Assembly: GCF_000146065.2 (NCBI RefSeq)
Contig: NC_020449.1
Coordinates: 1,960,654-2,024,653 of the forward strand
DNA from: Candidatus Cloacimonas acidaminovorans str. Evry
GTDB lineage: Bacteria > Cloacimonadota > Cloacimonadia > Cloacimonadales > Cloacimonadaceae
DNA length: 64,000 bases
Direction of reading: 5' to 3'
Each line of letters opens with the position of its first letter. Position 1 is the stretch's first letter. The position numbers and the translations under genes are program-made. Below the pieces are notes generated by a model that made no database searches, was not told the origin of the DNA, and saw only the letters and a list, made by a program, of their open reading frames with translations. Positions 1-64,000 of this stretch are shown here, one piece after another.

Positions 1-2
1 TT

Positions 3-758
3 TCATTGTTTATCCAGATTATTTTCCAGCAATTGGGGTTCGGGAACTTCGCTAAATGGCTTTGCCGGATTTCCTGCCACGATTGTTTTAGCGGGAACAT
101 CTTTGGTAACAACCGCTCCCCCTGCAACAGTTCCATCACTATGAATTGTCTTTCCTGGCAGGATTGTAGCGTTAACTCCTATCCTGGAACCAGTCATCAT
201 CGTTACTCCTTTGAAATGTTTAAAGCGTTCTTTATCGCGACCCATATAATTATCGTTACTTGTTGCTACACAAGGAGCTATAAAACAATAGTCACCAATT
301 TCCGAATAGGCAGTAACATAGCAGTTTGTTTCCAGTTTATTTCTGTTGCCTATATGCACAAAGTTCTCAATTGTAACATTTCTGCCGACTATGTTTAAAT
401 CGCCTAAAGTAACATTTTCCCGAATAGTTGCCAGATCAGCAATCAAATTACGGTTACCGATTGTGCATTGACAATAAATAATTACATTGCTGCCAATCTG
501 GCAAAAATCCCCTATTTCTGTGCCTTTCAGGTCTGTTGGCACTTTAAAAATACTGCGTGGAGAGGAAAGCGGTTTTTTGCCAATTATGGTTCCATCATCT
601 ATCCGGCAGGCATTTCCGATTTTTGTATCCGGATGAATAATAACATTATGCCCTATCAGACAGTCATTTCCAATCTGGACTCCTGCCATAATAACGACAT
701 TATTGCCCAAGGTTACATTCATTCCAATTTTAGCACTTTCGTCAATAAACCGGTTCAT
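3..758 (-). CDS. Hexapeptide-repeat acyltransferase (LpxA/WbbJ-like)
   Basis: This 251-residue protein is built almost entirely from hexapeptide repeats of the [LIV]-G-x4 type from about residue 8 to 235, which fold as a left-handed parallel beta-helix. The C-terminal stretch 'VAGNPAKPF' is the usual end of the helix in acetyl/acyltransferases of the LpxA, WbbJ and WlbB groups. Such enzymes are trimeric and transfer an acyl or acetyl group to a nucleotide-sugar or lipid-A precursor in the cytoplasm. The start is supported by GGAGG four bases upstream of the ATG. It is transcribed divergently from the Xer gene 71 bp away. The length is near LpxA (about 260), but the helical C-terminal domain typical of LpxA is not evident, so a sugar N-acetyltransferase for O-antigen or glycan synthesis is equally possible. 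The acceptor cannot be told from the sequence. Confidence 0.8.
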   Translation of the reverse strand: MNRFIDESAKIGMNVTLGNNVVIMAGVQIGNDCLIGHNVIIHPDTKIGNACRIDDGTIIGKKPLSSPRSIFKVPTDLKGTEIGDFCQIGSNVIIYCQCTIGNRNLIADLATIRENVTLGDLNIVGRNVTIENFVHIGNRNKLETNCYVTAYSEIGDYCFIAPCVATSNDNYMGRDKERFKHFKGVTMMTGSRIGVNATILPGKTIHSDGTVAGGAVVTKDVPAKTIVAGNPAKPFSEVPEPQLLENNLDKQ

Positions 759-829
759 TCGTCCTCCCTTTTTTTACTTAATACCATTTTTTGCTTGATA
801 AGTTTTAAGGCAAGAAAAAAAATGGATTT

Positions 830-1726
830 ATGGAAAAATATATAGCTGATTTCTGCAATTATCTTGCTTTGGAAGGTAAATCGCCCAGAACGATTACTGC
901 CTATAAGCTGGATTTGGAACAATTCCATTCATTTATTCAACGCTATTTTGAAAATGGCGAAGTGGATATAAAAGGAATTACCGTTCTTAATATTCGGGAT
1001 TTTTTCCGCTTTCTTAATGAAAAACCTGATTGTAACCGCTCTTTAGCGCGTAAAAGTGCTGCCTTAAATTCCTTTTTCCGCTATTGTAAAAGAAGCGGTT
1101 TTATTCAGAATAACCCTATGGAAAAAATTAAGCGTCCCAAATATGAAGTTCCTCTTCCCAAATGTTTTACCGAAGAAGAAGTGCGCACTTTGCTTTCTAT
1201 TCCGGATACCGATAGTCCCTTCGGAATAAGGAATAAGGCAATTTTGGAGACCTTATATTCTTCCGGATTACGTATTTCCGAACTGGCAGGAATCCGTTTG
1301 CAGGATATTGATTTGAAAAGAGGATTAGTAAGGGTTACAGGAAAAGGCAATAAACAGCGTATTGTGCCCCTTGGTTCTTATGCTATTGAAGCAATAAATA
1401 ACTATTTAAAGGTGCGTCCCCAATTTATGCGAGAAAATAGTCCCGATTTGCTCTTTTTAACTAAAAGCGGTAAAGCATTTGACACAAAACAGCTGGATAT
1501 TATTCTAAAACGCTATTTTGAACTCGTTGCCAAAGCTAAGGGCTATTCTCCTCATTCTTTAAGACACAGTTTTGCTACCCATTTGCTTTCCAGAGGAGCA
1601 GATTTAAGAGCCATCCAGGAACTTTTAGGACACTCTCTGCTCTCTACTACAGAGACCTATACCCACATTTCCCTGGAAGATATTAAGGAAGCATATAAAA
1701 AGGGCCATCCCCGAAGCAAGGAATGA
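830..1726 (+). CDS. xerD: Tyrosine recombinase XerC/XerD
   Basis: 298-residue site-specific tyrosine recombinase with the length and layout of XerC/XerD. Residues 1-95 form the SAM-like DNA-binding domain (LALEGKSPRTITAYKLDLEQF), and residues 110-290 the catalytic domain. All catalytic positions are visible: R148 (SSGLRIS), K172 (TGKGNKQR), H242 and R245 (PHSLRHSFATHLL), H268 (LLGHSLLSTTETYTH) and the nucleophile Y277. Xer proteins resolve chromosome dimers at dif during division. No IS or phage genes are next to it, so a housekeeping role is likelier than a mobile-element integrase. XerC versus XerD cannot be decided here; the symbol is the closest default. The Shine-Dalgarno sequence is weak. 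Confidence 0.9.
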   Translation: MEKYIADFCNYLALEGKSPRTITAYKLDLEQFHSFIQRYFENGEVDIKGITVLNIRDFFRFLNEKPDCNRSLARKSAALNSFFRYCKRSGFIQNNPMEKIKRPKYEVPLPKCFTEEEVRTLLSIPDTDSPFGIRNKAILETLYSSGLRISELAGIRLQDIDLKRGLVRVTGKGNKQRIVPLGSYAIEAINNYLKVRPQFMRENSPDLLFLTKSGKAFDTKQLDIILKRYFELVAKAKGYSPHSLRHSFATHLLSRGADLRAIQELLGHSLLSTTETYTHISLEDIKEAYKKGHPRSKE

Positions 1727-2029
1727 ACCCGATTAAAAAATCCATAATTCTATCCCTTATGCTTCCCATATCATTCCCATATCGTTCCCATATCGCAATA
1801 TGGGAATCAATTGGGATGGTTAAATGCGATATAGGGTTGAAAACAAGGAGAAAAAGCAGATTTTTCTTGAAGATTTAAGTTAGAAATTATAGCACGCAAC
1901 TGACTGGAGCCATTGGAGCTACCGGATTAAATTCAGGCGTAATTAACGGTCTAATAAATAATCTTATTATTATCTTCTCGGTGCTCTCCGTGTTTTCAGT
2001 GCGCTCGGTGTAAAAAAAAGAAGGAAAAG
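1727..2029. other. Intergenic region with an 11-bp phased dyad and degenerate 'CGGTG' repeats
   Basis: No gene is seen. The region holds the 11-bp phased dyad at 1752-1817 (entered separately). At about 1975-2013 there is a degenerate short tandem tract around CTCGGTG/CTCCGTG/CAGTGCG/CTCGGTG. The A-rich tail with AAGGAAAAG acts as the ribosome-binding site of the next gene, which starts with GTG. Confidence 0.6.
1752..1817. repeat. 11-bp phased dyad element, copy 1 (TTCCCATATCG type)
   Basis: Six consecutive 11-bp units: ATCCCTTATGC, TTCCCATATCA, TTCCCATATCG, TTCCCATATCG, then CAATATGGGAA and TCAATTGGGAT. The last two are reverse complements of the unit, so the element can fold into a long hairpin; the core TTCCCATAT...ATATGGGAA at 1785-1806 is perfect. 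It lies between two co-directional genes. The same unit recurs at 29104-29158. Confidence 0.85.
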
Positions 2030-3412
2030 GTGAAAAAAGTTCTTCTCCTATCCATAAACAGCAGCTGGAGTCAATCCAATCCTGCAATATACTACTTACG
2101 GGAAATGATTGGGGATTTGCCCTATGATGTTATTCTCAAGGAATGGACATTAAAAGACCGGCTTTTGGATGTGCTGTTTGAAATCTATCGCCAAAAGGCA
2201 GAGGTAATTTGTTTTTCTGCTTACATTTGGAACCGTCTTTATTTGCAGGAATTGATTCCAGAAGTTATCAAGTTATTGCCTGAAGCAGTTATTGTAATTG
2301 GCGGTCCTGAAGCGGAAAGTTTATCCTTCCTGAAAAGAAAAGGGCTTTATATTGTCCAAGGTGCTGGTGAAGGAAAATTTCGCTTTCTGGCAGAACACGA
2401 TTTTTCTGCTAATGATGAAGACCTTTCTCGGGCTAAACATATTCCCTTGAAAGATATTCCTTTCCCTTACAGAGAAAGCGATGGGGATACTTTAAAAGGC
2501 AAATTGCTATATTATGAAACATTTAGGGGCTGCCCTTTTGCCTGCATTTATTGTCTTTCGGCAAATGATAAACGCTCCGAACTTCGCTATCAGCCAAATA
2601 ACCAAAAAGATATGCAATGCCTGAATAAGGAATTGGAGACCCTGATTTCTTTTCAGCCAAGAACTATAAAATTCGTAGACCGCAGTTTTAATCTCCATAA
2701 ACAGCTGGCACACTATATTTGGAAGTTCTTTATGGAACAAAATTGCCCGTGCGATGTCCATTTTGAAATCTACCCCGATTTGTTGGAAGAAGACGATATT
2801 GCTTTACTGGAAAAAGCACCGGAAAATAGAATCCGTTGGGAAATTGGTATTCAGACAATAAACTCGGAAGTAGCTTTGAATTGTGGCAGAAAGTCCAATT
2901 GGGAAAAGACAAAATGGGTTTTACAGGAACTGAAAAAACGCACTAAAGTACACATCCACACTGACTTGCTTGCCGGTTTGCCCGGGGAAAATTATGCTTC
3001 CGTATTAAATGGCTTAAATGAGGTCTGCGCTATTCTTCCGGATGCTGTTCAACTTGGCATTTTAAAAATTTTACCCGATACCCCGATGCAGAAAATTGCC
3101 TCGGAATTAAATTATAAATGGCTCAGCCAACCACCCTATCAATGTCTTTCTTCCGATGCCCTTTCTTTTGAGGAAATACAGCAATTGGAAAATTTTGCCA
3201 AGCTCTTAAACCTGTATTGGAATAAAGAAGAATACAAAAGTATGTGGCAGGAAATGCTACAAAAACACTCTGCTACAGATATTCTAACAGCTCTTCAACA
3301 AAAACACCAAGAACTTGGCTATGAATTGCATTCTCTATCCAAAGCTAAAAGAAATGCTGTTATGGCTGATATCTATGTAGCCGGAAGACACCGTTCCTCC
3401 GCAAAAAAGTAG
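2030..3412 (+). CDS. Radical SAM protein with B12-binding-type N-terminal domain
   Basis: 460-residue protein. Residues 1-120 look like a cobalamin-binding-type Rossmann domain (KVLLLSINSSWSQSNPAIYYL, then VICFSAYIW and VIGGPEA), as in many B12-dependent radical SAM enzymes. The radical SAM core follows, with the [4Fe-4S]-binding CxxxCxxC motif at C168, C172 and C175 (GCPFACIYC). The C-terminal third resembles the tail of the DUF4080-type radical SAM group. The start is GTG at 2030 with AAGGAAAAG upstream. Substrate is unknown; family members are often methyltransferases or anaerobic tailoring enzymes. The N-terminal domain lacks an obvious DxHxxG cobalamin motif, so actual B12 binding is uncertain. 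Confidence 0.8.
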   Translation: MKKVLLLSINSSWSQSNPAIYYLREMIGDLPYDVILKEWTLKDRLLDVLFEIYRQKAEVICFSAYIWNRLYLQELIPEVIKLLPEAVIVIGGPEAESLSFLKRKGLYIVQGAGEGKFRFLAEHDFSANDEDLSRAKHIPLKDIPFPYRESDGDTLKGKLLYYETFRGCPFACIYCLSANDKRSELRYQPNNQKDMQCLNKELETLISFQPRTIKFVDRSFNLHKQLAHYIWKFFMEQNCPCDVHFEIYPDLLEEDDIALLEKAPENRIRWEIGIQTINSEVALNCGRKSNWEKTKWVLQELKKRTKVHIHTDLLAGLPGENYASVLNGLNEVCAILPDAVQLGILKILPDTPMQKIASELNYKWLSQPPYQCLSSDALSFEEIQQLENFAKLLNLYWNKEEYKSMWQEMLQKHSATDILTALQQKHQELGYELHSLSKAKRNAVMADIYVAGRHRSSAKK

Positions 3413-3474
3413 AAAGGTAGAAAGGTGAAAAAGTGGAAAAGTGGAAAAGTGGAAAGGTGAAACAAGGAGATAAT
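3409..3474 (+). repeat. Purine-rich 8-bp unit array ending in GTGAAACAAGGAGATAAT
   Basis: Right after the radical SAM gene, units of about 8 bp (GTAGAAAG, GTGAAAAA, GTGGAAAA, GTGGAAAG) repeat about seven times and finish with GTGAAAC-AAGGAGATAAT. The same terminal sequence closes the array at 52135-52187, and a close version (GTGAAACAAGGGG on the minus strand) closes the array at 52859-52951. Confidence 0.75.
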
Positions 3475-3552
3475 TTTTTTATATACTTGAAAGTTAGGGG
3501 GTCATCAACGCTTAACTAACTTTTACACTACCCTATATTTAGTTTAGTGGTG

Positions 3553-3611
3553 AGGACTCATAACGACCATAATTCCTTCTCTAAATTTGTATTAAAGCCG
3601 TTATGAGTCCT
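3553..3611. repeat. 13-bp perfect inverted repeat (AGGACTCATAACG)
   Basis: AGGACTCATAACG at 3553-3565 and its exact reverse complement CGTTATGAGTCCT at 3599-3611 flank a 33-bp loop. The right arm is shared with the ~73-bp hairpin element that starts at 3599, so two mutually exclusive hairpins are possible. The region lies between convergent genes. Confidence 0.75.
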
Positions 3612-3670
3612 TTGCACCTTGAAAGATATAACCCAAGAAAAAATATTAAGGTGCAAACGACTCCTGATTT
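3599..3670. repeat. Dispersed ~73-bp hairpin element, copy 1
   Basis: The element begins CGTTATGAGTCCTTTGCACCTT and ends AAGGTGCAAACGACTCCTGATT. TTTGCACCTT (3611-3620) pairs with AAGGTGCAAA (3648-3657), and outside it GAGTC pairs with GACTC, giving a stem of about 16 bp. Copies with the same length and end sequence are at 15136-15209 (degenerate) and 58871-58943. It overlaps the stop codon of the minus-strand gene ending at 3669, so it may also act as its 3' end hairpin. Confidence 0.75.
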
Positions 3671-6600
3671 ACATATTTGCTGACGAGGAAATCAACCTTC
3701 CGGAAAAGCTGGTTGCCCTTTTACATTGCTCAAAAAGTGCAGTGATATACTTTTCTGCTTGAGCAGGAATAAACTTGATAGTTTTGCTTAATTCGGCAAT
3801 TTTAACAGCTGATGGCTCAAACTTGGCAGGAACATAATTCTGTAAACTAACCAGCAACTTTTCCGCTTCTTGGTTCCAAAAAGGCACTTCCGCACTATTG
3901 GGATTAATCCAATTCAAAGTATAAAACAAACGCATCAATTCATTTATAATAATGGACTTGGCAGGATTGGCACTTTTTGTTATCTGCCCCAAATCACTTA
4001 AAGCGGTTCCTGTCATTTCCAGAAAACTCGGAGCCGGAATTAACAAATCCACGGGTGCTTTTTCATCTTCAAAAGTCATTATGGCAACACTAAATTTTGC
4101 TTGATTGGCTAAAGCGGGATAGACACCCCAACTTAAAACAAAATCCGAAACGGAAAGAGAGAAATCCGGCTGCATAGCTAAACAACCAAGATGATTACGA
4201 AAATCGGTAGAAACCAGAAGATTATCGGTTCCCTGTTCAGAAGCAAAACACCATAAGGCAAAAGCTTCCTGTTCCGAAATGCGATTTTGATTATAGATAA
4301 AGAGTGTCTTATCCGTTGCCTGAACTTCTGCCAGATTGTTATAAACAGCATCGGCAAAACGACAAAACGCATTTTCCGGATAGTTTACTAAAGTTAATTT
4401 CTTTCCCTTTCTTTGCTGTAAGCGGATTAAAGTTGCCAGCACCTGATTTAGTTCTCCGTAAACAACATATTGCTCAAATTTATCCAGAATTTTATAGGGT
4501 TCTTTTTGCGGACTTAAGTTAAGAAAAACATCGCTGAAGGCGGAAAAAACAGGATTGGCAGAAAGTTCTGTCTCATATTTATGAGCAGCTCTTTGCAGTA
4601 TCAGCATTTCTTCCAGAGAAATATAAGGACTAATTTCAAAGCGTTTTGAACTGCATAAAGAAATTTCTTTGGCTATTAAATCAGTTGCTTCCTGCCAGCT
4701 AATTTCCTTAAAAATGCCGTTTTCCTTAAACAGCGGAACTTTCAATCTATCTTTGTCATAAAAGCTCTGCCAGCCAAATCTTCCCTTAAAACAGAGATTT
4801 TTACCGTTAAAAGCAGGTTCCTCTTGGGGAGTTGTAACCCGGGTAACAATTCCTGCTTGTGTTTCGGTTTGAATAAAACAGCCCACTCCACATAAACCAC
4901 AATTTTGCAGAGAGATATCTTTGGGATAAGGATTGAATTTATAGTGAACAGTCCTTTGCATTAAAGCACCTACGGGACAAACATCAATGCATTTGCCACA
5001 GGATAAACAGCTTGTCTTGGTTAACGAATCCCCAAATTCGGGAGCTACAAGAGTGGCAAAACCTCTATAAATATAGCCCAAAACTGCAGGACCCTGAATT
5101 TCGGCGCAGGTTCTGATACAGCGCCCGCAATATATACACTTATTGGGATCCCGCATAATAAAAGGATGACTGTAATCAATAGGATGTTTATTTTTATCCC
5201 CTAAAAATTGAGCGGGATTTACAAAATAATCTGTGCAATATTTACGCAGGGAGCAGGTCTCATTAACAAAACAACCACATTCCAAACAACGTTTTGCTTC
5301 TGCCTTTGCCGTCTCTTCAGAAAAACCGAGCTCCACTTCTTTAAAACTATTTTTTGCCTCAATTACAGGCAGTTCTGGCATCTCTTGGCGCTCAATTTTT
5401 TCATATATAGAATACTCTTCTGGGCTAACTTCTTGTAATGTATTAGCTTTTTTACTGTCAAAAGGCATCAGCTCTGGGGTTATTTCTCCCGTTTCCAAAA
5501 ACCTGTTTATAGCGGTTGCAGCTATCCTTCCATCGGCAATAGCTTCAATTGCGGTAGCAGCACCTCTTCTAAAATCACCTCCGGCAAAAACATTGCCCAA
5601 GCCGGTAAACATAGTTGATTCATCTACAATAGCGGTTTGCCAACGGGAAATAGGCAAAATCTTGTCCTCAATATAGTTCTCCTGGCGGGCAAAAATATCC
5701 ACTTCCGGAACTTGGGAAATAGCAGCAATGATGCTGTCAAAAGGCAGTTCAAAATATTCACCGGTAGGTTCAGGTCTTCTTCTTCCGCTTTTATCTGGTT
5801 CTCCTAAACGCATTTTTTCTATTTTTACGCTGGTTAGATGTTCACCCTTGCCTATATATTCAACAGGATTGGCAAGATAGAAGAATTTAACGCCTTCTTT
5901 TTCACAAGCGGCAATTTCACTTGGCTCGGCAGGCATTTCAGCTTTAGTTCTTCTGTAAATAACTGAAACCTCACAACCTTTTCTAACGGCAGTTCGGGCA
6001 CAATCAACGGCAGTATTTCCTCCTCCGACGATAGCTACTTTTAATCCTAAATCAGGTGAATTGCCTAAAGCGTGCGCTTTCAAAAAATCAACCCCTAAGA
6101 AGCAACCTTCTAAATCACTGCCTTTAACCGGCATTTGAACTGCTTTTTGTGCTCCTATTGCAAGATAAACGGCAGCAAAATCCTGTGCCAGGTCTTGCAA
6201 AAAGATATCTTTCCCCAATTGTTTATTATATTCAATCTGCATTCCATTCGTGCACATCAGCTCTATTTCCGCATCCAAAACATCTTTGGGAAGCCGAAAT
6301 TCCGGAATTCCATAACGCAACCAACCACCTGCTTTCGGAGCTGCTTCATAAATAATAACTTCATAACCCCAGTTGGAAAGATAATAGCCACAGGTTAGTC
6401 CGCTGGGTCCTGCTCCGATAATAGCAACTCTTTTGTTTTTAGAAGGTAACCTTTCGGGAACATAATTCCACACATCTTCGTTATCCATATCGGCAGCATA
6501 TCTTTTCAGCTGACGAATAGCAATGCTTTCATCCACAATTTGTCTTCTGCATTCCTTTTCACAAAAGGCAGGACAAATACGACCAAGGGTTAATGGCATT

Positions 6601-7016
6601 GGCAGTTTCTCTTTAATAACTTTCACTGCCTCATGATATTTTCCGTTAGCTATCAAAGAAACATAGGTCTGAATATCAACAAAATCAGGGCAAGCAACTG
6701 TGCAGGGAGCAACACAATCCGCATAGTGATTGGAAATAAGTAATTCCAAAGCCATTTTACGCGCTTTATGGATTGACTCGCTATCGGTTATAATTTCCAT
6801 TCCTTCAGAAACAGTTGTTCCGCAAGAAGTTACAAAACCCTTTCGGCTTTTCACTTCTACTAAGCAGACCCAACAGGAACCATAAGAGCCAAGTTCTTCA
6901 TCATTACATAAAGTAGGAATTTCAATATTATTTTGTCTGGCAAGTTCTAAAATAGTGATGCCTGGTTCTGCTTTAACCGTTTTCCCATTCAATATTACAT
7001 CTATCATTGCCTGCAC
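3669..7016 (-). CDS. Large subunit of a NuoEFG/Stn-type electron-transfer complex (2Fe-2S, GltD-like, Mo-oxidoreductase-like)
   Basis: 1115-residue multidomain redox protein. In order: a NuoG/HydA-type [2Fe-2S] domain (C37, C48, C51, C65); a GltD-like Fe-S linker (C101, C105, C109, C148, C152, C156); a glutamate-synthase-small-subunit flavoprotein module with a first GxGxxG at 201-206 and a second Rossmann motif (AIVGGGNTAVDCARTAV) for NAD(P)H; an extra cysteine cluster (CLECGC); two [4Fe-4S] ferredoxin motifs (CIYCGRCIRTC and CLSCGKCIDVC); then the CxxCxxxC cluster that opens molybdopterin oxidoreductases (CGLCGVGC). The C-terminal ~400 residues are short for a formate dehydrogenase and show no selenocysteine/cysteine active-site motif, so Mo chemistry is doubtful. 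With the NuoF and NuoE homologues just upstream in the same operon (gap 2 bp), it probably forms a soluble NAD(P)H/ferredoxin transhydrogenase or electron-bifurcating complex; the GltD module recalls StnC of the Sporomusa-type Nfn enzyme. The annotation 'formate dehydrogenase alpha' would be misleading. Confidence 0.8.
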   Translation of the reverse strand: MQAMIDVILNGKTVKAEPGITILELARQNNIEIPTLCNDEELGSYGSCWVCLVEVKSRKGFVTSCGTTVSEGMEIITDSESIHKARKMALELLISNHYADCVAPCTVACPDFVDIQTYVSLIANGKYHEAVKVIKEKLPMPLTLGRICPAFCEKECRRQIVDESIAIRQLKRYAADMDNEDVWNYVPERLPSKNKRVAIIGAGPSGLTCGYYLSNWGYEVIIYEAAPKAGGWLRYGIPEFRLPKDVLDAEIELMCTNGMQIEYNKQLGKDIFLQDLAQDFAAVYLAIGAQKAVQMPVKGSDLEGCFLGVDFLKAHALGNSPDLGLKVAIVGGGNTAVDCARTAVRKGCEVSVIYRRTKAEMPAEPSEIAACEKEGVKFFYLANPVEYIGKGEHLTSVKIEKMRLGEPDKSGRRRPEPTGEYFELPFDSIIAAISQVPEVDIFARQENYIEDKILPISRWQTAIVDESTMFTGLGNVFAGGDFRRGAATAIEAIADGRIAATAINRFLETGEITPELMPFDSKKANTLQEVSPEEYSIYEKIERQEMPELPVIEAKNSFKEVELGFSEETAKAEAKRCLECGCFVNETCSLRKYCTDYFVNPAQFLGDKNKHPIDYSHPFIMRDPNKCIYCGRCIRTCAEIQGPAVLGYIYRGFATLVAPEFGDSLTKTSCLSCGKCIDVCPVGALMQRTVHYKFNPYPKDISLQNCGLCGVGCFIQTETQAGIVTRVTTPQEEPAFNGKNLCFKGRFGWQSFYDKDRLKVPLFKENGIFKEISWQEATDLIAKEISLCSSKRFEISPYISLEEMLILQRAAHKYETELSANPVFSAFSDVFLNLSPQKEPYKILDKFEQYVVYGELNQVLATLIRLQQRKGKKLTLVNYPENAFCRFADAVYNNLAEVQATDKTLFIYNQNRISEQEAFALWCFASEQGTDNLLVSTDFRNHLGCLAMQPDFSLSVSDFVLSWGVYPALANQAKFSVAIMTFEDEKAPVDLLIPAPSFLEMTGTALSDLGQITKSANPAKSIIINELMRLFYTLNWINPNSAEVPFWNQEAEKLLVSLQNYVPAKFEPSAVKIAELSKTIKFIPAQAEKYITALFEQCKRATSFSGRLISSSANM

Positions 7017-7018
7017 AC

Positions 7019-8788
7019 CTATTCTTTAATTACTGCATTGAACTTGCAAACATTTTGGCAAGCTCCGCATTTGATACATTTGCTTTGATCTATTTTATGC
7101 ACTTGTTTTGTTCTTCCGGAAATGCAGGAAACAGGACATTTTCTGGCACAAAGAGTGCAGCCGACACATTTTTCGGGATTGATTTTATATTGTATCAAGG
7201 AAGTGCAAACACCTGCAGGACAATGTTTATCAACAATATGAGCCAAATATTCATCCCTAAAATAATGTAAAGTAGTAAGAACAGGGTCAGGAGCTGTTTG
7301 TCCCAAACCACAAAGAGAACCCTTAATAACATTTTCTGCCAGTTCTTCCAGGTTATCCAGGTCTTGCAATTCACCTTTTCCTTCCGTTATGCGGGTTAAA
7401 ATTTCCAGCATTCGTTTTGTGCCTATTCTGCAGAAAGTGCATTTCCCGCAGGATTCGTTTTGGGTAAAATTCAGGAAAAACCTTGCTACATCAACCATAC
7501 AGGTTCCTGAATCCATTACTACCATTCCTCCGGAACCCATAATTGCACCTGTTGCAGTAATAGAATCGTAATCAACTATGGTCTCAAGTTTTTCGGCAGG
7601 AATGCAACCCCCGGAAGGACCTCCCATTTGAACCGCTTTAAAGGGATTGGCTGTCTTCATTCCACCTCCAACCTTATAGATAATATCCTTCAGGGGAATT
7701 CCCATTGGAACTTCAATTAAACCGCTACCGGCAATTTTTCCAGCTAAAGCAAAAACCTTGGTTCCGGGTGATTTTTCCGTTCCGTATTTCCTAAATTCCT
7801 GTGCACCGTGCATAATTATCCAGGGAATATTTGCCCAGGTCTCTACATTATTGATGTTTGTTGGTTTGCCCCAAAGTCCTTTAACTGCAGGATAAGGAGG
7901 GCGTAAAGTAGGCATACCTCTTTTCCCTTCAATAGATTGCATTAAAGCAGTTTCTTCTCCGCAAACGAAAGCACCTGCACCTTCTTTGATGTGTAAAGCA
8001 AAACTGAAAGAGCTACCCAGAATGTTTTTCCCCAGATAACCCTTTTTTTCGGCGGCAGAAATTGCAGTTTTCAAATGTTCCAAAGCCATAGGATATTCTG
8101 CCCGGCAGTAAATATAACCCTCATTAGCACCAATAGCATAAGCACCAATAATCATACCTTCAATCACGGAATGGGGATCACCTTCCAGAGTACTGCGGTC
8201 CATAAAAGCACCAGGGTCTCCTTCATCGGCGTTACAAATCACATATTTCTTGCTTGAATTTTCAAATGCGCAAAGTTGCCATTTCAGTCCTGTAGGAAAA
8301 CCGGCTCCACCTCTTCCTCTTAAACCGGATTTCTTAATCTCCTCAATTATGGCATTTCTTTCCATTTTCAGGGCTTTTTTCAGGGCTTGATATCCCTCTC
8401 TGGCTTCATAATCCTCAATACATTCCGGGTCTATAATTCCGCAATTGCGCAAAACTATTCTTTGCTGATTTGCCAAAAGAGCATTATGCTTACCACTAAT
8501 CTTTTCCGCTAAAATTATGTTTTCAGCAGGAGTTTTTCCTGCTATATAGTCCTCCAGTATATGAGTTATAGTTTCCGGATTGGCTTTACCGATATGAATG
8601 GAACCAAGTTCGGAACCCACAAATTGCACAATTGGCTCCTCAAAACACATTCCAATGCAAGCTGTCTTTTTCAAAATTACAGGTCTGGAATTGGCATTAA
8701 GATATTGTTCCAAAGCAAGATACACTTCTTGAGCACCAGCAGCTACACCACAACTTGCCAAACCAACTTTTACGATTATATTATTCAT
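7019..8788 (-). CDS. NuoF/HydB-like NADH-binding flavoprotein subunit
   Basis: 589-residue homologue of NuoF/HydB. Residues 1-95 form a thioredoxin-like [2Fe-2S] domain (SCGVAAGAQEV and CIGMCFEEP). The central region has the FMN/NADH-binding glycine-rich stretch GRGGAGFPTGLKW and a second glycine-rich stretch. The [4Fe-4S] motif ESCGKCTFCRIG follows at about 470, and the last 60 residues carry two more [4Fe-4S] clusters (CVGCTLCARKCP and CIKCGACQNVC). This HydB-type extended architecture is found in soluble bifurcating hydrogenases and Stn/Nfn-like complexes rather than membrane complex I. Its start overlaps the stop of the NuoE gene by 4 bp (ATGA), which indicates translational coupling. Confidence 0.9.
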   Translation of the reverse strand: MNNIIVKVGLASCGVAAGAQEVYLALEQYLNANSRPVILKKTACIGMCFEEPIVQFVGSELGSIHIGKANPETITHILEDYIAGKTPAENIILAEKISGKHNALLANQQRIVLRNCGIIDPECIEDYEAREGYQALKKALKMERNAIIEEIKKSGLRGRGGAGFPTGLKWQLCAFENSSKKYVICNADEGDPGAFMDRSTLEGDPHSVIEGMIIGAYAIGANEGYIYCRAEYPMALEHLKTAISAAEKKGYLGKNILGSSFSFALHIKEGAGAFVCGEETALMQSIEGKRGMPTLRPPYPAVKGLWGKPTNINNVETWANIPWIIMHGAQEFRKYGTEKSPGTKVFALAGKIAGSGLIEVPMGIPLKDIIYKVGGGMKTANPFKAVQMGGPSGGCIPAEKLETIVDYDSITATGAIMGSGGMVVMDSGTCMVDVARFFLNFTQNESCGKCTFCRIGTKRMLEILTRITEGKGELQDLDNLEELAENVIKGSLCGLGQTAPDPVLTTLHYFRDEYLAHIVDKHCPAGVCTSLIQYKINPEKCVGCTLCARKCPVSCISGRTKQVHKIDQSKCIKCGACQNVCKFNAVIKE

Positions 8789-9261
8789 TCAGAATCCCCG
8801 TTTTTGTATTGATTCAGAATGGCAGGAATTGCCTCGGGAACAAGTTTGCCATAAGTTTTACCATCAATCATAATTACCGGCGCTAAAGAACAACAGCCCA
8901 AACAGGCAACTTCCATAACCGTAAATTGCATATCGGATGTAGTGTTTTCACCTTCGGGAAGCTGTAATATTTCAATTATGGCATTTTTTATACTGTCAAC
9001 ATCTGAAACATGACAGGCAGTTCCTTTACAGACCCGGATTAAATGTTTACCCTGCGGTTTTAAGCGAAACATAGAATAAAAGGTGGCTACACCAAATATT
9101 TCCGCAGAAGGTATTTCCATTTTATCCGCTAAATATTGCATTGTTTCTCTGGATAAATAACCCCTTTCTTTTTGGACTTCTTGCAGAAGGGGTATCAGAG
9201 AACCTTTCTTGTCCTGAAATTTAGCCAGAATTTTATCCAGTTCCGGGTAGGCATTTTCCAT
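8785..9261 (-). CDS. NuoE/HydC-like [2Fe-2S] subunit
   Basis: 158-residue thioredoxin-like ferredoxin of the NuoE family. The [2Fe-2S] ligands are in the canonical CX4C (C78, C83) and CX3C (C120, C124) arrangement. An N-terminal helical region (residues 5-60, LIPLLQEVQKERGYLS) is typical of NuoE. It is the first gene of the operon and passes electrons between the NuoF-type flavin subunit and the other clusters. No membrane subunits of complex I are present nearby, which supports a soluble enzyme. Confidence 0.92.
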   Translation of the reverse strand: MENAYPELDKILAKFQDKKGSLIPLLQEVQKERGYLSRETMQYLADKMEIPSAEIFGVATFYSMFRLKPQGKHLIRVCKGTACHVSDVDSIKNAIIEILQLPEGENTTSDMQFTVMEVACLGCCSLAPVIMIDGKTYGKLVPEAIPAILNQYKNGDSE

Positions 9262-9517
9262 TGTCAGTCCTTTATCTGTGAGTATTGTAAGATATATAAA
9301 CAGTATATTTTCTCAATTTTACAGGCAACAGATTTTTATGAGGCAGGAAATGTCAAACAAAAAAAGGCAAAACAGGTTTACAGTTTGAAAAACCGTCCCT
9401 GAAAATCGTAATTCTCAGCTTCTTTTTATCTCCTGAAATAAGCTGAATAAATAAAAATCTTTACAAAAAACAGCCACTCTAAATCGTGGTTTTCTGAAAT
9501 GCCTTTAGGAGAATCTT

Positions 9518-11029
9518 ATGTCAGACAAGGTACATTCCAATAGCAGTAAAACTGCAATGAAAGAAATGAAAGAAGAATATCTGCGGATGCTTGAAGAATC
9601 CTTTCAAAACACAGCAGAAATTAAAAAGGGCGATGTTATTGAAGCTCCCATTGTAAGCATCGGCGAACAATACATAATCCTTAATTTAGGCGGTAAATTT
9701 GATGCTTATGCCGAAATCGGAGAGTTTTCCGATTCCAGAGGAGTTTTGCCTTACAAAGTAGGTGACAACTTAAAGGGTTATGTTGTTGACCAGAATGAAA
9801 ATGGCTATGTCGTTGCGCGGAGCTTGACTAAACAGTATGTAGATAAACAATCCATTCTTGAGGCATTTGAGAAAAAAATCCCGGTGCAGGGAAAAATATA
9901 TACTCCAACGAAGGGTGGTTTCAATGTAGATATTCTTGGAGCACGGGCATTTTGTCCCGTATCACAGGTCTCATTGCATCCTGTGGAAGATAGTTCTCAG
10001 TTTATAGGAAAAACTCTTGATTTTCTGGTTATTGAATGTTCCGAAAATTGCAGGCGGATAGTTGTTTCGCATCGTCAACTGGAAGAAATGCGAGAACAGG
10101 AAAGAAAAGAAACGGCTTTAGCCAAATTGAAAGTAGGTGATATCGTTAAAGGTAAGGTCTTAAGAATGACTACTTTCGGAGCTTTTATTGACTTGGGCGG
10201 AATTGAAGGTTTAATGCATGTTTCCGAAATTTCCTGGCAGCACATTGTTAGACCGCAAGACGAACTGAAAAAAGGTCAGGAAATTGAGGTTAAAATTCTG
10301 GATATCAAGGGAGAAAAAATTGCTCTTTCGCGTAAGGTCTTGCTTGAAGACCCCTTTGAAGTAGCAATGAAAGAACTGCATGAAGGAGATATCATCAATT
10401 GTCGTGTTCTCCGTTTACACAATTTTGGAGCTTTTGCTGAATTGAAACCCGGTGTTGAAGGTCTTATTCCTATTTCTGAAATGAGCCGTAATCGCAATAT
10501 TTCTCATCCCCGGGATATTGTGAAAGAAGGGGACTGGGTTCAAGTTCAAATTTTACGCATAGATGAAGATACTCATAAGATATCTCTATCGCTGAAGGCA
10601 TTGGAAGCAGACCCCTGGGATAAAATAGATGAAATTATTCAGCTGGAAACCCCTTTTGAAGGAATTGTGGAAAGCTCTACCAATTTCGGCGTTTTTGTTA
10701 CTATCAGTGAAGGAATTACAGGTCTGTTGCCCAAATCCCGGGTACGGAAAAATGACACCTTCCAAACAGGCGAGCCGGTAACTTTGATGGTAACTGCCAT
10801 AGATAAAGAAAATCATAGAATTACTCTTGATTATACCGATCGTTCACCTGTAGAATTGGCTGAAGAACGCGTCCGTTCGGAAGAACATAACTATAGAGAT
10901 CAGCATAACGAAAAAATTCGCAGTTCAAATCCACGCCGGGGTGGAAGAAATCGCAGTGATGAGGAGTGGCGTAAATATGCCAATCAGAAAGTAAATCCGG
11001 CAGCTGATAATCCTTTCAAAGACCTTTAA
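9518..11029 (+). CDS. rpsA: 30S ribosomal protein S1 (five S1 domains)
   Basis: 503-residue protein with five OB-fold S1 motifs, beginning at about residues 36, 118, 203, 288 and 372. Domains 3 and 4 are the most canonical (VKGKVLRMTTFGAFIDLGG and INCRVLRLHNFGAFAELKPG). The tail after residue 440 is charged, disordered and arginine-rich. S1 binds mRNA on the 30S subunit and promotes initiation on structured leaders. E. coli S1 has six domains, but four to five are common elsewhere. The start has TAGGAG seven bases upstream of the ATG. Nine bases separate it from lysS, so the two are probably co-transcribed. A general S1-domain RNA-binding protein cannot be excluded. Confidence 0.88.
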   Translation: MSDKVHSNSSKTAMKEMKEEYLRMLEESFQNTAEIKKGDVIEAPIVSIGEQYIILNLGGKFDAYAEIGEFSDSRGVLPYKVGDNLKGYVVDQNENGYVVARSLTKQYVDKQSILEAFEKKIPVQGKIYTPTKGGFNVDILGARAFCPVSQVSLHPVEDSSQFIGKTLDFLVIECSENCRRIVVSHRQLEEMREQERKETALAKLKVGDIVKGKVLRMTTFGAFIDLGGIEGLMHVSEISWQHIVRPQDELKKGQEIEVKILDIKGEKIALSRKVLLEDPFEVAMKELHEGDIINCRVLRLHNFGAFAELKPGVEGLIPISEMSRNRNISHPRDIVKEGDWVQVQILRIDEDTHKISLSLKALEADPWDKIDEIIQLETPFEGIVESSTNFGVFVTISEGITGLLPKSRVRKNDTFQTGEPVTLMVTAIDKENHRITLDYTDRSPVELAEERVRSEEHNYRDQHNEKIRSSNPRRGGRNRSDEEWRKYANQKVNPAADNPFKDL

Positions 11030-11038
11030 TTTTCCGTA

Positions 11039-12535
11039 ATGTCAAGCAAACCCAATCAGTTTATCCAGTTACGTAAAGAAAAACTGGCAAAAATTAAAGC
11101 CCTGGGTATTGATCCTTATCCCATAAAATCCTATCGTACTCATTATATTTCCGACCTGCTTAAAGATAAGGAAGAACAGCTTCAAAAAGCTGAAGAAGTC
11201 ACTATTACCGGGCGTTTAACAGCTATGCGACGGCAGGGTAAAATCGGTTTTGGCGATCTGGAAGATATTTCCGGAAAAATTCAACTTTATGTAGCTCAAA
11301 ATTTAATCGGCGAGGAAAACTACGAACTATTCAAACTTTGTGATCCGGGTGATTTTATTCAAGCCACAGGAAAAACATTTTTCACGCAAACAGGTGAGTA
11401 TTCCCTAAAATGCAATAATATAAAACTCCTTTCCAAAAACATCAGACCCTTACCTGCAGTGAAGGAAAAAATCGTGGACGGCAAAAAAATCCGTTATGAT
11501 GAATTTTCCGATATTGAACTCCGTTATAGAAAACGCTATCTTGACCTTTTGCTTAATCCTGAACACCGAAAAGTTTTTGAAACGCGGGCAAAAATCATTA
11601 CTGCTATTCGGAATTTTATGGATAGCCGGGGTTATGTGGAAGTAGAAACCCCTATTTTACAACCCCTTTACGGTGGAGCAAATGCCAGACCTTTCATTAC
11701 TCATCATAACACTTTGGATATGGATTTGTATCTCAGAATTGCTACGGAGCTTTATTTAAAGCGTTTAATTGTAGGCGGTTTTGAAAAAGTTTACGAGCTC
11801 GGCAAGGATTTTCGCAATGAAGGTATGGATAGAACTCATAATCCGGAATTTACCATGATTGAGTTTTACGAAGCATATTCCGACCTGGAAGGGATGATGG
11901 ATATCGCTGAAGAGCTGATTAAACATTTGGCTTTGGACATAATCGGCAAGGATACTTTCTTTTATCATAATCACCAGGTTTGCTTAAGCGGAGAATGGAA
12001 AAGAGCATCTTTACCCGATCTGGTTAGTGAATTTGTCGGACAGAATGTAATGAATATCAGCTTTGAAGAGCTTTCTACCATCTGTAAAAACAAGGAGTTG
12101 GTTATCCCTCCGGGCTCCGAAAAAGGAAAACTGATTGCTCTGCTCTTTGAAAATTTTGTAGAAGAAACACTTATCCAACCAACTTTTGTGCGTGATTTTC
12201 CCAAAGAGGTCTCACCTTTGGCTAAGGCAAAACCCGAAAATCCCTTTGTTGCAGACCGTTTTGAACTTTTTATTGCCGGCGGCGAATTTGCCAATGCCTT
12301 CAGTGAATTGAATGATCCTTTGGAGCAAAGAGTCCGTTTGGAAGAACAGGCAAAGTTACGTGCTTTGGGAATTGACGATGCCAATGTCGTGGATGAGGAT
12401 TTTTTAGAAGCACTGGAATACGGAATGCCTCCTATGGGGGGACAGGGAATCGGCATAGACCGCTTAGTTATGTTGCTAACCGAAAACGATTCCATTAAGG
12501 AAGTTATCCTCTTCCCCCAGATGAAAACCACCTAA
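11039..12535 (+). CDS. lysS: Lysyl-tRNA synthetase, class II
   Basis: 498-residue class II lysine-tRNA ligase. The N-terminal OB-fold anticodon-binding domain spans about residues 55-140 (VTITGRLTAMRRQGKIGFGDLEDISG). The catalytic core shows motif 2 (FRNEGMDRTHNPEFTMIEFYEAY region) and motif 3 near the end (GGQGIGIDRLVMLLT). The protein ends with the usual EVILFPQMK. It charges tRNA-Lys with lysine in the cytoplasm. Length and motifs are standard, and a symmetric terminator-like hairpin follows at 12638-12667. Confidence 0.97.
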   Translation: MSSKPNQFIQLRKEKLAKIKALGIDPYPIKSYRTHYISDLLKDKEEQLQKAEEVTITGRLTAMRRQGKIGFGDLEDISGKIQLYVAQNLIGEENYELFKLCDPGDFIQATGKTFFTQTGEYSLKCNNIKLLSKNIRPLPAVKEKIVDGKKIRYDEFSDIELRYRKRYLDLLLNPEHRKVFETRAKIITAIRNFMDSRGYVEVETPILQPLYGGANARPFITHHNTLDMDLYLRIATELYLKRLIVGGFEKVYELGKDFRNEGMDRTHNPEFTMIEFYEAYSDLEGMMDIAEELIKHLALDIIGKDTFFYHNHQVCLSGEWKRASLPDLVSEFVGQNVMNISFEELSTICKNKELVIPPGSEKGKLIALLFENFVEETLIQPTFVRDFPKEVSPLAKAKPENPFVADRFELFIAGGEFANAFSELNDPLEQRVRLEEQAKLRALGIDDANVVDEDFLEALEYGMPPMGGQGIGIDRLVMLLTENDSIKEVILFPQMKTT

Positions 12536-12637
12536 TTTTTTCCAATTTCTGGATAGTCCAATTATGCAATGGTATTATGATATAGGAAAGTAGAAAAAGT
12601 TCGCTTTCTGTATAATCAGCGTTATAGATAAAACACA

Positions 12638-12667
12638 ACAGGGACTGTTTTTTTTAACAGTCCCTGT
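12638..12667. terminator. Hairpin between convergent lysS and htpG
   Basis: ACAGGGACTGTT (12638-12649) and its exact reverse complement AACAGTCCCTGT (12656-12667) enclose a T6 loop. It sits between convergent genes and probably ends transcription from both sides. Neither flank has a strong U-tract, so efficiency is uncertain. Confidence 0.65.
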
Positions 12668-12710
12668 AGTTTATACTTTCGGGATTAAAAAACCCTGCAA
12701 TTATTTTTAT

Positions 12711-14708
12711 TTATTCGCTTAAGTAGCTAAGCACCTGATTTGCTTTAGCGATAAAACTTTTAAGTTCTTTGCCGCTGAAAGGTTTCTGCTCCAAAAGCGA
12801 AAGATCGTGAATGTAGGAGCAAAGGGTTTTAACTTCTTCATCCTTACCCTGTTCGTGAAAGGTAAGAATCTTTTTGATTATGGGATTATCCCTGTTTACC
12901 ACCAAAGTATGGTATTTAAGCATATCGGAAGAAGGATTTTGATGAGCCAGCAGATCCATATCATGCCAGCGACGCATATATTCACTAAACACAATCATTG
13001 AAGGTATTTCGGGGCTTTTTAAGCTCTTCACTTCTACTTTAATTTCGGTAAAAGCATTATCTTCAAGGGCTTTCATTGCTTCAGCACCCAGTTCTTTACG
13101 CACATTTTCCGGCAGTTCAAAGGGTTTAATGATTGTTTGCTCATCTTTTTGAATCAGATAAGGACTTAAGAGGGTTGCAGCTTGAGGAAACTTTTTCAGA
13201 AAATCGGCATAACTTTCTTTGCTGAAACTTGCCTCCACTTGTTGGTCTAATGCCTTGTAAAATAGTTCTTTCAGCTTATCTTCAGAGTCACTTGCAACCC
13301 CTTCTTTATTTAGCAAGAGGTCATTAACTTCGCTATCAATGCGCACAAATTCAATGTTATTCAGCTTATTTTCCAGCTGTTGATAAAGATGGGTATCCAG
13401 AGGACTGGTTTGAAAAACAACTTCAATACCCTGTTCTTTCATTAAATTCAGGTAGCTGACTTGGGTATCTTCACTGGCTGCATACCAAATCTTTGTCCTT
13501 TCACCTTCGCTTTTATTGCGGGCTTTGTATTCTTCAATAGTTACATAGTCGCCGCTGGCGGATTTGAAGATAATGATATCCTTCATTGCCTCAAAGAAAT
13601 CGTCATCTTTCAGCAAGCCAAATTTGATAAAAGCATTAATATCTTCCCAGTAGCTTTCATATTTCTTGCGGTCTTCCTTGAAGGTATTATTGAAATGGTC
13701 AGCTACTTTTTTTACTATATACTGGCTGATTTTTTTCACCTGGGCATCGTTTTGTAAAAAACTGCGAGAGACATTGAGAGGAATATCCGGAATATCAATT
13801 CCGCCTTTCAAGAGTAGAAGAAATTCCGGAATCAGGTCTTCCAAATTATCCGCTACAAAAACATTATTGCAATAGAGTTTCACTTCTCCTTTGAAGAAAT
13901 CGGGCTCATTGCGCAATTTGGGAAAATATAAAATCCCCTTCAGATTAAAAGGAAAATCCACATTCAGATGAATCCAGAACACAGGGTCCATATAATCGTG
14001 AAAGACATTTTTGTAAAATTCAATATATTCTTCATCTTTCACTTCGTTGGGTTTACGGTTCCAAAGTGCTTCTTTCTGGTTTACTTGTTTGCCTTCAAAC
14101 ATAATTGGATAGGGCATAAAGTTACAGTATCTTTCCAGAATTTCCCTTATTTTATTGGGATCAGCATATTCCGCATTTTCTTCATTCAGGTAAACAGTTA
14201 CGGTAGTTCCAATTTCTTTGCGCTTTCCTTTACTCATAATGTATTCCGTACTGCCGTCACATTCCCAGAAAGCGGGTTCACTTCCTTCCGTGCAAGAAAG
14301 CGAATCTATAGTTACTTTATCGGCAACCATAAAAGCAGAATAAAATCCCAGTCCAAAATGGCCAATCATATTGTTCTGGATGTCCTTGTATTTATTAATA
14401 AAATCCTCGGCACCCGAAAAGGCAATCTGATTGATGTATTTCTTTATTTCCTCAACTGTCATTCCAATTCCGGTATCCATTACTTCTATTGTTTTTTTGC
14501 CTTTATCCAGCTTAACTTCTACTTTCATATCCTCTTCTTTGTAATTAGGATCGGCATATTTGCGTTTGGCTATGGCATCTACCGAATTGGAAATCAATTC
14601 TCTTAGGAATATATCGTGCTGAGAATAGAGCCATTTCTTGATAATCGGGAAGATATTCTCGGTATGGATGCTCAAACTTCCTTTTTCTTTTGTTTTCTTG
14701 TCTGCCAT
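12711..14708 (-). CDS. htpG: Molecular chaperone HtpG (Hsp90)
   Basis: 665-residue Hsp90 homologue. The N-terminal GHKL ATPase domain carries the expected motifs: ELISNSVDAI (Mg/ATP asparagine), DTGIGM, and GHFGLGFYSAFMVAD for the lid. Middle and C-terminal dimerisation domains follow. It is slightly longer than E. coli HtpG (624). It refolds and remodels client proteins in the cytoplasm. A good sigma-70-type promoter lies just upstream (14753-14780) and CTCCTT (AAGGAG on the coding strand) at 14720-14725 serves as the ribosome-binding site. No CIRCE or other heat-shock operator was seen. Confidence 0.97.
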   Translation of the reverse strand: MADKKTKEKGSLSIHTENIFPIIKKWLYSQHDIFLRELISNSVDAIAKRKYADPNYKEEDMKVEVKLDKGKKTIEVMDTGIGMTVEEIKKYINQIAFSGAEDFINKYKDIQNNMIGHFGLGFYSAFMVADKVTIDSLSCTEGSEPAFWECDGSTEYIMSKGKRKEIGTTVTVYLNEENAEYADPNKIREILERYCNFMPYPIMFEGKQVNQKEALWNRKPNEVKDEEYIEFYKNVFHDYMDPVFWIHLNVDFPFNLKGILYFPKLRNEPDFFKGEVKLYCNNVFVADNLEDLIPEFLLLLKGGIDIPDIPLNVSRSFLQNDAQVKKISQYIVKKVADHFNNTFKEDRKKYESYWEDINAFIKFGLLKDDDFFEAMKDIIIFKSASGDYVTIEEYKARNKSEGERTKIWYAASEDTQVSYLNLMKEQGIEVVFQTSPLDTHLYQQLENKLNNIEFVRIDSEVNDLLLNKEGVASDSEDKLKELFYKALDQQVEASFSKESYADFLKKFPQAATLLSPYLIQKDEQTIIKPFELPENVRKELGAEAMKALEDNAFTEIKVEVKSLKSPEIPSMIVFSEYMRRWHDMDLLAHQNPSSDMLKYHTLVVNRDNPIIKKILTFHEQGKDEEVKTLCSYIHDLSLLEQKPFSGKELKSFIAKANQVLSYLSE

Positions 14709-14752
14709 TATGTTTTAATCTCCTTATTTTAATTCATTGTGTTTCTGGAGAT

Positions 14753-14780
14753 AAAATAATCGGTCTTGGCTTATTGTCAA
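14753..14780 (-). promoter_or_regulatory. Sigma-70-like promoter of htpG
   Basis: On the minus strand TTGACA (14780-14775), a 16-bp spacer and TATTTT (14758-14753) precede the htpG ATG by 44 bp. The -35 is a perfect consensus; the -10 is a 4/6 match. Confidence 0.6.
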
Positions 14781-14950
14781 GATTTTTTAGCAGTCCCATA
14801 ACTTGATTGCTAAATTTGTGCAAAACAAATCAGGACTCGTTATGCGGAGGGTTGATATCCTCATCAACCAGCAAAATCGGAAGGGTTAAATGACTCCCAG
14901 CTTGCAGTTTGCCTGCCTATTTTTCCCGGACAAAACCTTCTTATAACCCG

Positions 14951-15024
14951 GTAACAAATAAGTAACAATCCCGTAACGAGATTACTGCAGTGTTAGGGAA
15001 GTGTTACAGAAGTGTTACGGGGTC
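14951..15024. repeat. 11-bp phased dyad element, copy 2 (GTAAC type)
   Basis: Units in exact 11-bp register: GTAACAAATAA, GTAACAATCCC, GTAACGAGATT, then ACTGCAGTGTT, AGGGAAGTGTT, ACAGAAGTGTT, ACGGGG. The three left units carry GTAAC and the right units carry GTTA(C), so the whole is a dyad centred near CTGCAG. It shares its unit with the copy at 43393-43460. Confidence 0.85.
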
Positions 15025-15135
15025 TTCTTGGAATTAACTGATTTGCAGGAAGTTACAAATTTGGAGATAAATACCCTAAAGAACATAAATTTATCCCGCA
15101 GAATTCGCTGATTATGCTGATTTTATTTGTTGTGC

Positions 15136-15209
15136 CGTCATTAGTCATAAGCGCCCAAAAAAGATAAGTTCAGGAATAAATTTGTGAAAACGCTAATAAC
15201 TCCTGACTT
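15136..15209. repeat. Dispersed ~73-bp hairpin element, degenerate copy 2
   Basis: It begins CGTCATTAGTCATAAGCG and ends CGCTAATAACTCCTGACTT, matching in length and end sequence the copies at 3599 and 58871. AAGCG pairs with CGCTA and AGT with ACT. The inner stem is weaker than in the other copies. Confidence 0.55.
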
Positions 15210-15311
15210 ACAAGGGATGTTGTTCTTCCTGTATATTATTCTTGACTAAATTTGAAAGAACACAATTAATGTTTTTTATAAGTTCTTAGACCATAAAAAT
15301 TGGGAGTATTG

Positions 15312-18300
15312 ATGAAAAGGATTTGGATAATAATACTAACCCTTCTGCTGGTTTTTCCTCTGGCAGGAGTAGTTCAAGAAACCGCTTCTCTAAAGCATTT
15401 TCTTTATGGAAATGAACCCAATTGCGCTTACGACAATTGGATTTCCCATTTAGCTGAAGGTATTGCAATTCAGGGCTACAATACTTATGCTCCTTACGAT
15501 AGACAAACCAACGGTTTTGGTGATTTTGTAGTTCCTAATGATGATCAACTAACTGCTTGGAATTATATTGTGGACTTATTTTTAGCCGGCTCCTTTGATG
15601 AAGCGCAGACAGCGATTAATAATGTCGGATTTCCTTATCAGGTTGTTCTTTTTAATGATACGGACAGTGGCATAACTTATAGAATGTTGCGTGAAGTTCC
15701 CAATCCGGAATATTATGATGATAACGGAACTGATGATACTTATGATGATGAAAACGGTGCTTTTGCCTACGGTTGGGGTTTGTATCTTTACAATCCTTTA
15801 GGGAGTAGACCTGTTATTGTAACTGTTCCTCATCCTTGTGATGATTTTCCTACTCCTGCTTTTGCTTTAGAGGCATTTCAAATTTGGGATGCCCAATTTT
15901 TATTGATCAATGGAGCAGGTAGAGAAGTAAGATGGACAAATCAAGGTAGTTATAATAATTCCAAATCCATATCTGATCCTACGCGCGTAACCAATCATCC
16001 TTTCAATGTCTGTTATAAAAAGTTTGCAGACCTTATTAGAACCGAGTTTAATATCCGGGAATTTTCTCCTCAAATACATAGTTACGATTGGAATTATCAT
16101 CCTGGTTATCCTAATGTCCAAATTTCAGCAGGATACAATCGTCTCTGTCCCAACCTTCCTATTAGAGACCTTTCCAGCCGAAAACTGGATATGATTAATA
16201 AGGGTCACCATATAATGATTCCAGCTAATACGGTAGGTTTTCACAGAGAAGTTTATCTGAATGATTTTTATGGTGTTAATTATGATCTCTATCCGTTTCT
16301 TTTTGATGATGGTGAACACTGTTATGAGGTAAATAACTATATTGATTTGCCTGCCTATTCCCAAAATTATCAAATGCTGTATACTCAATCCGGAACAACA
16401 GATTATGATGTTTATGACCCCTTTCTCCATACAGAGATGGATGAATTGCCCAATTCTTATGAATTAACCGAAAATACCTATAAATGGTTTTACGGCTGGA
16501 ATGAAGCATTGCAATGCTGGGATTTTGACCATCTTTTTGATAACTTTAAGATGTATTATCTGCGTTGGGTTTACGATTTGGAAAGCGTTATGGACGAAAT
16601 GTTTGCAATGAATGATGGCTTAATTCCCCCTACTCCAGTAGGTTTTTCCATTCAAAATCAATCCCTTAATTCCATCACCTTAAATTGGCAAAAGGTTGAT
16701 TGTTACGATTTTGATACCTTTGAAATACTATATTCCATAAATCCTATTGATGGCTATAATTATCAGATTTACAATCGGAACAATAATACAATTTTAGCTT
16801 CACCCTATTGTGAAAGTGTTACGGTTCCAGGATTGAGTTCTTCTAATAGCTATTTCTTCAAAATCCGCTCAAAAGATAAAAACGGAAATTATTCGGAACT
16901 TTCCAATCAGATAACTACAATTCCCGCTCCAGCCACTATTTATACTTTTACTGCTCACGGTTTGGATAATGAAGTCCGTCTTTTTTGGGGTGTTTCAGGA
17001 CAAACTAATAATCTGGGATATAAGGTCTATAGGAAGGCACCAACCCAAACTGACTACACTTTAATTGATTCTTACCTTACCAACCCCTCTCTGGCAAATA
17101 CATCTGTATCTAACTATACCTATTGGGATTATAATGTTACTAACGGTCAGAACTGGGATTATATAATCAGCTGCACGAATGTAAATAACCAGGAATTTTT
17201 CTATAATTATCCTGTTTCTGCAGCTGTTAGACCTATTCATAATTTAACTCTTACTAACTCTACTGCCACTTTGGTAGATACTATTTACTTTGCTCAAAAT
17301 CCTTATGCTTCCGATAGCCAGGATACCTATTATGATATAACCAAGTCCAATCCTTCCGGTTCAAGTTATGTCTGGTCTGCTTTTTGGGAAGCATATTGGG
17401 GTTCCAATGGAACAGCACTTTCCCGGGAAGTTAAAGGTGGCTATGATACTGCTTTAGACCTGAAAACCTGGACGATTAGAATTCGCTCTACGGAAGTTAA
17501 TACACCTCTTTATTTATCTGCTTCCGATAATTTCAACCGAGCGGAAAAACTTTATATTTACGATTCGGGAAACGGAACTTGGCATAACTTATTTAGCGGA
17601 CCTTATCAATTTATGGTAGCCAATAATAATGTAAGAACTATGACTTTGTATTGGGGTAACCTGCAACCCAAAATTTCTCATATTAACCAAAATAACCAAC
17701 TTTTTCAAGGTGGCAATAATATTACTTTCCAGTGGAGCGCGCAAAACAGTTTTCTGATTGACCATCTGGATTTGTATGTTAAAAATGAAAGAGATAGCTT
17801 GTTTTTAACAGGAAATATTCCGGGAAACCAAAACAGCTGGATATACAATATTCCCCCCAATGTAGATATGCAAAAAGCCCGTTTTTATATCAATTGCTAT
17901 GCTGTTGATGGTTTAATCCAAACATTTGTCTCGCCTTATACTTTTGCCCTTGTTCCCAGGATGATTTTACACTCTAATGAAGCCGGCTGGCAAACGCGCT
18001 CCCAAATTTGGCCCGATTTAACTCCTCCGGTAGAAACTCTTTTCGGTAATGGAGCCATTGCTTTAACTCCAACTAATGAAGGAACCTGGCAGGAAAATGA
18101 TGATCTCCTGTTTGGCATTGCCTATTGGATAAATGCACCGGCAGTAAATTTCTTTAATTCCACGGCTGAAATTTGTCCAACTGAAATTAACTCTTTTCCG
18201 CTGCAACCGGGTTGGAATTTTATAGCCAATCCTCATTATTGCAGTTATTCGGTTCAAAGTTTACGCTTTCTGGTAGGAACAAATCCTTTTCTCTATAGTG

Positions 18301-19232
18301 AAATGATAGCTCAAAACCTTGTTTCCCGAACCGTATTTGTCTATCGGGAGGGAAAGTTTCAGTCAGTAGACACAATTTTACCCTTTGAGGCATTTTATAT
18401 CAAATATTATGGTGACCAGTCCTTAAATACTTATCTTCGTTTCTATCCCTATTTTGAAGCACCGGAAATTGACCCACCTGATAATTTCTGGCAATTTAAA
18501 GTAAATGTTTCTTCTGCCGGTAGCAATGCGGATGAATTCGTTTTGGGAACAAATCCAATCGCCACCGATGGTTATGATTTTTACCTGGATTTACCTTCTG
18601 CTCCCGAGAAACCATTTCCCGGTTTGAGTGTTTTTATAACAAGAGAAGCACCCGAAGATATCTTTTTCAGGGATAAAAAACTTTCAGCTGAATTTAGAGA
18701 AGCATTTTCTCCAGTAAACCAACAGGAAAAAATCTGGCACTTCAACCTTGTTTGTAATTCCACCTCTCCTGTGGAATTTAATCTTAGCGATATAGACCTG
18801 CCCAATGATTATACCATTCAATTTTATCTTGATTCAGAATACTATAACTATGAGCATACAAATAGCTTTACCTTCTTTCCTAATGAACCTGGAACCTATA
18901 CGGGATTGATCAAGGTTGCAAACTATCCTGTTAGCGTAAGTGACTTAGTTCAGAAACCAATTTCCAGCGTAACCGTTTATCCCAATCCCTTTAATCCGAC
19001 AACTACTATTGCCTTTAATACTTTTGCAACTCAGGAAGTTGAACTCTCGTTATATAACCTTAAAGGACAAAAAGTTCGCACCCTTTACCAGGGAATATTA
19101 AACGGTGGAGAACATAAATTGATTTGGGATGGAAAAGATAACAACGGCAGAACCGTAAGCAGCGGAATTTATTTTGCCAAAATACAGGCAGGAAAGTATA
19201 CTCAAATTCGGAAAATGATGTTGATTAAATAA
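15312..19232 (+). CDS. Large secreted protein with FN3 domains and FlgD-like C-terminal sorting domain
   Basis: About 1306 residues. The ATG at 15312 is preferred over an upstream TTG at 15300 because GGGAG lies five bases before it and the signal peptide (MKRIWIIILTLLLVFPLAG) begins there. The first ~400 residues have an unassigned domain with 'PVIVTVPHPCDD' and histidine-rich stretches (HSYDWNYHPG, HTEMDELPNSYELTEN), faintly like an amidohydrolase or peptidase. Fibronectin-III-like repeats follow (about 430-640), then a 'PGWNFI ... FEAFYIKYYG' module, also found in the M14 protein at 59061. The last ~85 residues (VYPNPFNPTTTIAF ... LYNLKGQKVRTLY ... SSGIYFAKI) match the FlgD-Ig/type-A-sorting style of type IX-like secretion substrates. 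It is probably exported to the cell surface. The catalytic role is unproven. Confidence 0.75.
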   Translation: MKRIWIIILTLLLVFPLAGVVQETASLKHFLYGNEPNCAYDNWISHLAEGIAIQGYNTYAPYDRQTNGFGDFVVPNDDQLTAWNYIVDLFLAGSFDEAQTAINNVGFPYQVVLFNDTDSGITYRMLREVPNPEYYDDNGTDDTYDDENGAFAYGWGLYLYNPLGSRPVIVTVPHPCDDFPTPAFALEAFQIWDAQFLLINGAGREVRWTNQGSYNNSKSISDPTRVTNHPFNVCYKKFADLIRTEFNIREFSPQIHSYDWNYHPGYPNVQISAGYNRLCPNLPIRDLSSRKLDMINKGHHIMIPANTVGFHREVYLNDFYGVNYDLYPFLFDDGEHCYEVNNYIDLPAYSQNYQMLYTQSGTTDYDVYDPFLHTEMDELPNSYELTENTYKWFYGWNEALQCWDFDHLFDNFKMYYLRWVYDLESVMDEMFAMNDGLIPPTPVGFSIQNQSLNSITLNWQKVDCYDFDTFEILYSINPIDGYNYQIYNRNNNTILASPYCESVTVPGLSSSNSYFFKIRSKDKNGNYSELSNQITTIPAPATIYTFTAHGLDNEVRLFWGVSGQTNNLGYKVYRKAPTQTDYTLIDSYLTNPSLANTSVSNYTYWDYNVTNGQNWDYIISCTNVNNQEFFYNYPVSAAVRPIHNLTLTNSTATLVDTIYFAQNPYASDSQDTYYDITKSNPSGSSYVWSAFWEAYWGSNGTALSREVKGGYDTALDLKTWTIRIRSTEVNTPLYLSASDNFNRAEKLYIYDSGNGTWHNLFSGPYQFMVANNNVRTMTLYWGNLQPKISHINQNNQLFQGGNNITFQWSAQNSFLIDHLDLYVKNERDSLFLTGNIPGNQNSWIYNIPPNVDMQKARFYINCYAVDGLIQTFVSPYTFALVPRMILHSNEAGWQTRSQIWPDLTPPVETLFGNGAIALTPTNEGTWQENDDLLFGIAYWINAPAVNFFNSTAEICPTEINSFPLQPGWNFIANPHYCSYSVQSLRFLVGTNPFLYSEMIAQNLVSRTVFVYREGKFQSVDTILPFEAFYIKYYGDQSLNTYLRFYPYFEAPEIDPPDNFWQFKVNVSSAGSNADEFVLGTNPIATDGYDFYLDLPSAPEKPFPGLSVFITREAPEDIFFRDKKLSAEFREAFSPVNQQEKIWHFNLVCNSTSPVEFNLSDIDLPNDYTIQFYLDSEYYNYEHTNSFTFFPNEPGTYTGLIKVANYPVSVSDLVQKPISSVTVYPNPFNPTTTIAFNTFATQEVELSLYNLKGQKVRTLYQGILNGGEHKLIWDGKDNNGRTVSSGIYFAKIQAGKYTQIRKMMLIK

Positions 19233-19445
19233 GAGCTGGGGGTTTATGCATAGACCATTTTGAGGGGATAAACCGGAAAAATAAAGATGCGGAAAATAAT
19301 AGGTTGGCAAATTTCCAGCGCTTTTATCGGCTGGGAAAATGCTTGTAACACTGGTTTTGGGAAAAATTTAGAATAATAAAAGAAGGCATACTTTCAGACA
19401 CATAATTTGACTGTAAGCTATAATGTTTGAAAAGGAGAAAAAATA

Positions 19446-20636
19446 ATGCAAGCGGGAAGAATATATCTTGATAATTGCGTAACTACCTGTCCTGCACCGG
19501 AAGTTTTAGCAGAAATGCAACCCTATTGGGAAAAAAAGTTTTGGTTTCCGGGAACTTTTATCAGCACGGGTGAAAGCACTAATAGCTTGATAAATAAAGC
19601 TCAGAATACAATAGCTGAAACCCTTGAAGCCAGCGCTCAGGAAATCCATTTCACTTCCGGAGGCACTTTGGCTAATAACATAGCTATCAAGGGATTAGCT
19701 AATGCCTATAAACAGCAGGGAAAACATATAATCGTTTCCGTTGTTGATTATCCTGATTTATTAACTAATGCTGCCTATCTGGAAAAGAACGGTTTTGAAG
19801 TAACTTACCTTTCTGCCGATAGCGAGGGCTTTATTTCTCTGGAAGAGCTGAAAAGTGCTATCCGTAAAGATACAATTCTGTTTATGACTACTGCTGTAAA
19901 TCATACGGTAGGAACAATTCAGCCCTTCGCAGAAATAAAAGCTATTTTAGAGAGTGCCGACCATAAAATTTATTACCACCTGGATGCAGGTCAGGGCTAT
20001 GGAAAAATTCCTTTGAAGGTAAATGAACTGGGAATAGACACAATGTCTATCAGTGCCCATAAAATACACGGACCTCAAGGTATTGGTGCGCTCTATCAAA
20101 GAACGGGCACAAAGCTGGCACAATTGATTCATGGAGTTAAAAGAGTGGATAATCTGCAAACAGGCGGTTTAAGTATTGCTCTTATTGCCGGTTTTGCTAA
20201 AGCCGTGGAACTTACCTTTCGTGATTTTCAAGCTAATACAGCTTACTTAAGAGAACTTTCCAATTACCTTTTGGACAGAATAGAAAAGGAAATACCTTAT
20301 GTTGAATTAAACGGACCCCGAGGAGAAAAAAGAGCTCCTCACAATATCAATGTTTCCATTGACTTCATTGAAGGTGAAGCAATTACAATGATGCTTGATC
20401 AAAAAGGAATTACTGTTGCCACGGGAAGTGCCTGCGCTTCGGAAGGATTAAAGGCAAATTATGTTTTAATGGCAATGGGAAAAACACATATTCAGTCACA
20501 CGGTTCAATGAAATTTACCGTTTCTCGTTATACAACTAAAGCTGAACTGGATGAAACCGTTCAGGCATTAGCAGAAATAACACAAGAATTGCGCAATCGC
20601 AGTCCCCTTTATTTAGCAATGACCAAGGAGAAATAA
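19446..20636 (+). CDS. Cysteine desulfurase (NifS/IscS family)
   Basis: 396-residue PLP enzyme of the NifS/IscS group. The PLP lysine is K206 (SISAHKIHGPQG), the PLP aspartate is D180 (HLDAGQG), and the persulfide cysteine is C322 (ATGSACASEG). It supplies sulfur from cysteine to the scaffold protein encoded one base downstream, so the two form an iron-sulfur cluster assembly operon. Unusually, the catalytic-base histidine that normally sits in a '(T/V)EHxAVL' context aligns with tyrosine (VVDYPDLL, Y102), and the normal DNAATT start motif reads DNCVTT. AAAGGAG precedes the ATG. No IscR-like regulator is adjacent. Confidence 0.9.
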   Translation: MQAGRIYLDNCVTTCPAPEVLAEMQPYWEKKFWFPGTFISTGESTNSLINKAQNTIAETLEASAQEIHFTSGGTLANNIAIKGLANAYKQQGKHIIVSVVDYPDLLTNAAYLEKNGFEVTYLSADSEGFISLEELKSAIRKDTILFMTTAVNHTVGTIQPFAEIKAILESADHKIYYHLDAGQGYGKIPLKVNELGIDTMSISAHKIHGPQGIGALYQRTGTKLAQLIHGVKRVDNLQTGGLSIALIAGFAKAVELTFRDFQANTAYLRELSNYLLDRIEKEIPYVELNGPRGEKRAPHNINVSIDFIEGEAITMMLDQKGITVATGSACASEGLKANYVLMAMGKTHIQSHGSMKFTVSRYTTKAELDETVQALAEITQELRNRSPLYLAMTKEK

Positions 20637-20637
20637 A

Positions 20638-21261
20638 ATGCAATACTCACAAAAGGTTTTAGACCACTTTATGCATCCCCATAATGTAGGTAAAATGGAA
20701 AATCCTGATGCTGTAGCCACAGAAGGAAGCCCTGCTTGTGGAGATCAGGTAACTGTTTATCTGAAGGTTGATGACAAAACAAAGACCATTACAGATATCA
20801 GCTTTCTTTCTTATGGCTGCGCTTCCAATATTGCTACTGCTTCCATAATTACCGATATGGCAAAAGGAAAGACCTTGGAAGAAGCAAAAAAAATTACCTG
20901 GCGCGATGCTATGGATGCTTTGGATGGACTTCCTCCCGTTAAAGTTCACTGCAGTGTTTTAGCTGCTGATACTTTACAATCGGCAATTTCCAATTACGAA
21001 ATAGCACATGGCTTGAAAGAAGTTCCCAATTTCGGTAAAGCAGCTATAGAAGAGGAGCTGAGAAAAATTATCTATCCGCAAGTAGGAGAAGATATTATCT
21101 CTCTAAAAATGGTGAAGTATATTGGCTTTCAGGATGGAGAAGTGACTATTGACATGAACATAATGAAATTTGATCAATGGCGGGATAATATTGCGGAAGA
21201 AATCCGTGAACACTTGCAAAAATACCCCGAAGTGAAGAAAATTACGATAAACTTCCCGTAG
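20638..21261 (+). CDS. IscU/NifU-type Fe-S scaffold with C-terminal extension
   Basis: 207 residues. Residues 1-125 are a complete IscU/NifU-N scaffold with the three cluster-ligand cysteines C34 (SPACGDQV, with D36), C61 (YGCASN) and C105 (VHCSVLA). Residues 130-207 form an additional alpha/beta domain (EEELRKIIYPQVGEDIISLKMV... and EEIREHLQKYPEVKKITINFP) resembling the MIP18/SufT-like FSCA fold but without an obvious CxxC. It accepts sulfur from the desulfurase upstream and builds clusters. The extension is not part of E. coli IscU and does not match the NifU CxxC domain. Confidence 0.88.
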   Translation: MQYSQKVLDHFMHPHNVGKMENPDAVATEGSPACGDQVTVYLKVDDKTKTITDISFLSYGCASNIATASIITDMAKGKTLEEAKKITWRDAMDALDGLPPVKVHCSVLAADTLQSAISNYEIAHGLKEVPNFGKAAIEEELRKIIYPQVGEDIISLKMVKYIGFQDGEVTIDMNIMKFDQWRDNIAEEIREHLQKYPEVKKITINFP

Positions 21262-21399
21262 AAAAAGGTAACCAGGTTAACAGGTTAAGGGGAAAAGTGA
21301 AAAGGTAAAACGCAGGAATAAAATATTGAGTTTTCTGATAGAAAGAATAGAGAATGATATTAGAGGTTAAAATCCAATAACTTATAAAGGAAAGATGAT

Positions 21400-23373
21400 A
21401 TGCGTAAACTTGTATTTTTAGCTTTTTTGTTTACTACTTGTTTAAATGCAACCGTTATTACTATCGGAAGTGAGAATCAACTGAATCAAGGTTTACCTAT
21501 TGAGCCGATTGCTCATTTCAGCTATTCACAGCAAATTTATCTGCCTTCAGAAATAGGTTGTACTGGTATAATAACTACCCTTGGCTTTCAATACAATGTC
21601 ATCAGTAATGTGTTTTATAATTCCAATAAGAGCTGGAAAATATGGCTGGGACATACTCCCATAGCTGAAATAACAAACTGGATTCCCCTTAACGATATGC
21701 AAGTTGTTTATGATAATAATCTTCAAGAATCGGATTTCTTAGGTGGATTACCAGGAAACGGATGGTTGGTTATTGAATTGGAAACACCTTTTTTATACAA
21801 TGGAAGGGATGCTTTATTAGTAGCCGTGGATGAAAACAGCATTGGTAACGGAAGTAGTTCAGATGATTTTATTTGTAGTTCCTGTCCCTTGGATTATGCC
21901 ATTCAATATCAAAGTTCCCATATCAATCCTGATCCATTAGCTCCTCCGGAAAGCGGCTGGAATTTGAAAAACTTTCGCAGTAACCTCCAAATCACAATTG
22001 AGGCACAATATTACACTCCCGTTCAGCCAATTCCTGCAAATGCAGCAAACAATATTCCCGTAGATACAACTTTATCCTGGACAAGCATCTGTAACAGCTT
22101 TTCTCTTGTTTTGGGAACGCATTCGGATTCCTTACTGCAAGTGGTAGATCAGACACCTTTAACCTATTGGCAACCAGAAACACCTTTTCAATTTGGTAAG
22201 ACCTATTATTGGCAGGTAACCGGTTATACTAACAATTGTGAATATGTTTCTCCCCTCTGGAGTTTTACTACTATTACGGAACAAATATCTCCTCCACAGA
22301 ATTTAACCGGTTGCTATAATGGTTCTGCTTCTCAATTAAATTGGAACGCACCTGTAACAGGAAATCAACATTATTACAAAATATACCGGAATGCCAGTTT
22401 TTTCCTAACTACCCTTGAAACAAGTTATTACGATTACAATGTGCAACAGGGCTTAAGTTATTATTACTATGTAACGGCAGTGAGTTTTTCCGGCTCGGAA
22501 AGCACTCCTTCCAATGTAATAACAATCACTATTCAAGCTGGAGGAACAGACAGAATATTGTTCCAGGGCTTTGAGACCTGTCCTCCTTTTACCGGAATAA
22601 TAGCAAACTGGCAAAATCTGGATTTGGATTTGGCTCCAACTTCCTTTTGGCAAAATGTAACTTACCCCAATGCGGGAAATCCGGCTGCTTGGCTTTGTTT
22701 TGAACCCCAAAGTACAATTCCTCCTTTAACGGATCATCCGGCTTTTGAAGGTAATAAAATGCTTGCCTCAATTTGTTGTATTCCACCTCCTAATAACGAT
22801 TGGTTGATTTCACCCGTTATTCATTTGGGCACTGCTTCTTCTTTGCAATTTAAAGCCCGGTCTGCTTATGCCAATTTTGGATTGGAACGCTTAAGTATTC
22901 TGATTTCCAATATCAATAGCGAACCTGCTTCTTTTGTGCCTTTACACCAAAATACCTATATCGCTGTTCCTATTGAGTGGACAAATTACGAATACGATTT
23001 ATCTGCCTGGGATAATCAAAATGTTTATCTTGCCTGGCGTTGTCTTTCCGTAGATGCAATGGCTTTGTTTTTGGATAATATTGAGGTCTTTAGTCATAAT
23101 GGCAATGTTTCCAATCAGGATATAGAACTTCCCAAACCCCTTTTTTGCTGTTATCCCAATCCCTCAAAGGACTCTTTTACATTAGAGAGCAAAGATGGAA
23201 CTGCCTTTGATGTGGAACTTTATAACCTGAGGGGACAATGCCTGTATAAAGAAAAGGGAATCAAAAAACTGCAAAGCTCTAAACTGAATTGCAATTTAGC
23301 TAATGGCATTTATTTTATGCGGATCGCTCAAGCAGGAAAGATAGTTACTCTCAAGCAGGTTGTAATAAAATAA
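21400..23373 (+). CDS. Secreted protein with FN3 and cleaved-adhesin-like domains and C-terminal sorting domain
   Basis: 657 residues with a signal peptide (MRKLVFLAFLFTTCLNA). Residues 20-210 form a beta-rich region that resembles the start of the neighbouring protein at 23388-24212 (both have a Gly-rich opening, a 'TKVAFQ/TLGFQ' strand and a '...PGNGW/GPGWLVI/FFITL' strand). A fibronectin-III repeat lies at about 300-390. Residues 390-570 resemble the cleaved-adhesin/MAM-like jelly-roll (FQGFETCPPF ... DWLISPVIHLG ... LERLSILIS). The tail (CCYPNPSKDSFTLES ... LYNLRGQCLYKEKG ... ANGIYFMRI) is a FlgD-like sorting domain. Probably a surface adhesin. AAAGGAAAG precedes the ATG. It converges with the next gene over a 14-bp gap. 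Confidence 0.75.
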   Translation: MRKLVFLAFLFTTCLNATVITIGSENQLNQGLPIEPIAHFSYSQQIYLPSEIGCTGIITTLGFQYNVISNVFYNSNKSWKIWLGHTPIAEITNWIPLNDMQVVYDNNLQESDFLGGLPGNGWLVIELETPFLYNGRDALLVAVDENSIGNGSSSDDFICSSCPLDYAIQYQSSHINPDPLAPPESGWNLKNFRSNLQITIEAQYYTPVQPIPANAANNIPVDTTLSWTSICNSFSLVLGTHSDSLLQVVDQTPLTYWQPETPFQFGKTYYWQVTGYTNNCEYVSPLWSFTTITEQISPPQNLTGCYNGSASQLNWNAPVTGNQHYYKIYRNASFFLTTLETSYYDYNVQQGLSYYYYVTAVSFSGSESTPSNVITITIQAGGTDRILFQGFETCPPFTGIIANWQNLDLDLAPTSFWQNVTYPNAGNPAAWLCFEPQSTIPPLTDHPAFEGNKMLASICCIPPPNNDWLISPVIHLGTASSLQFKARSAYANFGLERLSILISNINSEPASFVPLHQNTYIAVPIEWTNYEYDLSAWDNQNVYLAWRCLSVDAMALFLDNIEVFSHNGNVSNQDIELPKPLFCCYPNPSKDSFTLESKDGTAFDVELYNLRGQCLYKEKGIKKLQSSKLNCNLANGIYFMRIAQAGKIVTLKQVVIK

Positions 23374-23387
23374 TCTTTCTCCGGGTT

Positions 23388-24212
23388 TTATCTGCCAATA
23401 GCTTTTATATAATAGAATTTCTTTGTGTCTGTGGCATTAAGCTGATATTGGTTTCCGTTAATAGAAGTAAGGAAATTCCAGGGACCCGAAGGCAAATCCG
23501 AAACATATATAGAATAAGAAGATGCCGTAGGTATCAAAGTCCAGGATAAGATAAAGGAATTTCCGCTCTGAGAAATTTCCACCTGAGGAGCTTCTAAACC
23601 ACCTGTAGAAAAACAGATATTGGGACATTTTGAAGTGCTTGTTCCATTTCCTGCAGGAAAAGATGGATCAGATGCCAAATGAACTTCTTTGTTATAAGGA
23701 CTATAATTTGTGAAACAGAACTGAGGTGGAATCGGGGGAATGGGAATTTTACTTCCATCCCGATTTTCCCACAAAATTTCCACTCCTGAATTCGGGTTAA
23801 TAGTATAGGGTGTTGATAGAGTAATAAAGAACCAACCGGGACCGTTGAAACTGATAGAACCGTTATAAATTAAGGTTTTATTTTCGTATCCTGGATGTCC
23901 CAGATAGGCACTACCATAATTTGTTCCCGGAAATGGTCCTATGTAAATGCTTTGATTGTCCATAAGATAATTAACCAGAGAACTGGAACCACCAATTTGG
24001 AACGCTACTTTAGTTATCTCCACAGGGTTCAAAATACCGGCATTTTGCAGTTGGGAAGAGGTATAAAAAAACTTGGTCCAACCATAATTAAAGTGTCCGT
24101 CTACAGGAACTATAAATTGTGCACCAGAACCATCCCCGATAATAAAGTCCTCTGCTGAGAGAAGAGAAAGTGAAACTATTAAGATTAGTAGTGAAACTAC
24201 CTTTTTTGTCAT
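23388..24212 (-). CDS. Secreted beta-rich protein with one FN3-like domain
   Basis: 274 residues with a clear signal peptide (MTKKVVSLLILIVSLSLLSA). Residues 20-190 form a beta-sandwich-like region related in pattern to the N-terminus of the protein encoded at 21400. The last ~75 residues form a fibronectin-III-like domain (PQVEISQSGNSFILSWTLIP ... YYIKAIGR). It lacks the FlgD-like sorting tail carried by its larger neighbour. A strong ribosome-binding site (GAAGGAGG) precedes the ATG. Function is unknown; an extracellular binding protein is the best guess. Confidence 0.65.
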   Translation of the reverse strand: MTKKVVSLLILIVSLSLLSAEDFIIGDGSGAQFIVPVDGHFNYGWTKFFYTSSQLQNAGILNPVEITKVAFQIGGSSSLVNYLMDNQSIYIGPFPGTNYGSAYLGHPGYENKTLIYNGSISFNGPGWFFITLSTPYTINPNSGVEILWENRDGSKIPIPPIPPQFCFTNYSPYNKEVHLASDPSFPAGNGTSTSKCPNICFSTGGLEAPQVEISQSGNSFILSWTLIPTASSYSIYVSDLPSGPWNFLTSINGNQYQLNATDTKKFYYIKAIGR

Positions 24213-24434
24213 TATTAACCTCCTTCGCTGTTTATTTCAATAGTATATATCAGCTCTATATTTATCCTCTATTTTCAAGATGCTACAGATATTATTTACT
24301 TTTCCTTTGTGCAATAATATACAGATTTCGTCAAGACCTTTTTTCTTTATCTTCACGCGTCCTCTCTACCATATCAATTTGTGGGAAGAAAAAAGTTATT
24401 TAGGTAGTGACGAATTCTGACTTTTTAGAGAATA

Positions 24435-25412
24435 TCAACCTTCCAGGGCTTTTTTAATAGCAGAACTAAGCAAAGCGGGACTAATAGCATTCATACAATT
24501 GAAATGATTAAGAGGACATTTTTCTTTTCCGTGCAAAGAGCAAGGTTGACAAGGCAGTTCAGCGCATAAAATAATAGCTTTATTGTTCAAAGGTCGGAAA
24601 CCCAAGCGCGGATGTGTTCCTCCAAAAATGGCTATTTGGGGTTTATTCAAAGCTGCGGCTAAATGCATAGGTCCGGTATCACCGCTAATAATTAAGTTGT
24701 AAGAAATCAGTTCCGTTAAAAGTTCCCGCAGAGTAAGCGTAGAGCATTTATTTCTGCAATTAGTGGAGCATTTTTGGGTTATGAATTTACATAGCTCTTC
24801 ATCTGCCTGGGAACCAAAAAGAGTAAAATCGTAATGAGGATTGGAGTTTATCAGTTGAATCCAGTTTGCCGCAGGATACCTTTTGGTAAAATGATTAGCA
24901 CCCGGAAAAACGGCAATTTTTATTTCGCCGGAGAGGGCATTGTTGTATTTTGCAGGAGCGGAATTCGGTAGCTCAGTTACCTGCAAACGAGGATAAGACC
25001 AGAGTTCATTTATTCCCATTTTTTTAAGAGCAGAGGCATAAAGCTCAACCGTACTGTCTATTTTCAGCTTTTTATTCCCTTTCACAATATCGCGTCTAAG
25101 ACCGCGTTTTTTGCTGTAATGGACTTTTCGGGGAGCTCTTAAAAAAAGCATCAGCAAAAAAGTAGAGAACTTATTGTGCAAATCCAGAATTAGGTCATAC
25201 TTTCTTTTGCTTAGCCATAAATGAAATTTCAGCGTCTTTTCATAAACAAGATGATGAACAGGAGGAGCAAACATTTCCGGAAGTTCCTTGAATTCCTCTT
25301 TGCAAACATAGTCAATTTGGCAACCAGAAAAGTGTTTCTGTAAGATAGCACAAATCGGTTGAGTGAGTATAATATCACCCATTGAAGAGAGTCGCAGAAT
25401 AAGAATATTCAT
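24435..25412 (-). CDS. Glycosyltransferase family 9 (heptosyltransferase-like)
   Basis: 325-residue GT-B glycosyltransferase of family GT9. The N-terminus (ILILRLSSMGDIILTQPICAIL) is the diagnostic GT9 start, and the donor-binding region (ISGDTGPMHLAAALNKPQIAIFGGTHP) is the family hallmark. A cysteine-rich stretch near the C-terminus (CAELPCQPCSLHGKEKCPL) is common in anaerobe GT9 proteins. Members add heptose or related sugars to the lipopolysaccharide core on the inner face of the cytoplasmic membrane. It abuts alaS with no gap. GmhA at 34687 would supply a heptose precursor, which supports an LPS role. Confidence 0.88.
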   Translation of the reverse strand: MNILILRLSSMGDIILTQPICAILQKHFSGCQIDYVCKEEFKELPEMFAPPVHHLVYEKTLKFHLWLSKRKYDLILDLHNKFSTFLLMLFLRAPRKVHYSKKRGLRRDIVKGNKKLKIDSTVELYASALKKMGINELWSYPRLQVTELPNSAPAKYNNALSGEIKIAVFPGANHFTKRYPAANWIQLINSNPHYDFTLFGSQADEELCKFITQKCSTNCRNKCSTLTLRELLTELISYNLIISGDTGPMHLAAALNKPQIAIFGGTHPRLGFRPLNNKAIILCAELPCQPCSLHGKEKCPLNHFNCMNAISPALLSSAIKKALEG

Positions 25413-28013
25413 TTAGATAGAAGCAATTATTTCCGGCACCTTTTCCATTACAGAAGCAAGGTTAGCTATATCTTTTCCACCAGCCATAGCAATATCGGTT
25501 CTGCCACCACCTTTTCCTTTTAATTCATTCGCGAGTTTAGCCACAATCTTTCCGGCATTATACTTGGGAATAAGGTCTGCACTTACCACACACAGGATAT
25601 TCAGTTTGTCCTGATAGAGATTGAACAGGACGGCAATCGTACCCTGCATTTTGGTTTTTAGCTGTTCAGCGGTTGTTTTAAGTTCTTCCAAATTATCAAA
25701 TTCGGTTTGTGCTTTAATCAACAAATAATTTTCCTGTTTCGTTGCCTTAGAGAGTAGTTCCTGCACAAATTTTTCCTCTTCTTTGGCTTTAGCGGATTTT
25801 AGTTCTCTTTCCAAAGCGGAAATTTGTTCCAAAGTTGCTTCCAATTTGCTTTCAATGTTTTTAACAGGAGAATTCAGCAGTGTAGAAATACGGCTTAGTT
25901 TATCTTGCAAATCCTGAACCCATTTTAAGGCAGAAATACCTGTTATTGCCTCAATTCTTCTAATTCCTGCTGCGGAAGAGCTTTCGGAAATAATTTTAAA
26001 TAAGCCGATTTCACCTGTAGAAGATATATGAGTTCCGCCACAAAGTTCTTGGGAAAAATTCTCAACGCATACAACACGAACTTTTTCACTGTATTTTTCT
26101 CCGAAAAGAGCAATGGCACCTTCTTTTTTGGCTTCTTCTATATTTTTAACCGTAGTTTTCACTTTCCTGTTATCCAAAACTGCTTGATTAACAATATCTT
26201 CCACCTTTCTGATTTCTTCCAAGGTTAAAGCTCTGAAATGAGCAAAATCAAAACGCAGATAATCCGAATGCACTAAAGAGCCCTTTTGAACGGTATGTTC
26301 TCCTAAAACCTCTCTGAGTGCCTTATGCAAAAGGTGAGTAGCCGTATGATTGCGGGCTATGCTTTTGCGTCTTTCCCTATCTATTTCTGCTGTAACGGGT
26401 GCATTATTTACAGTTCCTCTTTTCAGTTTTCCGTAATGAATGATATACTCATCTTGTTTACGGACATTGGTTATTTCCAGTTCAAATTCCTCATTATATA
26501 TTTTTCCTGTGTCCGATACCTGTCCACCGGATTCGGCATAGAAAGGTGTTTGGGCAAGTTGCATAAGGATTAAACCCTTTTCTTGAATGGCATAGCGTTG
26601 GATATATGTCTGCACCGTATTTTCTTTGTAACCGACAAATTCAGTAGGAGTTACAGGAGAGAACTCAATCCAATCCTCATTATTAACAAAAAGAGTAAAT
26701 TTACTTGCCTTTCTGGCGCGTTTTCTTTGTAATTGCATCTCCTTTTCAAAGCCCTCATAGTCAATCTTCAAGCCCTTTTCTTCTGCTAAGATAGCGGTTA
26801 AATCGGGCGGAAAACCGTAAGTATCATATAAAATAAAGGCATCGGAACCAGAAATAACTTCTCCTTTTAGCTTTTGGGTTATCTCCCTAAATTTTTCCAG
26901 ACCGGTATCCAGGGTCTTATTAAAGCGTTCTTCTTCCGCTTTAATCACCATTTTTATATAGTCCTCTTTACCGTTTAGTTCACTGAAATGATGTGCCATT
27001 TGCTCAATTACAAGCGGCACTAACAAATGCAAAAAGGGTTCGGCAAAACCGAGCAAACGACCATACCGGGCTGCTCTTCTTAAAATTCTGCGTAAAACAT
27101 AACCCCTTCCTTCGTTGGAAGGAAAACCACCATCTGCCAAAGCAAAACAAAGACAGCGGATGTGATCGGCAATAACTCTATGCGGCATTCCTGTTTCCTG
27201 AGTGTAGGCAACCCCGGAAAGTTCCTCAATTTTATTTATCAGAGGCATAAAAAGGTCTGTTTCATAGTTACTGTTTTTATCCTGCAAAACCTGTGCCAGG
27301 CGTTCAAAACCCGCTCCTGTATCCACAAATTTGTTTTTGAGCGGAGAAAGTGTTTTATCTGCCTCGCGGTTATATTGAATAAAAACCAAATTCCACAATT
27401 CTATAAAACGCGAACAACCGCCATTTATTTTACAGATATGTCCTGGCTCATTTTGCCTCGTGCAATGCGAACTACCTCTATCTATATGAATTTCCGAACA
27501 GGGACCGCAGGGTCCTGTTTCCCCCATTTCCCAAAAATTATCTTTATCATCAAAATAGCTGATATGAGTTGGATCAATATCTGTCTCCTGTTTCCAGATT
27601 TCAAATGCCTCGGTATCAGTTTTATAAACGGTAGCATAGAGTTTATCTTTCGGAATTTTCCAGACCTCGGTCAGCAGTTCCCAAGCCCAGGAAATTGCCT
27701 CTTTTTTGTAGTAATCACCGAAACTCCAGTTACCGAGCATTTCAAAAAAGGTGTGATGATAGCCATCTTTTCCAACTTCCTCCAGGTCATTATGTTTTCC
27801 TCCAGCACGAATACATTTTTGACTATTAACCACGCGTTTGTATGTTATTTCTTTCTGCCCCAGGAAGATACTTTTGAATTGATTCATTCCAGCATTGGCA
27901 AAAAGCAGGGTAGGATCGTCTTCCGGAATTACAGGTGAGGAAGGAACAAAAATATGACCCCTGTTAAGGAAAAAATCAATGAATTGTTGTCGTATTTCTT
28001 TACTGCTTATCAC
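25413..28013 (-). CDS. alaS: Alanyl-tRNA synthetase
   Basis: 866-residue class II alanine-tRNA ligase of full length. The catalytic domain starts with the canonical IRQQFIDFFLNRGH and contains HTFFEMLGNWSFGDYYKKEAI. The editing domain has the zinc-binding motifs HTATHLLH and CGGTH. The C-terminal part has the coiled coil (ISALERELKSAKAKEEEK) and the DHHA1-type glycine-rich end (GKGGGRTDIAMAGGKD). It is co-directional with trxB upstream (10 bp) and GT9 downstream (0 bp), which suggests one transcript. Confidence 0.97.
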   Translation of the reverse strand: MISSKEIRQQFIDFFLNRGHIFVPSSPVIPEDDPTLLFANAGMNQFKSIFLGQKEITYKRVVNSQKCIRAGGKHNDLEEVGKDGYHHTFFEMLGNWSFGDYYKKEAISWAWELLTEVWKIPKDKLYATVYKTDTEAFEIWKQETDIDPTHISYFDDKDNFWEMGETGPCGPCSEIHIDRGSSHCTRQNEPGHICKINGGCSRFIELWNLVFIQYNREADKTLSPLKNKFVDTGAGFERLAQVLQDKNSNYETDLFMPLINKIEELSGVAYTQETGMPHRVIADHIRCLCFALADGGFPSNEGRGYVLRRILRRAARYGRLLGFAEPFLHLLVPLVIEQMAHHFSELNGKEDYIKMVIKAEEERFNKTLDTGLEKFREITQKLKGEVISGSDAFILYDTYGFPPDLTAILAEEKGLKIDYEGFEKEMQLQRKRARKASKFTLFVNNEDWIEFSPVTPTEFVGYKENTVQTYIQRYAIQEKGLILMQLAQTPFYAESGGQVSDTGKIYNEEFELEITNVRKQDEYIIHYGKLKRGTVNNAPVTAEIDRERRKSIARNHTATHLLHKALREVLGEHTVQKGSLVHSDYLRFDFAHFRALTLEEIRKVEDIVNQAVLDNRKVKTTVKNIEEAKKEGAIALFGEKYSEKVRVVCVENFSQELCGGTHISSTGEIGLFKIISESSSAAGIRRIEAITGISALKWVQDLQDKLSRISTLLNSPVKNIESKLEATLEQISALERELKSAKAKEEEKFVQELLSKATKQENYLLIKAQTEFDNLEELKTTAEQLKTKMQGTIAVLFNLYQDKLNILCVVSADLIPKYNAGKIVAKLANELKGKGGGRTDIAMAGGKDIANLASVMEKVPEIIASI

Positions 28014-28023
28014 TTTAATTCCT

Positions 28024-28956
28024 TTATTCCGTTTGCGAGGAAGAATAATTTTCCGTTATCCATTTTTCAGCGCTCCAACCAGCTATAGCTCCGTCGGAAG
28101 TGGCGGTTACAACTTGGCGTAAAACCTTTTTCCGGATGTCACCCGCAGCATAAATTCCCGGAACATTGGTCTGCATAAAATCATCGGTTATCACGAAACC
28201 TGCGCTATCAAGTTCAATACGGGATTCCAGCAATTTGTTATTAGGCAAAATTCCTACATAAATAAAGACGCCGTCAACGGGAATAACACTTAAAGAATTG
28301 GTTTTCCGACTGTAGACCTCTAATTCCTGCACTCTTGTATTCCCACGAATTTCCTGCACAACACTGTTCCAGACAAATTCTATTTTAGGATTTTGAAAAG
28401 CGCGCTCTTGAATGATTTTTTGAGCTCTAAGTTCGTCACGCCGGTGAATAACAATTACTTTTCGGGCAAAATGAGTTAAGAAAATTCCTTCTTCTATGGC
28501 AGAATCACCTCCGCCAATTACGGCTACAATTTTATCTCTATATAATGCTCCATCGCAGGTTGCACAGTAGGAAACCCCATGACCGGTAAATTTTTCTTCT
28601 CCGGGAACATTTAAGCGCCGCGGATAAGCTCCCGTGCAAAAAATCACTGCCTTGGTACGATATTTGTTTTCCGTGGTTTCTATTATTTTACAAAGTCCTT
28701 CCATTCCCAGAGCTGTTACTTCTTCATCCCTAAATTCCGCACCAAAATGTTCTGCTTGACGGTGCATTCTGTCCGTCAGTTCATAACCGCTTATAGATTC
28801 AGCAAAACCAGGATAATTTTCTACATCTTCCGTAACATTTATCTGACCGCCAATCAGTCCTCTTTCCAAAACAACAGTTTTTAAACCGCTACGCGCACTG
28901 TAAATGGCAGCACTTAAGCCGGCAGGTCCGGCTCCAATTATAATTACATCATACAT
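28024..28956 (-). CDS. trxB: Thioredoxin reductase
   Basis: 310-residue low-molecular-weight FAD/NAD(P)H-dependent thioredoxin reductase. The FAD GxGxxG is at 8-13 (GAGPAG), the redox-active disulfide is C131-C134 (SYCATCDG), and the NADPH-binding motif is [12 protein letters not shown] with the HRRDELRA phosphate-binding segment. The C-terminal FAD motif is GIYAAGDIR. It reduces thioredoxin in the cytoplasm. No thioredoxin gene is adjacent. A possible promoter (TTGACG, 17 bp, GTTTTA) lies at 28994-29022. Confidence 0.95.
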
Positions 28957-29525
28957 TATGTTCTATCCTTTAGCTGTTTTGAATAATAGTAGCTAAAACA
29001 CTAAGGCGGGTTCTTTCGTCAAGGAAAATTGAGTTGCTACGCCTAATTTTCTTTTATCGTAAATGATCTCTGTATATTTTATCCTCTCTCTAAGCCATTA
29101 TGTTTCCGATATGATTCCCATATCGTTCCCATATCGCGATATGGGAATCATAAGGGAATCATTTTTTCAGCAGACAGGGTTTAAGCATAAACGGAGCTCG
29201 CTGAAACTCTGCTTTTATACTAAGAATCATTTACAGCTTTACAATTTTGTTCCCTACAATAACTTTCGCAGTGTATACTACTTGTAACACTCAGAAACAT
29301 TTTCTCTTACAGATTACACTGAGATCACTAACTTATAATTAATAATTCTTCTCTTAAATATAAAAATCTTATTCTATTTGCAGTGTAATATATGTTCTGT
29401 ATGTTTCATCCATCATTTTATAGCAGGCACGAATCCTAACTGCTAAAATAATTAGTAGGTAGCATAAAATTTATTTCGGCAGTAGTAAATCCTTGCTTTA
29501 AGCTGCAGCTACGCCAAGGCATTTA
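28957..29525. other. Gene-free interval with 11-bp phased dyad
   Basis: No convincing gene is seen between trxB and recG. The only clear structure is the 11-bp phased dyad at 29104-29158. A degenerate 'ACAGATTACACTGAGATCAC' tract lies near 29311, similar in style to short repeats in other gaps of this window. Confidence 0.55.
29104..29158. repeat. 11-bp phased dyad element, copy 3 (TTCCCATATCG type)
   Basis: Units TTCCGATATGA, TTCCCATATCG, TTCCCATATCG, CGATATGGGAA, TCATAAGGGAA in exact 11-bp register. The central 22 bp (29126-29147) are a perfect palindrome. The unit is identical to that at 1752-1817, 27 kb away. Confidence 0.88.
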
Positions 29526-31625
29526 CTAATAGAGGATAAGCTTTTCTTTATCAGTGAATTGGGAGAAGTATATTTTTTTCAACAGGGCATTTTCCGGCAG
29601 TTCAAAATCCGGATCGGCATGCACAATTTCAAAGGCATCCTGCCTGGCTAATCTTAATATTTCCTGGTCTCGCACTAAATTAGCAAAACGAAATACAGGT
29701 AATCCGGATTGTTCATAACCGAAAATTTCACCCGGACCGCGCAGTTCCAGGTCTTTTTCGGCAATAATAAAGCCATCCGTAGTTTTAGTCATAGTGGTTA
29801 AACGCTGCCAGGCAACTTCGCTAACCGGCGAATGTTCAATTAAATAACAGTATGCCTGAGCACTTCCTCTGCCAACTCTACCCCGTAATTGATGTAATTG
29901 TGCCAAACCAAAACGCTCTGCATGTTCTACAATCATCACACTGGCATTGGGAACATCCACACCTACTTCAATAACAGTAGTAGAAACAAGAATTTTTATT
30001 TCTCCTGCCTTAAATTTTTGCATAATCATATCCTTTTCTTTCACCGGCATTCTTCCATGCAAAAGGGAGGCAGGATATTCCGGAAAAACCTTTTGGGAAA
30101 TATATTCATAGAGCTTAGTAGCATCCAGAAGAGCTATTTTTTCTGATTCTTCCACTAAGGGACATACTATATAAACCTGGCGTCCCAACGCAAGTTCTTG
30201 GCGTACTTCACTATAAACAGTGTCAATTTTGCTGGAGGGACGAATAATTGTTCTCACAGGTTTTCGCGTGGGAGGCAGTTCATCTAAAATGCTAACTTCC
30301 AAATCTCCATAAACAGTCATTGCTAAACTGCGGGGAATTGGTGTGGCAGAAAGATAAAGTAAATCGGGATGTTCAGCCAAGTTAGCCAATTTTGCCCTTT
30401 GTTCAACTCCGAAACGATGCTGTTCATCAACGCAAGCAAAACCCAATCGCTTAAAATTTATATCCTTTTGTAACAGGGCATGAGTTCCGATCACAATTTG
30501 AGCACTTCCCTCGGCAATTGCTTTTTTAATTGCCTCTTTCCCTTTATAAACGCCACCTTTTAAGAGACAAACCTGCACCTCAAAACCCTTTAGTAAATTA
30601 GTGATGGTCTCATAATGCTGTTCTGCCAAAATTTCCGTAGGAGCCATCAGTGCGGACTGATAACCGTTTTCCACCGCTAAAAGCATTGCAAACAAGGTTA
30701 CAACTGTTTTTCCGCTACCTACATCTCCCTGCAGTAAACGACTCATCTGCTTTTCGGAACACATATCGGCAAAAATTTCCCACAGCACTTTTTTCTGTGC
30801 TTTGGTAAGCGTAAAAGGTAACTTTTTATAGACGCCGGTAGTTAACTGCTTTTTATTGATGAATTTTATACCTTTGGTTTTGGTGGTATGAAAGGTCTTA
30901 TGCCTCGCCCATAAAAGCTGGGTGTAAAAAAAATCCTCGTAGGCAAAACGCCGACGCACTTTTTCTATTTCTGCGGGATTCTGACCAAAATGCATCTTTT
31001 GGAGAGCGGTTTTTCTCTCCAGAAAATGATGTTTGGCAATAATATTTTCCGGCAGTTTTTCTTCTATGAAACCGGCATAAAGAGCAAAAGCATTGTAAAT
31101 AAGCCGACGCATAAGCTTTTGATTGATGCCTTCCGTTAAAGGATAAACCGGTAAAACCTCGCGATTCTTCCAAAAATCCTCCTTCGTATCTTCCCAATCA
31201 TCAATCAGTTCAAATTCCGGATGCACCATTTCCAGCTGACCGTTAAATTCCGTTATCGTGCCATTCAGCCAAACTAAACGACCCGGCAAAAACATCTTTT
31301 CATAAACAGGAGGATAAGTAAACCAGGAACATATTATACCTACTTTTCCATCACTTACCCCTATGCTTAAAATATTCCTGCCTTTTGCCGTTTGATGAAC
31401 ATCTACCCAAGAAATTACTGCTGTAAAAGCTAACATATCTCCCGGCTTCAAATCCCCTAAAGTGACACTTAACTTGCGACTGATATAGACCTTGGGAAAA
31501 TGCTCCATCAAATCCAATATGGTCTTTATCCCCAGCTTGCTTAAAAGCTGTGCACGATGTTCTCCAACCCCTTTCAGGTATTTAACTTCGCTATTCAAAT
31601 CCGTGGTTTTTTTACTTTCCGCCAT
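29526..31625 (-). CDS. recG: ATP-dependent DNA helicase RecG
   Basis: 699-residue SF2 helicase. The N-terminal wedge domain begins with KYLKGVGEHRAQLLSKLGI and an OB-fold at about 55-150. The helicase core shows Walker A GDVGSGKTVVT, the DEQH Walker B (CVDEQHRFGVEQR), SATPIPR (motif III) and the QLRGRVGRG motif VI, with the RecG-specific end ELRGPGEIFG. It unwinds and remodels branched DNA at stalled forks and recombination intermediates. Length matches the family (about 690). Confidence 0.97.
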   Translation of the reverse strand: MAESKKTTDLNSEVKYLKGVGEHRAQLLSKLGIKTILDLMEHFPKVYISRKLSVTLGDLKPGDMLAFTAVISWVDVHQTAKGRNILSIGVSDGKVGIICSWFTYPPVYEKMFLPGRLVWLNGTITEFNGQLEMVHPEFELIDDWEDTKEDFWKNREVLPVYPLTEGINQKLMRRLIYNAFALYAGFIEEKLPENIIAKHHFLERKTALQKMHFGQNPAEIEKVRRRFAYEDFFYTQLLWARHKTFHTTKTKGIKFINKKQLTTGVYKKLPFTLTKAQKKVLWEIFADMCSEKQMSRLLQGDVGSGKTVVTLFAMLLAVENGYQSALMAPTEILAEQHYETITNLLKGFEVQVCLLKGGVYKGKEAIKKAIAEGSAQIVIGTHALLQKDINFKRLGFACVDEQHRFGVEQRAKLANLAEHPDLLYLSATPIPRSLAMTVYGDLEVSILDELPPTRKPVRTIIRPSSKIDTVYSEVRQELALGRQVYIVCPLVEESEKIALLDATKLYEYISQKVFPEYPASLLHGRMPVKEKDMIMQKFKAGEIKILVSTTVIEVGVDVPNASVMIVEHAERFGLAQLHQLRGRVGRGSAQAYCYLIEHSPVSEVAWQRLTTMTKTTDGFIIAEKDLELRGPGEIFGYEQSGLPVFRFANLVRDQEILRLARQDAFEIVHADPDFELPENALLKKIYFSQFTDKEKLILY

Positions 31626-31818
31626 ATTGGAAGCCAGCTTATAAAATATCCCAAAATTGTCAATTAAGGAAAAACTGTTACTACCTTACACTTTAGCTTG
31701 TACAAAAATTTATCCTGTAACCAACTAAAACGCTAAACTTTGTTTCTTTTGCTTGACAAATTTTATGAGGTAGGCAATAAAGTAAAAAAGCTAAAATAGG
31801 CATTTAAGAACGGAAAAT

Positions 31819-32862
31819 ATGAAAAAGATGCAAAAACGCTTATTGGTGATTGTTTTGTTCCTGCTTGTTTTTTTGATAGCTGAAGGACAAAACTTTGCTC
31901 AATTTAAAGAGGAATTGCTTAATACCAAGGATTGGAATACAGCCAGGCAAAAAATTATTGCCTATATTCCTACTACCAACAATGTAGAAGAACTTAGAGA
32001 ACTGCAAAGTATTTGGGAAAGTGTGGAACCGAATGTTTGTAAGCAATATTTCTTTAATGCTGCTCAAAATAATCCTCATTCTCCTGTTTATCAATATCTT
32101 GCTTTACGGCTGGAAGAAGATGAAACACTCCAGATGAAAGGTGCTGAAGAACTTTGCCGAAATTATCCTGATTTTTATTGGGGTTACCGTCTTTACATTG
32201 TGGACTTTATGGCTTGGTTACTGAATGCGGAACTGGAAATTCCAGACCCGCTAAACGGTCAGGAACTTTCTTTAAAAATCATTGATGAGGGTTATAAACG
32301 CTTTCCTGATGATGATTATTTTCATATTTTCCAGTTTCATCGCTATCGCTTAACACAAAATTATCCTCAAGCAGAAAAGGAACTGAAGTTGACTAAAGAC
32401 CGTAATTTATTGATGGCTAACTGGATGCGGATAAAATATTTCCTGGTGCAGGAGAAAAATGCCACTCTGTATAGTTCATATCTGCCCCCTCTTTTTTCGG
32501 ACTTGATTAAAAGCGGTCAAATGGCTTCAGTTGATAGTATTTATATTTTTGCTGAGGGCTATGTGGAAATTTTGCAGGAAACAGAAAGTTGGCAAAGTTT
32601 AGAGCAATTTCTTGCTCAAAATCCTGTTTTGCTAAATTCAGCTCCCTATTTTGATGTTTACGCCGGTCTTTTAGCCCGCAAAGAGGACTGGAATGCTCTT
32701 GGCAATGAGCTTCTTTCTGCTTTTAACAAGAAAGTGATAGATAGTGAACACTTAAGCCAATATCTTACAAAATGGGAAGATAACCTTTGCCATCAACCCC
32801 ATTGGACAGAACTGAAACAAAAAGCAGAACCGAAATCTAACCTAATTTCACCTCATCAATAA
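31819..32862 (+). CDS. Exported TPR-like protein of unknown function
   Basis: 347 residues with an N-terminal signal or membrane anchor (KRLLVIVLFLLVFLIAEG). The rest is helical and acidic, with repeated aromatic and leucine spacing that suggests TPR/alpha-alpha repeats (for example SPVYQYLALRLEEDETLQMKGAEELCRNYPDFYWGY and DDDYFHIFQFHRYRLTQNYPQAEKEL segments). No catalytic motif is seen. It is followed after one base by the ComEA-like gene, so the two are translationally linked, and a role at the cell envelope in DNA uptake or protein assembly is possible but unproven. Confidence 0.6.
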   Translation: MKKMQKRLLVIVLFLLVFLIAEGQNFAQFKEELLNTKDWNTARQKIIAYIPTTNNVEELRELQSIWESVEPNVCKQYFFNAAQNNPHSPVYQYLALRLEEDETLQMKGAEELCRNYPDFYWGYRLYIVDFMAWLLNAELEIPDPLNGQELSLKIIDEGYKRFPDDDYFHIFQFHRYRLTQNYPQAEKELKLTKDRNLLMANWMRIKYFLVQEKNATLYSSYLPPLFSDLIKSGQMASVDSIYIFAEGYVEILQETESWQSLEQFLAQNPVLLNSAPYFDVYAGLLARKEDWNALGNELLSAFNKKVIDSEHLSQYLTKWEDNLCHQPHWTELKQKAEPKSNLISPHQ

Positions 32863-32863
32863 T

Positions 32864-33511
32864 ATGAAAATGAAAAATCCCTTGCGCAATTTTCTCACTC
32901 CTGATGAGCAAAAGATATTGCTTTTTTTAGGGCTAATAATTCTGGGTGGTTGCTTTCTGGACTATTTTGGCTGGAATCCTTTGCAGGCAACCCCTACAGA
33001 TTTAGATACCTTAAGGCAGGTGGTTAAAGAAGATAAACCCTTGCAACTGGATATTCGCATTGCCACTTTTGAAGAATTGCTCTGCCTTTCTGGAATTGGA
33101 GAAAAAAGAGCAAAAGATATTATTGCCTATAGAGAAACAAATCCCTTCACCTCGGTAAACCAGATTATGAATATTAAAGGCATCGGGGCTAAGACCTATG
33201 CTAAAATTTTGCCCGATTTACTGGTCTTTGGAGATACTACAAATTTCAAGCTTTCTCCAACCCCTTCTTCCACTTCTAAAACTAAATCCGCAACCATATC
33301 CAAAGCAAATAATACTTCCCCAGTCAATATTAATACAGCTAATCTGGAAGAACTATGCACCCTTTCTGGTATTGGAGAAGTGAAAGCCCAGGCAATTATT
33401 GACTGGCGTGAGGAAAATGGCAGTTTTGAAACCATTGAAGATATAATGAAAGTGAAGGGAATTGGACCCAAAACCTTTGAGAAAAACAAAGACCGCTTAA
33501 CTGTGAAGTAA
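32864..33511 (+). CDS. ComEA-like protein with two helix-hairpin-helix pairs
   Basis: 215 residues. An N-terminal membrane helix (KILLFLGLIILGGCFLDYF, about 18-36) is followed by two separate ComEA-type (HhH)2 units: about 58-110 (FEELLCLSGIGEKRAKDIIAY ... IMNIKGIGAKTYAKI) and about 155-213 (NLEELCTLSGIGEVKAQAI ... IMKVKGIGPKTFEK), joined by a Ser/Thr/Lys-rich linker. Most ComEA proteins carry a single unit. The fold binds double-stranded DNA non-specifically, and here it would sit outside the membrane. It starts one base after the upstream stop. Confidence 0.8.
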   Translation: MKMKNPLRNFLTPDEQKILLFLGLIILGGCFLDYFGWNPLQATPTDLDTLRQVVKEDKPLQLDIRIATFEELLCLSGIGEKRAKDIIAYRETNPFTSVNQIMNIKGIGAKTYAKILPDLLVFGDTTNFKLSPTPSSTSKTKSATISKANNTSPVNINTANLEELCTLSGIGEVKAQAIIDWREENGSFETIEDIMKVKGIGPKTFEKNKDRLTVK

Positions 33512-33621
33512 AGAAATGAAGAATGTGTGAGTGTGAGGTATCCTGAAAATAACGGACTAAAATTAAGGAAAAAATCCGGTTAAGCCAGTTGATCCAGTTA
33601 TCTGTGTTCTATTTTAAAATC

Positions 33622-34674
33622 TCAACCCTCAAACACTTTCAAGACCTTTGTAACTGCTTGTTTATCTGCACTCTGCACTTTTATCAAATAAATTCCGGCA
33701 GGAGTATTTTGTCCCTTATTATCCTGTCCTTTCCAAAAGACCTTATTTTCTCCGGCAATTAATACACTGCTTTCGCTGTAAATCAATTGACCCTTAATAT
33801 TATAGACAGAAGTTGTCAGCAAAGCTGATTTTTGAGTAGTGATACTAATATTCAGTTCAGAAGTAAAAGGATTGGGATAAACTGCATTGATTGTCAAATC
33901 GGGAACGACAGGCAAAACAGCATCTTCAACATCATTCCCGCCCCAGATTTTAGCAACAAATTCCGGATGGTCAATATAAGGATTACGGTTATTTTGATAA
34001 TTAAAAACCCCTGTATTGCGAGTAAGTTCTGCTGCATCCGGAGGATCAAAATTGTGCCAGATAAGCAATGTAGGCAGCATATCCACATTTTGCTGAATTA
34101 AACTTTCTCCGCTGTAACGCGTATAAAAATAGAGTAACGCTCTGGCAATATTGCCCTTAAATTCATCTGCGGGCTCAAAAACCATTCTGTTTTGAGCATT
34201 ATAACCCCGATAACTTTGCCACGGTGTGTAAGTATAATAAACATTGGCAGTATTATGATTGGCAACTACATCAAAAGGGTAATTTCCCCGGGAACTGTTT
34301 ACCACCGAATTAGTTATAAACAGATGATGGAGGTCTGATTTCTTTTTAGTAGTATCAGTTCCGTTGAACCAGCTTTGGGCATAAGTATGTTCCGTATTGG
34401 GATTGGTACTACCGGTATAATCAAAACCCACATAATATTCCTGTCCGGTATAAACACAGGTTACATAGCCGTTAAAATTATCCAGGGTTTGATAGAGAAC
34501 TACTTTGGAAGCATCGTAACTGGTATTGGTATTATTGGAAATCAAGTTCCGCAAGCCATAAAATAGGTCATCACCGGTTAAATTAATAACGCTATCATAA
34601 TAATCCGCATTCAGGTAAAAAGCAACACTGAATAACAGTAATAGCAGTAAAGATTTTATCTTATTCTTAAACAT
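33622..34674 (-). CDS. Secreted endonuclease I family nuclease with C-terminal sorting domain
   Basis: 350 residues with a signal peptide (KSLLLLLLFSVAFYLNA). Residues 25-240 match the endonuclease I (EndA/NucM, His-Me finger) family: NTEHTYAQSWF at 93-103, the active-site KSDLHHLFITNSVVNSSRGNYPF (H116/H117), EPADEFKGNIARALLYFYTRY, and NNRNPYIDHPEFVAKIW. The last ~80 residues (AVYPNPFTSELNISI ... VYNIKGQLIYSE ... PAGIYLIKV) are a FlgD-like sorting domain. It probably degrades extracellular DNA for nutrients or uptake; the ComEA-like gene converges on it. Confidence 0.88.
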   Translation of the reverse strand: MFKNKIKSLLLLLLFSVAFYLNADYYDSVINLTGDDLFYGLRNLISNNTNTSYDASKVVLYQTLDNFNGYVTCVYTGQEYYVGFDYTGSTNPNTEHTYAQSWFNGTDTTKKKSDLHHLFITNSVVNSSRGNYPFDVVANHNTANVYYTYTPWQSYRGYNAQNRMVFEPADEFKGNIARALLYFYTRYSGESLIQQNVDMLPTLLIWHNFDPPDAAELTRNTGVFNYQNNRNPYIDHPEFVAKIWGGNDVEDAVLPVVPDLTINAVYPNPFTSELNISITTQKSALLTTSVYNIKGQLIYSESSVLIAGENKVFWKGQDNKGQNTPAGIYLIKVQSADKQAVTKVLKVFEG

Positions 34675-34686
34675 TTTTCCCTTATT

Positions 34687-35295
34687 TTAGCAGAATAATG
34701 GGGCTTGGGGATTTTCTTCCTGACTGGTAAACAGCTCTTTTTCTATCAATTCAATCAGCAGATGGATAATAATTCCGTGAATTTCCTGAATGCGAGCTGT
34801 GTTATTAGAAGGAACAATTATTTCATAATCACAGAATCCTTTCAGTTTGCCACCCTCTTTTCCCAAAAGAGAAGCGGTGAAACATTCCTTCTTTTTAGCG
34901 GCTATTAGGGCTTTAATAATATTGGTGGAATTACCGCTGGTGGAAATTCCTAAAATCAAATCCCCCTTTAAGGCAAAGGCATCCACTCCTCTGGCAAAAA
35001 CATTATCCCAGCCATAATCATTAGCTACACAGCTTAAATAGCCAGGATCGCTTAAAGCAATAGCCGGAAGAGCTTGTCGGTCTTTATTAAAACGCCCTGA
35101 AAGTTCTTCCGCAAAATGAATGGCATCACACATTGAACCGCCATTTCCGCAGGCAATTAGTTTTCCCTTATTTAGCAAAACATCAGCCATTTGTTTTGCC
35201 ATTGCCTCAATTTGGGGAAGAATGTTTTCCCTGTTCAGCACTTGGGAAATCAATTCTTGTGTTTCTTGGAAGGTCTCTATAATGATGCTGTTCAA
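34687..35295 (-). CDS. gmhA: Phosphoheptose isomerase (sedoheptulose 7-phosphate isomerase)
   Basis: 202-residue SIS-domain protein with the GmhA motifs CGNGGSMCDAIHFAEELSGRF (residues 49-69, metal-binding H60 and E64) and GISTSGNSTNIIKAL. It converts sedoheptulose 7-phosphate to D-glycero-D-manno-heptose 7-phosphate, the first step to ADP-heptose for lipopolysaccharide core. The only plausible start is TTG at 35295, with AAGGAG nine bases upstream. It lies 13 bp downstream of the adenosine deaminase gene in the same operon. Confidence 0.92.
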   Translation of the reverse strand: MNSIIIETFQETQELISQVLNRENILPQIEAMAKQMADVLLNKGKLIACGNGGSMCDAIHFAEELSGRFNKDRQALPAIALSDPGYLSCVANDYGWDNVFARGVDAFALKGDLILGISTSGNSTNIIKALIAAKKKECFTASLLGKEGGKLKGFCDYEIIVPSNNTARIQEIHGIIIHLLIELIEKELFTSQEENPQAPLFC

Positions 35296-35308
35296 GTTTA
35301 GTTGCTCC

Positions 35309-36388
35309 TTACAGGTTTTCTTTCACTTTCACCCTCGTTTTCAATTCCTGTTCCTCAATTTCATCAATTTCCTTCAGAATCTGATTGATCAAACGCACCC
35401 TTTCCTTATAGGGCAGAAAGGCACTTTTGAAACCGTTTAAGATGATATATTTCACGGTAGGATAATCCAAACCGAGTTCATTGATAGCAAGCATATATTC
35501 ATCGGTAACGGTTGTATTACTTATCGTTCTATTATCGGTATTGATTGTTACCCGCAAGCCATAATCAATATAAAAATCAATAGGATGACTGCGAATATCG
35601 GGAACGGCTTTAGTATGCAGATTGCTGGTTAAACAAATCTCTAAAGGAATCCTGTGGTCATTAACATAATTTAACAGGTCTCCATCTTCCACCAACCGCG
35701 TTCCATGTCCAATTCTATGCGTTCCGCAATAATGCAATGCCTGATGAATACTTTCCGGTCCGTATGCCTCACCTGCATGGATAGTAATATTCAGGTTATT
35801 ATGCAAAGCCAGATCAAATGCCTCTTTATGGTCTTTGGCAGGATGTTTGTATTCCCCTCCAGCTAGGTCAAAACCGATAACTCCTTTATTTTTAAAGGCA
35901 ACTGCTAATTCAGCAAGTTTCAGGGAAGTGGTCGGGTCCATATTCCTAATCCCGCAAATAATAACCCCGGTTTTAATGCCAAAATCCCTTTCGCCCTGTT
36001 TTAAGCCATCAATAACTGCCTGCGAAATTTCCGTCAGTTTCAATCCCTGATCGGTATGCAAAATAGGAGAATAACGCACTTCCATATAACGCACATTTTC
36101 TGCAGAGGCATCTTCAGCCAGTTCATAAGCGGCTCTTCTTAATCCTTCTTCATTTTGCAAAACGAGATTTACGATAGGAAAAGCACGCAAATAATCATCC
36201 AAACTTGTTGTCTGTTCTCCGCAAACCAAAAGTTTGCGTAATTCAGCAGGGTCCATTGTCGGTAGCTTAATATTATATTTTTTTGCCAGATCAATTATGG
36301 TTTCAATCCGGACACTGCCATCCAAATGCACATGCAAATCTGTCTTGGGCAGTTTTTTAATGAATTCCTTAGTCATCTTGATTTTCAT
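35309..36388 (-). CDS. add: Adenosine deaminase
   Basis: 359-residue member of the amidohydrolase superfamily. The zinc ligands and catalytic residues are in place: TDLHVHLDGS, IHAGEAYGPESI, RIGHGTRL, and TINTDNRTIS (the 'NTDN' variant is normal for many bacterial adenosine deaminases). It hydrolyses adenosine or deoxyadenosine to inosine in purine salvage. The first ATG is chosen because GAGGAAG lies five bases upstream; a second ATG at residue 5 lacks one. A near-consensus promoter is at 36418-36445. Confidence 0.92.
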   Translation of the reverse strand: MKIKMTKEFIKKLPKTDLHVHLDGSVRIETIIDLAKKYNIKLPTMDPAELRKLLVCGEQTTSLDDYLRAFPIVNLVLQNEEGLRRAAYELAEDASAENVRYMEVRYSPILHTDQGLKLTEISQAVIDGLKQGERDFGIKTGVIICGIRNMDPTTSLKLAELAVAFKNKGVIGFDLAGGEYKHPAKDHKEAFDLALHNNLNITIHAGEAYGPESIHQALHYCGTHRIGHGTRLVEDGDLLNYVNDHRIPLEICLTSNLHTKAVPDIRSHPIDFYIDYGLRVTINTDNRTISNTTVTDEYMLAINELGLDYPTVKYIILNGFKSAFLPYKERVRLINQILKEIDEIEEQELKTRVKVKENL

Positions 36389-36417
36389 TTTTTCTTCCTC
36401 TTTCTTCTTTAACAGAC

Positions 36418-36445
36418 ATAATATCTAATAAACACCAAATGTCAA
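36418..36445 (-). promoter_or_regulatory. Sigma-70-like promoter of add-gmhA
   Basis: On the minus strand TTGACA (36445-36440), a 16-bp spacer and TATTAT (36423-36418) lie 30 bp before the add start. Both boxes match the sigma-70 consensus at five or six positions. Confidence 0.65.
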
Positions 36446-36529
36446 ATAGTTTTTATGTTATACAGGCAATATAAATTAGGCAAGGGAATTTATGGCTAAA
36501 ATAGCAAGATAATTTTCACTCTCTAACGG

Positions 36530-37180
36530 TTATTCAATCTTTTGCATATCACAAAGAAATCTGCCATAACTTTCAGGACATTTTAGCAACAAAGTTTTAG
36601 AGTTTGAGTTCCGGGCAAGAGCGTAACGCCAATCTTCAGGTTTATTATTAAACTGGCTTACTATTAATTTTAAGACATTCTTGGGATAGTTACTGTTAGG
36701 GTCTTCTTTTTTCCCCCAAAGAGATTCCGGTTTTTTAGGAAGTGGCGGTTTGGAAGGTTTCTTGCCAAAGACCTTTATAAATGCCTTTTCATCTGCCAAT
36801 AGCCAAGATTCTATCATTGCTTTGGGAATCATTGGAATACCGATTACTTGGTTGGAATAAAAGGAAAAACCGAATGTAATATCCTGATAGATTGTCTCAA
36901 AATCATTATTATCGCAATCAACATAGCATATTGCTACCTTATAAGATTTTAAAATAGCGTATCTGCAAAGGCGTTCCGCTTTTACGGAATGTCCCTTCTT
37001 ACATTTTGCTTTCTGAATTCTTGGCAATTTATTTTTTTGTATACCATCTATCTGCAGTTTTGGGGTAGAAGCATTTTTTATATAGGCAATGGCAGGACCA
37101 GGTATCCACTCAGAAGTATCGCAATCCTTTTTACCTACATCAGTAGGACCTTCACCACAGACAATAACTTTAATTGCCAT
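36530..37180 (-). CDS. DUF4276-like TOPRIM-fold protein (putative defence effector)
   Basis: 216 residues. The N-terminus VIVCGEGPTDVG (E10, D14) followed by CYVDCDNND (D88, D90) has the spacing of the TOPRIM acidic triad (E ... DxD), as in DUF4276 proteins and the nuclease half of OLD-type systems. The middle has a conserved-looking 'IPKAMIESWLLADEKAF', also typical of DUF4276. It overlaps the upstream ATPase gene by 11 bp, so the two are translationally coupled. AAA ATPase plus separate TOPRIM protein pairs of this style (PARIS is the best studied, with DUF4435) act in abortive infection. The nuclease role here is inferred. Confidence 0.7.
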   Translation of the reverse strand: MAIKVIVCGEGPTDVGKKDCDTSEWIPGPAIAYIKNASTPKLQIDGIQKNKLPRIQKAKCKKGHSVKAERLCRYAILKSYKVAICYVDCDNNDFETIYQDITFGFSFYSNQVIGIPMIPKAMIESWLLADEKAFIKVFGKKPSKPPLPKKPESLWGKKEDPNSNYPKNVLKLIVSQFNNKPEDWRYALARNSNSKTLLLKCPESYGRFLCDMQKIE

Positions 37181-38393
37181 CGGATTCTAATAATTCCTTT
37201 TCAGTAAGATTAATCCAGATTTCTCCCGGATTCATATATTCAAGAAATTCTTTAATTTTTTTGTTGTTAAAAACTCTCTCGGCTCCGATACTACCATCTT
37301 GATTACGATAAACATAGATAATATCTTCCGGCTTAAAATCATCCAGCATTAAAGAACTATGAGTAGTAAGCAATAATTGATGCCGGGTTTGAGAGGTAAA
37401 TTCATAGAGCAGTTCTACTATTTTTGTAGTGATATAAGGATTCAGTCCGTTTTCAATTTCATCCAGCATCAGCAAACCGGAATCGTATTTAACATAAAAA
37501 AGGGCAACGAAAGCCAGGATACGCAAAGTACCGTCACTTATATGATAGGGTCGGACCTTAATGGCATTAGAGCTGAATTTTTCGTTTATAAACAACTCTA
37601 CCCAACCTGGAGTTCCTTTAGTAAAAGCATCAATTGAATCCATATTGCTTAAAATTGAATGCACCTTTTCAATATAACTTTCTCTTTGTTTTGGAGTCAT
37701 CTGTTTAATAAAAGCTGCAAGTTGTTTTCCACCTACACCAATATCTTCAGTGGTTCCTCTACTTGATCTGCGCATATTTTCTGCTGCCAGGGTTTCAAAA
37801 TTCGTTGTATGTTCAAGATATTCTTTCAGCAGTAAAATTTCTTTTTTAGCTGAGAAATCAATAATCTTCAAACCTGATGAGCCCAAAGAAAGAGAAAATT
37901 CTGATTCTTGAGTTTTAATTTTCTGACCAGGAAATGTTTCATAATTCACAATCCCATCTTTATAGGTGTATAAAGGACTTGCTTTTTCATATAGCTTTTC
38001 CATCTTTTTCGGGTTACAGAGTGATTTATCCCATTTGCTATTCACTTTAGAAATGCTCTCTTCAAGCAAATTAACACTGGTAGCAGAAATAAGCTTAAAT
38101 TCTATATCCCAGATGAGAAGAAAGGGTTGCTCCTTCTCTTCAAATTCAAAAATTGACTTATATGATAGAAAAGGGCTTTTAGATATTTGGGATTTAATAT
38201 CGGAGACCTTCCAATTTTTATCTTTTAGATATTCTGCTACATCTCTGGAAGCGCAATTTGCCAGTAAATCCAATGCTTGCAGAATAGTGCTTTTCCCGGA
38301 AGAATTTACACCAATTAAAACATTTATCTTATCAAGGTTTAAGGTAAGATCGGTAATACCTTTAAAGCCCTTTATTGTTATCTGCTTAAGCAT
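37170..38393 (-). CDS. AAA/OLD-like ABC-type ATPase (AAA_15/AAA_21)
   Basis: 407 residues from the ATG at 38393, which has GGAGG five bases upstream; a TTG four codons earlier would put the GGAGG inside the gene. Walker A is IGVNSSGKST (residues 27-36), the signature-like region is HISDGTLRILAFVALF, Walker B is LLMLDEIENGLNP, and the switch histidine is in LLTTHSSLML. The long insertion between the motifs is typical of AAA_15/AAA_21 (SMC/RecF/OLD-like) ATPases. It is the first gene of a two-gene unit with the TOPRIM-fold gene. A consensus promoter lies at 38432-38460. The likely job is sensing an invader and controlling the partner. Confidence 0.82.
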   Translation of the reverse strand: MLKQITIKGFKGITDLTLNLDKINVLIGVNSSGKSTILQALDLLANCASRDVAEYLKDKNWKVSDIKSQISKSPFLSYKSIFEFEEKEQPFLLIWDIEFKLISATSVNLLEESISKVNSKWDKSLCNPKKMEKLYEKASPLYTYKDGIVNYETFPGQKIKTQESEFSLSLGSSGLKIIDFSAKKEILLLKEYLEHTTNFETLAAENMRRSSRGTTEDIGVGGKQLAAFIKQMTPKQRESYIEKVHSILSNMDSIDAFTKGTPGWVELFINEKFSSNAIKVRPYHISDGTLRILAFVALFYVKYDSGLLMLDEIENGLNPYITTKIVELLYEFTSQTRHQLLLTTHSSLMLDDFKPEDIIYVYRNQDGSIGAERVFNNKKIKEFLEYMNPGEIWINLTEKELLESDGN

Positions 38394-38431
38394 CTCTACC
38401 TCCAAGGCAGTTAATTTATTTGGCTTTTTGC

Positions 38432-38460
38432 AATAATGTTATAATCTCTGATAATGTCAA
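38432..38460 (-). promoter_or_regulatory. Sigma-70-like promoter of the ATPase/TOPRIM pair
   Basis: On the minus strand TTGACA (38460-38455), a 17-bp spacer and ATTATT (38437-38432) precede the ATG at 38393. This gives the pair its own promoter and separates it from the RNase HIII gene behind it. Confidence 0.55.
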
Positions 38461-38480
38461 GGTAAAAGACATTAACTATA

Positions 38481-39410
38481 TCATTCAGGCAAGTTTTCTA
38501 TCTGGTTGGTGGTTTTGAAATGCAGTTTAGCAACTTCGCCCAAGCGTTTTTCACTGTATTGTTTAATAAAATCCTGAGCATATTTGATAACATTGCCATT
38601 AGCGCCTTGAGGAAAATTCAGCTGATAGAATTTACGCATTGCCTCAAATGCCTCCAGAAATTGATAACGGGCAATTATGGAAGCAGCAGCAACGGCAGGA
38701 TCTATTTCTGCTCCGGTTCTTTCAATGCAGGGAAGGGGAAATTGTTTTTCCTGTAAAGCATATTTTGTTTTATGTGACACACTGAATTGGTCAACAAGCA
38801 CACCTTGGCTTTCAGGATGGTTTTTCTGCAAAGCGATAATAGCAGTGGAATGGAGCCAGGCAAGCAAATCATTCAGGTTTTTCTTTTGGGCTTTGAATTT
38901 GGCTATCAGTTCATTATATTTAACCGGTTTAATCACGATACAATGAATGCAGTTAGCATAATTCTTATAGAGATATTGGGCAATTCGTTTTATTTCTTCG
39001 CTGTTTAGTTTTTTGCTATCCTTCACTCCAACATTTTTGAATTCATTTTCGCTATCTCTTTTATAGGCAAAGGCACAAACAACGAGGGGACCGAAATAGT
39101 CACCTTTTCCGCATTCATCGCTTCCTATCCAAGCATTCCAGGTATGCATTGGAGGCATATCCAATTTTAATTCTTCTTGTAAACGGCACAAATCCCATAA
39201 GAGTTTTTTTAAGGGATTATTATTTCCTGTGGGAACAGGGGAAATACCCTTTTTTTGTGAATAATAGATATTCAGAATACTTTTATAATTATGGCGGGAG
39301 ACCTTTAATTGAACTCCATAAGGAATTTCTATCTGTTCATCAATAGAGATTCCCGTTTTTTGTAATTCAGGCAGCAGATGAGAAAGGTAATTTTCCAGTT
39401 CTTTATGCAT
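38481..39410 (-). CDS. rnhC: Ribonuclease HIII
   Basis: 309 residues from the ATG at 39410, chosen because it gives a normal RNase HIII length and a natural N-terminal domain; an upstream TTG at 39464 would lie deeper in folC. Residues 1-85 match the small N-terminal substrate-binding domain of RNase HIII. The catalytic part begins with IGSDECGKGDYFGPLVV (D98, E99), followed by VKDSKKL, and GAEIDPAVAAASIIAR. The 'GDYFGPL' wording and N-terminal domain distinguish RNase HIII from HII. It removes RNA from RNA-DNA hybrids. It overlaps the folC stop by 8 bp. Confidence 0.9.
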   Translation of the reverse strand: MHKELENYLSHLLPELQKTGISIDEQIEIPYGVQLKVSRHNYKSILNIYYSQKKGISPVPTGNNNPLKKLLWDLCRLQEELKLDMPPMHTWNAWIGSDECGKGDYFGPLVVCAFAYKRDSENEFKNVGVKDSKKLNSEEIKRIAQYLYKNYANCIHCIVIKPVKYNELIAKFKAQKKNLNDLLAWLHSTAIIALQKNHPESQGVLVDQFSVSHKTKYALQEKQFPLPCIERTGAEIDPAVAAASIIARYQFLEAFEAMRKFYQLNFPQGANGNVIKYAQDFIKQYSEKRLGEVAKLHFKTTNQIENLPE

Positions 39411-40683
39411 TATCTTTTGGGATTTCAAGCACTTCGCCAACTGTAAAAAGGGAGCCACAAACAATTAAAATGTCATCCTCCTTACATTCTTTTACAGCCA
39501 AAGAATAAGCTTCAGCGACAGTAGGAGCTGTTTTATACGGTATATTATATTCTTCTATAACGGCTACTTGGTCTTCAACTGAAGCAGCTCTTTCGGATTG
39601 ATTGCGGGCAACATAGATTTGTTCCGCTTTAGGACATATAAGAGACAGCATTTGTTTATAGTCCTTGTCTCTTAAGATGGAGACCATAAATTTTACTTTG
39701 CGGTTGGGGAAAATTTTCTCCAGAGTGGACATTAATGCCTTCACACCATGCACATTATGAGCTCCATCAATGATTATAATTGGCTTTTGGGAAAGCAATT
39801 GCATTCTGCCTTTCCAGGAAATATGTTGCAGTGCTTTCCGAATAACTTCTTCCGCAACAGGCAATTTTTTCTTTTCCGCATAGAGGATAAAAGCGGTAAG
39901 TGCCGAACCAATATTAATTGCCTGGTGTTCTCCCATCAAATTTGCTTCCAGATTGGGAAATTCATAATTGCCAAAACTATAGTCAAAATTTATACCTGTT
40001 AGGTTATCATTCCTGATAGAGGTCTGCCAATCGCGTTTATAGCGAAAAACAGGAACTTTTTTTGTTTTTGCCACAGCTTCAATAATAGAGCGGGGAGATT
40101 CCTCTATGTCTCCTAAAACCAAAGGGATACCTTCTTTTATAATACCCGCTTTTTCCCCGGCAATTATTTCCAAAGTTCCTCCCAGGGTTTTTATATGATC
40201 AAGTCCGATATTGGTAATTACGGCAACATCAGGGATAAAAAGATTGGTAGCATCCAAACGACCTCCCAAGCCAACTTCAATAATAGAAACATCTACATTG
40301 TGTTCACTAAACATTGAAAAAGCAAGAGCAGTGGTTATTTCAAAGAAAGATGCTTCCCATTTGTCAAACAGATTTTCATAGCGAAGGAAGGTATTGAGAA
40401 TTGTTTCAAAAGAAGGTTCTTTACCGTTAATCCGGAAGCGTTCATTATAGTTTATCAAATGTGGCGAAGTATTTAAGGCAGTGTTTAATCCACTTTCTCT
40501 ACAAAGAGCTTCCAGGGTTGCACAAACACTTCCTTTTCCATTAGTTCCCCCAATATGAAAACCGTTTAATTTGCGTTCCGGATTACCCATATCATTTAGC
40601 AAACCCTGCATTCTGTTCAATTCCAGTTTCACATTTCCAGAATAGCGTTTGAAGATATGCTCAAGAAATTCATTGTAAAGCAT
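39403..40683 (-). CDS. folC: Folylpolyglutamate/dihydrofolate synthase
   Basis: 426-residue Mur-ligase family protein. The P-loop GGTNGKGSV is at 45-53, and the family signature EVGLGGRLDATN plus NIGLDHIKTLGGTLEIIAGEKAGI (split by a few residues) identify FolC. The C-terminal ligase domain contains IDGAHNVHGVKAL. It adds glutamate to dihydropteroate and folates. Length fits the family. The downstream rnhC start overlaps its stop codon. Confidence 0.95.
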   Translation of the reverse strand: MLYNEFLEHIFKRYSGNVKLELNRMQGLLNDMGNPERKLNGFHIGGTNGKGSVCATLEALCRESGLNTALNTSPHLINYNERFRINGKEPSFETILNTFLRYENLFDKWEASFFEITTALAFSMFSEHNVDVSIIEVGLGGRLDATNLFIPDVAVITNIGLDHIKTLGGTLEIIAGEKAGIIKEGIPLVLGDIEESPRSIIEAVAKTKKVPVFRYKRDWQTSIRNDNLTGINFDYSFGNYEFPNLEANLMGEHQAINIGSALTAFILYAEKKKLPVAEEVIRKALQHISWKGRMQLLSQKPIIIIDGAHNVHGVKALMSTLEKIFPNRKVKFMVSILRDKDYKQMLSLICPKAEQIYVARNQSERAASVEDQVAVIEEYNIPYKTAPTVAEAYSLAVKECKEDDILIVCGSLFTVGEVLEIPKDNA

Positions 40684-40715
40684 CGGGTTCTTTTACCTGA
40701 ATTAAAAGTTGTTAG

Positions 40716-40763
40716 CTATAAAAAAATTCAAACAGCATCATAACTTCAAGATGCTGTTTGAAT
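40716..40763 (-). terminator. Rho-independent terminator after the pilin-like gene
   Basis: The perfect 14-bp stem ATTCAAACAGCATC (40726-40739)/GATGCTGTTTGAAT (40750-40763) with a 10-nt loop is followed on the minus strand by a T-rich run (A7 on the plus strand near 40720-40726). It ends the pilin-like transcript before folC. Confidence 0.85.
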
Positions 40764-40794
40764 CTCATATTAACCTAAATTAGAATAATGTTCG

Positions 40795-41439
40795 TTATTC
40801 GGTAATTCCGAATTTTTCGGGAAAAAGAATTGCTCTGAGGGCAGTTGTATTGGCTTTGCGTTTGGCAAAGGCATCAGGATCGGTTTTCCAGATTTCTATA
40901 TATTTGTTTATCAATTCAACTTTTTTAGCTCCATTTAAGCCAGTTTCGGAATCAATATAATCAATATCTTCAGACATATAATTTTGCAGTTGAGTGGGCT
41001 CCATATTTTCATAGAATCCCTTTTCAATAATATGTTTGGGGTATTGAGCCAGATTGGGGCAGAGAATAATAATCCCGTAGTTATGCTTTATTTCTGTTCC
41101 GATTTGTTCTGCTATATATTTTCCGTAAACAAGATATTCTTTTTTCTGATGACTGGTTTCAGGACAATACAAATTGGAAGACAAATAAGTATTCTTGGGG
41201 TCATCTTTTTTAGGTGTTTTTATCAGCAATGAAAGATCACCGTTAAAATCTGCATTGGTATCACGCATATAATCAGTTGTTGCCACCCAAATTTGTTTCA
41301 TATTATTAATACAGTCCTCAAGGTTCTTTTCTTTATCCAGATTAAAGAAATTCGGCACTGCCAGGATAAATACCAAAGCAATGAAGAGAATGATACTGAG
41401 AACAGTATATACCGAGATTCCATTTTGGTTACGCAGCAT
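40795..41439 (-). CDS. Pilin-like protein with N-terminal hydrophobic helix
   Basis: 214 residues. NQNGISVYTVLSIILFIALVFILAVPNF (beginning at residue 4) has a short basic leader, a glycine and a long hydrophobic helix ending in Pro, like a type IV prepilin or type II secretion pseudopilin. The Glu normally at mature position 5 is absent. The body (residues 35-205) contains an 'INNMKQIWVATTDYM' stretch reminiscent of pseudopilin alpha-1C, and two or three cysteines. TAGGAG precedes the ATG. Function is uncertain: a minor pseudopilin or a simple membrane-anchored exported protein. Confidence 0.55.
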   Translation of the reverse strand: MLRNQNGISVYTVLSIILFIALVFILAVPNFFNLDKEKNLEDCINNMKQIWVATTDYMRDTNADFNGDLSLLIKTPKKDDPKNTYLSSNLYCPETSHQKKEYLVYGKYIAEQIGTEIKHNYGIIILCPNLAQYPKHIIEKGFYENMEPTQLQNYMSEDIDYIDSETGLNGAKKVELINKYIEIWKTDPDAFAKRKANTTALRAILFPEKFGITE

Positions 41440-41494
41440 AAATCACTCCTAAATGAATTCTAAAAATTATTATTTTTCTGATGTGCTATTCTCG

Positions 41495-42025
41495 TCAAGC
41501 TTTATTTTTGGGATAAAGGATTTTCGTGACATAAGAATAGGTCTCGGGAATATCTCTGAAAAGAGAACGATAGTCCTTATCTTTTTCAATTTCAATGCCC
41601 TTAAGACGGCGGTTAACCTTACTTTCACCCCAGTTATAAGCAGCTAAAGTTAAGCTCCAATTGCCATTATATCTGTTTTTTAGATAGACCAAATATTTTG
41701 CTGCCAGCTTTAAATTATAAACCGGTAAAAAGAGATAACCCCTTTTATGATCTTTGTGCATATAGAAGGCAGTGGATTCCTTAATTTGTCCCAAACCAAT
41801 AGCTTGAGCATCAGAAATGGCAAAACTGCGAAAAGAACTTTCCGTTTTAATTACGCGGTAAAATACAATCGGATTAAGTCCATAATAAATTGCTACTCCA
41901 ATAGTTGTTAACCTCAGAGAAATAGGATTATAGACCAAAATAAGCAAAATAAACAATACCAGAAGGATGCTGATGATCCTTCCGTTATTGCGTTTTTTAT
42001 TTTTTCTGTGTTTACCTTTAGCCAT
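41495..42025 (-). CDS. Membrane-anchored lytic transglycosylase (SLT family)
   Basis: 176 residues. A basic start (KGKHRKNKKRNN) and membrane helix (IISILLVLFILLILVY) are followed by a complete goose-lysozyme-like SLT domain: catalytic E62 in IKTESSF, GLGQIKESTA, LAAYNWGESKV, and ETYSYVTKIL. It cleaves peptidoglycan with 1,6-anhydroMurNAc formation in the periplasm. It is short for the family, essentially anchor plus catalytic domain. It lies upstream of, and co-directional with, the pilin-like gene, where it could open the wall for an assembly. Confidence 0.9.
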   Translation of the reverse strand: MAKGKHRKNKKRNNGRIISILLVLFILLILVYNPISLRLTTIGVAIYYGLNPIVFYRVIKTESSFRSFAISDAQAIGLGQIKESTAFYMHKDHKRGYLFLPVYNLKLAAKYLVYLKNRYNGNWSLTLAAYNWGESKVNRRLKGIEIEKDKDYRSLFRDIPETYSYVTKILYPKNKA

Positions 42026-42164
42026 TATTGCTTGTTTTTTATTACTTTTCTTTTGTCCGTCTTGCTTTTTGTTTATCCTTCTTGATTGCTCCTCAATTTC
42101 TGTAATTTTCTGTTAATTATTCCGGATTTTTTCTGTAATCTATTTACTCCAGCATACGGGATAG

Positions 42165-42650
42165 TTACACCAGTTTTTTCTTCATCTCGCTCAGTTTCAA
42201 AATATGACTTACTTCCTCATTGATTATTTTCCGTAAAGCATTATGAGTTCTGGGTTCGTTAATATTATCGGAAAGGGTGTGGAAATAGAGCAGAGTGTCC
42301 TTTTCAAAAGTAATCGCATTTTCCACAATTTCTTTTATGTCTTTGGCTTTAGTGGCAAGTTGAATGGCAGAGAATTCACTGTTAAAAATTCTGCTCTCTA
42401 CAATTGTTTTCAGGTATTCGGCAATAAGTTCCCAGTCAACGGAGAGCTGTAAAACCTGAAGGTCTACCTCATCTCTCAAAGACAAAAAGGTTTTTTCATG
42501 TCTCAATTCTTCATCCCGTAAATAAATTAAAAAGTCCTTTGCTTTTTCATCAAGGTCTTTTCTTTTAGCTGCCTCATTATAGAAAGCATAACCGCTTCTT
42601 TCAATTTGGACTGCCATTTCAATTACTTCGTTTACAGAATATATTGCCAT
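42165..42650 (-). CDS. Ferritin-like/rubrerythrin-type diiron protein
   Basis: 161 residues from the ATG at 42650, which has GGGAGG six bases upstream; a longer reading to 42737 would include the promoter. Two ferritin-like helix pairs supply diiron ligands: E17 (QIERSGYAFYNEAA), E48/H51 (DEELRHEKTF), then an ENAITFEKDTLLYF glutamate and EEVSHILKL. No C-terminal rubredoxin domain is present, so this is the erythrin-type 'ferritin family protein' of anaerobes, probably used in peroxide defence or iron handling. Confidence 0.85.
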   Translation of the reverse strand: MAIYSVNEVIEMAVQIERSGYAFYNEAAKRKDLDEKAKDFLIYLRDEELRHEKTFLSLRDEVDLQVLQLSVDWELIAEYLKTIVESRIFNSEFSAIQLATKAKDIKEIVENAITFEKDTLLYFHTLSDNINEPRTHNALRKIINEEVSHILKLSEMKKKLV

Positions 42651-42679
42651 TTTTTCCTCCCTGGAAATTTTTTTATTCC

Positions 42680-42707
42680 AGTTTATGATATCAAAGAGAA
42701 TAGTCAA
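42680..42707 (-). promoter_or_regulatory. Sigma-70-like promoter of the ferritin-like gene
   Basis: On the minus strand TTGACT (42707-42702), a 16-bp spacer and TAAACT (42685-42680) lie 29 bp before the ATG at 42650. This also argues against the longer start at 42737. Confidence 0.5.
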
Positions 42708-42882
42708 GAGGAAAATGCGAAAAAAGCAGGATGGCAAGGTAACAATATCGGAAGGTTGATATCCTTGTTAACCACTCGCAAAAAAAGATTGAGAGGGTTG
42801 AGGAAATGATAAATGAAAAATGAAGAATGAATTTAACAAAGAAATTAGGTTAAAATTGGAATTTTTAAGGTTTATACCATAT

Positions 42883-43345
42883 AAAAGCCCGGAGGGCGAC
42901 ACAATCATAGCGACGGTGGCGTAAGCCCCTCATAAAAGATAAATAGGTCTGTGATGAACAAGATAAAAAAGATTTATGGGATTTTAAAAAACAATATTTG
43001 CAAAAAAGCCCGGAGGGCGACACAATGATAGCGATGGTGGCGTAAGCCCCTCGAAAAATGTAAGCCCCGACTTCTTTTTTCTTTTCATCTTCCCATTTTC
43101 CAAAAGCCCCAAAGGGCGACACAAGGATAGCGATGGTGGCGTAAGCCCCTCGAAAAATGTAAGCCCCGACTTCTTTTCTTTTTTCTCTTTCCCGCTAAAA
43201 GAAAGCCCCAAAGGGCGACACAATCATAGCGATGGTGGCGTAAGCCCCTCGAAAAAAAGATTGAATAACCCTAAGCTCTCTGCCCTCTGCCCTCTGCAAA
43301 AAAAGCCCAAAGGGCGACACAATCATAGCTACGGTCTTTTAGTGC
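42883..43345 (+). repeat. Five-copy GGGCGACACAATCATAGCG repeat array
   Basis: Copies start at about 42883, 43004, 43102, 43202 and 43299. The conserved core reads AAAAGCCC-(GG/CA)A-GGGCGACACAATCATAGCGA-(C/T)GGTGGCGTAAGCCCCTC. GCCC and GGGC can form a small hairpin, and AGGGC can alternatively pair with GCCCCT at the 3' end. Spacing is irregular (98-121 bp), and copies 2-4 share an extra TGTAAGCCCCGACTTCTTTT tail. The fifth copy is cut off after the core. Reading frames through it are repeat artefacts. Confidence 0.88.
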
Positions 43346-43392
43346 CCAGCTATAAAATTAAGTTTTTGCCAGCAAGACCCCCTAATAATATT

Positions 43393-43460
43393 GTAACACT
43401 CAAGTAACAACTCCGTAACGGAACTACGGCAGTGTTACGGAAGTGTTACGGAGTCGTTAC
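43393..43460. repeat. 11-bp phased dyad element, copy 4 (GTAAC type)
   Basis: GTAACACTCAA, GTAACAACTCC, GTAACGGAACT, ACGGCAGTGTT, ACGGAAGTGTT, ACGGAGTCGTT, AC in exact 11-bp register. Three GTAAC units face three GTTAC units. It shares its unit with the element at 14951-15024. Confidence 0.88.
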
Positions 43461-43694
43461 TTAATCAACTATATAACAAGCAATTATGCATTTTACGCAC
43501 TTGTGGACAAAATATCGGGCTAACTTATTAATATTTTGTGAATTGTGTAATTCTAATCCCTTATTCAACCTTGCCTTATCCACTATCTAATTACCAAATT
43601 GAACTGTGCTAAAGAAAAACATTGACAATACGCTAAAGTTAAAAATAGGCAAATTATAACTTTAATCACTCCAAATAGCTATAGGAGAAAAGAA

Positions 43695-44294
43695 ATGCAT
43701 AAACTAACAAAATTGAATACACCAATTTTTTGGGCTGAGGGTCATCCCGGCTCATTAAAGAGAGAAAACTGGCAGATTGAAGTAAGCGGTAGCTGTGAAA
43801 AACCAGGCATTTTTACCTGGGAAAATTTATTGGCTTTGCCTCAAAAAGAAGTGAAAGGGCGCTTAACAAGCGTAACAAGATGGTCTGTAGAAGGATTTTG
43901 GCAAGGAATTCCCCTCTCGGAAATTTTACAAGCCGTTGCAGTTAAAGAAAATTGTCGCTACATTCGTTTTTGGAGTATCAACAAAATTTACGACACATCT
44001 ATTCCCATAGAGATTGCCAATAAGGAAAAATCCCTTTTGGCATACAGTTTTGACGGAGAATTACTCACCGAGGATTACGGAGGTCCGATCCGGGCTTTCA
44101 TTCCTTATCTGTGGGGTTATAAATCCGCAAAAAGCGTTGTAGCGATTGAACTTATGGATTATTATGTTCCCGGTTTCTGGGAAAAAAGAGGTTATACAGA
44201 CAGTGGTGAAATTGAAGCAGGACCCTGTAGAGACCTTAATGACGGCGGAAAAATAAAATATATTCCTGACGGCGAAGTGCTGAAATTTAACTGA
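43695..44294 (+). CDS. Sulfite-oxidase-fold (molybdopterin-binding) protein lacking the Mo cysteine
   Basis: 199 residues matching the small bacterial oxidoreductase molybdopterin-binding domain: TWENLLALPQ, SVTRWSVEGFWQGIPL, ILQ..., YGGPIRAFIPYLWGYKSAKSVVAIEL, GFWEKRGY. In the family the motif is normally '(H)CVTxWSV' and the cysteine coordinates molybdenum; here the position is Ser59 (AGC codon, LTSVTRWS). The protein may therefore bind the cofactor without normal redox chemistry, or have another job. No signal peptide is seen. GGAGAAAAG precedes the ATG. Its stop overlaps the next start (TGATG). Confidence 0.8.
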   Translation: MHKLTKLNTPIFWAEGHPGSLKRENWQIEVSGSCEKPGIFTWENLLALPQKEVKGRLTSVTRWSVEGFWQGIPLSEILQAVAVKENCRYIRFWSINKIYDTSIPIEIANKEKSLLAYSFDGELLTEDYGGPIRAFIPYLWGYKSAKSVVAIELMDYYVPGFWEKRGYTDSGEIEAGPCRDLNDGGKIKYIPDGEVLKFN

Positions 44295-45244
44295 TGAAAC
44301 TCTGGATTACTTATCTAAAAGCCGTTTTGGCAATGCTTTTCTGGTCTGCAACCTTTGTTTGGTTCAAAATTGCTTATAAAACATATTTACCTTATGAGGT
44401 AACTTTTCTGCGTTTGTTGCTGGCTACTATTTTGCTTTTCCCCTTTGTCTGGCTTACGGGAAAGCGGGAAAAAGTTCCCAAGAAAGACCTTTTGCATTTG
44501 ATGCTGGTTTCTTTCTGCGAACCCTTTATGTATTTTATCGGCGAGGCAAACGGAATGAGAATTGTCTCTTCCACTTTGGGCAGTTTAATAATTTCCACTA
44601 TTCCTATTTTTTCTGCTGTCGGTGCCTGGCTGATTTTGAGGGAAAAATTGCCTTTATTAGTGGTTTTAGGGCTTATTTTATCCACCTCTGGAGTAGCGGT
44701 TATGAGTTTAGGCAGTGATGATTTTTCCGCTACTTTTAAAGGTATTCTTTTATTGCTGATTGCAGTTTTTTCCGGGGTTTTTTATGGAATAACGGTGCGA
44801 AATTTAACTTTGCGTTACAATCCTTTCACGATTGTTGCCTGGCAGAATTTTTTTGGTATGCTCTATTTTCTGCCCTTGTTTCTTGTGGTTGACGGAAAGC
44901 ATTTTTTTAGTGTTCAGCATTCCTTGGAAGGACTTGCTACTATTGCCGCAATGTCTATTTTTGCTTCCGTAATTGCTTTTATTCTTTATACAGGGGTTAT
45001 TCGCGATTTGGGGGTGGCAAAATCCAATATTTTTACCAATCTTATTCCCGTTTTTACAGTTGCTCTGGCTTATATTATTTTAGGTGATAAATTGGGTCTG
45101 CCTGGATGGATAGGACTTATTTTAGCCATTATCGGTCTCTTTTTATCACAATATCCCGATTGGCAAAAATACCGGAAACAGGAAAAAACGGAATTGCTGC
45201 CCGTTGTTGAAAACGCAGAGACCAATATTTCCGACGAACTTTAG
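44294..45244 (+). CDS. EamA/DMT-superfamily transporter
   Basis: 316 residues with about ten membrane helices arranged as two EamA repeats (residues 5-140 and 150-290). Motifs such as FWSATFVWFKIAYKTY, EVTFLRLLLATILL and SFVFIIPVF-like 'TNLIPVFTVALAYIILGDKL' are typical of drug/metabolite exporters of the RhaT/YdcZ-like class. It is coupled to the upstream sulfite-oxidase-fold gene by a TGATG overlap. The substrate is unknown; an amino acid or metabolite exporter is usual for the family. Confidence 0.88.
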   Translation: MKLWITYLKAVLAMLFWSATFVWFKIAYKTYLPYEVTFLRLLLATILLFPFVWLTGKREKVPKKDLLHLMLVSFCEPFMYFIGEANGMRIVSSTLGSLIISTIPIFSAVGAWLILREKLPLLVVLGLILSTSGVAVMSLGSDDFSATFKGILLLLIAVFSGVFYGITVRNLTLRYNPFTIVAWQNFFGMLYFLPLFLVVDGKHFFSVQHSLEGLATIAAMSIFASVIAFILYTGVIRDLGVAKSNIFTNLIPVFTVALAYIILGDKLGLPGWIGLILAIIGLFLSQYPDWQKYRKQEKTELLPVVENAETNISDEL

Positions 45245-45498
45245 AGCTTTACAGTTAAGAACCATTATGCAGTATATTACTTTTTCCCCTTTTAAAAAGC
45301 CATAAATAAAAATCCGCTTAGGTTTAATAAGTATATAATAACGAGTTGCAATCCCCTGAAAAATATATGAGTTTTAGCAAAAAAAGTTCCGTAGAAACTT
45401 TTTCTTTCATAGGGGTATTATGTTTCAACCAGATAAATCCTCTCAACTTCCTCAACCTTTTAGGAAAGTGGTTGACGAAGACAGCAACTTTTAGTTTT

Positions 45499-46395
45499 CT
45501 AAACTTTCTTGCTTTTCAAGAGATAAAATATACCGATTAACGCCGGTAAAACATCATGAATGAAAAATAAAGTTAAAGATACCGATACCGCTTGCTCTGC
45601 AGTAAAACCTGCTCCAGCCAAAAAATGAATGGCAAAACCCTCTCGCAAACCCAAACCGGAAATGGTAATGGGAATAGTATTGGAAAATTGAGTTAAAGCC
45701 ATTCGTATCCAACTCTGCCAAAAGTTTATAGGCAAAAAACAATTTAAAATCAACCAATATTGGACAAAACAGAGCAGATTGCTTAACACCTGAACGGATA
45801 TTATTTTAGGAAATTGAGCAGAATAAGGTGCTTGCAAGGAAGAAAAGTTTTTGCTTCCTCTTAAAATAAGCTTTACCAGAAAAGGCAGAAAAATAAGGAT
45901 AAGCAGAAGAATTATCCATATCCATAAAGGACTTTGCCGGTAATATAGCATTCCTGCCAGAAGAGCAAAAAACCAGGTTGTCCAGGTCATAAAACTCTTT
46001 TCCGCTATTGAACTCCAAAAAGAAGATATCTTGCTGCTATTGGGAACATAAAAAATTTTGGCAAAACTGGCAGTACCTCCCGGAATTGCAAAACGCAAGG
46101 TCTGACCAATTAGGTAGGAACTGATAACCTCTTTTTTACCTGCCTTAAATAAAGTATTTATCTGCAAAGAAAAATACCAGTTATGAAATTGCAAAGTATG
46201 CCGAATAAAACTTATAACAAGCAGGAGGAGAACTATACCTAACGGCAAGGAAATTATATCTTTTAGGGCACTTACAAAATTTACTTTGCGGAATATCATC
46301 CAGAGAATAAAGATACTTAATCCCAGCTTAAGAAAATATAAAATAATCTTGCCTGCTCGGCTTTTTCTAAAATTATTTATACCGCTTAAATCCAT
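45499..46395 (-). CDS. Lysylphosphatidylglycerol-synthase-TM-like membrane protein (UPF0104/YbhN)
   Basis: 298 residues with about eight hydrophobic helices. The N-terminus (KIILYFLKLGLSIFILWMIFRKVNF), 'IPGGTASFAKIF' and 'ITISGLGLREGFAIHFLAGAGF' match the lysylphosphatidylglycerol synthase transmembrane family (YbhN/AglD-like). There is no soluble aminoacyltransferase domain, so it is a flippase-like membrane subunit, not a full MprF. It is three bases downstream of the malic enzyme gene. The transported lipid is unknown. Confidence 0.82.
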   Translation of the reverse strand: MDLSGINNFRKSRAGKIILYFLKLGLSIFILWMIFRKVNFVSALKDIISLPLGIVLLLLVISFIRHTLQFHNWYFSLQINTLFKAGKKEVISSYLIGQTLRFAIPGGTASFAKIFYVPNSSKISSFWSSIAEKSFMTWTTWFFALLAGMLYYRQSPLWIWIILLLILIFLPFLVKLILRGSKNFSSLQAPYSAQFPKIISVQVLSNLLCFVQYWLILNCFLPINFWQSWIRMALTQFSNTIPITISGLGLREGFAIHFLAGAGFTAEQAVSVSLTLFFIHDVLPALIGIFYLLKSKKV

Positions 46396-46398
46396 AGT

Positions 46399-47856
46399 TC
46401 AATTTTGGAACCGGACAATTGTTTGCTGTAATGTTTCTGCAATCAGATTTCTTGGAGGAGGTGCAATATAGCCATTTTCCATCATTTCCTGACAAAGAGC
46501 GCGAGTTGCATTTATTTCTTTTTGCACCTGCTTAAAAACCTCTTCATAAGTAAATTTAAGTCCTGCCAATCCTTCCGTAATTGCCTGCCTGGCTACAGCT
46601 GCAGCTTCATAAGCAAAAACATCTTCCTCGTCCATTTGCGGAACAATATTTTCTGGATGGATGCCTCTTTTTTCCGCATATTCAGCTAAAGAATGAGCCG
46701 CGGCAATAGCCATTGTATCCGTTATTTTGCTTGCCTGCACGGTTAAAACACCTTTCAGGATACCGGGAAAACCACAGGAATTATTTATTTGATTGGGAAA
46801 ATCCCCTCTCCCTGTAGCAACAATAAAAGCGCCTGCTTTTTGGGCATTGTAAGGATAAATTTCCGGAACCGGATTCGCACAGGTGAAAACAATGGACTTT
46901 TTTGCCATTTTGCTTATCCATTCCTGCTTTATTGTTCCCGGACCTGGAGTAGAAAGCGCAATTAAAACATCCGCATCTTGTAAAGCATTTTCTATACCTT
47001 CCAGGCATTTGGGATTGCTGATTTGAGCTAAAGACCACTGCCGAAATTTATCAGGATTGCTTTTCAGGTCTTCTCTCCCGGGATGAAGAGAACCTTTGCT
47101 ATCAAAAATAATAAGCCGTTCAGGATTTAAGCCACTCTGTAAAAGAAAACCCGCAATAGTAGTATTGGAAGCACCTGCTCCGTAAAGCACACATTTTATG
47201 TTATCTATTTCCTTATCTGCCAATTTTAAAGCATTGATAAGTCCGGCTAAAGTTACACAGGCAGTTCCCTGAGCATCATCATGCCAAACAGGAATGGAAC
47301 AGGTCTCACGCAGCTCATCTAAAACAAGATAACAATTCGGCTGGGAAATATCTTCCAGATTAACCGCTCCTACAGAGGGCTGGAGCATTTTTACAAAATC
47401 TATAATCTTCTGTGCCTGGGGCTTGCCATTTTCCGCGCGACTATCAATACATAAAGAAATGGCATCACAAGCACCTAAGTATTTCATTAACATTGCCTTA
47501 CCTTCCATAACACCTAAGCCGCCGGCAATTCCACAATCGCCATCTCCTAAAACCCGGGTAGAATCACTTACCACAGCTACCAAATTTCTTCTATTCGTCA
47601 ATTCGTAGGATTTGGCTATATTATCTCTGATGGCTGTTGAAACAGAAGAAACCCCGGGTGTATACCAAACATTAAACCAGTTGAAACCCCAAATTCCTGC
47701 CTTAGGTAAGGTTTGCATTTTGCCCTGATAATAGGAATGCATTTTCAGGGAAAGCTGTTTTAAAAAGAAGGTCTGAGCAGAGGACTTTTTTTCCGGTGGA
47801 AAGAGAGCAGAAAAAACCTCTGCCAGGTTGGAAAGGTCTGCTGATAATTCTTTCAT
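46399..47856 (-). CDS. Malic enzyme (NAD(P)-dependent)
   Basis: 485 residues with both malic enzyme domains. The N-terminal malic domain has VSDSTRVLGDGDCGIAGGLGVMEGKAML and the catalytic lysine region. HDDAQGTACVTLAGLINAL opens the NAD-binding domain, with the Rossmann LYGAGASNTTIAGFLL and TCANPVPEIYPYNAQKAGAFIVATGRGDFPNQINN. It converts malate to pyruvate plus CO2 (or the reverse). It faces the transcarboxylase genes at 48371, which interconvert pyruvate and oxaloacetate, so the two loci may share a C3/C4 node. Confidence 0.92.
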   Translation of the reverse strand: MKELSADLSNLAEVFSALFPPEKKSSAQTFFLKQLSLKMHSYYQGKMQTLPKAGIWGFNWFNVWYTPGVSSVSTAIRDNIAKSYELTNRRNLVAVVSDSTRVLGDGDCGIAGGLGVMEGKAMLMKYLGACDAISLCIDSRAENGKPQAQKIIDFVKMLQPSVGAVNLEDISQPNCYLVLDELRETCSIPVWHDDAQGTACVTLAGLINALKLADKEIDNIKCVLYGAGASNTTIAGFLLQSGLNPERLIIFDSKGSLHPGREDLKSNPDKFRQWSLAQISNPKCLEGIENALQDADVLIALSTPGPGTIKQEWISKMAKKSIVFTCANPVPEIYPYNAQKAGAFIVATGRGDFPNQINNSCGFPGILKGVLTVQASKITDTMAIAAAHSLAEYAEKRGIHPENIVPQMDEEDVFAYEAAAVARQAITEGLAGLKFTYEEVFKQVQKEINATRALCQEMMENGYIAPPPRNLIAETLQQTIVRFQN

Positions 47857-48370
47857 CTTTTATCCTTTGTGCCAACAAGGTAAAGTGATTGCTTTTGGGA
47901 GATGGATTTTTGTCAAGCAGGAATGAAGAATTGATAGAATTGAGAATGAAGAATTGAGCATTGGCTTTTCGGAATAAATGACACCCTCGTCATTTTTTGT
48001 TCTCTCTTTAGGCAATAGAAAATTACCAAAAATACCTCCGTGTGAATCCGTTAAATCCGTATTGCTAATTATGGTAATTAATTGTTCCTCTACAAGGGCA
48101 ACCGATAATAAACTTTTAGTCCCCGGAAATTTGATTTGACAAAATAAAGCCGAAACAGAGTTTGACTTTTTAAGGTAAAAGAAATGCTTGCTTTAAGTTC
48201 CTTGGCTGTAAAAAGAGAAAATAAGCAGGAATTTCTGCCGAGCAGAGAAAATAATTCCTGTTTTAGAGACCAAAATATAAACACCTTTGCCACCTTTAAA
48301 TGGGAAAAAAGGTTTTTCTTTATGCCGAATTCAACATACAAAATATGATAAGAAATAGAGGGGATAACTG
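47857..48370. other. Gene-free divergent interval
   Basis: No gene is seen. It holds the divergent leaders of malic enzyme and the carboxyltransferase. A small hairpin AAATGAC-ACCCTC-GTCATTT (47976-47995) followed by T's looks like a terminator but has no upstream plus-strand gene. A degenerate CCGTGTGAATCCGTTAAATCC tract near 48040 resembles short repeats elsewhere in the window. TTGACA occurs on the plus strand near 48136 without a convincing -10. Confidence 0.5.
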
Positions 48371-49924
48371 ATGCAGTCCACAAAAGAAGCCATCCAGGGC
48401 TTACTGGAAAAAGAAGAAAAAATACTTCAAATGGGCGGCGAAAAAGCCATTGCCAAACAAAAACAAGGGGGGAAATTAACAGCTCGTGAACGACTTGACC
48501 TCCTTTTTGATGAAGGCACTTTTCGGGAACTGGATATGTTCGTTTCCCACCGTTGTGATAATTTCGGAATGGAAAAAATAGAAATTCCTTCCGATGGAGT
48601 TATTACAGGTCACGGTTTAGTAGATGGACGTCCCGTTTTTGCTTTCAGTCAGGATTTTACTTCCCGCGGTGGTTCTTTGGGAGAAATGCATGCGGCTAAA
48701 ATATGCAAAATTATGGATATGGCATTAAAAAGCGGTGTCCCTTTAATTGGTATTCAAGATTCAGGTGGAGCTCGTATTCAGGAAGGCGTAGATGCCTTAA
48801 AGGGTTATGGAGATATCTTTTTCCGTAATTCCCGTGCCAGTGGAGTTATACCTCAAATTACAGCGATTATGGGTCCCTGTGCAGGTGGAGCTGTTTATTC
48901 TCCTGCAATGACCGATTTCGTTTTTATGGTAAAAAACACCAGCTTTATGTTTATAACAGGTCCTGATGTAATTCGTGCTGTAACAGGTGAAGAAACAACT
49001 CAAGAAGATTTGGGTGGTGCAATGGCTCATAACAGTAAAAGCGGAAACGCTCATTTTGCGTGTGAAAACGATGCCGATGCCATTCAGAAAATAAAAGTGC
49101 TGCTATCCTATTTGCCTTCCAATAATATGGAAGAACCGCCGCGCATTCAAAATACTGATGATCCTTGGCGTTTATGTCCTGAACTGGATTCTATTATTCC
49201 GGATGACCCTAAAATGAGTTATGATATGCGGGATGTGATTCATAGCGTAGTTGACAACGGCATCTTTTTTGAGCCCCATTATTATTACGCTCAAAATGTA
49301 ATTATCGGTTTTGCACGGTTAAATGGAAGAACAATTGGTATTGTAGCCAGTCAACCTACAATTTTAGCTGGTTGTTTGGATATTGATGCCTCCGATAAAG
49401 CAACGCGTTTTGTGCGCTTTTGTGATGCCTTTAATATTCCTCTGGTAACTTTTGTAGATGTGCCAGGTTATCTTCCCGGAACTCATCAGGAATGGAATGG
49501 AATTATTCGTCACGGAGCAAAACTTTTATGGTGTTATTCGGAAGCCACTGTTCCCAAATTGACAGTTGTTACCCGCAAAGATTATGGCGGAAGCTATATA
49601 GCTATGAGCAGCAGACATTTAGGTGCAGATATGGTTTTTGCCTGGCCTATGGCGGAAATTGCTGTTATGGGTGCTCAAGGTGCTGCCAATATTATTTTCC
49701 GGAAAGAAATTGCCGCCGCTGAAGATCAGGAAGCAAAAAGACAGGAAATGATTCAAATTTACGAACAGGAATTTAATAATCCCTATGTAGCAGCTTCACG
49801 TGGTTATGTGGATGCCGTTATTGTGCCTGCGGAAACAAGAAAACGCTTAATTGACGCATTGGAAATACTTTGCACCAAAAGTGAAAGTTTGCCTCCCAAA
49901 AAGCATGGCAATATCCCGGTTTAA
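48371..49924 (+). CDS. Acyl-CoA carboxyltransferase (methylmalonyl-CoA transcarboxylase 12S/MmdA type)
   Basis: 517 residues with the full biotin-dependent carboxyltransferase fold. It starts with the usual coiled helix and GGKLTARERLDLLFDEGTF, then QDFTSRGGSLGEMHAAKI, IQDSGGARIQEGVDAL, GPCAGGAVYSPAMTDFVFMV, VTGEETTQEDLGGAMAHN for the first half, and RKDYGGSYIAMSSRHLGADMVFAWP for the second. It moves a carboxyl group between methylmalonyl- or propionyl-CoA and biotin. With the 5S-biotin protein at 50146 it makes either a soluble transcarboxylase (methylmalonyl-CoA + pyruvate to propionyl-CoA + oxaloacetate) or a related decarboxylase. Confidence 0.93.
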   Translation: MQSTKEAIQGLLEKEEKILQMGGEKAIAKQKQGGKLTARERLDLLFDEGTFRELDMFVSHRCDNFGMEKIEIPSDGVITGHGLVDGRPVFAFSQDFTSRGGSLGEMHAAKICKIMDMALKSGVPLIGIQDSGGARIQEGVDALKGYGDIFFRNSRASGVIPQITAIMGPCAGGAVYSPAMTDFVFMVKNTSFMFITGPDVIRAVTGEETTQEDLGGAMAHNSKSGNAHFACENDADAIQKIKVLLSYLPSNNMEEPPRIQNTDDPWRLCPELDSIIPDDPKMSYDMRDVIHSVVDNGIFFEPHYYYAQNVIIGFARLNGRTIGIVASQPTILAGCLDIDASDKATRFVRFCDAFNIPLVTFVDVPGYLPGTHQEWNGIIRHGAKLLWCYSEATVPKLTVVTRKDYGGSYIAMSSRHLGADMVFAWPMAEIAVMGAQGAANIIFRKEIAAAEDQEAKRQEMIQIYEQEFNNPYVAASRGYVDAVIVPAETRKRLIDALEILCTKSESLPPKKHGNIPV

Positions 49925-49943
49925 ACATTAGGAACGCAAAAAG

Positions 49944-50132
49944 ATGAAAGACAATAAAGAAATTGCTGCCATTGGAGCCGTTATAGCTCTCATTCAAAGT
50001 GAAGAAACATATATAACTTATAAGGAACCGGTAAGAGGAATTCCTTCTCAACCCTATACTGCTTATGGCAGAGAACTGACAATGCATTACCGCGATTTAA
50101 CACAAAGAAGAATAATTAAAAGATGTAGATAA
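49944..50132 (+). CDS. Small OadG/MmdD-like accessory protein
   Basis: 62 residues between the two transcarboxylase genes. 'EIAAIGAVIALI' (residues 5-16) recalls the amphipathic 'ivAaIaaAia' helix found in small delta/gamma subunits of biotin-dependent decarboxylases, and a basic C-terminus follows (QRRIIKRCR). It lacks the membrane helix of OadG. Position, spacing (19 bp and 13 bp to neighbours) and an AACGCAAAAAG leader support a real gene. It could be an assembly factor of the complex. Similarity is weak. Confidence 0.6.
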   Translation: MKDNKEIAAIGAVIALIQSEETYITYKEPVRGIPSQPYTAYGRELTMHYRDLTQRRIIKRCR

Positions 50133-50145
50133 AAGGAGACCATAA

Positions 50146-52131
50146 ATGGATAAACATAGTTGCGTAGAAATGACCGCTATGCATTATGAACTAGACCGTC
50201 CCAAAGCGGAAAATCCTGTTAAAGTTCAGGATTTAACTTTTCGGGATGGACATCAGTCACTTTTTGCCACGCGCGGCAGAACTGAAGATATGCTTAATGT
50301 GGCAGAACTGATGGATCAAGTTGGCTTTTACTCTATGGAAATTTGGGGTGGAGCAACTTTTGACACTATGCATCGCTACTTGGGAGAAGACCCCTGGGAA
50401 AGAATTCGGGTGCTGAAAAAACATCTCACTAAAACACCCCTCTCAATGTTGTTACGAGGACAAAATCTGGTTGGCTATCAAAATTATGCGGATGATGTGG
50501 TGGAAGCATTTGTGCAACGCTGTTGTGATAACGGTATTGATATTTTTCGGGTGTTTGATGCCCTAAACGATTTCCGCAATTTTATAACCGCCGTTAAAAT
50601 CATCAAGAAAAACAACAAGCTCTTTGAGGGTGCTATTTGTTTTTCTTTAACTGAACAACGAATGGGTGGTGATATTTATAATATTGAGTATTATGTTGCT
50701 AAAGCCAAACAGCTGGAAGAAATGGGTGCCGATACAATTTGCATTAAAGATATGGCTGGCTTAATTGCTCCTTACGATGCTTACGAACTTATTAAGGCAC
50801 TGAAGGAAAATGTGAAAGTGCCTGTTCATTTGCATACCCATTTTACTTCTGGAATGGGTGATTTGGCTTTATTTAAGGCAATTGAAGCAGGCGTTGATAT
50901 TATAGATACTTGTGTAGCTCCTTATGCTTACAGAACTTCCCATCCAGCAATTGAACCACTGGTAATTTCCCTTTTGGGAACCAATCGCGATACCGGTTTT
51001 GACATTAAGCTACTAGACAAAATCGGCAAGGAAATGGAGAAAGACATTCCCAAGTATCTGGAATTTGCTGATACTACAAAATTCTCTATAATTGATACCG
51101 ATGTAATTATTCATCAGACCCCGGGCGGAATGCTTTCCAACCTGGTAAATCAATTACGCCAAATGGATGCTTTGGATAAGCTGGAAGATGTGTTTAAAGA
51201 AATCCCCAAAGTGAGAAAAGACCTGGGTCAAATTCCTTTAGTTACTCCCACCAGTCAAATTGTAGGTATTCAGGCAGTTAATAATGCCTTGTTTGATTCT
51301 TATGAAGGTGAATATTCCCGGATTACGGAACAGGTGAAAGACCTTTGCTATGGTCTATATGGAAAAACTACTCTTCCTATCAATCCGGAAGTGCAGAAAA
51401 AGGCATTAAAAGGTTATCCCAGAGGAGAAACACCAATAACCTGTCGCCCCGGAGATGTTATTCCTCCTGCAATGGAACAAGTCCATAAGGACTGTGAGGG
51501 ATTAGCTAAAAACATTGATGATGAATTAATCGTTGCCCTCTATAACATTACCGGAAAAAGGTTCTTGAGGATTAAATATGGCTTGGAACCAATGCCGGAA
51601 GAAATGAAACCTAAAACCCTAAATGATGTTAAAAAAGAACAAGAACTTATTGCTAAAGCTAAAGCAGGGAAATTGATAGAAAAACCGGAACCGAAAGATA
51701 AACCCCAAGACATGCGTCAGTTTGATGTTTTTGTGGATAATACCTACTACCTGGTAGAGGTTTCGGAAAAAGGAGGAACCCCTAAAATAGTTAATTCGCG
51801 TCCTGCACCTGTTATTTCCGAAACAATTATAAAACCGGCTAATAATCCCAATCCTCAAGTAAAACCTTCTAATCCGGCTCCGGAACCTAAACCTGCTCCT
51901 GTAGTTAATTCCGAAGGCGGTACAAAAATTACCGCTCCGATGCCGGGAATGTTTATCAGATACGAAAAAAAACCTGGTGACCCTGTTAAACAAGGAGAAA
52001 CTGTCCTTGTTCTGGAAGCAATGAAAATGTATAACAATATTCCTTCACCTGTAGATGGAGTGCTTGTGGAAGCACCTTTTACCGGAGGAGCTAATGTTGC
52101 CAAAGGGGATGTGTTAGCATTGATCAAGTGA
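50146..52131 (+). CDS. Transcarboxylase 5S/pyruvate carboxylase B-type protein fused to biotin carrier
   Basis: 661 residues. The HMGL-like carboxyltransferase barrel starts with VQDLTFRDGHQSLFATR, followed by the metal- and biotin-site segments GATFDTMHRYLGEDPW, MLLRGQNLVGYQNYADDVV, CIKDMAGLIAPYDAYEL and the HLHTHFTSGMG metal-binding histidines. A PYC/OAD conserved domain continues to about 475. After a Pro/Lys-rich linker (about 565-590) a biotinyl domain ends the protein, with biotin lysine K627 in LEAMKM, 34 residues before the end as usual. 5S and 1.3S functions, separate in Propionibacterium, are thus fused. AAGGAG precedes the ATG. It works with the carboxyltransferase at 48371; no biotin carboxylase gene is in the window, favouring transcarboxylation over ATP-driven carboxylation. 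Confidence 0.92.
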   Translation: MDKHSCVEMTAMHYELDRPKAENPVKVQDLTFRDGHQSLFATRGRTEDMLNVAELMDQVGFYSMEIWGGATFDTMHRYLGEDPWERIRVLKKHLTKTPLSMLLRGQNLVGYQNYADDVVEAFVQRCCDNGIDIFRVFDALNDFRNFITAVKIIKKNNKLFEGAICFSLTEQRMGGDIYNIEYYVAKAKQLEEMGADTICIKDMAGLIAPYDAYELIKALKENVKVPVHLHTHFTSGMGDLALFKAIEAGVDIIDTCVAPYAYRTSHPAIEPLVISLLGTNRDTGFDIKLLDKIGKEMEKDIPKYLEFADTTKFSIIDTDVIIHQTPGGMLSNLVNQLRQMDALDKLEDVFKEIPKVRKDLGQIPLVTPTSQIVGIQAVNNALFDSYEGEYSRITEQVKDLCYGLYGKTTLPINPEVQKKALKGYPRGETPITCRPGDVIPPAMEQVHKDCEGLAKNIDDELIVALYNITGKRFLRIKYGLEPMPEEMKPKTLNDVKKEQELIAKAKAGKLIEKPEPKDKPQDMRQFDVFVDNTYYLVEVSEKGGTPKIVNSRPAPVISETIIKPANNPNPQVKPSNPAPEPKPAPVVNSEGGTKITAPMPGMFIRYEKKPGDPVKQGETVLVLEAMKMYNNIPSPVDGVLVEAPFTGGANVAKGDVLALIK

Positions 52132-52134
52132 ATG

Positions 52135-52187
52135 GTGAAAAGTGAACAGTGAAAGGTGAACAGTGAAAAGTGAAACAAGGAGATAAT
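52135..52187 (+). repeat. Purine 7-bp unit array, left bracket of the S23 gene
   Basis: Six units of 7 bp (GTGAAAA, GTGAACA, GTGAAAG, GTGAACA, GTGAAAA, GTGAAAC) end in AAGGAGATAAT. It begins three bases after the transcarboxylase stop codon. The array at 52859-52951 has the same kind of unit and the same GTGAAACAAGG end, but on the other strand. Confidence 0.75.
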
Positions 52188-52268
52188 TTGAGTTGCAAAC
52201 CTGTTTTGGGTAACCGGAGGTCGCTTTTCCTCCGCATTCAATATGATTTTTTGAATGAAGTTTTTCTT

Positions 52269-52293
52269 GTCATTCCTGCGAAAACAGGAATCC
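52269..52293 (+). repeat. GTCATTCCTGCG...CAGGAATCC hairpin, copy 1
   Basis: GTCATTCCTGCGAAAACAGGAATCC forms a stem TTCCTG/CAGGAA. The sequence type (GTCATTCCTGCG ... CAGGAATCC) is a short hairpin repeat found in many bacteria. A better-preserved inverted copy is at 56701-56724. The rest of the 308-bp gap between the transcarboxylase and the S23 gene shows no gene; GTGAAAGGAGATAAAAGTG at about 52355 is a degenerate purine-array fragment. Confidence 0.65.
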
Positions 52294-52439
52294 AAGTTAA
52301 TTTTGAAAATATAATTACATTTCCAAATTAGAATCTGCATTGGAGTGAAAGGAGATAAAAGTGAAACAGGAACTTAGTTTAAGTTGCAATGCAATTTTTA
52401 CTTATCTGAGGATATTAACCCTCTCCAAAGGCAGGTGTT

Positions 52440-52811
52440 GTGTATAACTATCGGGATATGCAGGTTTGGAAAGTGAGTATGCAACTATTTGTGGATATTC
52501 ATAAAAGGACATTGGAATTTCCCAAGTTTGAACAATATGAATTAGCTGCTCATTTAAGAAGAACGGCTCTTTCCATACCTTCCAATATTTCGGAAGGAGC
52601 AGGTAGAAAATCCACCCTTGATTTTCTCCGGTTTTTAGATATAGCTAATGGTTCACTATCAGAATTTGAGACCCAACTGGAAGCTGCATTTATGCTTGGC
52701 TATTTACCTGAATATAATGATTATCTTAAAAGGATAGCTCATTTGAGAAGTTTAATTTCAGGTTTAGTTCGTTCTTTAACCCAAAAAATTAAATCAGCAG
52801 ATATAAAGTGA
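52440..52811 (+). CDS. Four-helix-bundle protein (S23/23S rRNA intervening-sequence family)
   Basis: 123 residues. YNYRDMQVWKVSMQLFVDIHKRT is the family start, and PKFEQYELAAHLRRTALSIPSNISEGAGR followed by LDFLRFLDIANGSLSEFETQLEAAFMLGYL is diagnostic. The start is GTG at 52440 because the N-terminal 'YNYRDMQVW' matches the family; the first ATG is six codons later. S23 proteins form homopentamers and were first seen in 23S rRNA intervening sequences, but many are free-standing. No rRNA is near. The gene is bracketed by inverted purine arrays. Its function is unknown; nucleic acid binding is assumed. Confidence 0.9.
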   Translation: MYNYRDMQVWKVSMQLFVDIHKRTLEFPKFEQYELAAHLRRTALSIPSNISEGAGRKSTLDFLRFLDIANGSLSEFETQLEAAFMLGYLPEYNDYLKRIAHLRSLISGLVRSLTQKIKSADIK

Positions 52812-52858
52812 AACCCTCAACCCCTACATATCAGATGAACTTTCATTTACTATTTACA

Positions 52859-52951
52859 CCCCTTGTTTCACCTTTCCACTTTTCCACTTTTTTCCACCTT
52901 TCCACTTTTCCACTTTTTTCCACTTTTCCACTTTTTTCCACCTTTCCACTC
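52859..52951 (-). repeat. Purine unit array (minus strand), right bracket of the S23 gene
   Basis: On the plus strand this is a pyrimidine tract (CCCCTTGTTTCACC, then TTTCCACTTTTCCAC and TTTTTTCCACC repeated). On the minus strand it reads GTGGAAAA-type units of 8-11 bp ending in GTGAAACAAGGGG. It mirrors the array at 52135-52187 around the S23 gene. It ends eight bases before the ribosome-binding site of pyrR. Confidence 0.75.
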
Positions 52952-52965
52952 TTTAAGGAGGTAAA

Positions 52966-53502
52966 ATGCTCGTTAAAAGCCAAATAATGGACAAAGACCA
53001 AATGGAGCGTTCTCTGCAGAGGATGGCTCATGAAATTATTGAACAAAACCGCGGTTTGGAAAAAATCCGTCTGGTTGGCATTCGTTCCCGGGGAGTTCCT
53101 TTAGCAGAACGTCTTTCCAGTTATTTAAAACTTATATCCAATCAGGAAGTTCCGGTTGGCATTTTGGATATAACTTTATATCGTGATGATCTTTCTACCA
53201 TTAGTCATCAGCCGGTTATAAAGGGTTCCGCTATTGATTTTGATATTGAGGATGCGGTTGTAGTTCTTGTTGATGATGTTCTTTATACGGGAAGAACGGT
53301 TCGTGCTGCTATTGATGCTTTAATGGATTTTGGCAGACCGAAACAGATTCAGCTGGCGGTTTTAATTGATCGGGGTCATCGGGAACTGCCTATTAAAGCT
53401 GATTATGTAGGCAAAAATGTCCCTACTTCCAAAGAAGAAATAATTAAGGTCTCACTGGAAGAAACAGATGGCGAAGATAGCGTCAAAATCGTTTTGGTAT
53501 AA
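52966..53502 (+). CDS. pyrR: PyrR bifunctional regulator/uracil phosphoribosyltransferase
   Basis: 178-residue phosphoribosyltransferase of the PyrR family. The N-terminus ([21 protein letters not shown]) and '[14 protein letters not shown]' are PyrR-like, TLYRDDL is family-specific, and the PRPP-binding loop is [14 protein letters not shown] (about 98-111). PyrR binds pyrimidine-operon RNA when UMP is high and has weak UPRT activity. AAGGAGG precedes the ATG. No classic PyrR anti-antiterminator stem was recognised upstream, where the pyrimidine tract lies, so an RNA-attenuation role here is unconfirmed. Confidence 0.92.
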
Positions 53503-54289
53503 ATATCAGGAACGGTATCAGGCAATAAAATCGGTGCTTTGTGTAGGGCTGGATTCCGATTTTTCTCAGCTTCCGGAAGGTGTTAAAAATAGCGAGAATC
53601 CTATTTGGGAATTTAATAAAACCATTATTGAAGCAACTTTGGATTATGCTTGTGCCTATAAACCCAATCTGGCATTTTATTTGGCAGATGGAATTCGCGG
53701 TTTGGATGCCCTTTATAAGACAGTAGAATTTATCCCGGATAATCTTCCCGTAATTTTAGATTGCAAAATTGGCGATATTGGCAATACTATGAATGCCTAT
53801 TTATCTGCTTTTTTTGCTGAACTCAAAGTTGATGCCATAACCCTTAATCCTCTTATGGGAAGCGATGTTATGCAACCGGTTCAGGACAGAAATGCTTTTG
53901 CTTTTGTTTTGTGTTTAACTTCCAATCCTTCTGCCGCTGATTTTTTGCAAGAAGGTATGGCAGAAAAAATAGCTAACTGGTTACAGGATTATCCCAAAGA
54001 GAATTTCGGAGCTGTAATTGGCGCAACGCAAAGGGCAAACATTAAAACAATGCGTAACTTATTAACGGGTCGCATATTGCTTATTCCCGGAATTGGAGCT
54101 CAGGGTGGAGACCTAAAAACCGTTTTACAAGAAGCAAAAGATAGTTCTGAAACACCCAATATTCTGGTCAATAGCTCAAGAAGTATTATTTTTGCCTCCA
54201 AAGGAAAGGACTTTGCCACTGCTGCAAGGGAAGAAGCAAGAAAATTAACACAAGAAATGAAGAATGCATTAAACAGGGGTAGTAACTAA
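53468..54289 (+). CDS. pyrF: Orotidine-5'-phosphate decarboxylase (type 2)
   Basis: 273 residues, the longer type 2 OMP decarboxylase. The N-terminus [15 protein letters not shown] and the catalytic [11 protein letters not shown] (D98, K100, D103) are clear, as is the phosphate-binding PGIGAQGGD near residue 215. It makes UMP, the last step of de novo pyrimidine synthesis. The ATG at 53468 lies 35 bp inside pyrR, in another frame, with GGAAG six bases upstream, so translation is coupled to pyrR. Confidence 0.95.
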
Positions 54290-54505
54290 AAAATAGAACT
54301 CAAATAACTGTACTACTTGGATTAGCAGGATTGATGAAATAAGTAATATTACCTCTAAGATACTTTTTAATCCGTAAAATCCATGGCGTTGCTCTATGTT
54401 ATCTAAGTTGCTTTTTCTTATTTTTCGCTTATTTTTTTTATAGAGCTTAAAACGAGCTTGGTTTACTATTTTATTTACTCTCTTTAAGCAAAGAGGAGGA
54501 GAAAG

Positions 54506-55741
54506 ATGAAAAAGATTTTTATCCTTACACTGCTGATTTCCGTAGCATTCTGTTTTGCCTTTCAAGTTGATACCTTTGGACCTACTGCAGACGATTTTTC
54601 TTGTGCCAATTTAGACCAGGTGCCGGCAAGTTTTGGAATTCAGATAGCTAATCAGAAAAAACTTTGCCTCTGGGAAAATGGTGTCTGGAATAGTTATTCC
54701 TATTTGGGTTTAACTATTAAAGGTACTTATATGCTAAATGCGGACACGATGTTGGTTGCTATGGGAGATAATTCTTACAGCGATGGTATTTATAACTTTG
54801 ATATTAACACGCATAACTGGCAACTGAATGATTGGTTTATATTACCTAATTTTGTAAAGTATAATCCCCATAACCAATTATATTATGTGGGAGAACGGGA
54901 TGGTTTGTTTTATTCGGCGAATGGACATAACTGGACCAGGATAACATCCCTCGGTTCAAATAAATGCAATTCTATTGCCTGGTATGATAGCAACATCATA
55001 ACTAATAATGGTCAGATGGTTTATTATTCCAATAATAACGGACTTAACTGGCAGCAATCATCCATTAGCAATTTAAGTAGTTTCAGGTTTGACAATAATG
55101 GCATTTTATATGCTATTATGGATGTAGGAAGTGATTCGGACGGACTTTGGCGTTCTAATGATTTTGGTGCAAATTGGACAAATATCCTCTATACTTCAGC
55201 TCTTTCTTGCTTAGGACCAATTTATAATAATAATGTAACCCTTGGTTGGAGAGAAAGTTACGCAGATAGTTGCTTTGTCGGTATGCTGAATTCTTCAGGG
55301 GAGGTAACCTTTTTTAATCATCCTCTACTTAATGCACCGGTTAAGCAGATAGATATTTTTCCCTATATCAATACCCCTTCTTTTTATGTTTTGAACTCCG
55401 GGGGTTGTTTCTTTGTGACCGGTTTTCTGGTAGGAATTGATGACCCCGTTATTCCTCAAATACCACAAGCAAAAATATCTACCTATCCTAATCCAGCACT
55501 ATCTTATGCTGATATTTATTTAAGTAAAGTTAGTCCTGAACCCTGCAAATTAACTATTTATAACCTCAAAGGTCAAAAAGTAAGGAATTTGGACCTTGCA
55601 GAGACATTGAAAGAGCAAACTTTATCCTGGGATTTGAAAAATAATAACGGTTTTAAAGTATCTGCTGGAATTTATTTTCTCGTGTTGCAGGATTCCAAAG
55701 GAAATTGCCTGGCAAAAACGAAGTTGGCGGTAATTAAATAA
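54506..55741 (+). CDS. Secreted repeat (BNR/beta-propeller-like) protein with C-terminal sorting domain
   Basis: 411 residues with a signal peptide (KKIFILTLLISVAFCFA). Residues 50-320 contain recurring 'YYSNNNGLNW', 'WRSNDFGANW', 'FYSANGHNW' segments, the BNR/Asp-box pattern of sialidase- and Ycf48-like beta-propellers. The end (STYPNPALSYADIYL ... IYNLKGQKVRNL ... SAGIYFLVL) is a FlgD-like sorting domain. A strong ribosome-binding site (GAGGAGGAG) precedes the ATG. No catalytic residues were identified; it may be a surface adhesin or matrix protein. It is followed by a 25-bp inverted repeat. Confidence 0.72.
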   Translation: MKKIFILTLLISVAFCFAFQVDTFGPTADDFSCANLDQVPASFGIQIANQKKLCLWENGVWNSYSYLGLTIKGTYMLNADTMLVAMGDNSYSDGIYNFDINTHNWQLNDWFILPNFVKYNPHNQLYYVGERDGLFYSANGHNWTRITSLGSNKCNSIAWYDSNIITNNGQMVYYSNNNGLNWQQSSISNLSSFRFDNNGILYAIMDVGSDSDGLWRSNDFGANWTNILYTSALSCLGPIYNNNVTLGWRESYADSCFVGMLNSSGEVTFFNHPLLNAPVKQIDIFPYINTPSFYVLNSGGCFFVTGFLVGIDDPVIPQIPQAKISTYPNPALSYADIYLSKVSPEPCKLTIYNLKGQKVRNLDLAETLKEQTLSWDLKNNNGFKVSAGIYFLVLQDSKGNCLAKTKLAVIK

Positions 55742-55753
55742 ATACAGGTTTAG

Positions 55754-55828
55754 AAGGTTGAGAGGGTTGAGAGGGTTTAGATTTCTTAAAAGCTCAACCG
55801 TATAAACCTTCTCAACCCTCTCAACCTT
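55754..55828. repeat. 25-bp near-perfect inverted repeat between convergent genes
   Basis: AAGGTTGAGAGGGTTGAGA-GGGTTT (55754-55778) and its reverse complement at 55804-55828 match at 24 of 25 bases, with a 25-nt loop. The arms are themselves short tandem repeats of TTGAGAGGG. The position suggests a bidirectional terminator, but there is no U-tract and the arms recur in fragments elsewhere (for example near 42790 and 45435). Confidence 0.8.
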
Positions 55829-55831
55829 ATT

Positions 55832-56557
55832 TTAACCGTTGCTTTTTTCGGAGATAAAGATAGCTCCAAGATTGTCGGGATTATATTGAGCGCAGAGTTT
55901 ATGGTATAAGGAATCAATTTTTATATACAAAGGGCTATCTTCTTCCAGGATTTGAATTAGTTCTTTTTTACTAATAGCTTTAAGGAGTCCGTCGGTAGTT
56001 ACTACTATTTTATCTCCCGGATTTAGAGAAGAAACTGCCGAGCTAAAATCAAGCTTTAGGTTCGGATAATCGGTGCCAAAGTAATTGGTAATAGGGCTAT
56101 TGGGAATATCTTCCCACAGCACATTAAGTTTATTCAGCCGTTGCAGATATTTTTCCCTGTAAAGCCAAATTTCGGAATCGCCTGCATTTACGGTCAGAAA
56201 TTTGCCTTCCTGATAGATTAAACCGCAAAGAGTTGTAGCGGAATCAAAAAAGTCACCTGGTTGCCGATTCCACAATACCAGCTGATAATTAATTTCCTGC
56301 AGGAAGTTATCTATTATTTCCTGCCAGTTTTGTTCGGCTTTCAAGGGCAGATATTTCAGCTGTTCCAAAACAAATTGAGCTGCATTTTCACTGTTTACCA
56401 AAGAGCCAATTCCATCTGCCACGAAGCAAAAGAGGGTATCAAGATTCTGCAGATGATTAATTCCCTCTGTCAAAAGGTCTTTATTTACCAGAACTCTATC
56501 CTGATTTTTCTTTCCGCTGTTGCCGTCAAAGCAGAAATAGGAAACATCAAACTGCAT
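55832..56557 (-). CDS. PP2C-type protein serine/threonine phosphatase
   Basis: 241 residues with the PP2C metal-binding motifs in order: SGKKNQDRVLV (D20), CFVADGIGSLVNSENA (D48, G49), SATTLCGLI, VNAGDSEIWLYR, DKIVVTTDGLLKAI and NPDNLGAIFI. It dephosphorylates Ser/Thr proteins, normally opposing a Hanks-type kinase; no kinase is in the window. It is divergent from the asparagine-synthase-like gene, 235 bp apart. Length fits a bare catalytic domain. Confidence 0.9.
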   Translation of the reverse strand: MQFDVSYFCFDGNSGKKNQDRVLVNKDLLTEGINHLQNLDTLFCFVADGIGSLVNSENAAQFVLEQLKYLPLKAEQNWQEIIDNFLQEINYQLVLWNRQPGDFFDSATTLCGLIYQEGKFLTVNAGDSEIWLYREKYLQRLNKLNVLWEDIPNSPITNYFGTDYPNLKLDFSSAVSSLNPGDKIVVTTDGLLKAISKKELIQILEEDSPLYIKIDSLYHKLCAQYNPDNLGAIFISEKSNG

Positions 56558-56700
56558 TTTCCTGAAATCCTTTTTTCTTTTATATTGCTATCATCGTCGT
56601 CTCACAAATCTTGACAAGGATTTTTTTCAAAACTTGGAAAACCGAAAAAGCATTTGACAGATAATCACTTTAGGCAAAGAGGGTTTAGTAGATTTAGAGA

Positions 56701-56724
56701 GATTCCTGCGTGCGCAGGAATGAC
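56701..56724 (-). repeat. GATTCCTGCG/CGCAGGAATGAC hairpin, copy 2
   Basis: ATTCCTGCG-TG-CGCAGGAAT (56702-56721) is a perfect 9-bp stem with a 2-nt loop; on the minus strand it reads GTCATTCCTGCGCACGCAGG, the same motif as 52269-52293. A decayed third copy follows at about 56731-56753. Confidence 0.7.
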
Positions 56725-56792
56725 AAAAAGGATTCCTGCTTACACGAGAAGACAAATGGTTTTTTATTTAAGAAATGGCATAAGGAGAACTA

Positions 56793-58571
56793 ATGCCCGG
56801 AATAAATTGCCTGATTAGCGCTCAGGGTATAACTCAGCAGACCCAAAATACCATAGACAATTATCTGCAAAGGTTGGAAGCCATTTTTCCACATCTCCAA
56901 TTTACCAAGCTTATACCTTGCAGGGAAGTGCTGATATCAATTTCTCAACATCGGGGCTATCGGGTTTATACAGAAAAATACAGGGGTTGGCAAATATTTC
57001 ACGAGCTACAGGATAATTCTTTTTTAACCCAAGCTTTTCAAGACATTTTAGAGCAGGCGGAAATTTCTCAAAACCCGTTATCCAATATGCAAAATAGGTG
57101 GAATTCAGAGCTCAAAGAAATTAACGCCAGTTTTTTCCTGTTTGCCGTAAATCCTGAATTACACAAAATAATTCTTGCTAATGATGCTTTAGCCCGTTTA
57201 CCGATTTACTATACAAAACAAAAGGAATATTTCCTATTAGGTAGGGATATATCTTTTGTTAAAGCAATCAGCAATCAACTAACCTTGGACCCTTTGTTTC
57301 TGGCTTTGTATCTTTCCCTAACTTATGTTCCGGCACGCGGAACTTTTTACCGGGAAATAGACACTTTGGCGGGTGGAACTTTAGGTGTATATGATTGGCT
57401 AAATGACGAATTGCAAATAAGTTCACGGCAGGAATTGAGGTTTATAGAGCCCCTCTTTGGCAGGTCGCATAAAAAATGGTTGGCAGAACTTGTAGAAACA
57501 TTTACAGCTATCTGTGTTTCCTATCGGACAGAGCTTCCAAAAGTTGTATCTTTAAGCGGAGGAATGGATTCGCGTTGTGTGGCGGGAGCGCTTCAAAGCA
57601 AAAATATAGATTTTACACCAATTTCCTTTCTGGATGCCAATCAGGATGCGCAAGATGATGTTTTAATCGCTGTTCAGACAGCAGAATTACTGAAAAAGAC
57701 GCACAGGGTTTTACAGCTATCTCCTTGTGCTCCTGAACATTATGAGAAGTTATTTTCCTTGAAAGCGGGTTTGAACTATTTCTCTGTGGCTATGTTTCTC
57801 CAATATTTGGAAATGATTTTAGCTCTATATCCCGAATCCGCTTTGTTTTTAACCGGAGATGGCGGTGACAAAGTTATGCGTTATCTTTTGCCTGATAAGC
57901 AATTAACTGACGAAAAACAGTGGCTAAATTACTGGTATAGTCAGAATGCTGTTTTTTCTCCCAAGGCCTCAGCCGAACTATTTGGCATTCAACAGAAGGC
58001 GATGGAAGAATATCTCCTTAATCATATATCTACTTATCCGACAAAGGATTATAACTATAAATATGCTTTTGCTCTTTTAGCGGAACGTTCTGCTCGTTGG
58101 GCATTTGAAGGGGAAGACCGCAATCGCTATTATTTTCGTTCCGAAACTCCCTTTTTGGACTATCAATTTTTCCGTCTGGCAATGCAGATTCCAATGGAGC
58201 AAAAGAAGGATAACCTTTTATATTACAGCTTTTTATCTGCTCTTTCACCTGCCCTGGCAAAATTGAGATACGCTCATCATCAATGGTCACCCGCTAAAAT
58301 GAGAAATCCTTTCTACCGCTATTTGGTTAATAAAACACGCAACTTCCGCATTCAATATAGACAACCGCAAGGAAAAATCAATTCTCAGCCCAAATTTGCG
58401 GAACAAGAATATTTAATAACCCGAATCCTGAAACAGAGTGAAAATCCCCTTTTACAGGATCTTATGCCGGGTGCAAAAAATATTCTCAACTTGCCAGCCC
58501 TGCAAAAATTAAGCTCTAATCAACTGGGAACTCTATACACTTGCGTATCTGTCATCACCGGAATAGTTTAG
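56793..58571 (+). CDS. Asparagine-synthase-like protein without the glutaminase cysteine
   Basis: 592 residues. The C-terminal ATP-pyrophosphatase domain has the PP-loop SLSGGMDSR (253-261) and FLTGDGGDK (352-360), typical of asparagine synthetase B and its relatives. The N-terminal domain keeps the Ntn-hydrolase outline, but the protein begins MPGINCLIS where AsnB has MCGI; the nucleophile Cys2 is Pro, so it cannot use glutamine in the usual way. Related enzymes without this cysteine make amide or lactam bonds on other substrates, often in polysaccharide or peptide pathways. The neighbours are a PP2C phosphatase and secreted proteins, which do not identify the substrate. Confidence 0.82.
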   Translation: MPGINCLISAQGITQQTQNTIDNYLQRLEAIFPHLQFTKLIPCREVLISISQHRGYRVYTEKYRGWQIFHELQDNSFLTQAFQDILEQAEISQNPLSNMQNRWNSELKEINASFFLFAVNPELHKIILANDALARLPIYYTKQKEYFLLGRDISFVKAISNQLTLDPLFLALYLSLTYVPARGTFYREIDTLAGGTLGVYDWLNDELQISSRQELRFIEPLFGRSHKKWLAELVETFTAICVSYRTELPKVVSLSGGMDSRCVAGALQSKNIDFTPISFLDANQDAQDDVLIAVQTAELLKKTHRVLQLSPCAPEHYEKLFSLKAGLNYFSVAMFLQYLEMILALYPESALFLTGDGGDKVMRYLLPDKQLTDEKQWLNYWYSQNAVFSPKASAELFGIQQKAMEEYLLNHISTYPTKDYNYKYAFALLAERSARWAFEGEDRNRYYFRSETPFLDYQFFRLAMQIPMEQKKDNLLYYSFLSALSPALAKLRYAHHQWSPAKMRNPFYRYLVNKTRNFRIQYRQPQGKINSQPKFAEQEYLITRILKQSENPLLQDLMPGAKNILNLPALQKLSSNQLGTLYTCVSVITGIV

Positions 58572-58590
58572 TTATCTCTTCCTTAATAGC

Positions 58591-58656
58591 ATTACTTACC
58601 CATTGCTTACCCATTACGGATGGGATTAGTAATGGGTGAGCAATGCTTAAGCAATG
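58591..58656. repeat. 11-bp phased dyad element, copy 5 (ATTRCTTACCC type)
   Basis: Six 11-bp units: ATTACTTACCC, ATTGCTTACCC, ATTACGGATGG, GATTAGTAATG, GGTGAGCAATG, CTTAAGCAATG. The first two are mirrored by the last three. The unit sequence differs from the other two types, but period, number of units and dyad layout are the same. Confidence 0.85.
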
Positions 58657-58870
58657 CATTCGGGGAAAAGAACATCCGTGTCCTTTTCTGTTTATTCCTT
58701 TTTTTGGCAGTGAGAATTCGTGACGACATTAGGGAAAAGATGGAAAAGTGAAATATAGGAATAAAATTGAGGTTATAACCTGAAATTATAAAATCTTATC
58801 TGTGTTATCCGGGAAATCTGTGAGAGAAAAAATAAAAAAATCCGTTAACTACTTGTTGCTGATATAAAAT

Positions 58871-58943
58871 CGTCACGAGTCATATTGCACCTTAAAAGAT
58901 ATTGTAAAGAACAAAGTTATTAAGGCGCAAATGACTCCTGACT
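58871..58943. repeat. Dispersed ~73-bp hairpin element, copy 3
   Basis: It starts CGTCACGAGTCATATTGCACC and ends AAGGCGCAAATGACTCCTGAC. TTGCACCTT pairs with AAGGCGCAA (one G-T wobble), and outside it GAGTCAT pairs with ATGACTC. Layout and length match the element at 3599-3670. Confidence 0.75.
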
Positions 58944-59060
58944 TTTCCCGAAGGTTGACTTACCGGTCAACCACCTCTCATGCTTTATTTCGTTGCCGAA
59001 ATAAGCGTGGTCACAAAAAGACAAGGTTGCCAGAGAACGCTGAGGACATCGTCCTTCCAC

Positions 59061-60923
59061 TTACGGATACAGCAATTGACAGGGCTCAGAGACCCTTATC
59101 CAATATGCTTTCCCCGGTTCTAAAACACTTAAAGTTCCCCCTGAAACAGGATTCCAAACAGAGGATAAATAACGCACTTCCTGTGTTTTAGTTAAAATAG
59201 AGGCAATGGCACTGGCAACAGGCAAGGAATTATCCGGCAAATAAGGAATTAAATTCCAACCACTATTTAAGGCAATAGGATAGTTTGAGGTATTCAGTAA
59301 CTGACCTTGAATACTGAGATTTTGAGCAGAAGAATTATTCACCCAATAACCCTTGGCACTTTGTAGCGATGAAAGTGTATTAAAATAAGAAGGCATTGAG
59401 GGTGCATAACTTTTTGCCGTATCCTTAATCTGCAGAAGGTTACTGCCAAAAACAGAGCTGAAATTATTCGTTCCCAAATCCACATTGAAACTGAGCATAT
59501 TCCATCCCGGACTAAGAGTAATCTGTTGATAGTGAGGAAGTTCACCCATAGTTACGGAAATGGAAGTGGCAGTATTGGCATTAACAACCACCCCACTAAT
59601 GGTCTTATCGGGAAAGCCACTGGCAGAAATAGTCAAATTATAGGTTCCAGGGCTTAAATACCGGTAAAAATCACCCTTTGCGGGATCGGTAATCACTGTG
59701 GAATAGCTGTTATCATATCCGTTTACAGTAATCGTAGCGGATAAAGGATTTCCGTAAGGGTCTTGCACAATTCCGTGAATTCCATACATTGCCTGTTCCA
59801 GATAGGAAATCATTGCTTCATAGTTATAATTCCAATACCCAGGCAAAGTTGACGCAGAAGGCATTTTAGTGTTGGATATTTCTATAGTAACTTCCCGGCA
59901 GTGAGCAGAATAATTCATCCAGTCCTGTCTGCCACCCGTAATAATATACCAGTCAGCTCCATTGGTTATACCATTGGAAGAAACACTGGTAAAATAACCG
60001 GAAGGTCCATTGGCAATAGCATTATTGGCATAAACAAAAGAAGTAGAAATATACCAGTTCTCATCCGGATGAGCTGTATAAGTATAATCCCAGGGATAAT
60101 TTACAACCTCTGCCCCACCATGAAAATTAACGCTGTAAACAAAGTGATGATTATTTGCCAGATTCATCATCAGGGTTGTTTCCTGCTGTAAGGGTTGTCC
60201 ACTATATTGATTGCCGTTTGGATCGGGAAAATTGCGGTTTAAATCATATCCGTTGTAGTTATATCTCCGGGCTCCGGAAACAGAGTTATTGCCTCCATAA
60301 TAAGTTCCATCGGGATTGGTATTGGGACAAATCCAAATTTCCAGATTATTAATTAGGTTGGTTAAACGCTGATCGGTTCCATAACTGCTTAAAAGAGTAT
60401 CTATTAACCGTAGCATTAAAACAAAGCCCGTGGTCTCATCTCCATGAATTGTTGAGGTATACATAACTTCCGGTTCCGCTTCCGCTATATTAACATTATC
60501 AGAAATTTTGGCAAACAGCAAACTGCGTCCGTTTACCGTAGTTCCGGCATTTACAATTTGGCATAAATTGGGATAATTAGCGGCAAAGGAATTCATAGTG
60601 TTTACATAACTATTATAAGTAGGATAACTATCCCATAACTTTGTCTGTTTCACATCGGAACTCATTACCGGTTCAATTAGAGATGCAGGAGAGGGCAGGA
60701 GTTGGGTTTTTAAGCCCAACTCCCTGAATTTACTGTATTCTTCATCATTGGCATAAGCATAAACCCAATTACCGCGAACATTATCAATAGAAATTATGTT
60801 ACTTATTTCCGGCAGAGTTGTCTTATCTGCCAATTCAAAACGGAAGTAATACTGATTCCACTCTTTGGCAAAAAGGGAAAATGCCAAAAGCAGAAGCAGA
60901 GCAACAAGAATGGTTTTTCTCAT
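59061..60923 (-). CDS. Secreted M14 zinc carboxypeptidase
   Basis: 620 residues with a signal peptide (KTILVALLLLLAFSLFA). The catalytic domain spans about 100-395, with zinc ligands H160 and E163 (STIHGDETTGF) and H268 (NFHGG), the substrate-binding NPDG and DLNRNF, and the catalytic glutamate in EVTIEISN. A CarboxypepD_reg-like beta-sandwich follows at about 400-475. The tail (about 480-620) contains two 'GWN ... GYW/AYW' modules (LSPGWNMLSF ... AKGYWVNN; LNSGWNLIPY ... GKAYWIRV), also seen in the protein at 15312. It has no FlgD-like sorting end. It digests peptides outside the cell, fitting an amino-acid fermenter. It starts immediately after the upstream gene's stop. Confidence 0.92.
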   Translation of the reverse strand: MRKTILVALLLLLAFSLFAKEWNQYYFRFELADKTTLPEISNIISIDNVRGNWVYAYANDEEYSKFRELGLKTQLLPSPASLIEPVMSSDVKQTKLWDSYPTYNSYVNTMNSFAANYPNLCQIVNAGTTVNGRSLLFAKISDNVNIAEAEPEVMYTSTIHGDETTGFVLMLRLIDTLLSSYGTDQRLTNLINNLEIWICPNTNPDGTYYGGNNSVSGARRYNYNGYDLNRNFPDPNGNQYSGQPLQQETTLMMNLANNHHFVYSVNFHGGAEVVNYPWDYTYTAHPDENWYISTSFVYANNAIANGPSGYFTSVSSNGITNGADWYIITGGRQDWMNYSAHCREVTIEISNTKMPSASTLPGYWNYNYEAMISYLEQAMYGIHGIVQDPYGNPLSATITVNGYDNSYSTVITDPAKGDFYRYLSPGTYNLTISASGFPDKTISGVVVNANTATSISVTMGELPHYQQITLSPGWNMLSFNVDLGTNNFSSVFGSNLLQIKDTAKSYAPSMPSYFNTLSSLQSAKGYWVNNSSAQNLSIQGQLLNTSNYPIALNSGWNLIPYLPDNSLPVASAIASILTKTQEVRYLSSVWNPVSGGTLSVLEPGKAYWIRVSEPCQLLYP

Positions 60924-63900
60924 TTATTTGCCTTTACTGATGCCAATTTGCTCCGCTACAACCTTGAAGAAACATTTTTGCTGAGTAGTGGGAATTTCCC
61001 AATATAAATTTGCCGTTGTGTGCACCAGCTGATAAGTTCCGTAGGGTTCACTGCAGGAATAAATACGATAGTTATTGGCATTGGGAACTGCATTCCAAGT
61101 AAGACGATAGGTATTTTGATAGCTTACAAGGTTAACCTGTGGAGGTGTAAGAACAATATTGAAAGTGCCATTTAAGACAACAGGATTTTCAGCAGAACCA
61201 TACACATTTCCTGTTTGCATAGTAAGGGTCTCCTGCACAGGATAAACAGTATCATTAGCATAAGAATAAATCTTGAATTGAACCAGTTCACCATCGGAAG
61301 CAAGATTTACTAAGATGGTAGAATAGGCAGTAGCTCTATCAATTAACACAATTTCTCCTGTGCCTCTACATTCATTATTCACAAAAGCACCCACCAAATC
61401 ATTCAGCTGAGCCGGAATGCCTTCAATAGACACTTGGGCATATACCGTAGCAGGATTATTGGGATAAACAATAGGTTGCCAATCAGGAACATTAACAGGA
61501 TTAACTATTACTATTACATTATCGTAAGCAGTTAGTTCACCATCGCTAACACCAAAAGTAATATTTTCACTTCCTACCCAGTTTAAATCCGCAGTAAAAG
61601 TTACTTGAGTTCCGTTAATAGCAATATGAATATGATTATTTCCACTCACAGATAGGGTTAAGGGATCATTATCGGCATCACTGATGTAGGAAGCAAAAGC
61701 CACTGTTAGAGAACCGTTTTTAGCAAAACTGAAGCTCTCCGGCAGAGTTATTCGCGGGGAATGATTGCCAGAAGAAACATCCATTGTTACCGGCAGGGTT
61801 GTTATAGGATGAACAGGATCGTTGCTTTGAATAGTTAAAACTGCATTATAAATACCTTCTGCCATTCCGACAGCAGAAAAATGACCGCTAATAGTTTGAT
61901 TTCCACCGGCAGGAATATTTCCGCTATTGGGAGTTACACTAAACCATTCCACCGGAGGAAGAGAACAGGCAAGCGAAATTTCTCCGCTTACAGTATGCGG
62001 TTCTGCATTATATTCATCACCATTAATTGTATAAGGTAGAACAATTGTAGTAACCAATCCGGTACCGATAGTTACATTTACTGTAGCGGTAGCAGATTCT
62101 GAACCGTAAATAACTCCCCATCCACTTGAACCGGTTCCAAACCAACTAATGGTAATACCTGTTCCGGTTGTTAGATCAGGAATTAAATCTCCTCCACTAC
62201 CACCGACAAAATTAGTAGCACTATTTACAGTTACTCCCGCAGGGAAAGTAACTATAACTTCTTTCAGCCATTCAGTATCAGTGCTGGCATTAGTTACAGT
62301 GAAAGTCCAGTCAACCGTTGTGCCGGAAGTATACTCATCTGCATTCAAAGTTAAAGTAGAGCCGGCAATACTTTTACTGCCGGTTGTTTTGGCTGGAATA
62401 ATGACTTCATTTCTGCCAGTAGGTTCACTAACTACCATAGTATAAGTTAAGGATTGTGAACCGGTATTACTGATAGTGAAAGTTTGAGTGCTTTCCGCTC
62501 CGGTAATTAAAGTAGCAGATAAAGTATTGGTATTTACAGATATAGTGGGAGGAATAAAACCGCTACCTGTAACCGGAAGAGATAAATTGGCTTGGGTCTG
62601 ACTGTTGCTGCTAATAGTAACATTGCCATTATAGCTGATTGCAGAGACAGGTGAAAAGCTTAAAATATAGGTCTTGCTCTGTCCTGCAGGAATGGAAAAG
62701 CTAAGAGTATTACGCATTTCTTTTACTGCAGCGGTAACGGAATAACCGGTGGGAGTAATTATAGAACCGGTAAGAGTAGAACCGCCGGTATTTATAATCG
62801 TGAAGTTCTGAGTGGAAGTTGTTCCCACCGCTACCGAACCAAACGAAAAAGAAGTCGGATTTACAGATATTTGTGGGTTACCGGAGACAGCAGTTAAGAT
62901 CAATTTTACATTAGGTTTATAAACAGAGGTTGAACCGCTGCTAAACACATTGGTTTGATCAGCATAATCATTACGCGTAAATCTATAACCATTTGCCATA
63001 GAAGTATATTGCACTGTTCCAGTTGAACTGTAACTTCCTATCAAACCAAAGGCAGTATCAATTAAAAGGTTATCTGTTCCGTTCCACAGAAAAGGAGTGC
63101 TTAAAGTAAGCATATTGTAACCGGTTGTTGAAATAGTATAGTTGGCGTTGGTATAAACCGTAATTAAGTCAGTATTATCAATCCAACTGCTAACATCTGT
63201 GGCTGGGGTATGTTTCATTCTCACTACAAAATTGGGCATTGTTTTATTAGGCACGCCAGTTACATTAAATCCTACCTGAGAGATATAAACAGGACCAACT
63301 ACCCCGGCAGCATTCAATTCGGCTTTCGTATACACTGATTGACCATGCAAGCTTTGGTAATATACATTTATAGGAGATGCTTCCGTTGTTCCTGTGCTGG
63401 CAGTTCCACTTCCGATAATAGCACCCGTCTCAAAAACATTGAAAGGTGTAGCTGTAACTGTTGCAGTAGGGTTTGATTCCCCTGTGGCATAAACAGCTTT
63501 CAGATAATAGCTGTAAGTTGTGCCATTAACAACAGCGTTATCCGTATAGGTTAGACCTGGAACTGTAGTGAGCAGTGCTGAATTTTTATATATTTTATAA
63601 CCGGTTGGTTGACCTGACACAGGTGCCTGCCAGCTAAGAATAACACTTCCATTTCTCGGAGCAGCGGTTAAATTCTGAGGAGGGTATAAAAAACCTGGAG
63701 TGGGGAATATTTTAATTTGGAGGTTAGGCAAACTGGTAGAAACGGTCAAACTGGTTGGGGCGGCAGAATCACTATGATTACAACGAACCCGGGTTGTAGG
63801 TGTGGTAGTATAAGTCCAGTTAGGATAGTCGGAAGTATATGCCTGGTTACCTTTTACAATCAAAATTGCCAGATTGGAGCCATTACAGGTAAATTGAGGA

Positions 63901-64000
63901 CTTAAATCAACAGACATCCATCCGCTGGTAGCATCATTTGTAAAACTGCCACTATAAACCTGGGTGTATCCTGTAGTAGCATATGTTCCATCGCTTAAAG
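60924..64000 (-). CDS. Very large secreted surface protein, 5' end outside the window
   Basis: About 1024 residues are visible and the frame is open to the right edge, so the N-terminus is missing. From the visible N-terminal side: a jelly-roll-like region, an FN3 domain (PPQNLTAAPRNGSVILSWQAPV), a beta-rich region resembling the N-termini of the secreted proteins at 21400 and 23388, a choice-of-anchor-D/ASH-like domain (ISVNPTSFSFGSVAVGTTSTQNFTIINTG pattern, split here), a second similar domain, a Cadherin/Big-like domain (ISDADNDPLTLSVSG), and a final FN3-like domain. No FlgD-like sorting end is present. The carboxypeptidase gene follows with no gap, so the two are likely one operon. Probable role is adhesion or substrate binding. 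Confidence 0.72.
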   Translation of the reverse strand, partial: LSDGTYATTGYTQVYSGSFTNDATSGWMSVDLSPQFTCNGSNLAILIVKGNQAYTSDYPNWTYTTTPTTRVRCNHSDSAAPTSLTVSTSLPNLQIKIFPTPGFLYPPQNLTAAPRNGSVILSWQAPVSGQPTGYKIYKNSALLTTVPGLTYTDNAVVNGTTYSYYLKAVYATGESNPTATVTATPFNVFETGAIIGSGTASTGTTEASPINVYYQSLHGQSVYTKAELNAAGVVGPVYISQVGFNVTGVPNKTMPNFVVRMKHTPATDVSSWIDNTDLITVYTNANYTISTTGYNMLTLSTPFLWNGTDNLLIDTAFGLIGSYSSTGTVQYTSMANGYRFTRNDYADQTNVFSSGSTSVYKPNVKLILTAVSGNPQISVNPTSFSFGSVAVGTTSTQNFTIINTGGSTLTGSIITPTGYSVTAAVKEMRNTLSFSIPAGQSKTYILSFSPVSAISYNGNVTISSNSQTQANLSLPVTGSGFIPPTISVNTNTLSATLITGAESTQTFTISNTGSQSLTYTMVVSEPTGRNEVIIPAKTTGSKSIAGSTLTLNADEYTSGTTVDWTFTVTNASTDTEWLKEVIVTFPAGVTVNSATNFVGGSGGDLIPDLTTGTGITISWFGTGSSGWGVIYGSESATATVNVTIGTGLVTTIVLPYTINGDEYNAEPHTVSGEISLACSLPPVEWFSVTPNSGNIPAGGNQTISGHFSAVGMAEGIYNAVLTIQSNDPVHPITTLPVTMDVSSGNHSPRITLPESFSFAKNGSLTVAFASYISDADNDPLTLSVSGNNHIHIAINGTQVTFTADLNWVGSENITFGVSDGELTAYDNVIVIVNPVNVPDWQPIVYPNNPATVYAQVSIEGIPAQLNDLVGAFVNNECRGTGEIVLIDRATAYSTILVNLASDGELVQFKIYSYANDTVYPVQETLTMQTGNVYGSAENPVVLNGTFNIVLTPPQVNLVSYQNTYRLTWNAVPNANNYRIYSCSEPYGTYQLVHTTANLYWEIPTTQQKCFFKVVAEQIGISKGK

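Follow-up and report, generated by a model that had tools for sequence, protein, structure and literature searches.

The first structures of S23-family proteins were solved in 2006, yet to our knowledge the proteins have no assigned role, and we know of no catalytic or enzymatic domain in the family. One described genetic setting of theirs is the rRNA intervening sequence of Leptospira and Coxiella, an inverted-repeat-bounded unit with an S23-family open reading frame inside. The Coxiella element forms a 28-bp stem that is cut by RNase III and whose loop carries S23; three tandem GACAGAT heptamers sit just upstream of the S23 start, and the origin of the element was called unclear, mobility having been proposed earlier by others (PMC4990558). 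G-rich, intergenic and dispersed heptamer arrays are known as the STRR repeats of cyanobacteria and as the GGGAATC and GGGGAYT arrays of Xanthomonas and Nostoc, respectively. Convergent GGGAATC pairs number 70-75 per Xanthomonas genome, and such arrays were generally not found with mobile elements; their functional role was left to be elucidated (PMC4692102). For the TAACTGA arrays of Beggiatoaceae, a mobile element or a repeat-binding protein was suggested (PMC4679880). PF05635, the S23 profile, resembles the Avd protein of diversity-generating retroelements (DGRs), with remote sequence kinship (PMC10053308).

The window analysed here is a stretch of 64,000 nucleotides, positions 1960654-2024653 of the 2,246,820-bp single-contig genome of Candidatus Cloacimonas acidaminovorans str. 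Evry. An array, an S23 gene and an inverted array form one block (52132-52951; Table 1). As the first-pass annotation had described, the two arrays point inward and share the inner end GTGAAACAAGG, which in the right array is read from the minus strand at 52861-52871; the G-rich strand of the left array is oriented inward. The cassette occupies the entire intergenic gap: its left array directly abuts the upstream gene's stop codon, a boundary placed from congeners with an empty site, and its right array stops a few bases short of the AAGGAGG ribosome-binding-type sequence of pyrR. Two other dispersed repeats lie in the left spacer, GTAACCGGAGG..CCTCCGC at about 52208-52240 and GTCATTCCTGCGAAAACAGGAATCC at about 52266-52292.

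Table 1. Features of the S23 cassette, its flanks and related arrays, in window coordinates
Feature	Position	Strand	Description
Solo (one-armed) array	3405..3474	+	unit family of the window cassette, without S23
Left target flank: transcarboxylase / oxaloacetate decarboxylase-type subunit	50146..52131	+	PYC_OADA + biotinyl domain
Left terminal array	52132..52187	+	tandem units of GTGAAAAG/GTGAACAG type, 7-8 bp, inner end GTGAAACAAGGAGATAAT
Inner spacer, left	52188..52439	.	between left array and S23 gene
S23 / four helix bundle gene, 123 aa	52440..52811	+	PF05635, TIGR02436
Inner spacer, right	52812..52858	.	S23 stop to right array
Right terminal array	52859..52951	-	inverted copy of left unit family (GTGGAAAAG/GTGGAAAGG)
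Right target flank: pyrR	52966..53502	+	
Gene-less hairpin of GGTTGAGAG-type units	55741..55831	.	4 copies, 11-bp loop, 4 inverted copies

Counting exact and one-mismatch copies, GTGAAACAAGG occurs six times in the window against 1.15 expected, and 0 of 100 shuffles matched this. Local alignment of the left flank with the reverse-complemented right flank scores 20; shuffles average 11.7, and 3 of 1000 reach that score. Among the 42 open reading frames of the window, the S23 gene has the best-matching inverted flanks. The cassette RNA is predicted to fold better than shuffles (z -3.8), with the arms forming the outer stem. Comparisons with Rfam and with PADLOC returned no match. The previously reported solo array is indeed present, and the 18 bases of its inner end are identical to those of the left array. 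In the relative G002, two inverted copies of a GTCATTCCTGCGAAAACAGGAATCC-like repeat stand between S23 and the right array; it looks as if cassettes collect other repeats (the GTCATTCCTGCGAAAACAGGAATCC type in the window, L147 and G002). A dispersed repeat of about 99 bp (AAAGCCC..GGGCGAYACAATGATAGCGATGGTGGCGTAAGCCCCTCG) occurs in 2.6 copies at 43002-43256 of the window and also adjoins numerous solo GGTTGAGAG arrays in the rest of the genome.

The enclosed gene, originally read as an S23-family, four-helix-bundle gene, proved to be a clear PF05635 member (107.5 bits, cut-off 33.8; E 5e-31) that also matches TIGR02436 (102.3 bits, cut-off 24). In the profile search PF05635 was its only domain, with no transposase or Y1/HUH domain found. 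The AlphaFold2 model (pLDDT 95.8) shows the four-helix bundle fold and in Foldseek matches 2GSC, the solved S23 structure from Xanthomonas, at TM 0.87. The model also matches Avd of the Bordetella phage DGR (4DWL; TM 0.76, probability 1.0) and DGR ribonucleoprotein chains. Against the DGR-Avd model NF033474, the window S23 gave no match at E 0.001, and the S23 proteins of L158 and L151 reached 35.7 and 28.2 with a cut-off of 80. S23 is under purifying selection: dN/dS is 0.095 between the window gene and the G003 copy and 0.10-0.12 among plasmid copies. We reject a passenger or decayed gene for intact copies on these values of about 0.1. Eight polar residues (E31, S45, N49, E52, S72, E75, T78 and Q79) are invariant in 21 S23 sequences, a set in which residues within the retrieval peptides were partly selected by the search. 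S23 genes were also looked for in phages, and none was found there.

A profile search of the genome yielded six PF05635 matches, five of them above the curated cut-off. Four of these five lie between inverted tandem arrays, each with its own repeat unit: GTGGAAAAG at the window locus (2013105), GAGGTCGA at 1662672, GGTTGAGAG at 767716 and GTGCGGGAGTTCAAA at 752795. At the fifth gene (423221), one side carries an array. Every S23 gene comes with a unit of its own, and the window cassette is one case of a general arrangement. The GGTTGAGAG unit that brackets the gene at 767716 is also that of the gene-less hairpin downstream of pyrR (Table 1). Dimers of GGTTGAGAG match the genome 335 times, mostly as one-armed arrays, against 0 for a reversed-pattern control; this control is unusable for GTGGAAAAG, because reversing that pattern picks up the same arrays again. 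S23-free inverted GTGRAAAG pairs occur at genome positions 915699-916443, 1400689-1400999 and 2035171-2035470.

Listing all GTGAAACAAGG ends in the genome, as the first-pass annotation had proposed, gave 11 exact copies. Most of them end an array; only two flank S23, both at the window locus, and the other nine lie away from S23. GTGAAACAAGG is thus not a universal end, since only the window unit family carries it. The proposed preference of arrays for S23 holds very strongly for inward-facing pairs (see below) and fails for single GTGAAACAAGG ends.

Some individual loci merit description. In L158 (3699-4121), the S23 coding sequence extends into the right array, which supplies the C-terminal tail of the protein (PSQPSQPSQPSQ), since a unit of 9 bp preserves the frame. 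Adjoining the S23 gene at 767716 is a DegT-type aminotransferase open reading frame (L158:4123-5340; genome 768122-769339) with an in-frame GGTTGAGAG hairpin, and the congeners G001 and G006 carry different repeats at the matching loop. At L157 (genome 1390132-1391257), the genome's only reverse transcriptase has a weak S23/Avd-like protein as its neighbour; this pair is possibly a DGR.

To describe the arrangement across phyla, we compared 80 S23 loci from Cloacimonadota, Bacteroidota, Nitrospirota, Acidobacteriota, Omnitrophota, Pseudomonadota, candidate-phylum and other genomes. When the upstream flank was aligned to the reverse complement of the downstream one, the median score was 19 at S23 loci, 12 at 726 control open reading frames on the same contigs and 11 in cross-locus flank comparisons. 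The alignment reached the control 95th percentile in 52 of 78 S23 loci; about one third fell below it and by this measure have no arms. Arm k-mers matched at 26 within loci versus 11 between loci (permutation p 5e-5, in a test that cannot fully separate relatedness from arm co-evolution). Strong arms, built from many different units, were present in 19 of 25 further loci from Cloacimonadaceae and the genome itself. Tandem units measure 7-9 bp overall, mostly 7 or 8. The G-rich strand faces inward in 42 of 43 strong-arm loci versus 10 of 19 control pairs. In short, the two arrays of one cassette match each other, the unit differs between cassettes, and the G-rich strand points inward. Both neighbours are co-directional at 59 of 75 loci versus 54.6% of control triplets; the cassette is antisense to both at five of the 75, and so is the one between nrdB and nrdA (L149).

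We also ran a blind scan of 1.9 Mb for array pairs 300-800 bp apart, located without reference to genes. It returned 56 inward-facing pairs against three outward-facing ones. The inward pairs define 54 intervals, 51 of which hold an S23 gene. The S23 genes of our retrieval account for 37 intervals, and the profile search found S23 in 14 of the other 17: two are retrieved genes that coordinate rounding had hidden, two had been identified before, and ten are previously unused paralogs, two of them weak (E 4e-6). The remaining three intervals have no S23 gene. Inward array pairs thus predict S23 genes, and the blind scan is usable as a gene finder. Array density did not differ significantly between S23-positive genomes (5.1 per 100 kb) and S23-negative ones (1.8 per 100 kb; p 0.17).

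Most of eight Nostocales plasmid S23 genes are bracketed by heptamers (GGGAGTA, GGGAACA, GGTGACA, GGGTGTA, GGGAAAA); L150 shows little beyond short array traces. On plasmid pANA02 of Anabaena sp. 90 (L151), cas6 and cas4 of a type I-D cas operon are separated by an S23 cassette whose GGTGACA/GGGAACA arrays are very long. In Bacteroidota, S23 recurs with drifting units between fadJ-like and thiolase genes (L022, L032, L033, L058, L064, L069, L072, L074, L080, L085, L090, L092, L093, L097), and here too arms match better within than between loci (p 0.0017). These fadJ|fadI sites probably reflect long vertical inheritance.

The first reading of the locus as a mobile cassette with inverted ends is supported by filled and empty sites in the genus and by exact filled/empty pairs for related cassettes on Nostocales plasmids. 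In the comparison suggested at the outset, some relatives in the genus proved to carry the insert between oadA/pycB and pyrR and others to lack it. The site is empty in the congeners G001 and G004, where only a few tens of bases separate the upstream stop from the pyrR start, and holds a full cassette in G000, G002 and G003. G008 keeps both arrays with S23 cut to about 18 codons; G005 and G006 carry inverted arrays without S23, in G005 with a different unit. Among Nostocales plasmids, Trichormus variabilis plasmid C and Scytonema NIES-4073 are filled, and those of Nostoc linckia NIES-25, Aulosira NIES-50 and Fremyella NIES-3275 are empty, with flanks 98-99% identical. Alignment resolves the 428-bp insert into a 423-bp element (L155), which has a 31/38 terminal inverted repeat from its first base, and a 5-bp repeat, GTAAT. 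The arrays themselves serve as inverted ends in L153, which has an empty counterpart in pNsp_c, and in L255. The Nostocales cassette also occurs in other surroundings at 78-85% identity. A gene-less 212-bp version splits a 131-codon open reading frame that is intact in two relatives, and sequences related to another gene-less copy occupy 85 places in 41 plasmid records, with gene-less copies also in non-coding plasmid DNA. Cassettes and gene-less versions therefore insert as units bounded by the outer array ends.

The junctions of these insertions vary: we found a 5-bp overlap, a 2-bp overlap, an overlap of 0-1 (or an ambiguous 5), and target losses of about 16 and about 42 bp, with ambiguity at L149 (nrdB|nrdA), L156 (TraM|hypothetical) and L154 (pNsp_c). 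The exact 5-bp duplication belongs to one insertion and was not repeated at other junctions. Insertion is evident and a constant target duplication is not; with target change this variable, no clean transposition chemistry was seen across the insertions compared.

How does this element compare with the described systems? Like an rRNA intervening sequence, the window cassette is an inverted-repeat stem with S23 in the loop. It differs in lying between the PYC_OADA and pyrR genes instead of a 23S rRNA gene, in having tandem arrays of a locus-private unit as arms, in its gene-less dispersed copies, and in the empty sites that reveal insertion. REP/REPIN systems have RAYT, a Y1 HUH transposase, whereas S23 lacks a Y1/HUH domain, and the cassette ends are variable-unit tandem arrays whereas REP ends are a fixed palindrome. 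The likeness lies in a single small gene with inverted short repeats, dispersed gene-less hairpins, solo ends and the lack of a constant target duplication (PMC3116915). Gene-less inverted pairs are dispersed in the genome here too. Insertion sequences with their MITEs share the terminal inverted repeats, the gene-less derivatives and the one 5-bp duplication, and differ by a transposase domain and a constant target duplication, both absent from S23 cassettes. DGR Avd shares its fold with S23 (4DWL), whereas S23 cassettes have no adjacent reverse transcriptase (RT), TR or VR and fall below the Avd family cut-off. By these comparisons, the S23 cassette is not an rRNA intervening sequence, a DGR, a REPIN/RAYT system or a canonical insertion sequence; it works like a REPIN/RAYT or an insertion sequence/MITE pair. 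Units such as GGGAGTA, GGGAACA and GGTGACA, which bracket Nostocales S23 genes, resemble the known heptamer arrays, which in the literature we found are described as repeats of unclear role and without a link to S23.

We consider it likely that the block at 52132-52951 is a copy of a mobile cassette that is recognised as a hairpin and served by S23 together with host or trans-acting enzymes. The two arms would pair as a hairpin in single-stranded DNA or in RNA, and the paired-arm structure, not a fixed sequence, would be recognised, given that units vary freely in sequence. By analogy with Avd, S23 as a pentameric four-helix bundle may bind the arm hairpin and may recruit host enzymes or a trans-acting enzyme for insertion, which would be favoured between co-directional genes. 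Hairpin-primed copying could keep the arms alike, and repeat slippage would allow the unit to drift. In a transcript, a hairpin with S23 in its loop may make the insert tolerable to the host operon, in the manner of rRNA intervening sequences, to which a link is plausible; the co-directional neighbours and the strong RNA fold fit such a stem role. Solo arrays and gene-less hairpins would be decayed or non-autonomous copies. A role of S23 in movement is what we infer by this analogy.

An unlikely alternative is that the arms act at the RNA level only, as a stem in the transcript that has S23 in its loop and is cleaved by RNase III, so that the block would be a free-standing intervening sequence of mRNA whose spread is unrelated. 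The anatomy of rRNA intervening sequences (28-bp stem, RNase III, GACAGAT heptamers; PMC4990558), the co-directional neighbours and the folding of the cassette all speak for it. Against it stand the cassettes antisense to both neighbours, including the one between nrdB and nrdA, and the gene-less copies in non-coding plasmid DNA and at 85 places, which need spread at the DNA level. A role in RNA complements mobility and does not replace it. The thought that S23 lies between two arrays by chance, in a genome rich in dispersed purine arrays, draws on how common solo arrays are and on the two of 11 GTGAAACAAGG ends that flank S23; it has next to no probability, given matched inverted pairs round S23 in many phyla, locus-specific units, the consistent polarity and the blind recovery of S23. 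For the paired arrangement, coincidence is refuted by flank matching, polarity and the blind scan.

Two further readings concern the enzyme. S23 could act as Avd, in partnership with an RT from another part of the genome that writes the hairpin RNA into new sites, as the closeness of the model to Avd and to DGR ribonucleoprotein chains, the variable junctions and the presence of an RT in 26 of 40 S23-positive versus 3 of 10 S23-negative family genomes would allow. We hold this rather improbable: the S23 proteins miss or fall far below the DGR-Avd cut-off, no RT stands beside these cassettes (the only RVT_1 match in the genome, at 1390132, is 623 kb off), and the near-complete S23-positive genomes G011, G022, G045, G019 and G034 lack any RVT_1 match. 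The evidence does not require an RT, because several near-complete S23-positive genomes have none. It is similarly improbable, in our estimate, that the block is a classic, so far unrecognised DDE-type transposon with its enzyme in trans and S23 as a passenger. The exact 5-bp target duplication with terminal inverted repeats and the gene-less, MITE-like copies look the part, but duplication length varies across the other junctions, the ends have no fixed sequence, and S23 sits in nearly every enclosed interval under strong purifying selection, unlike a passenger.

In the open-access literature, which is weak ground for an absence, we found no paper that links S23 genes with tandem arrays. The S23 array cassette appears to be a widespread mobile element of a kind not described before, one that literature outside our search may already hold. 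We are evenly divided on whether S23 genes make up a phylum-spanning class of transposable elements without a known transposase, recognised by a matched array-end hairpin and not by sequence, and the source both of heptamer repeats in cyanobacteria and other bacteria and of S23-bearing rRNA intervening sequences. If true, one mobile cassette would tie together S23 proteins, the origin of rRNA intervening sequences (PMC4990558) and the heptamer arrays of cyanobacteria and Xanthomonas (PMC4692102). If S23 serves movement, a 123-residue helical bundle and array hairpins would make up a transposition route unlike that of known enzymes, and arrays that match left to right with freely varying units would be a new design of element end.
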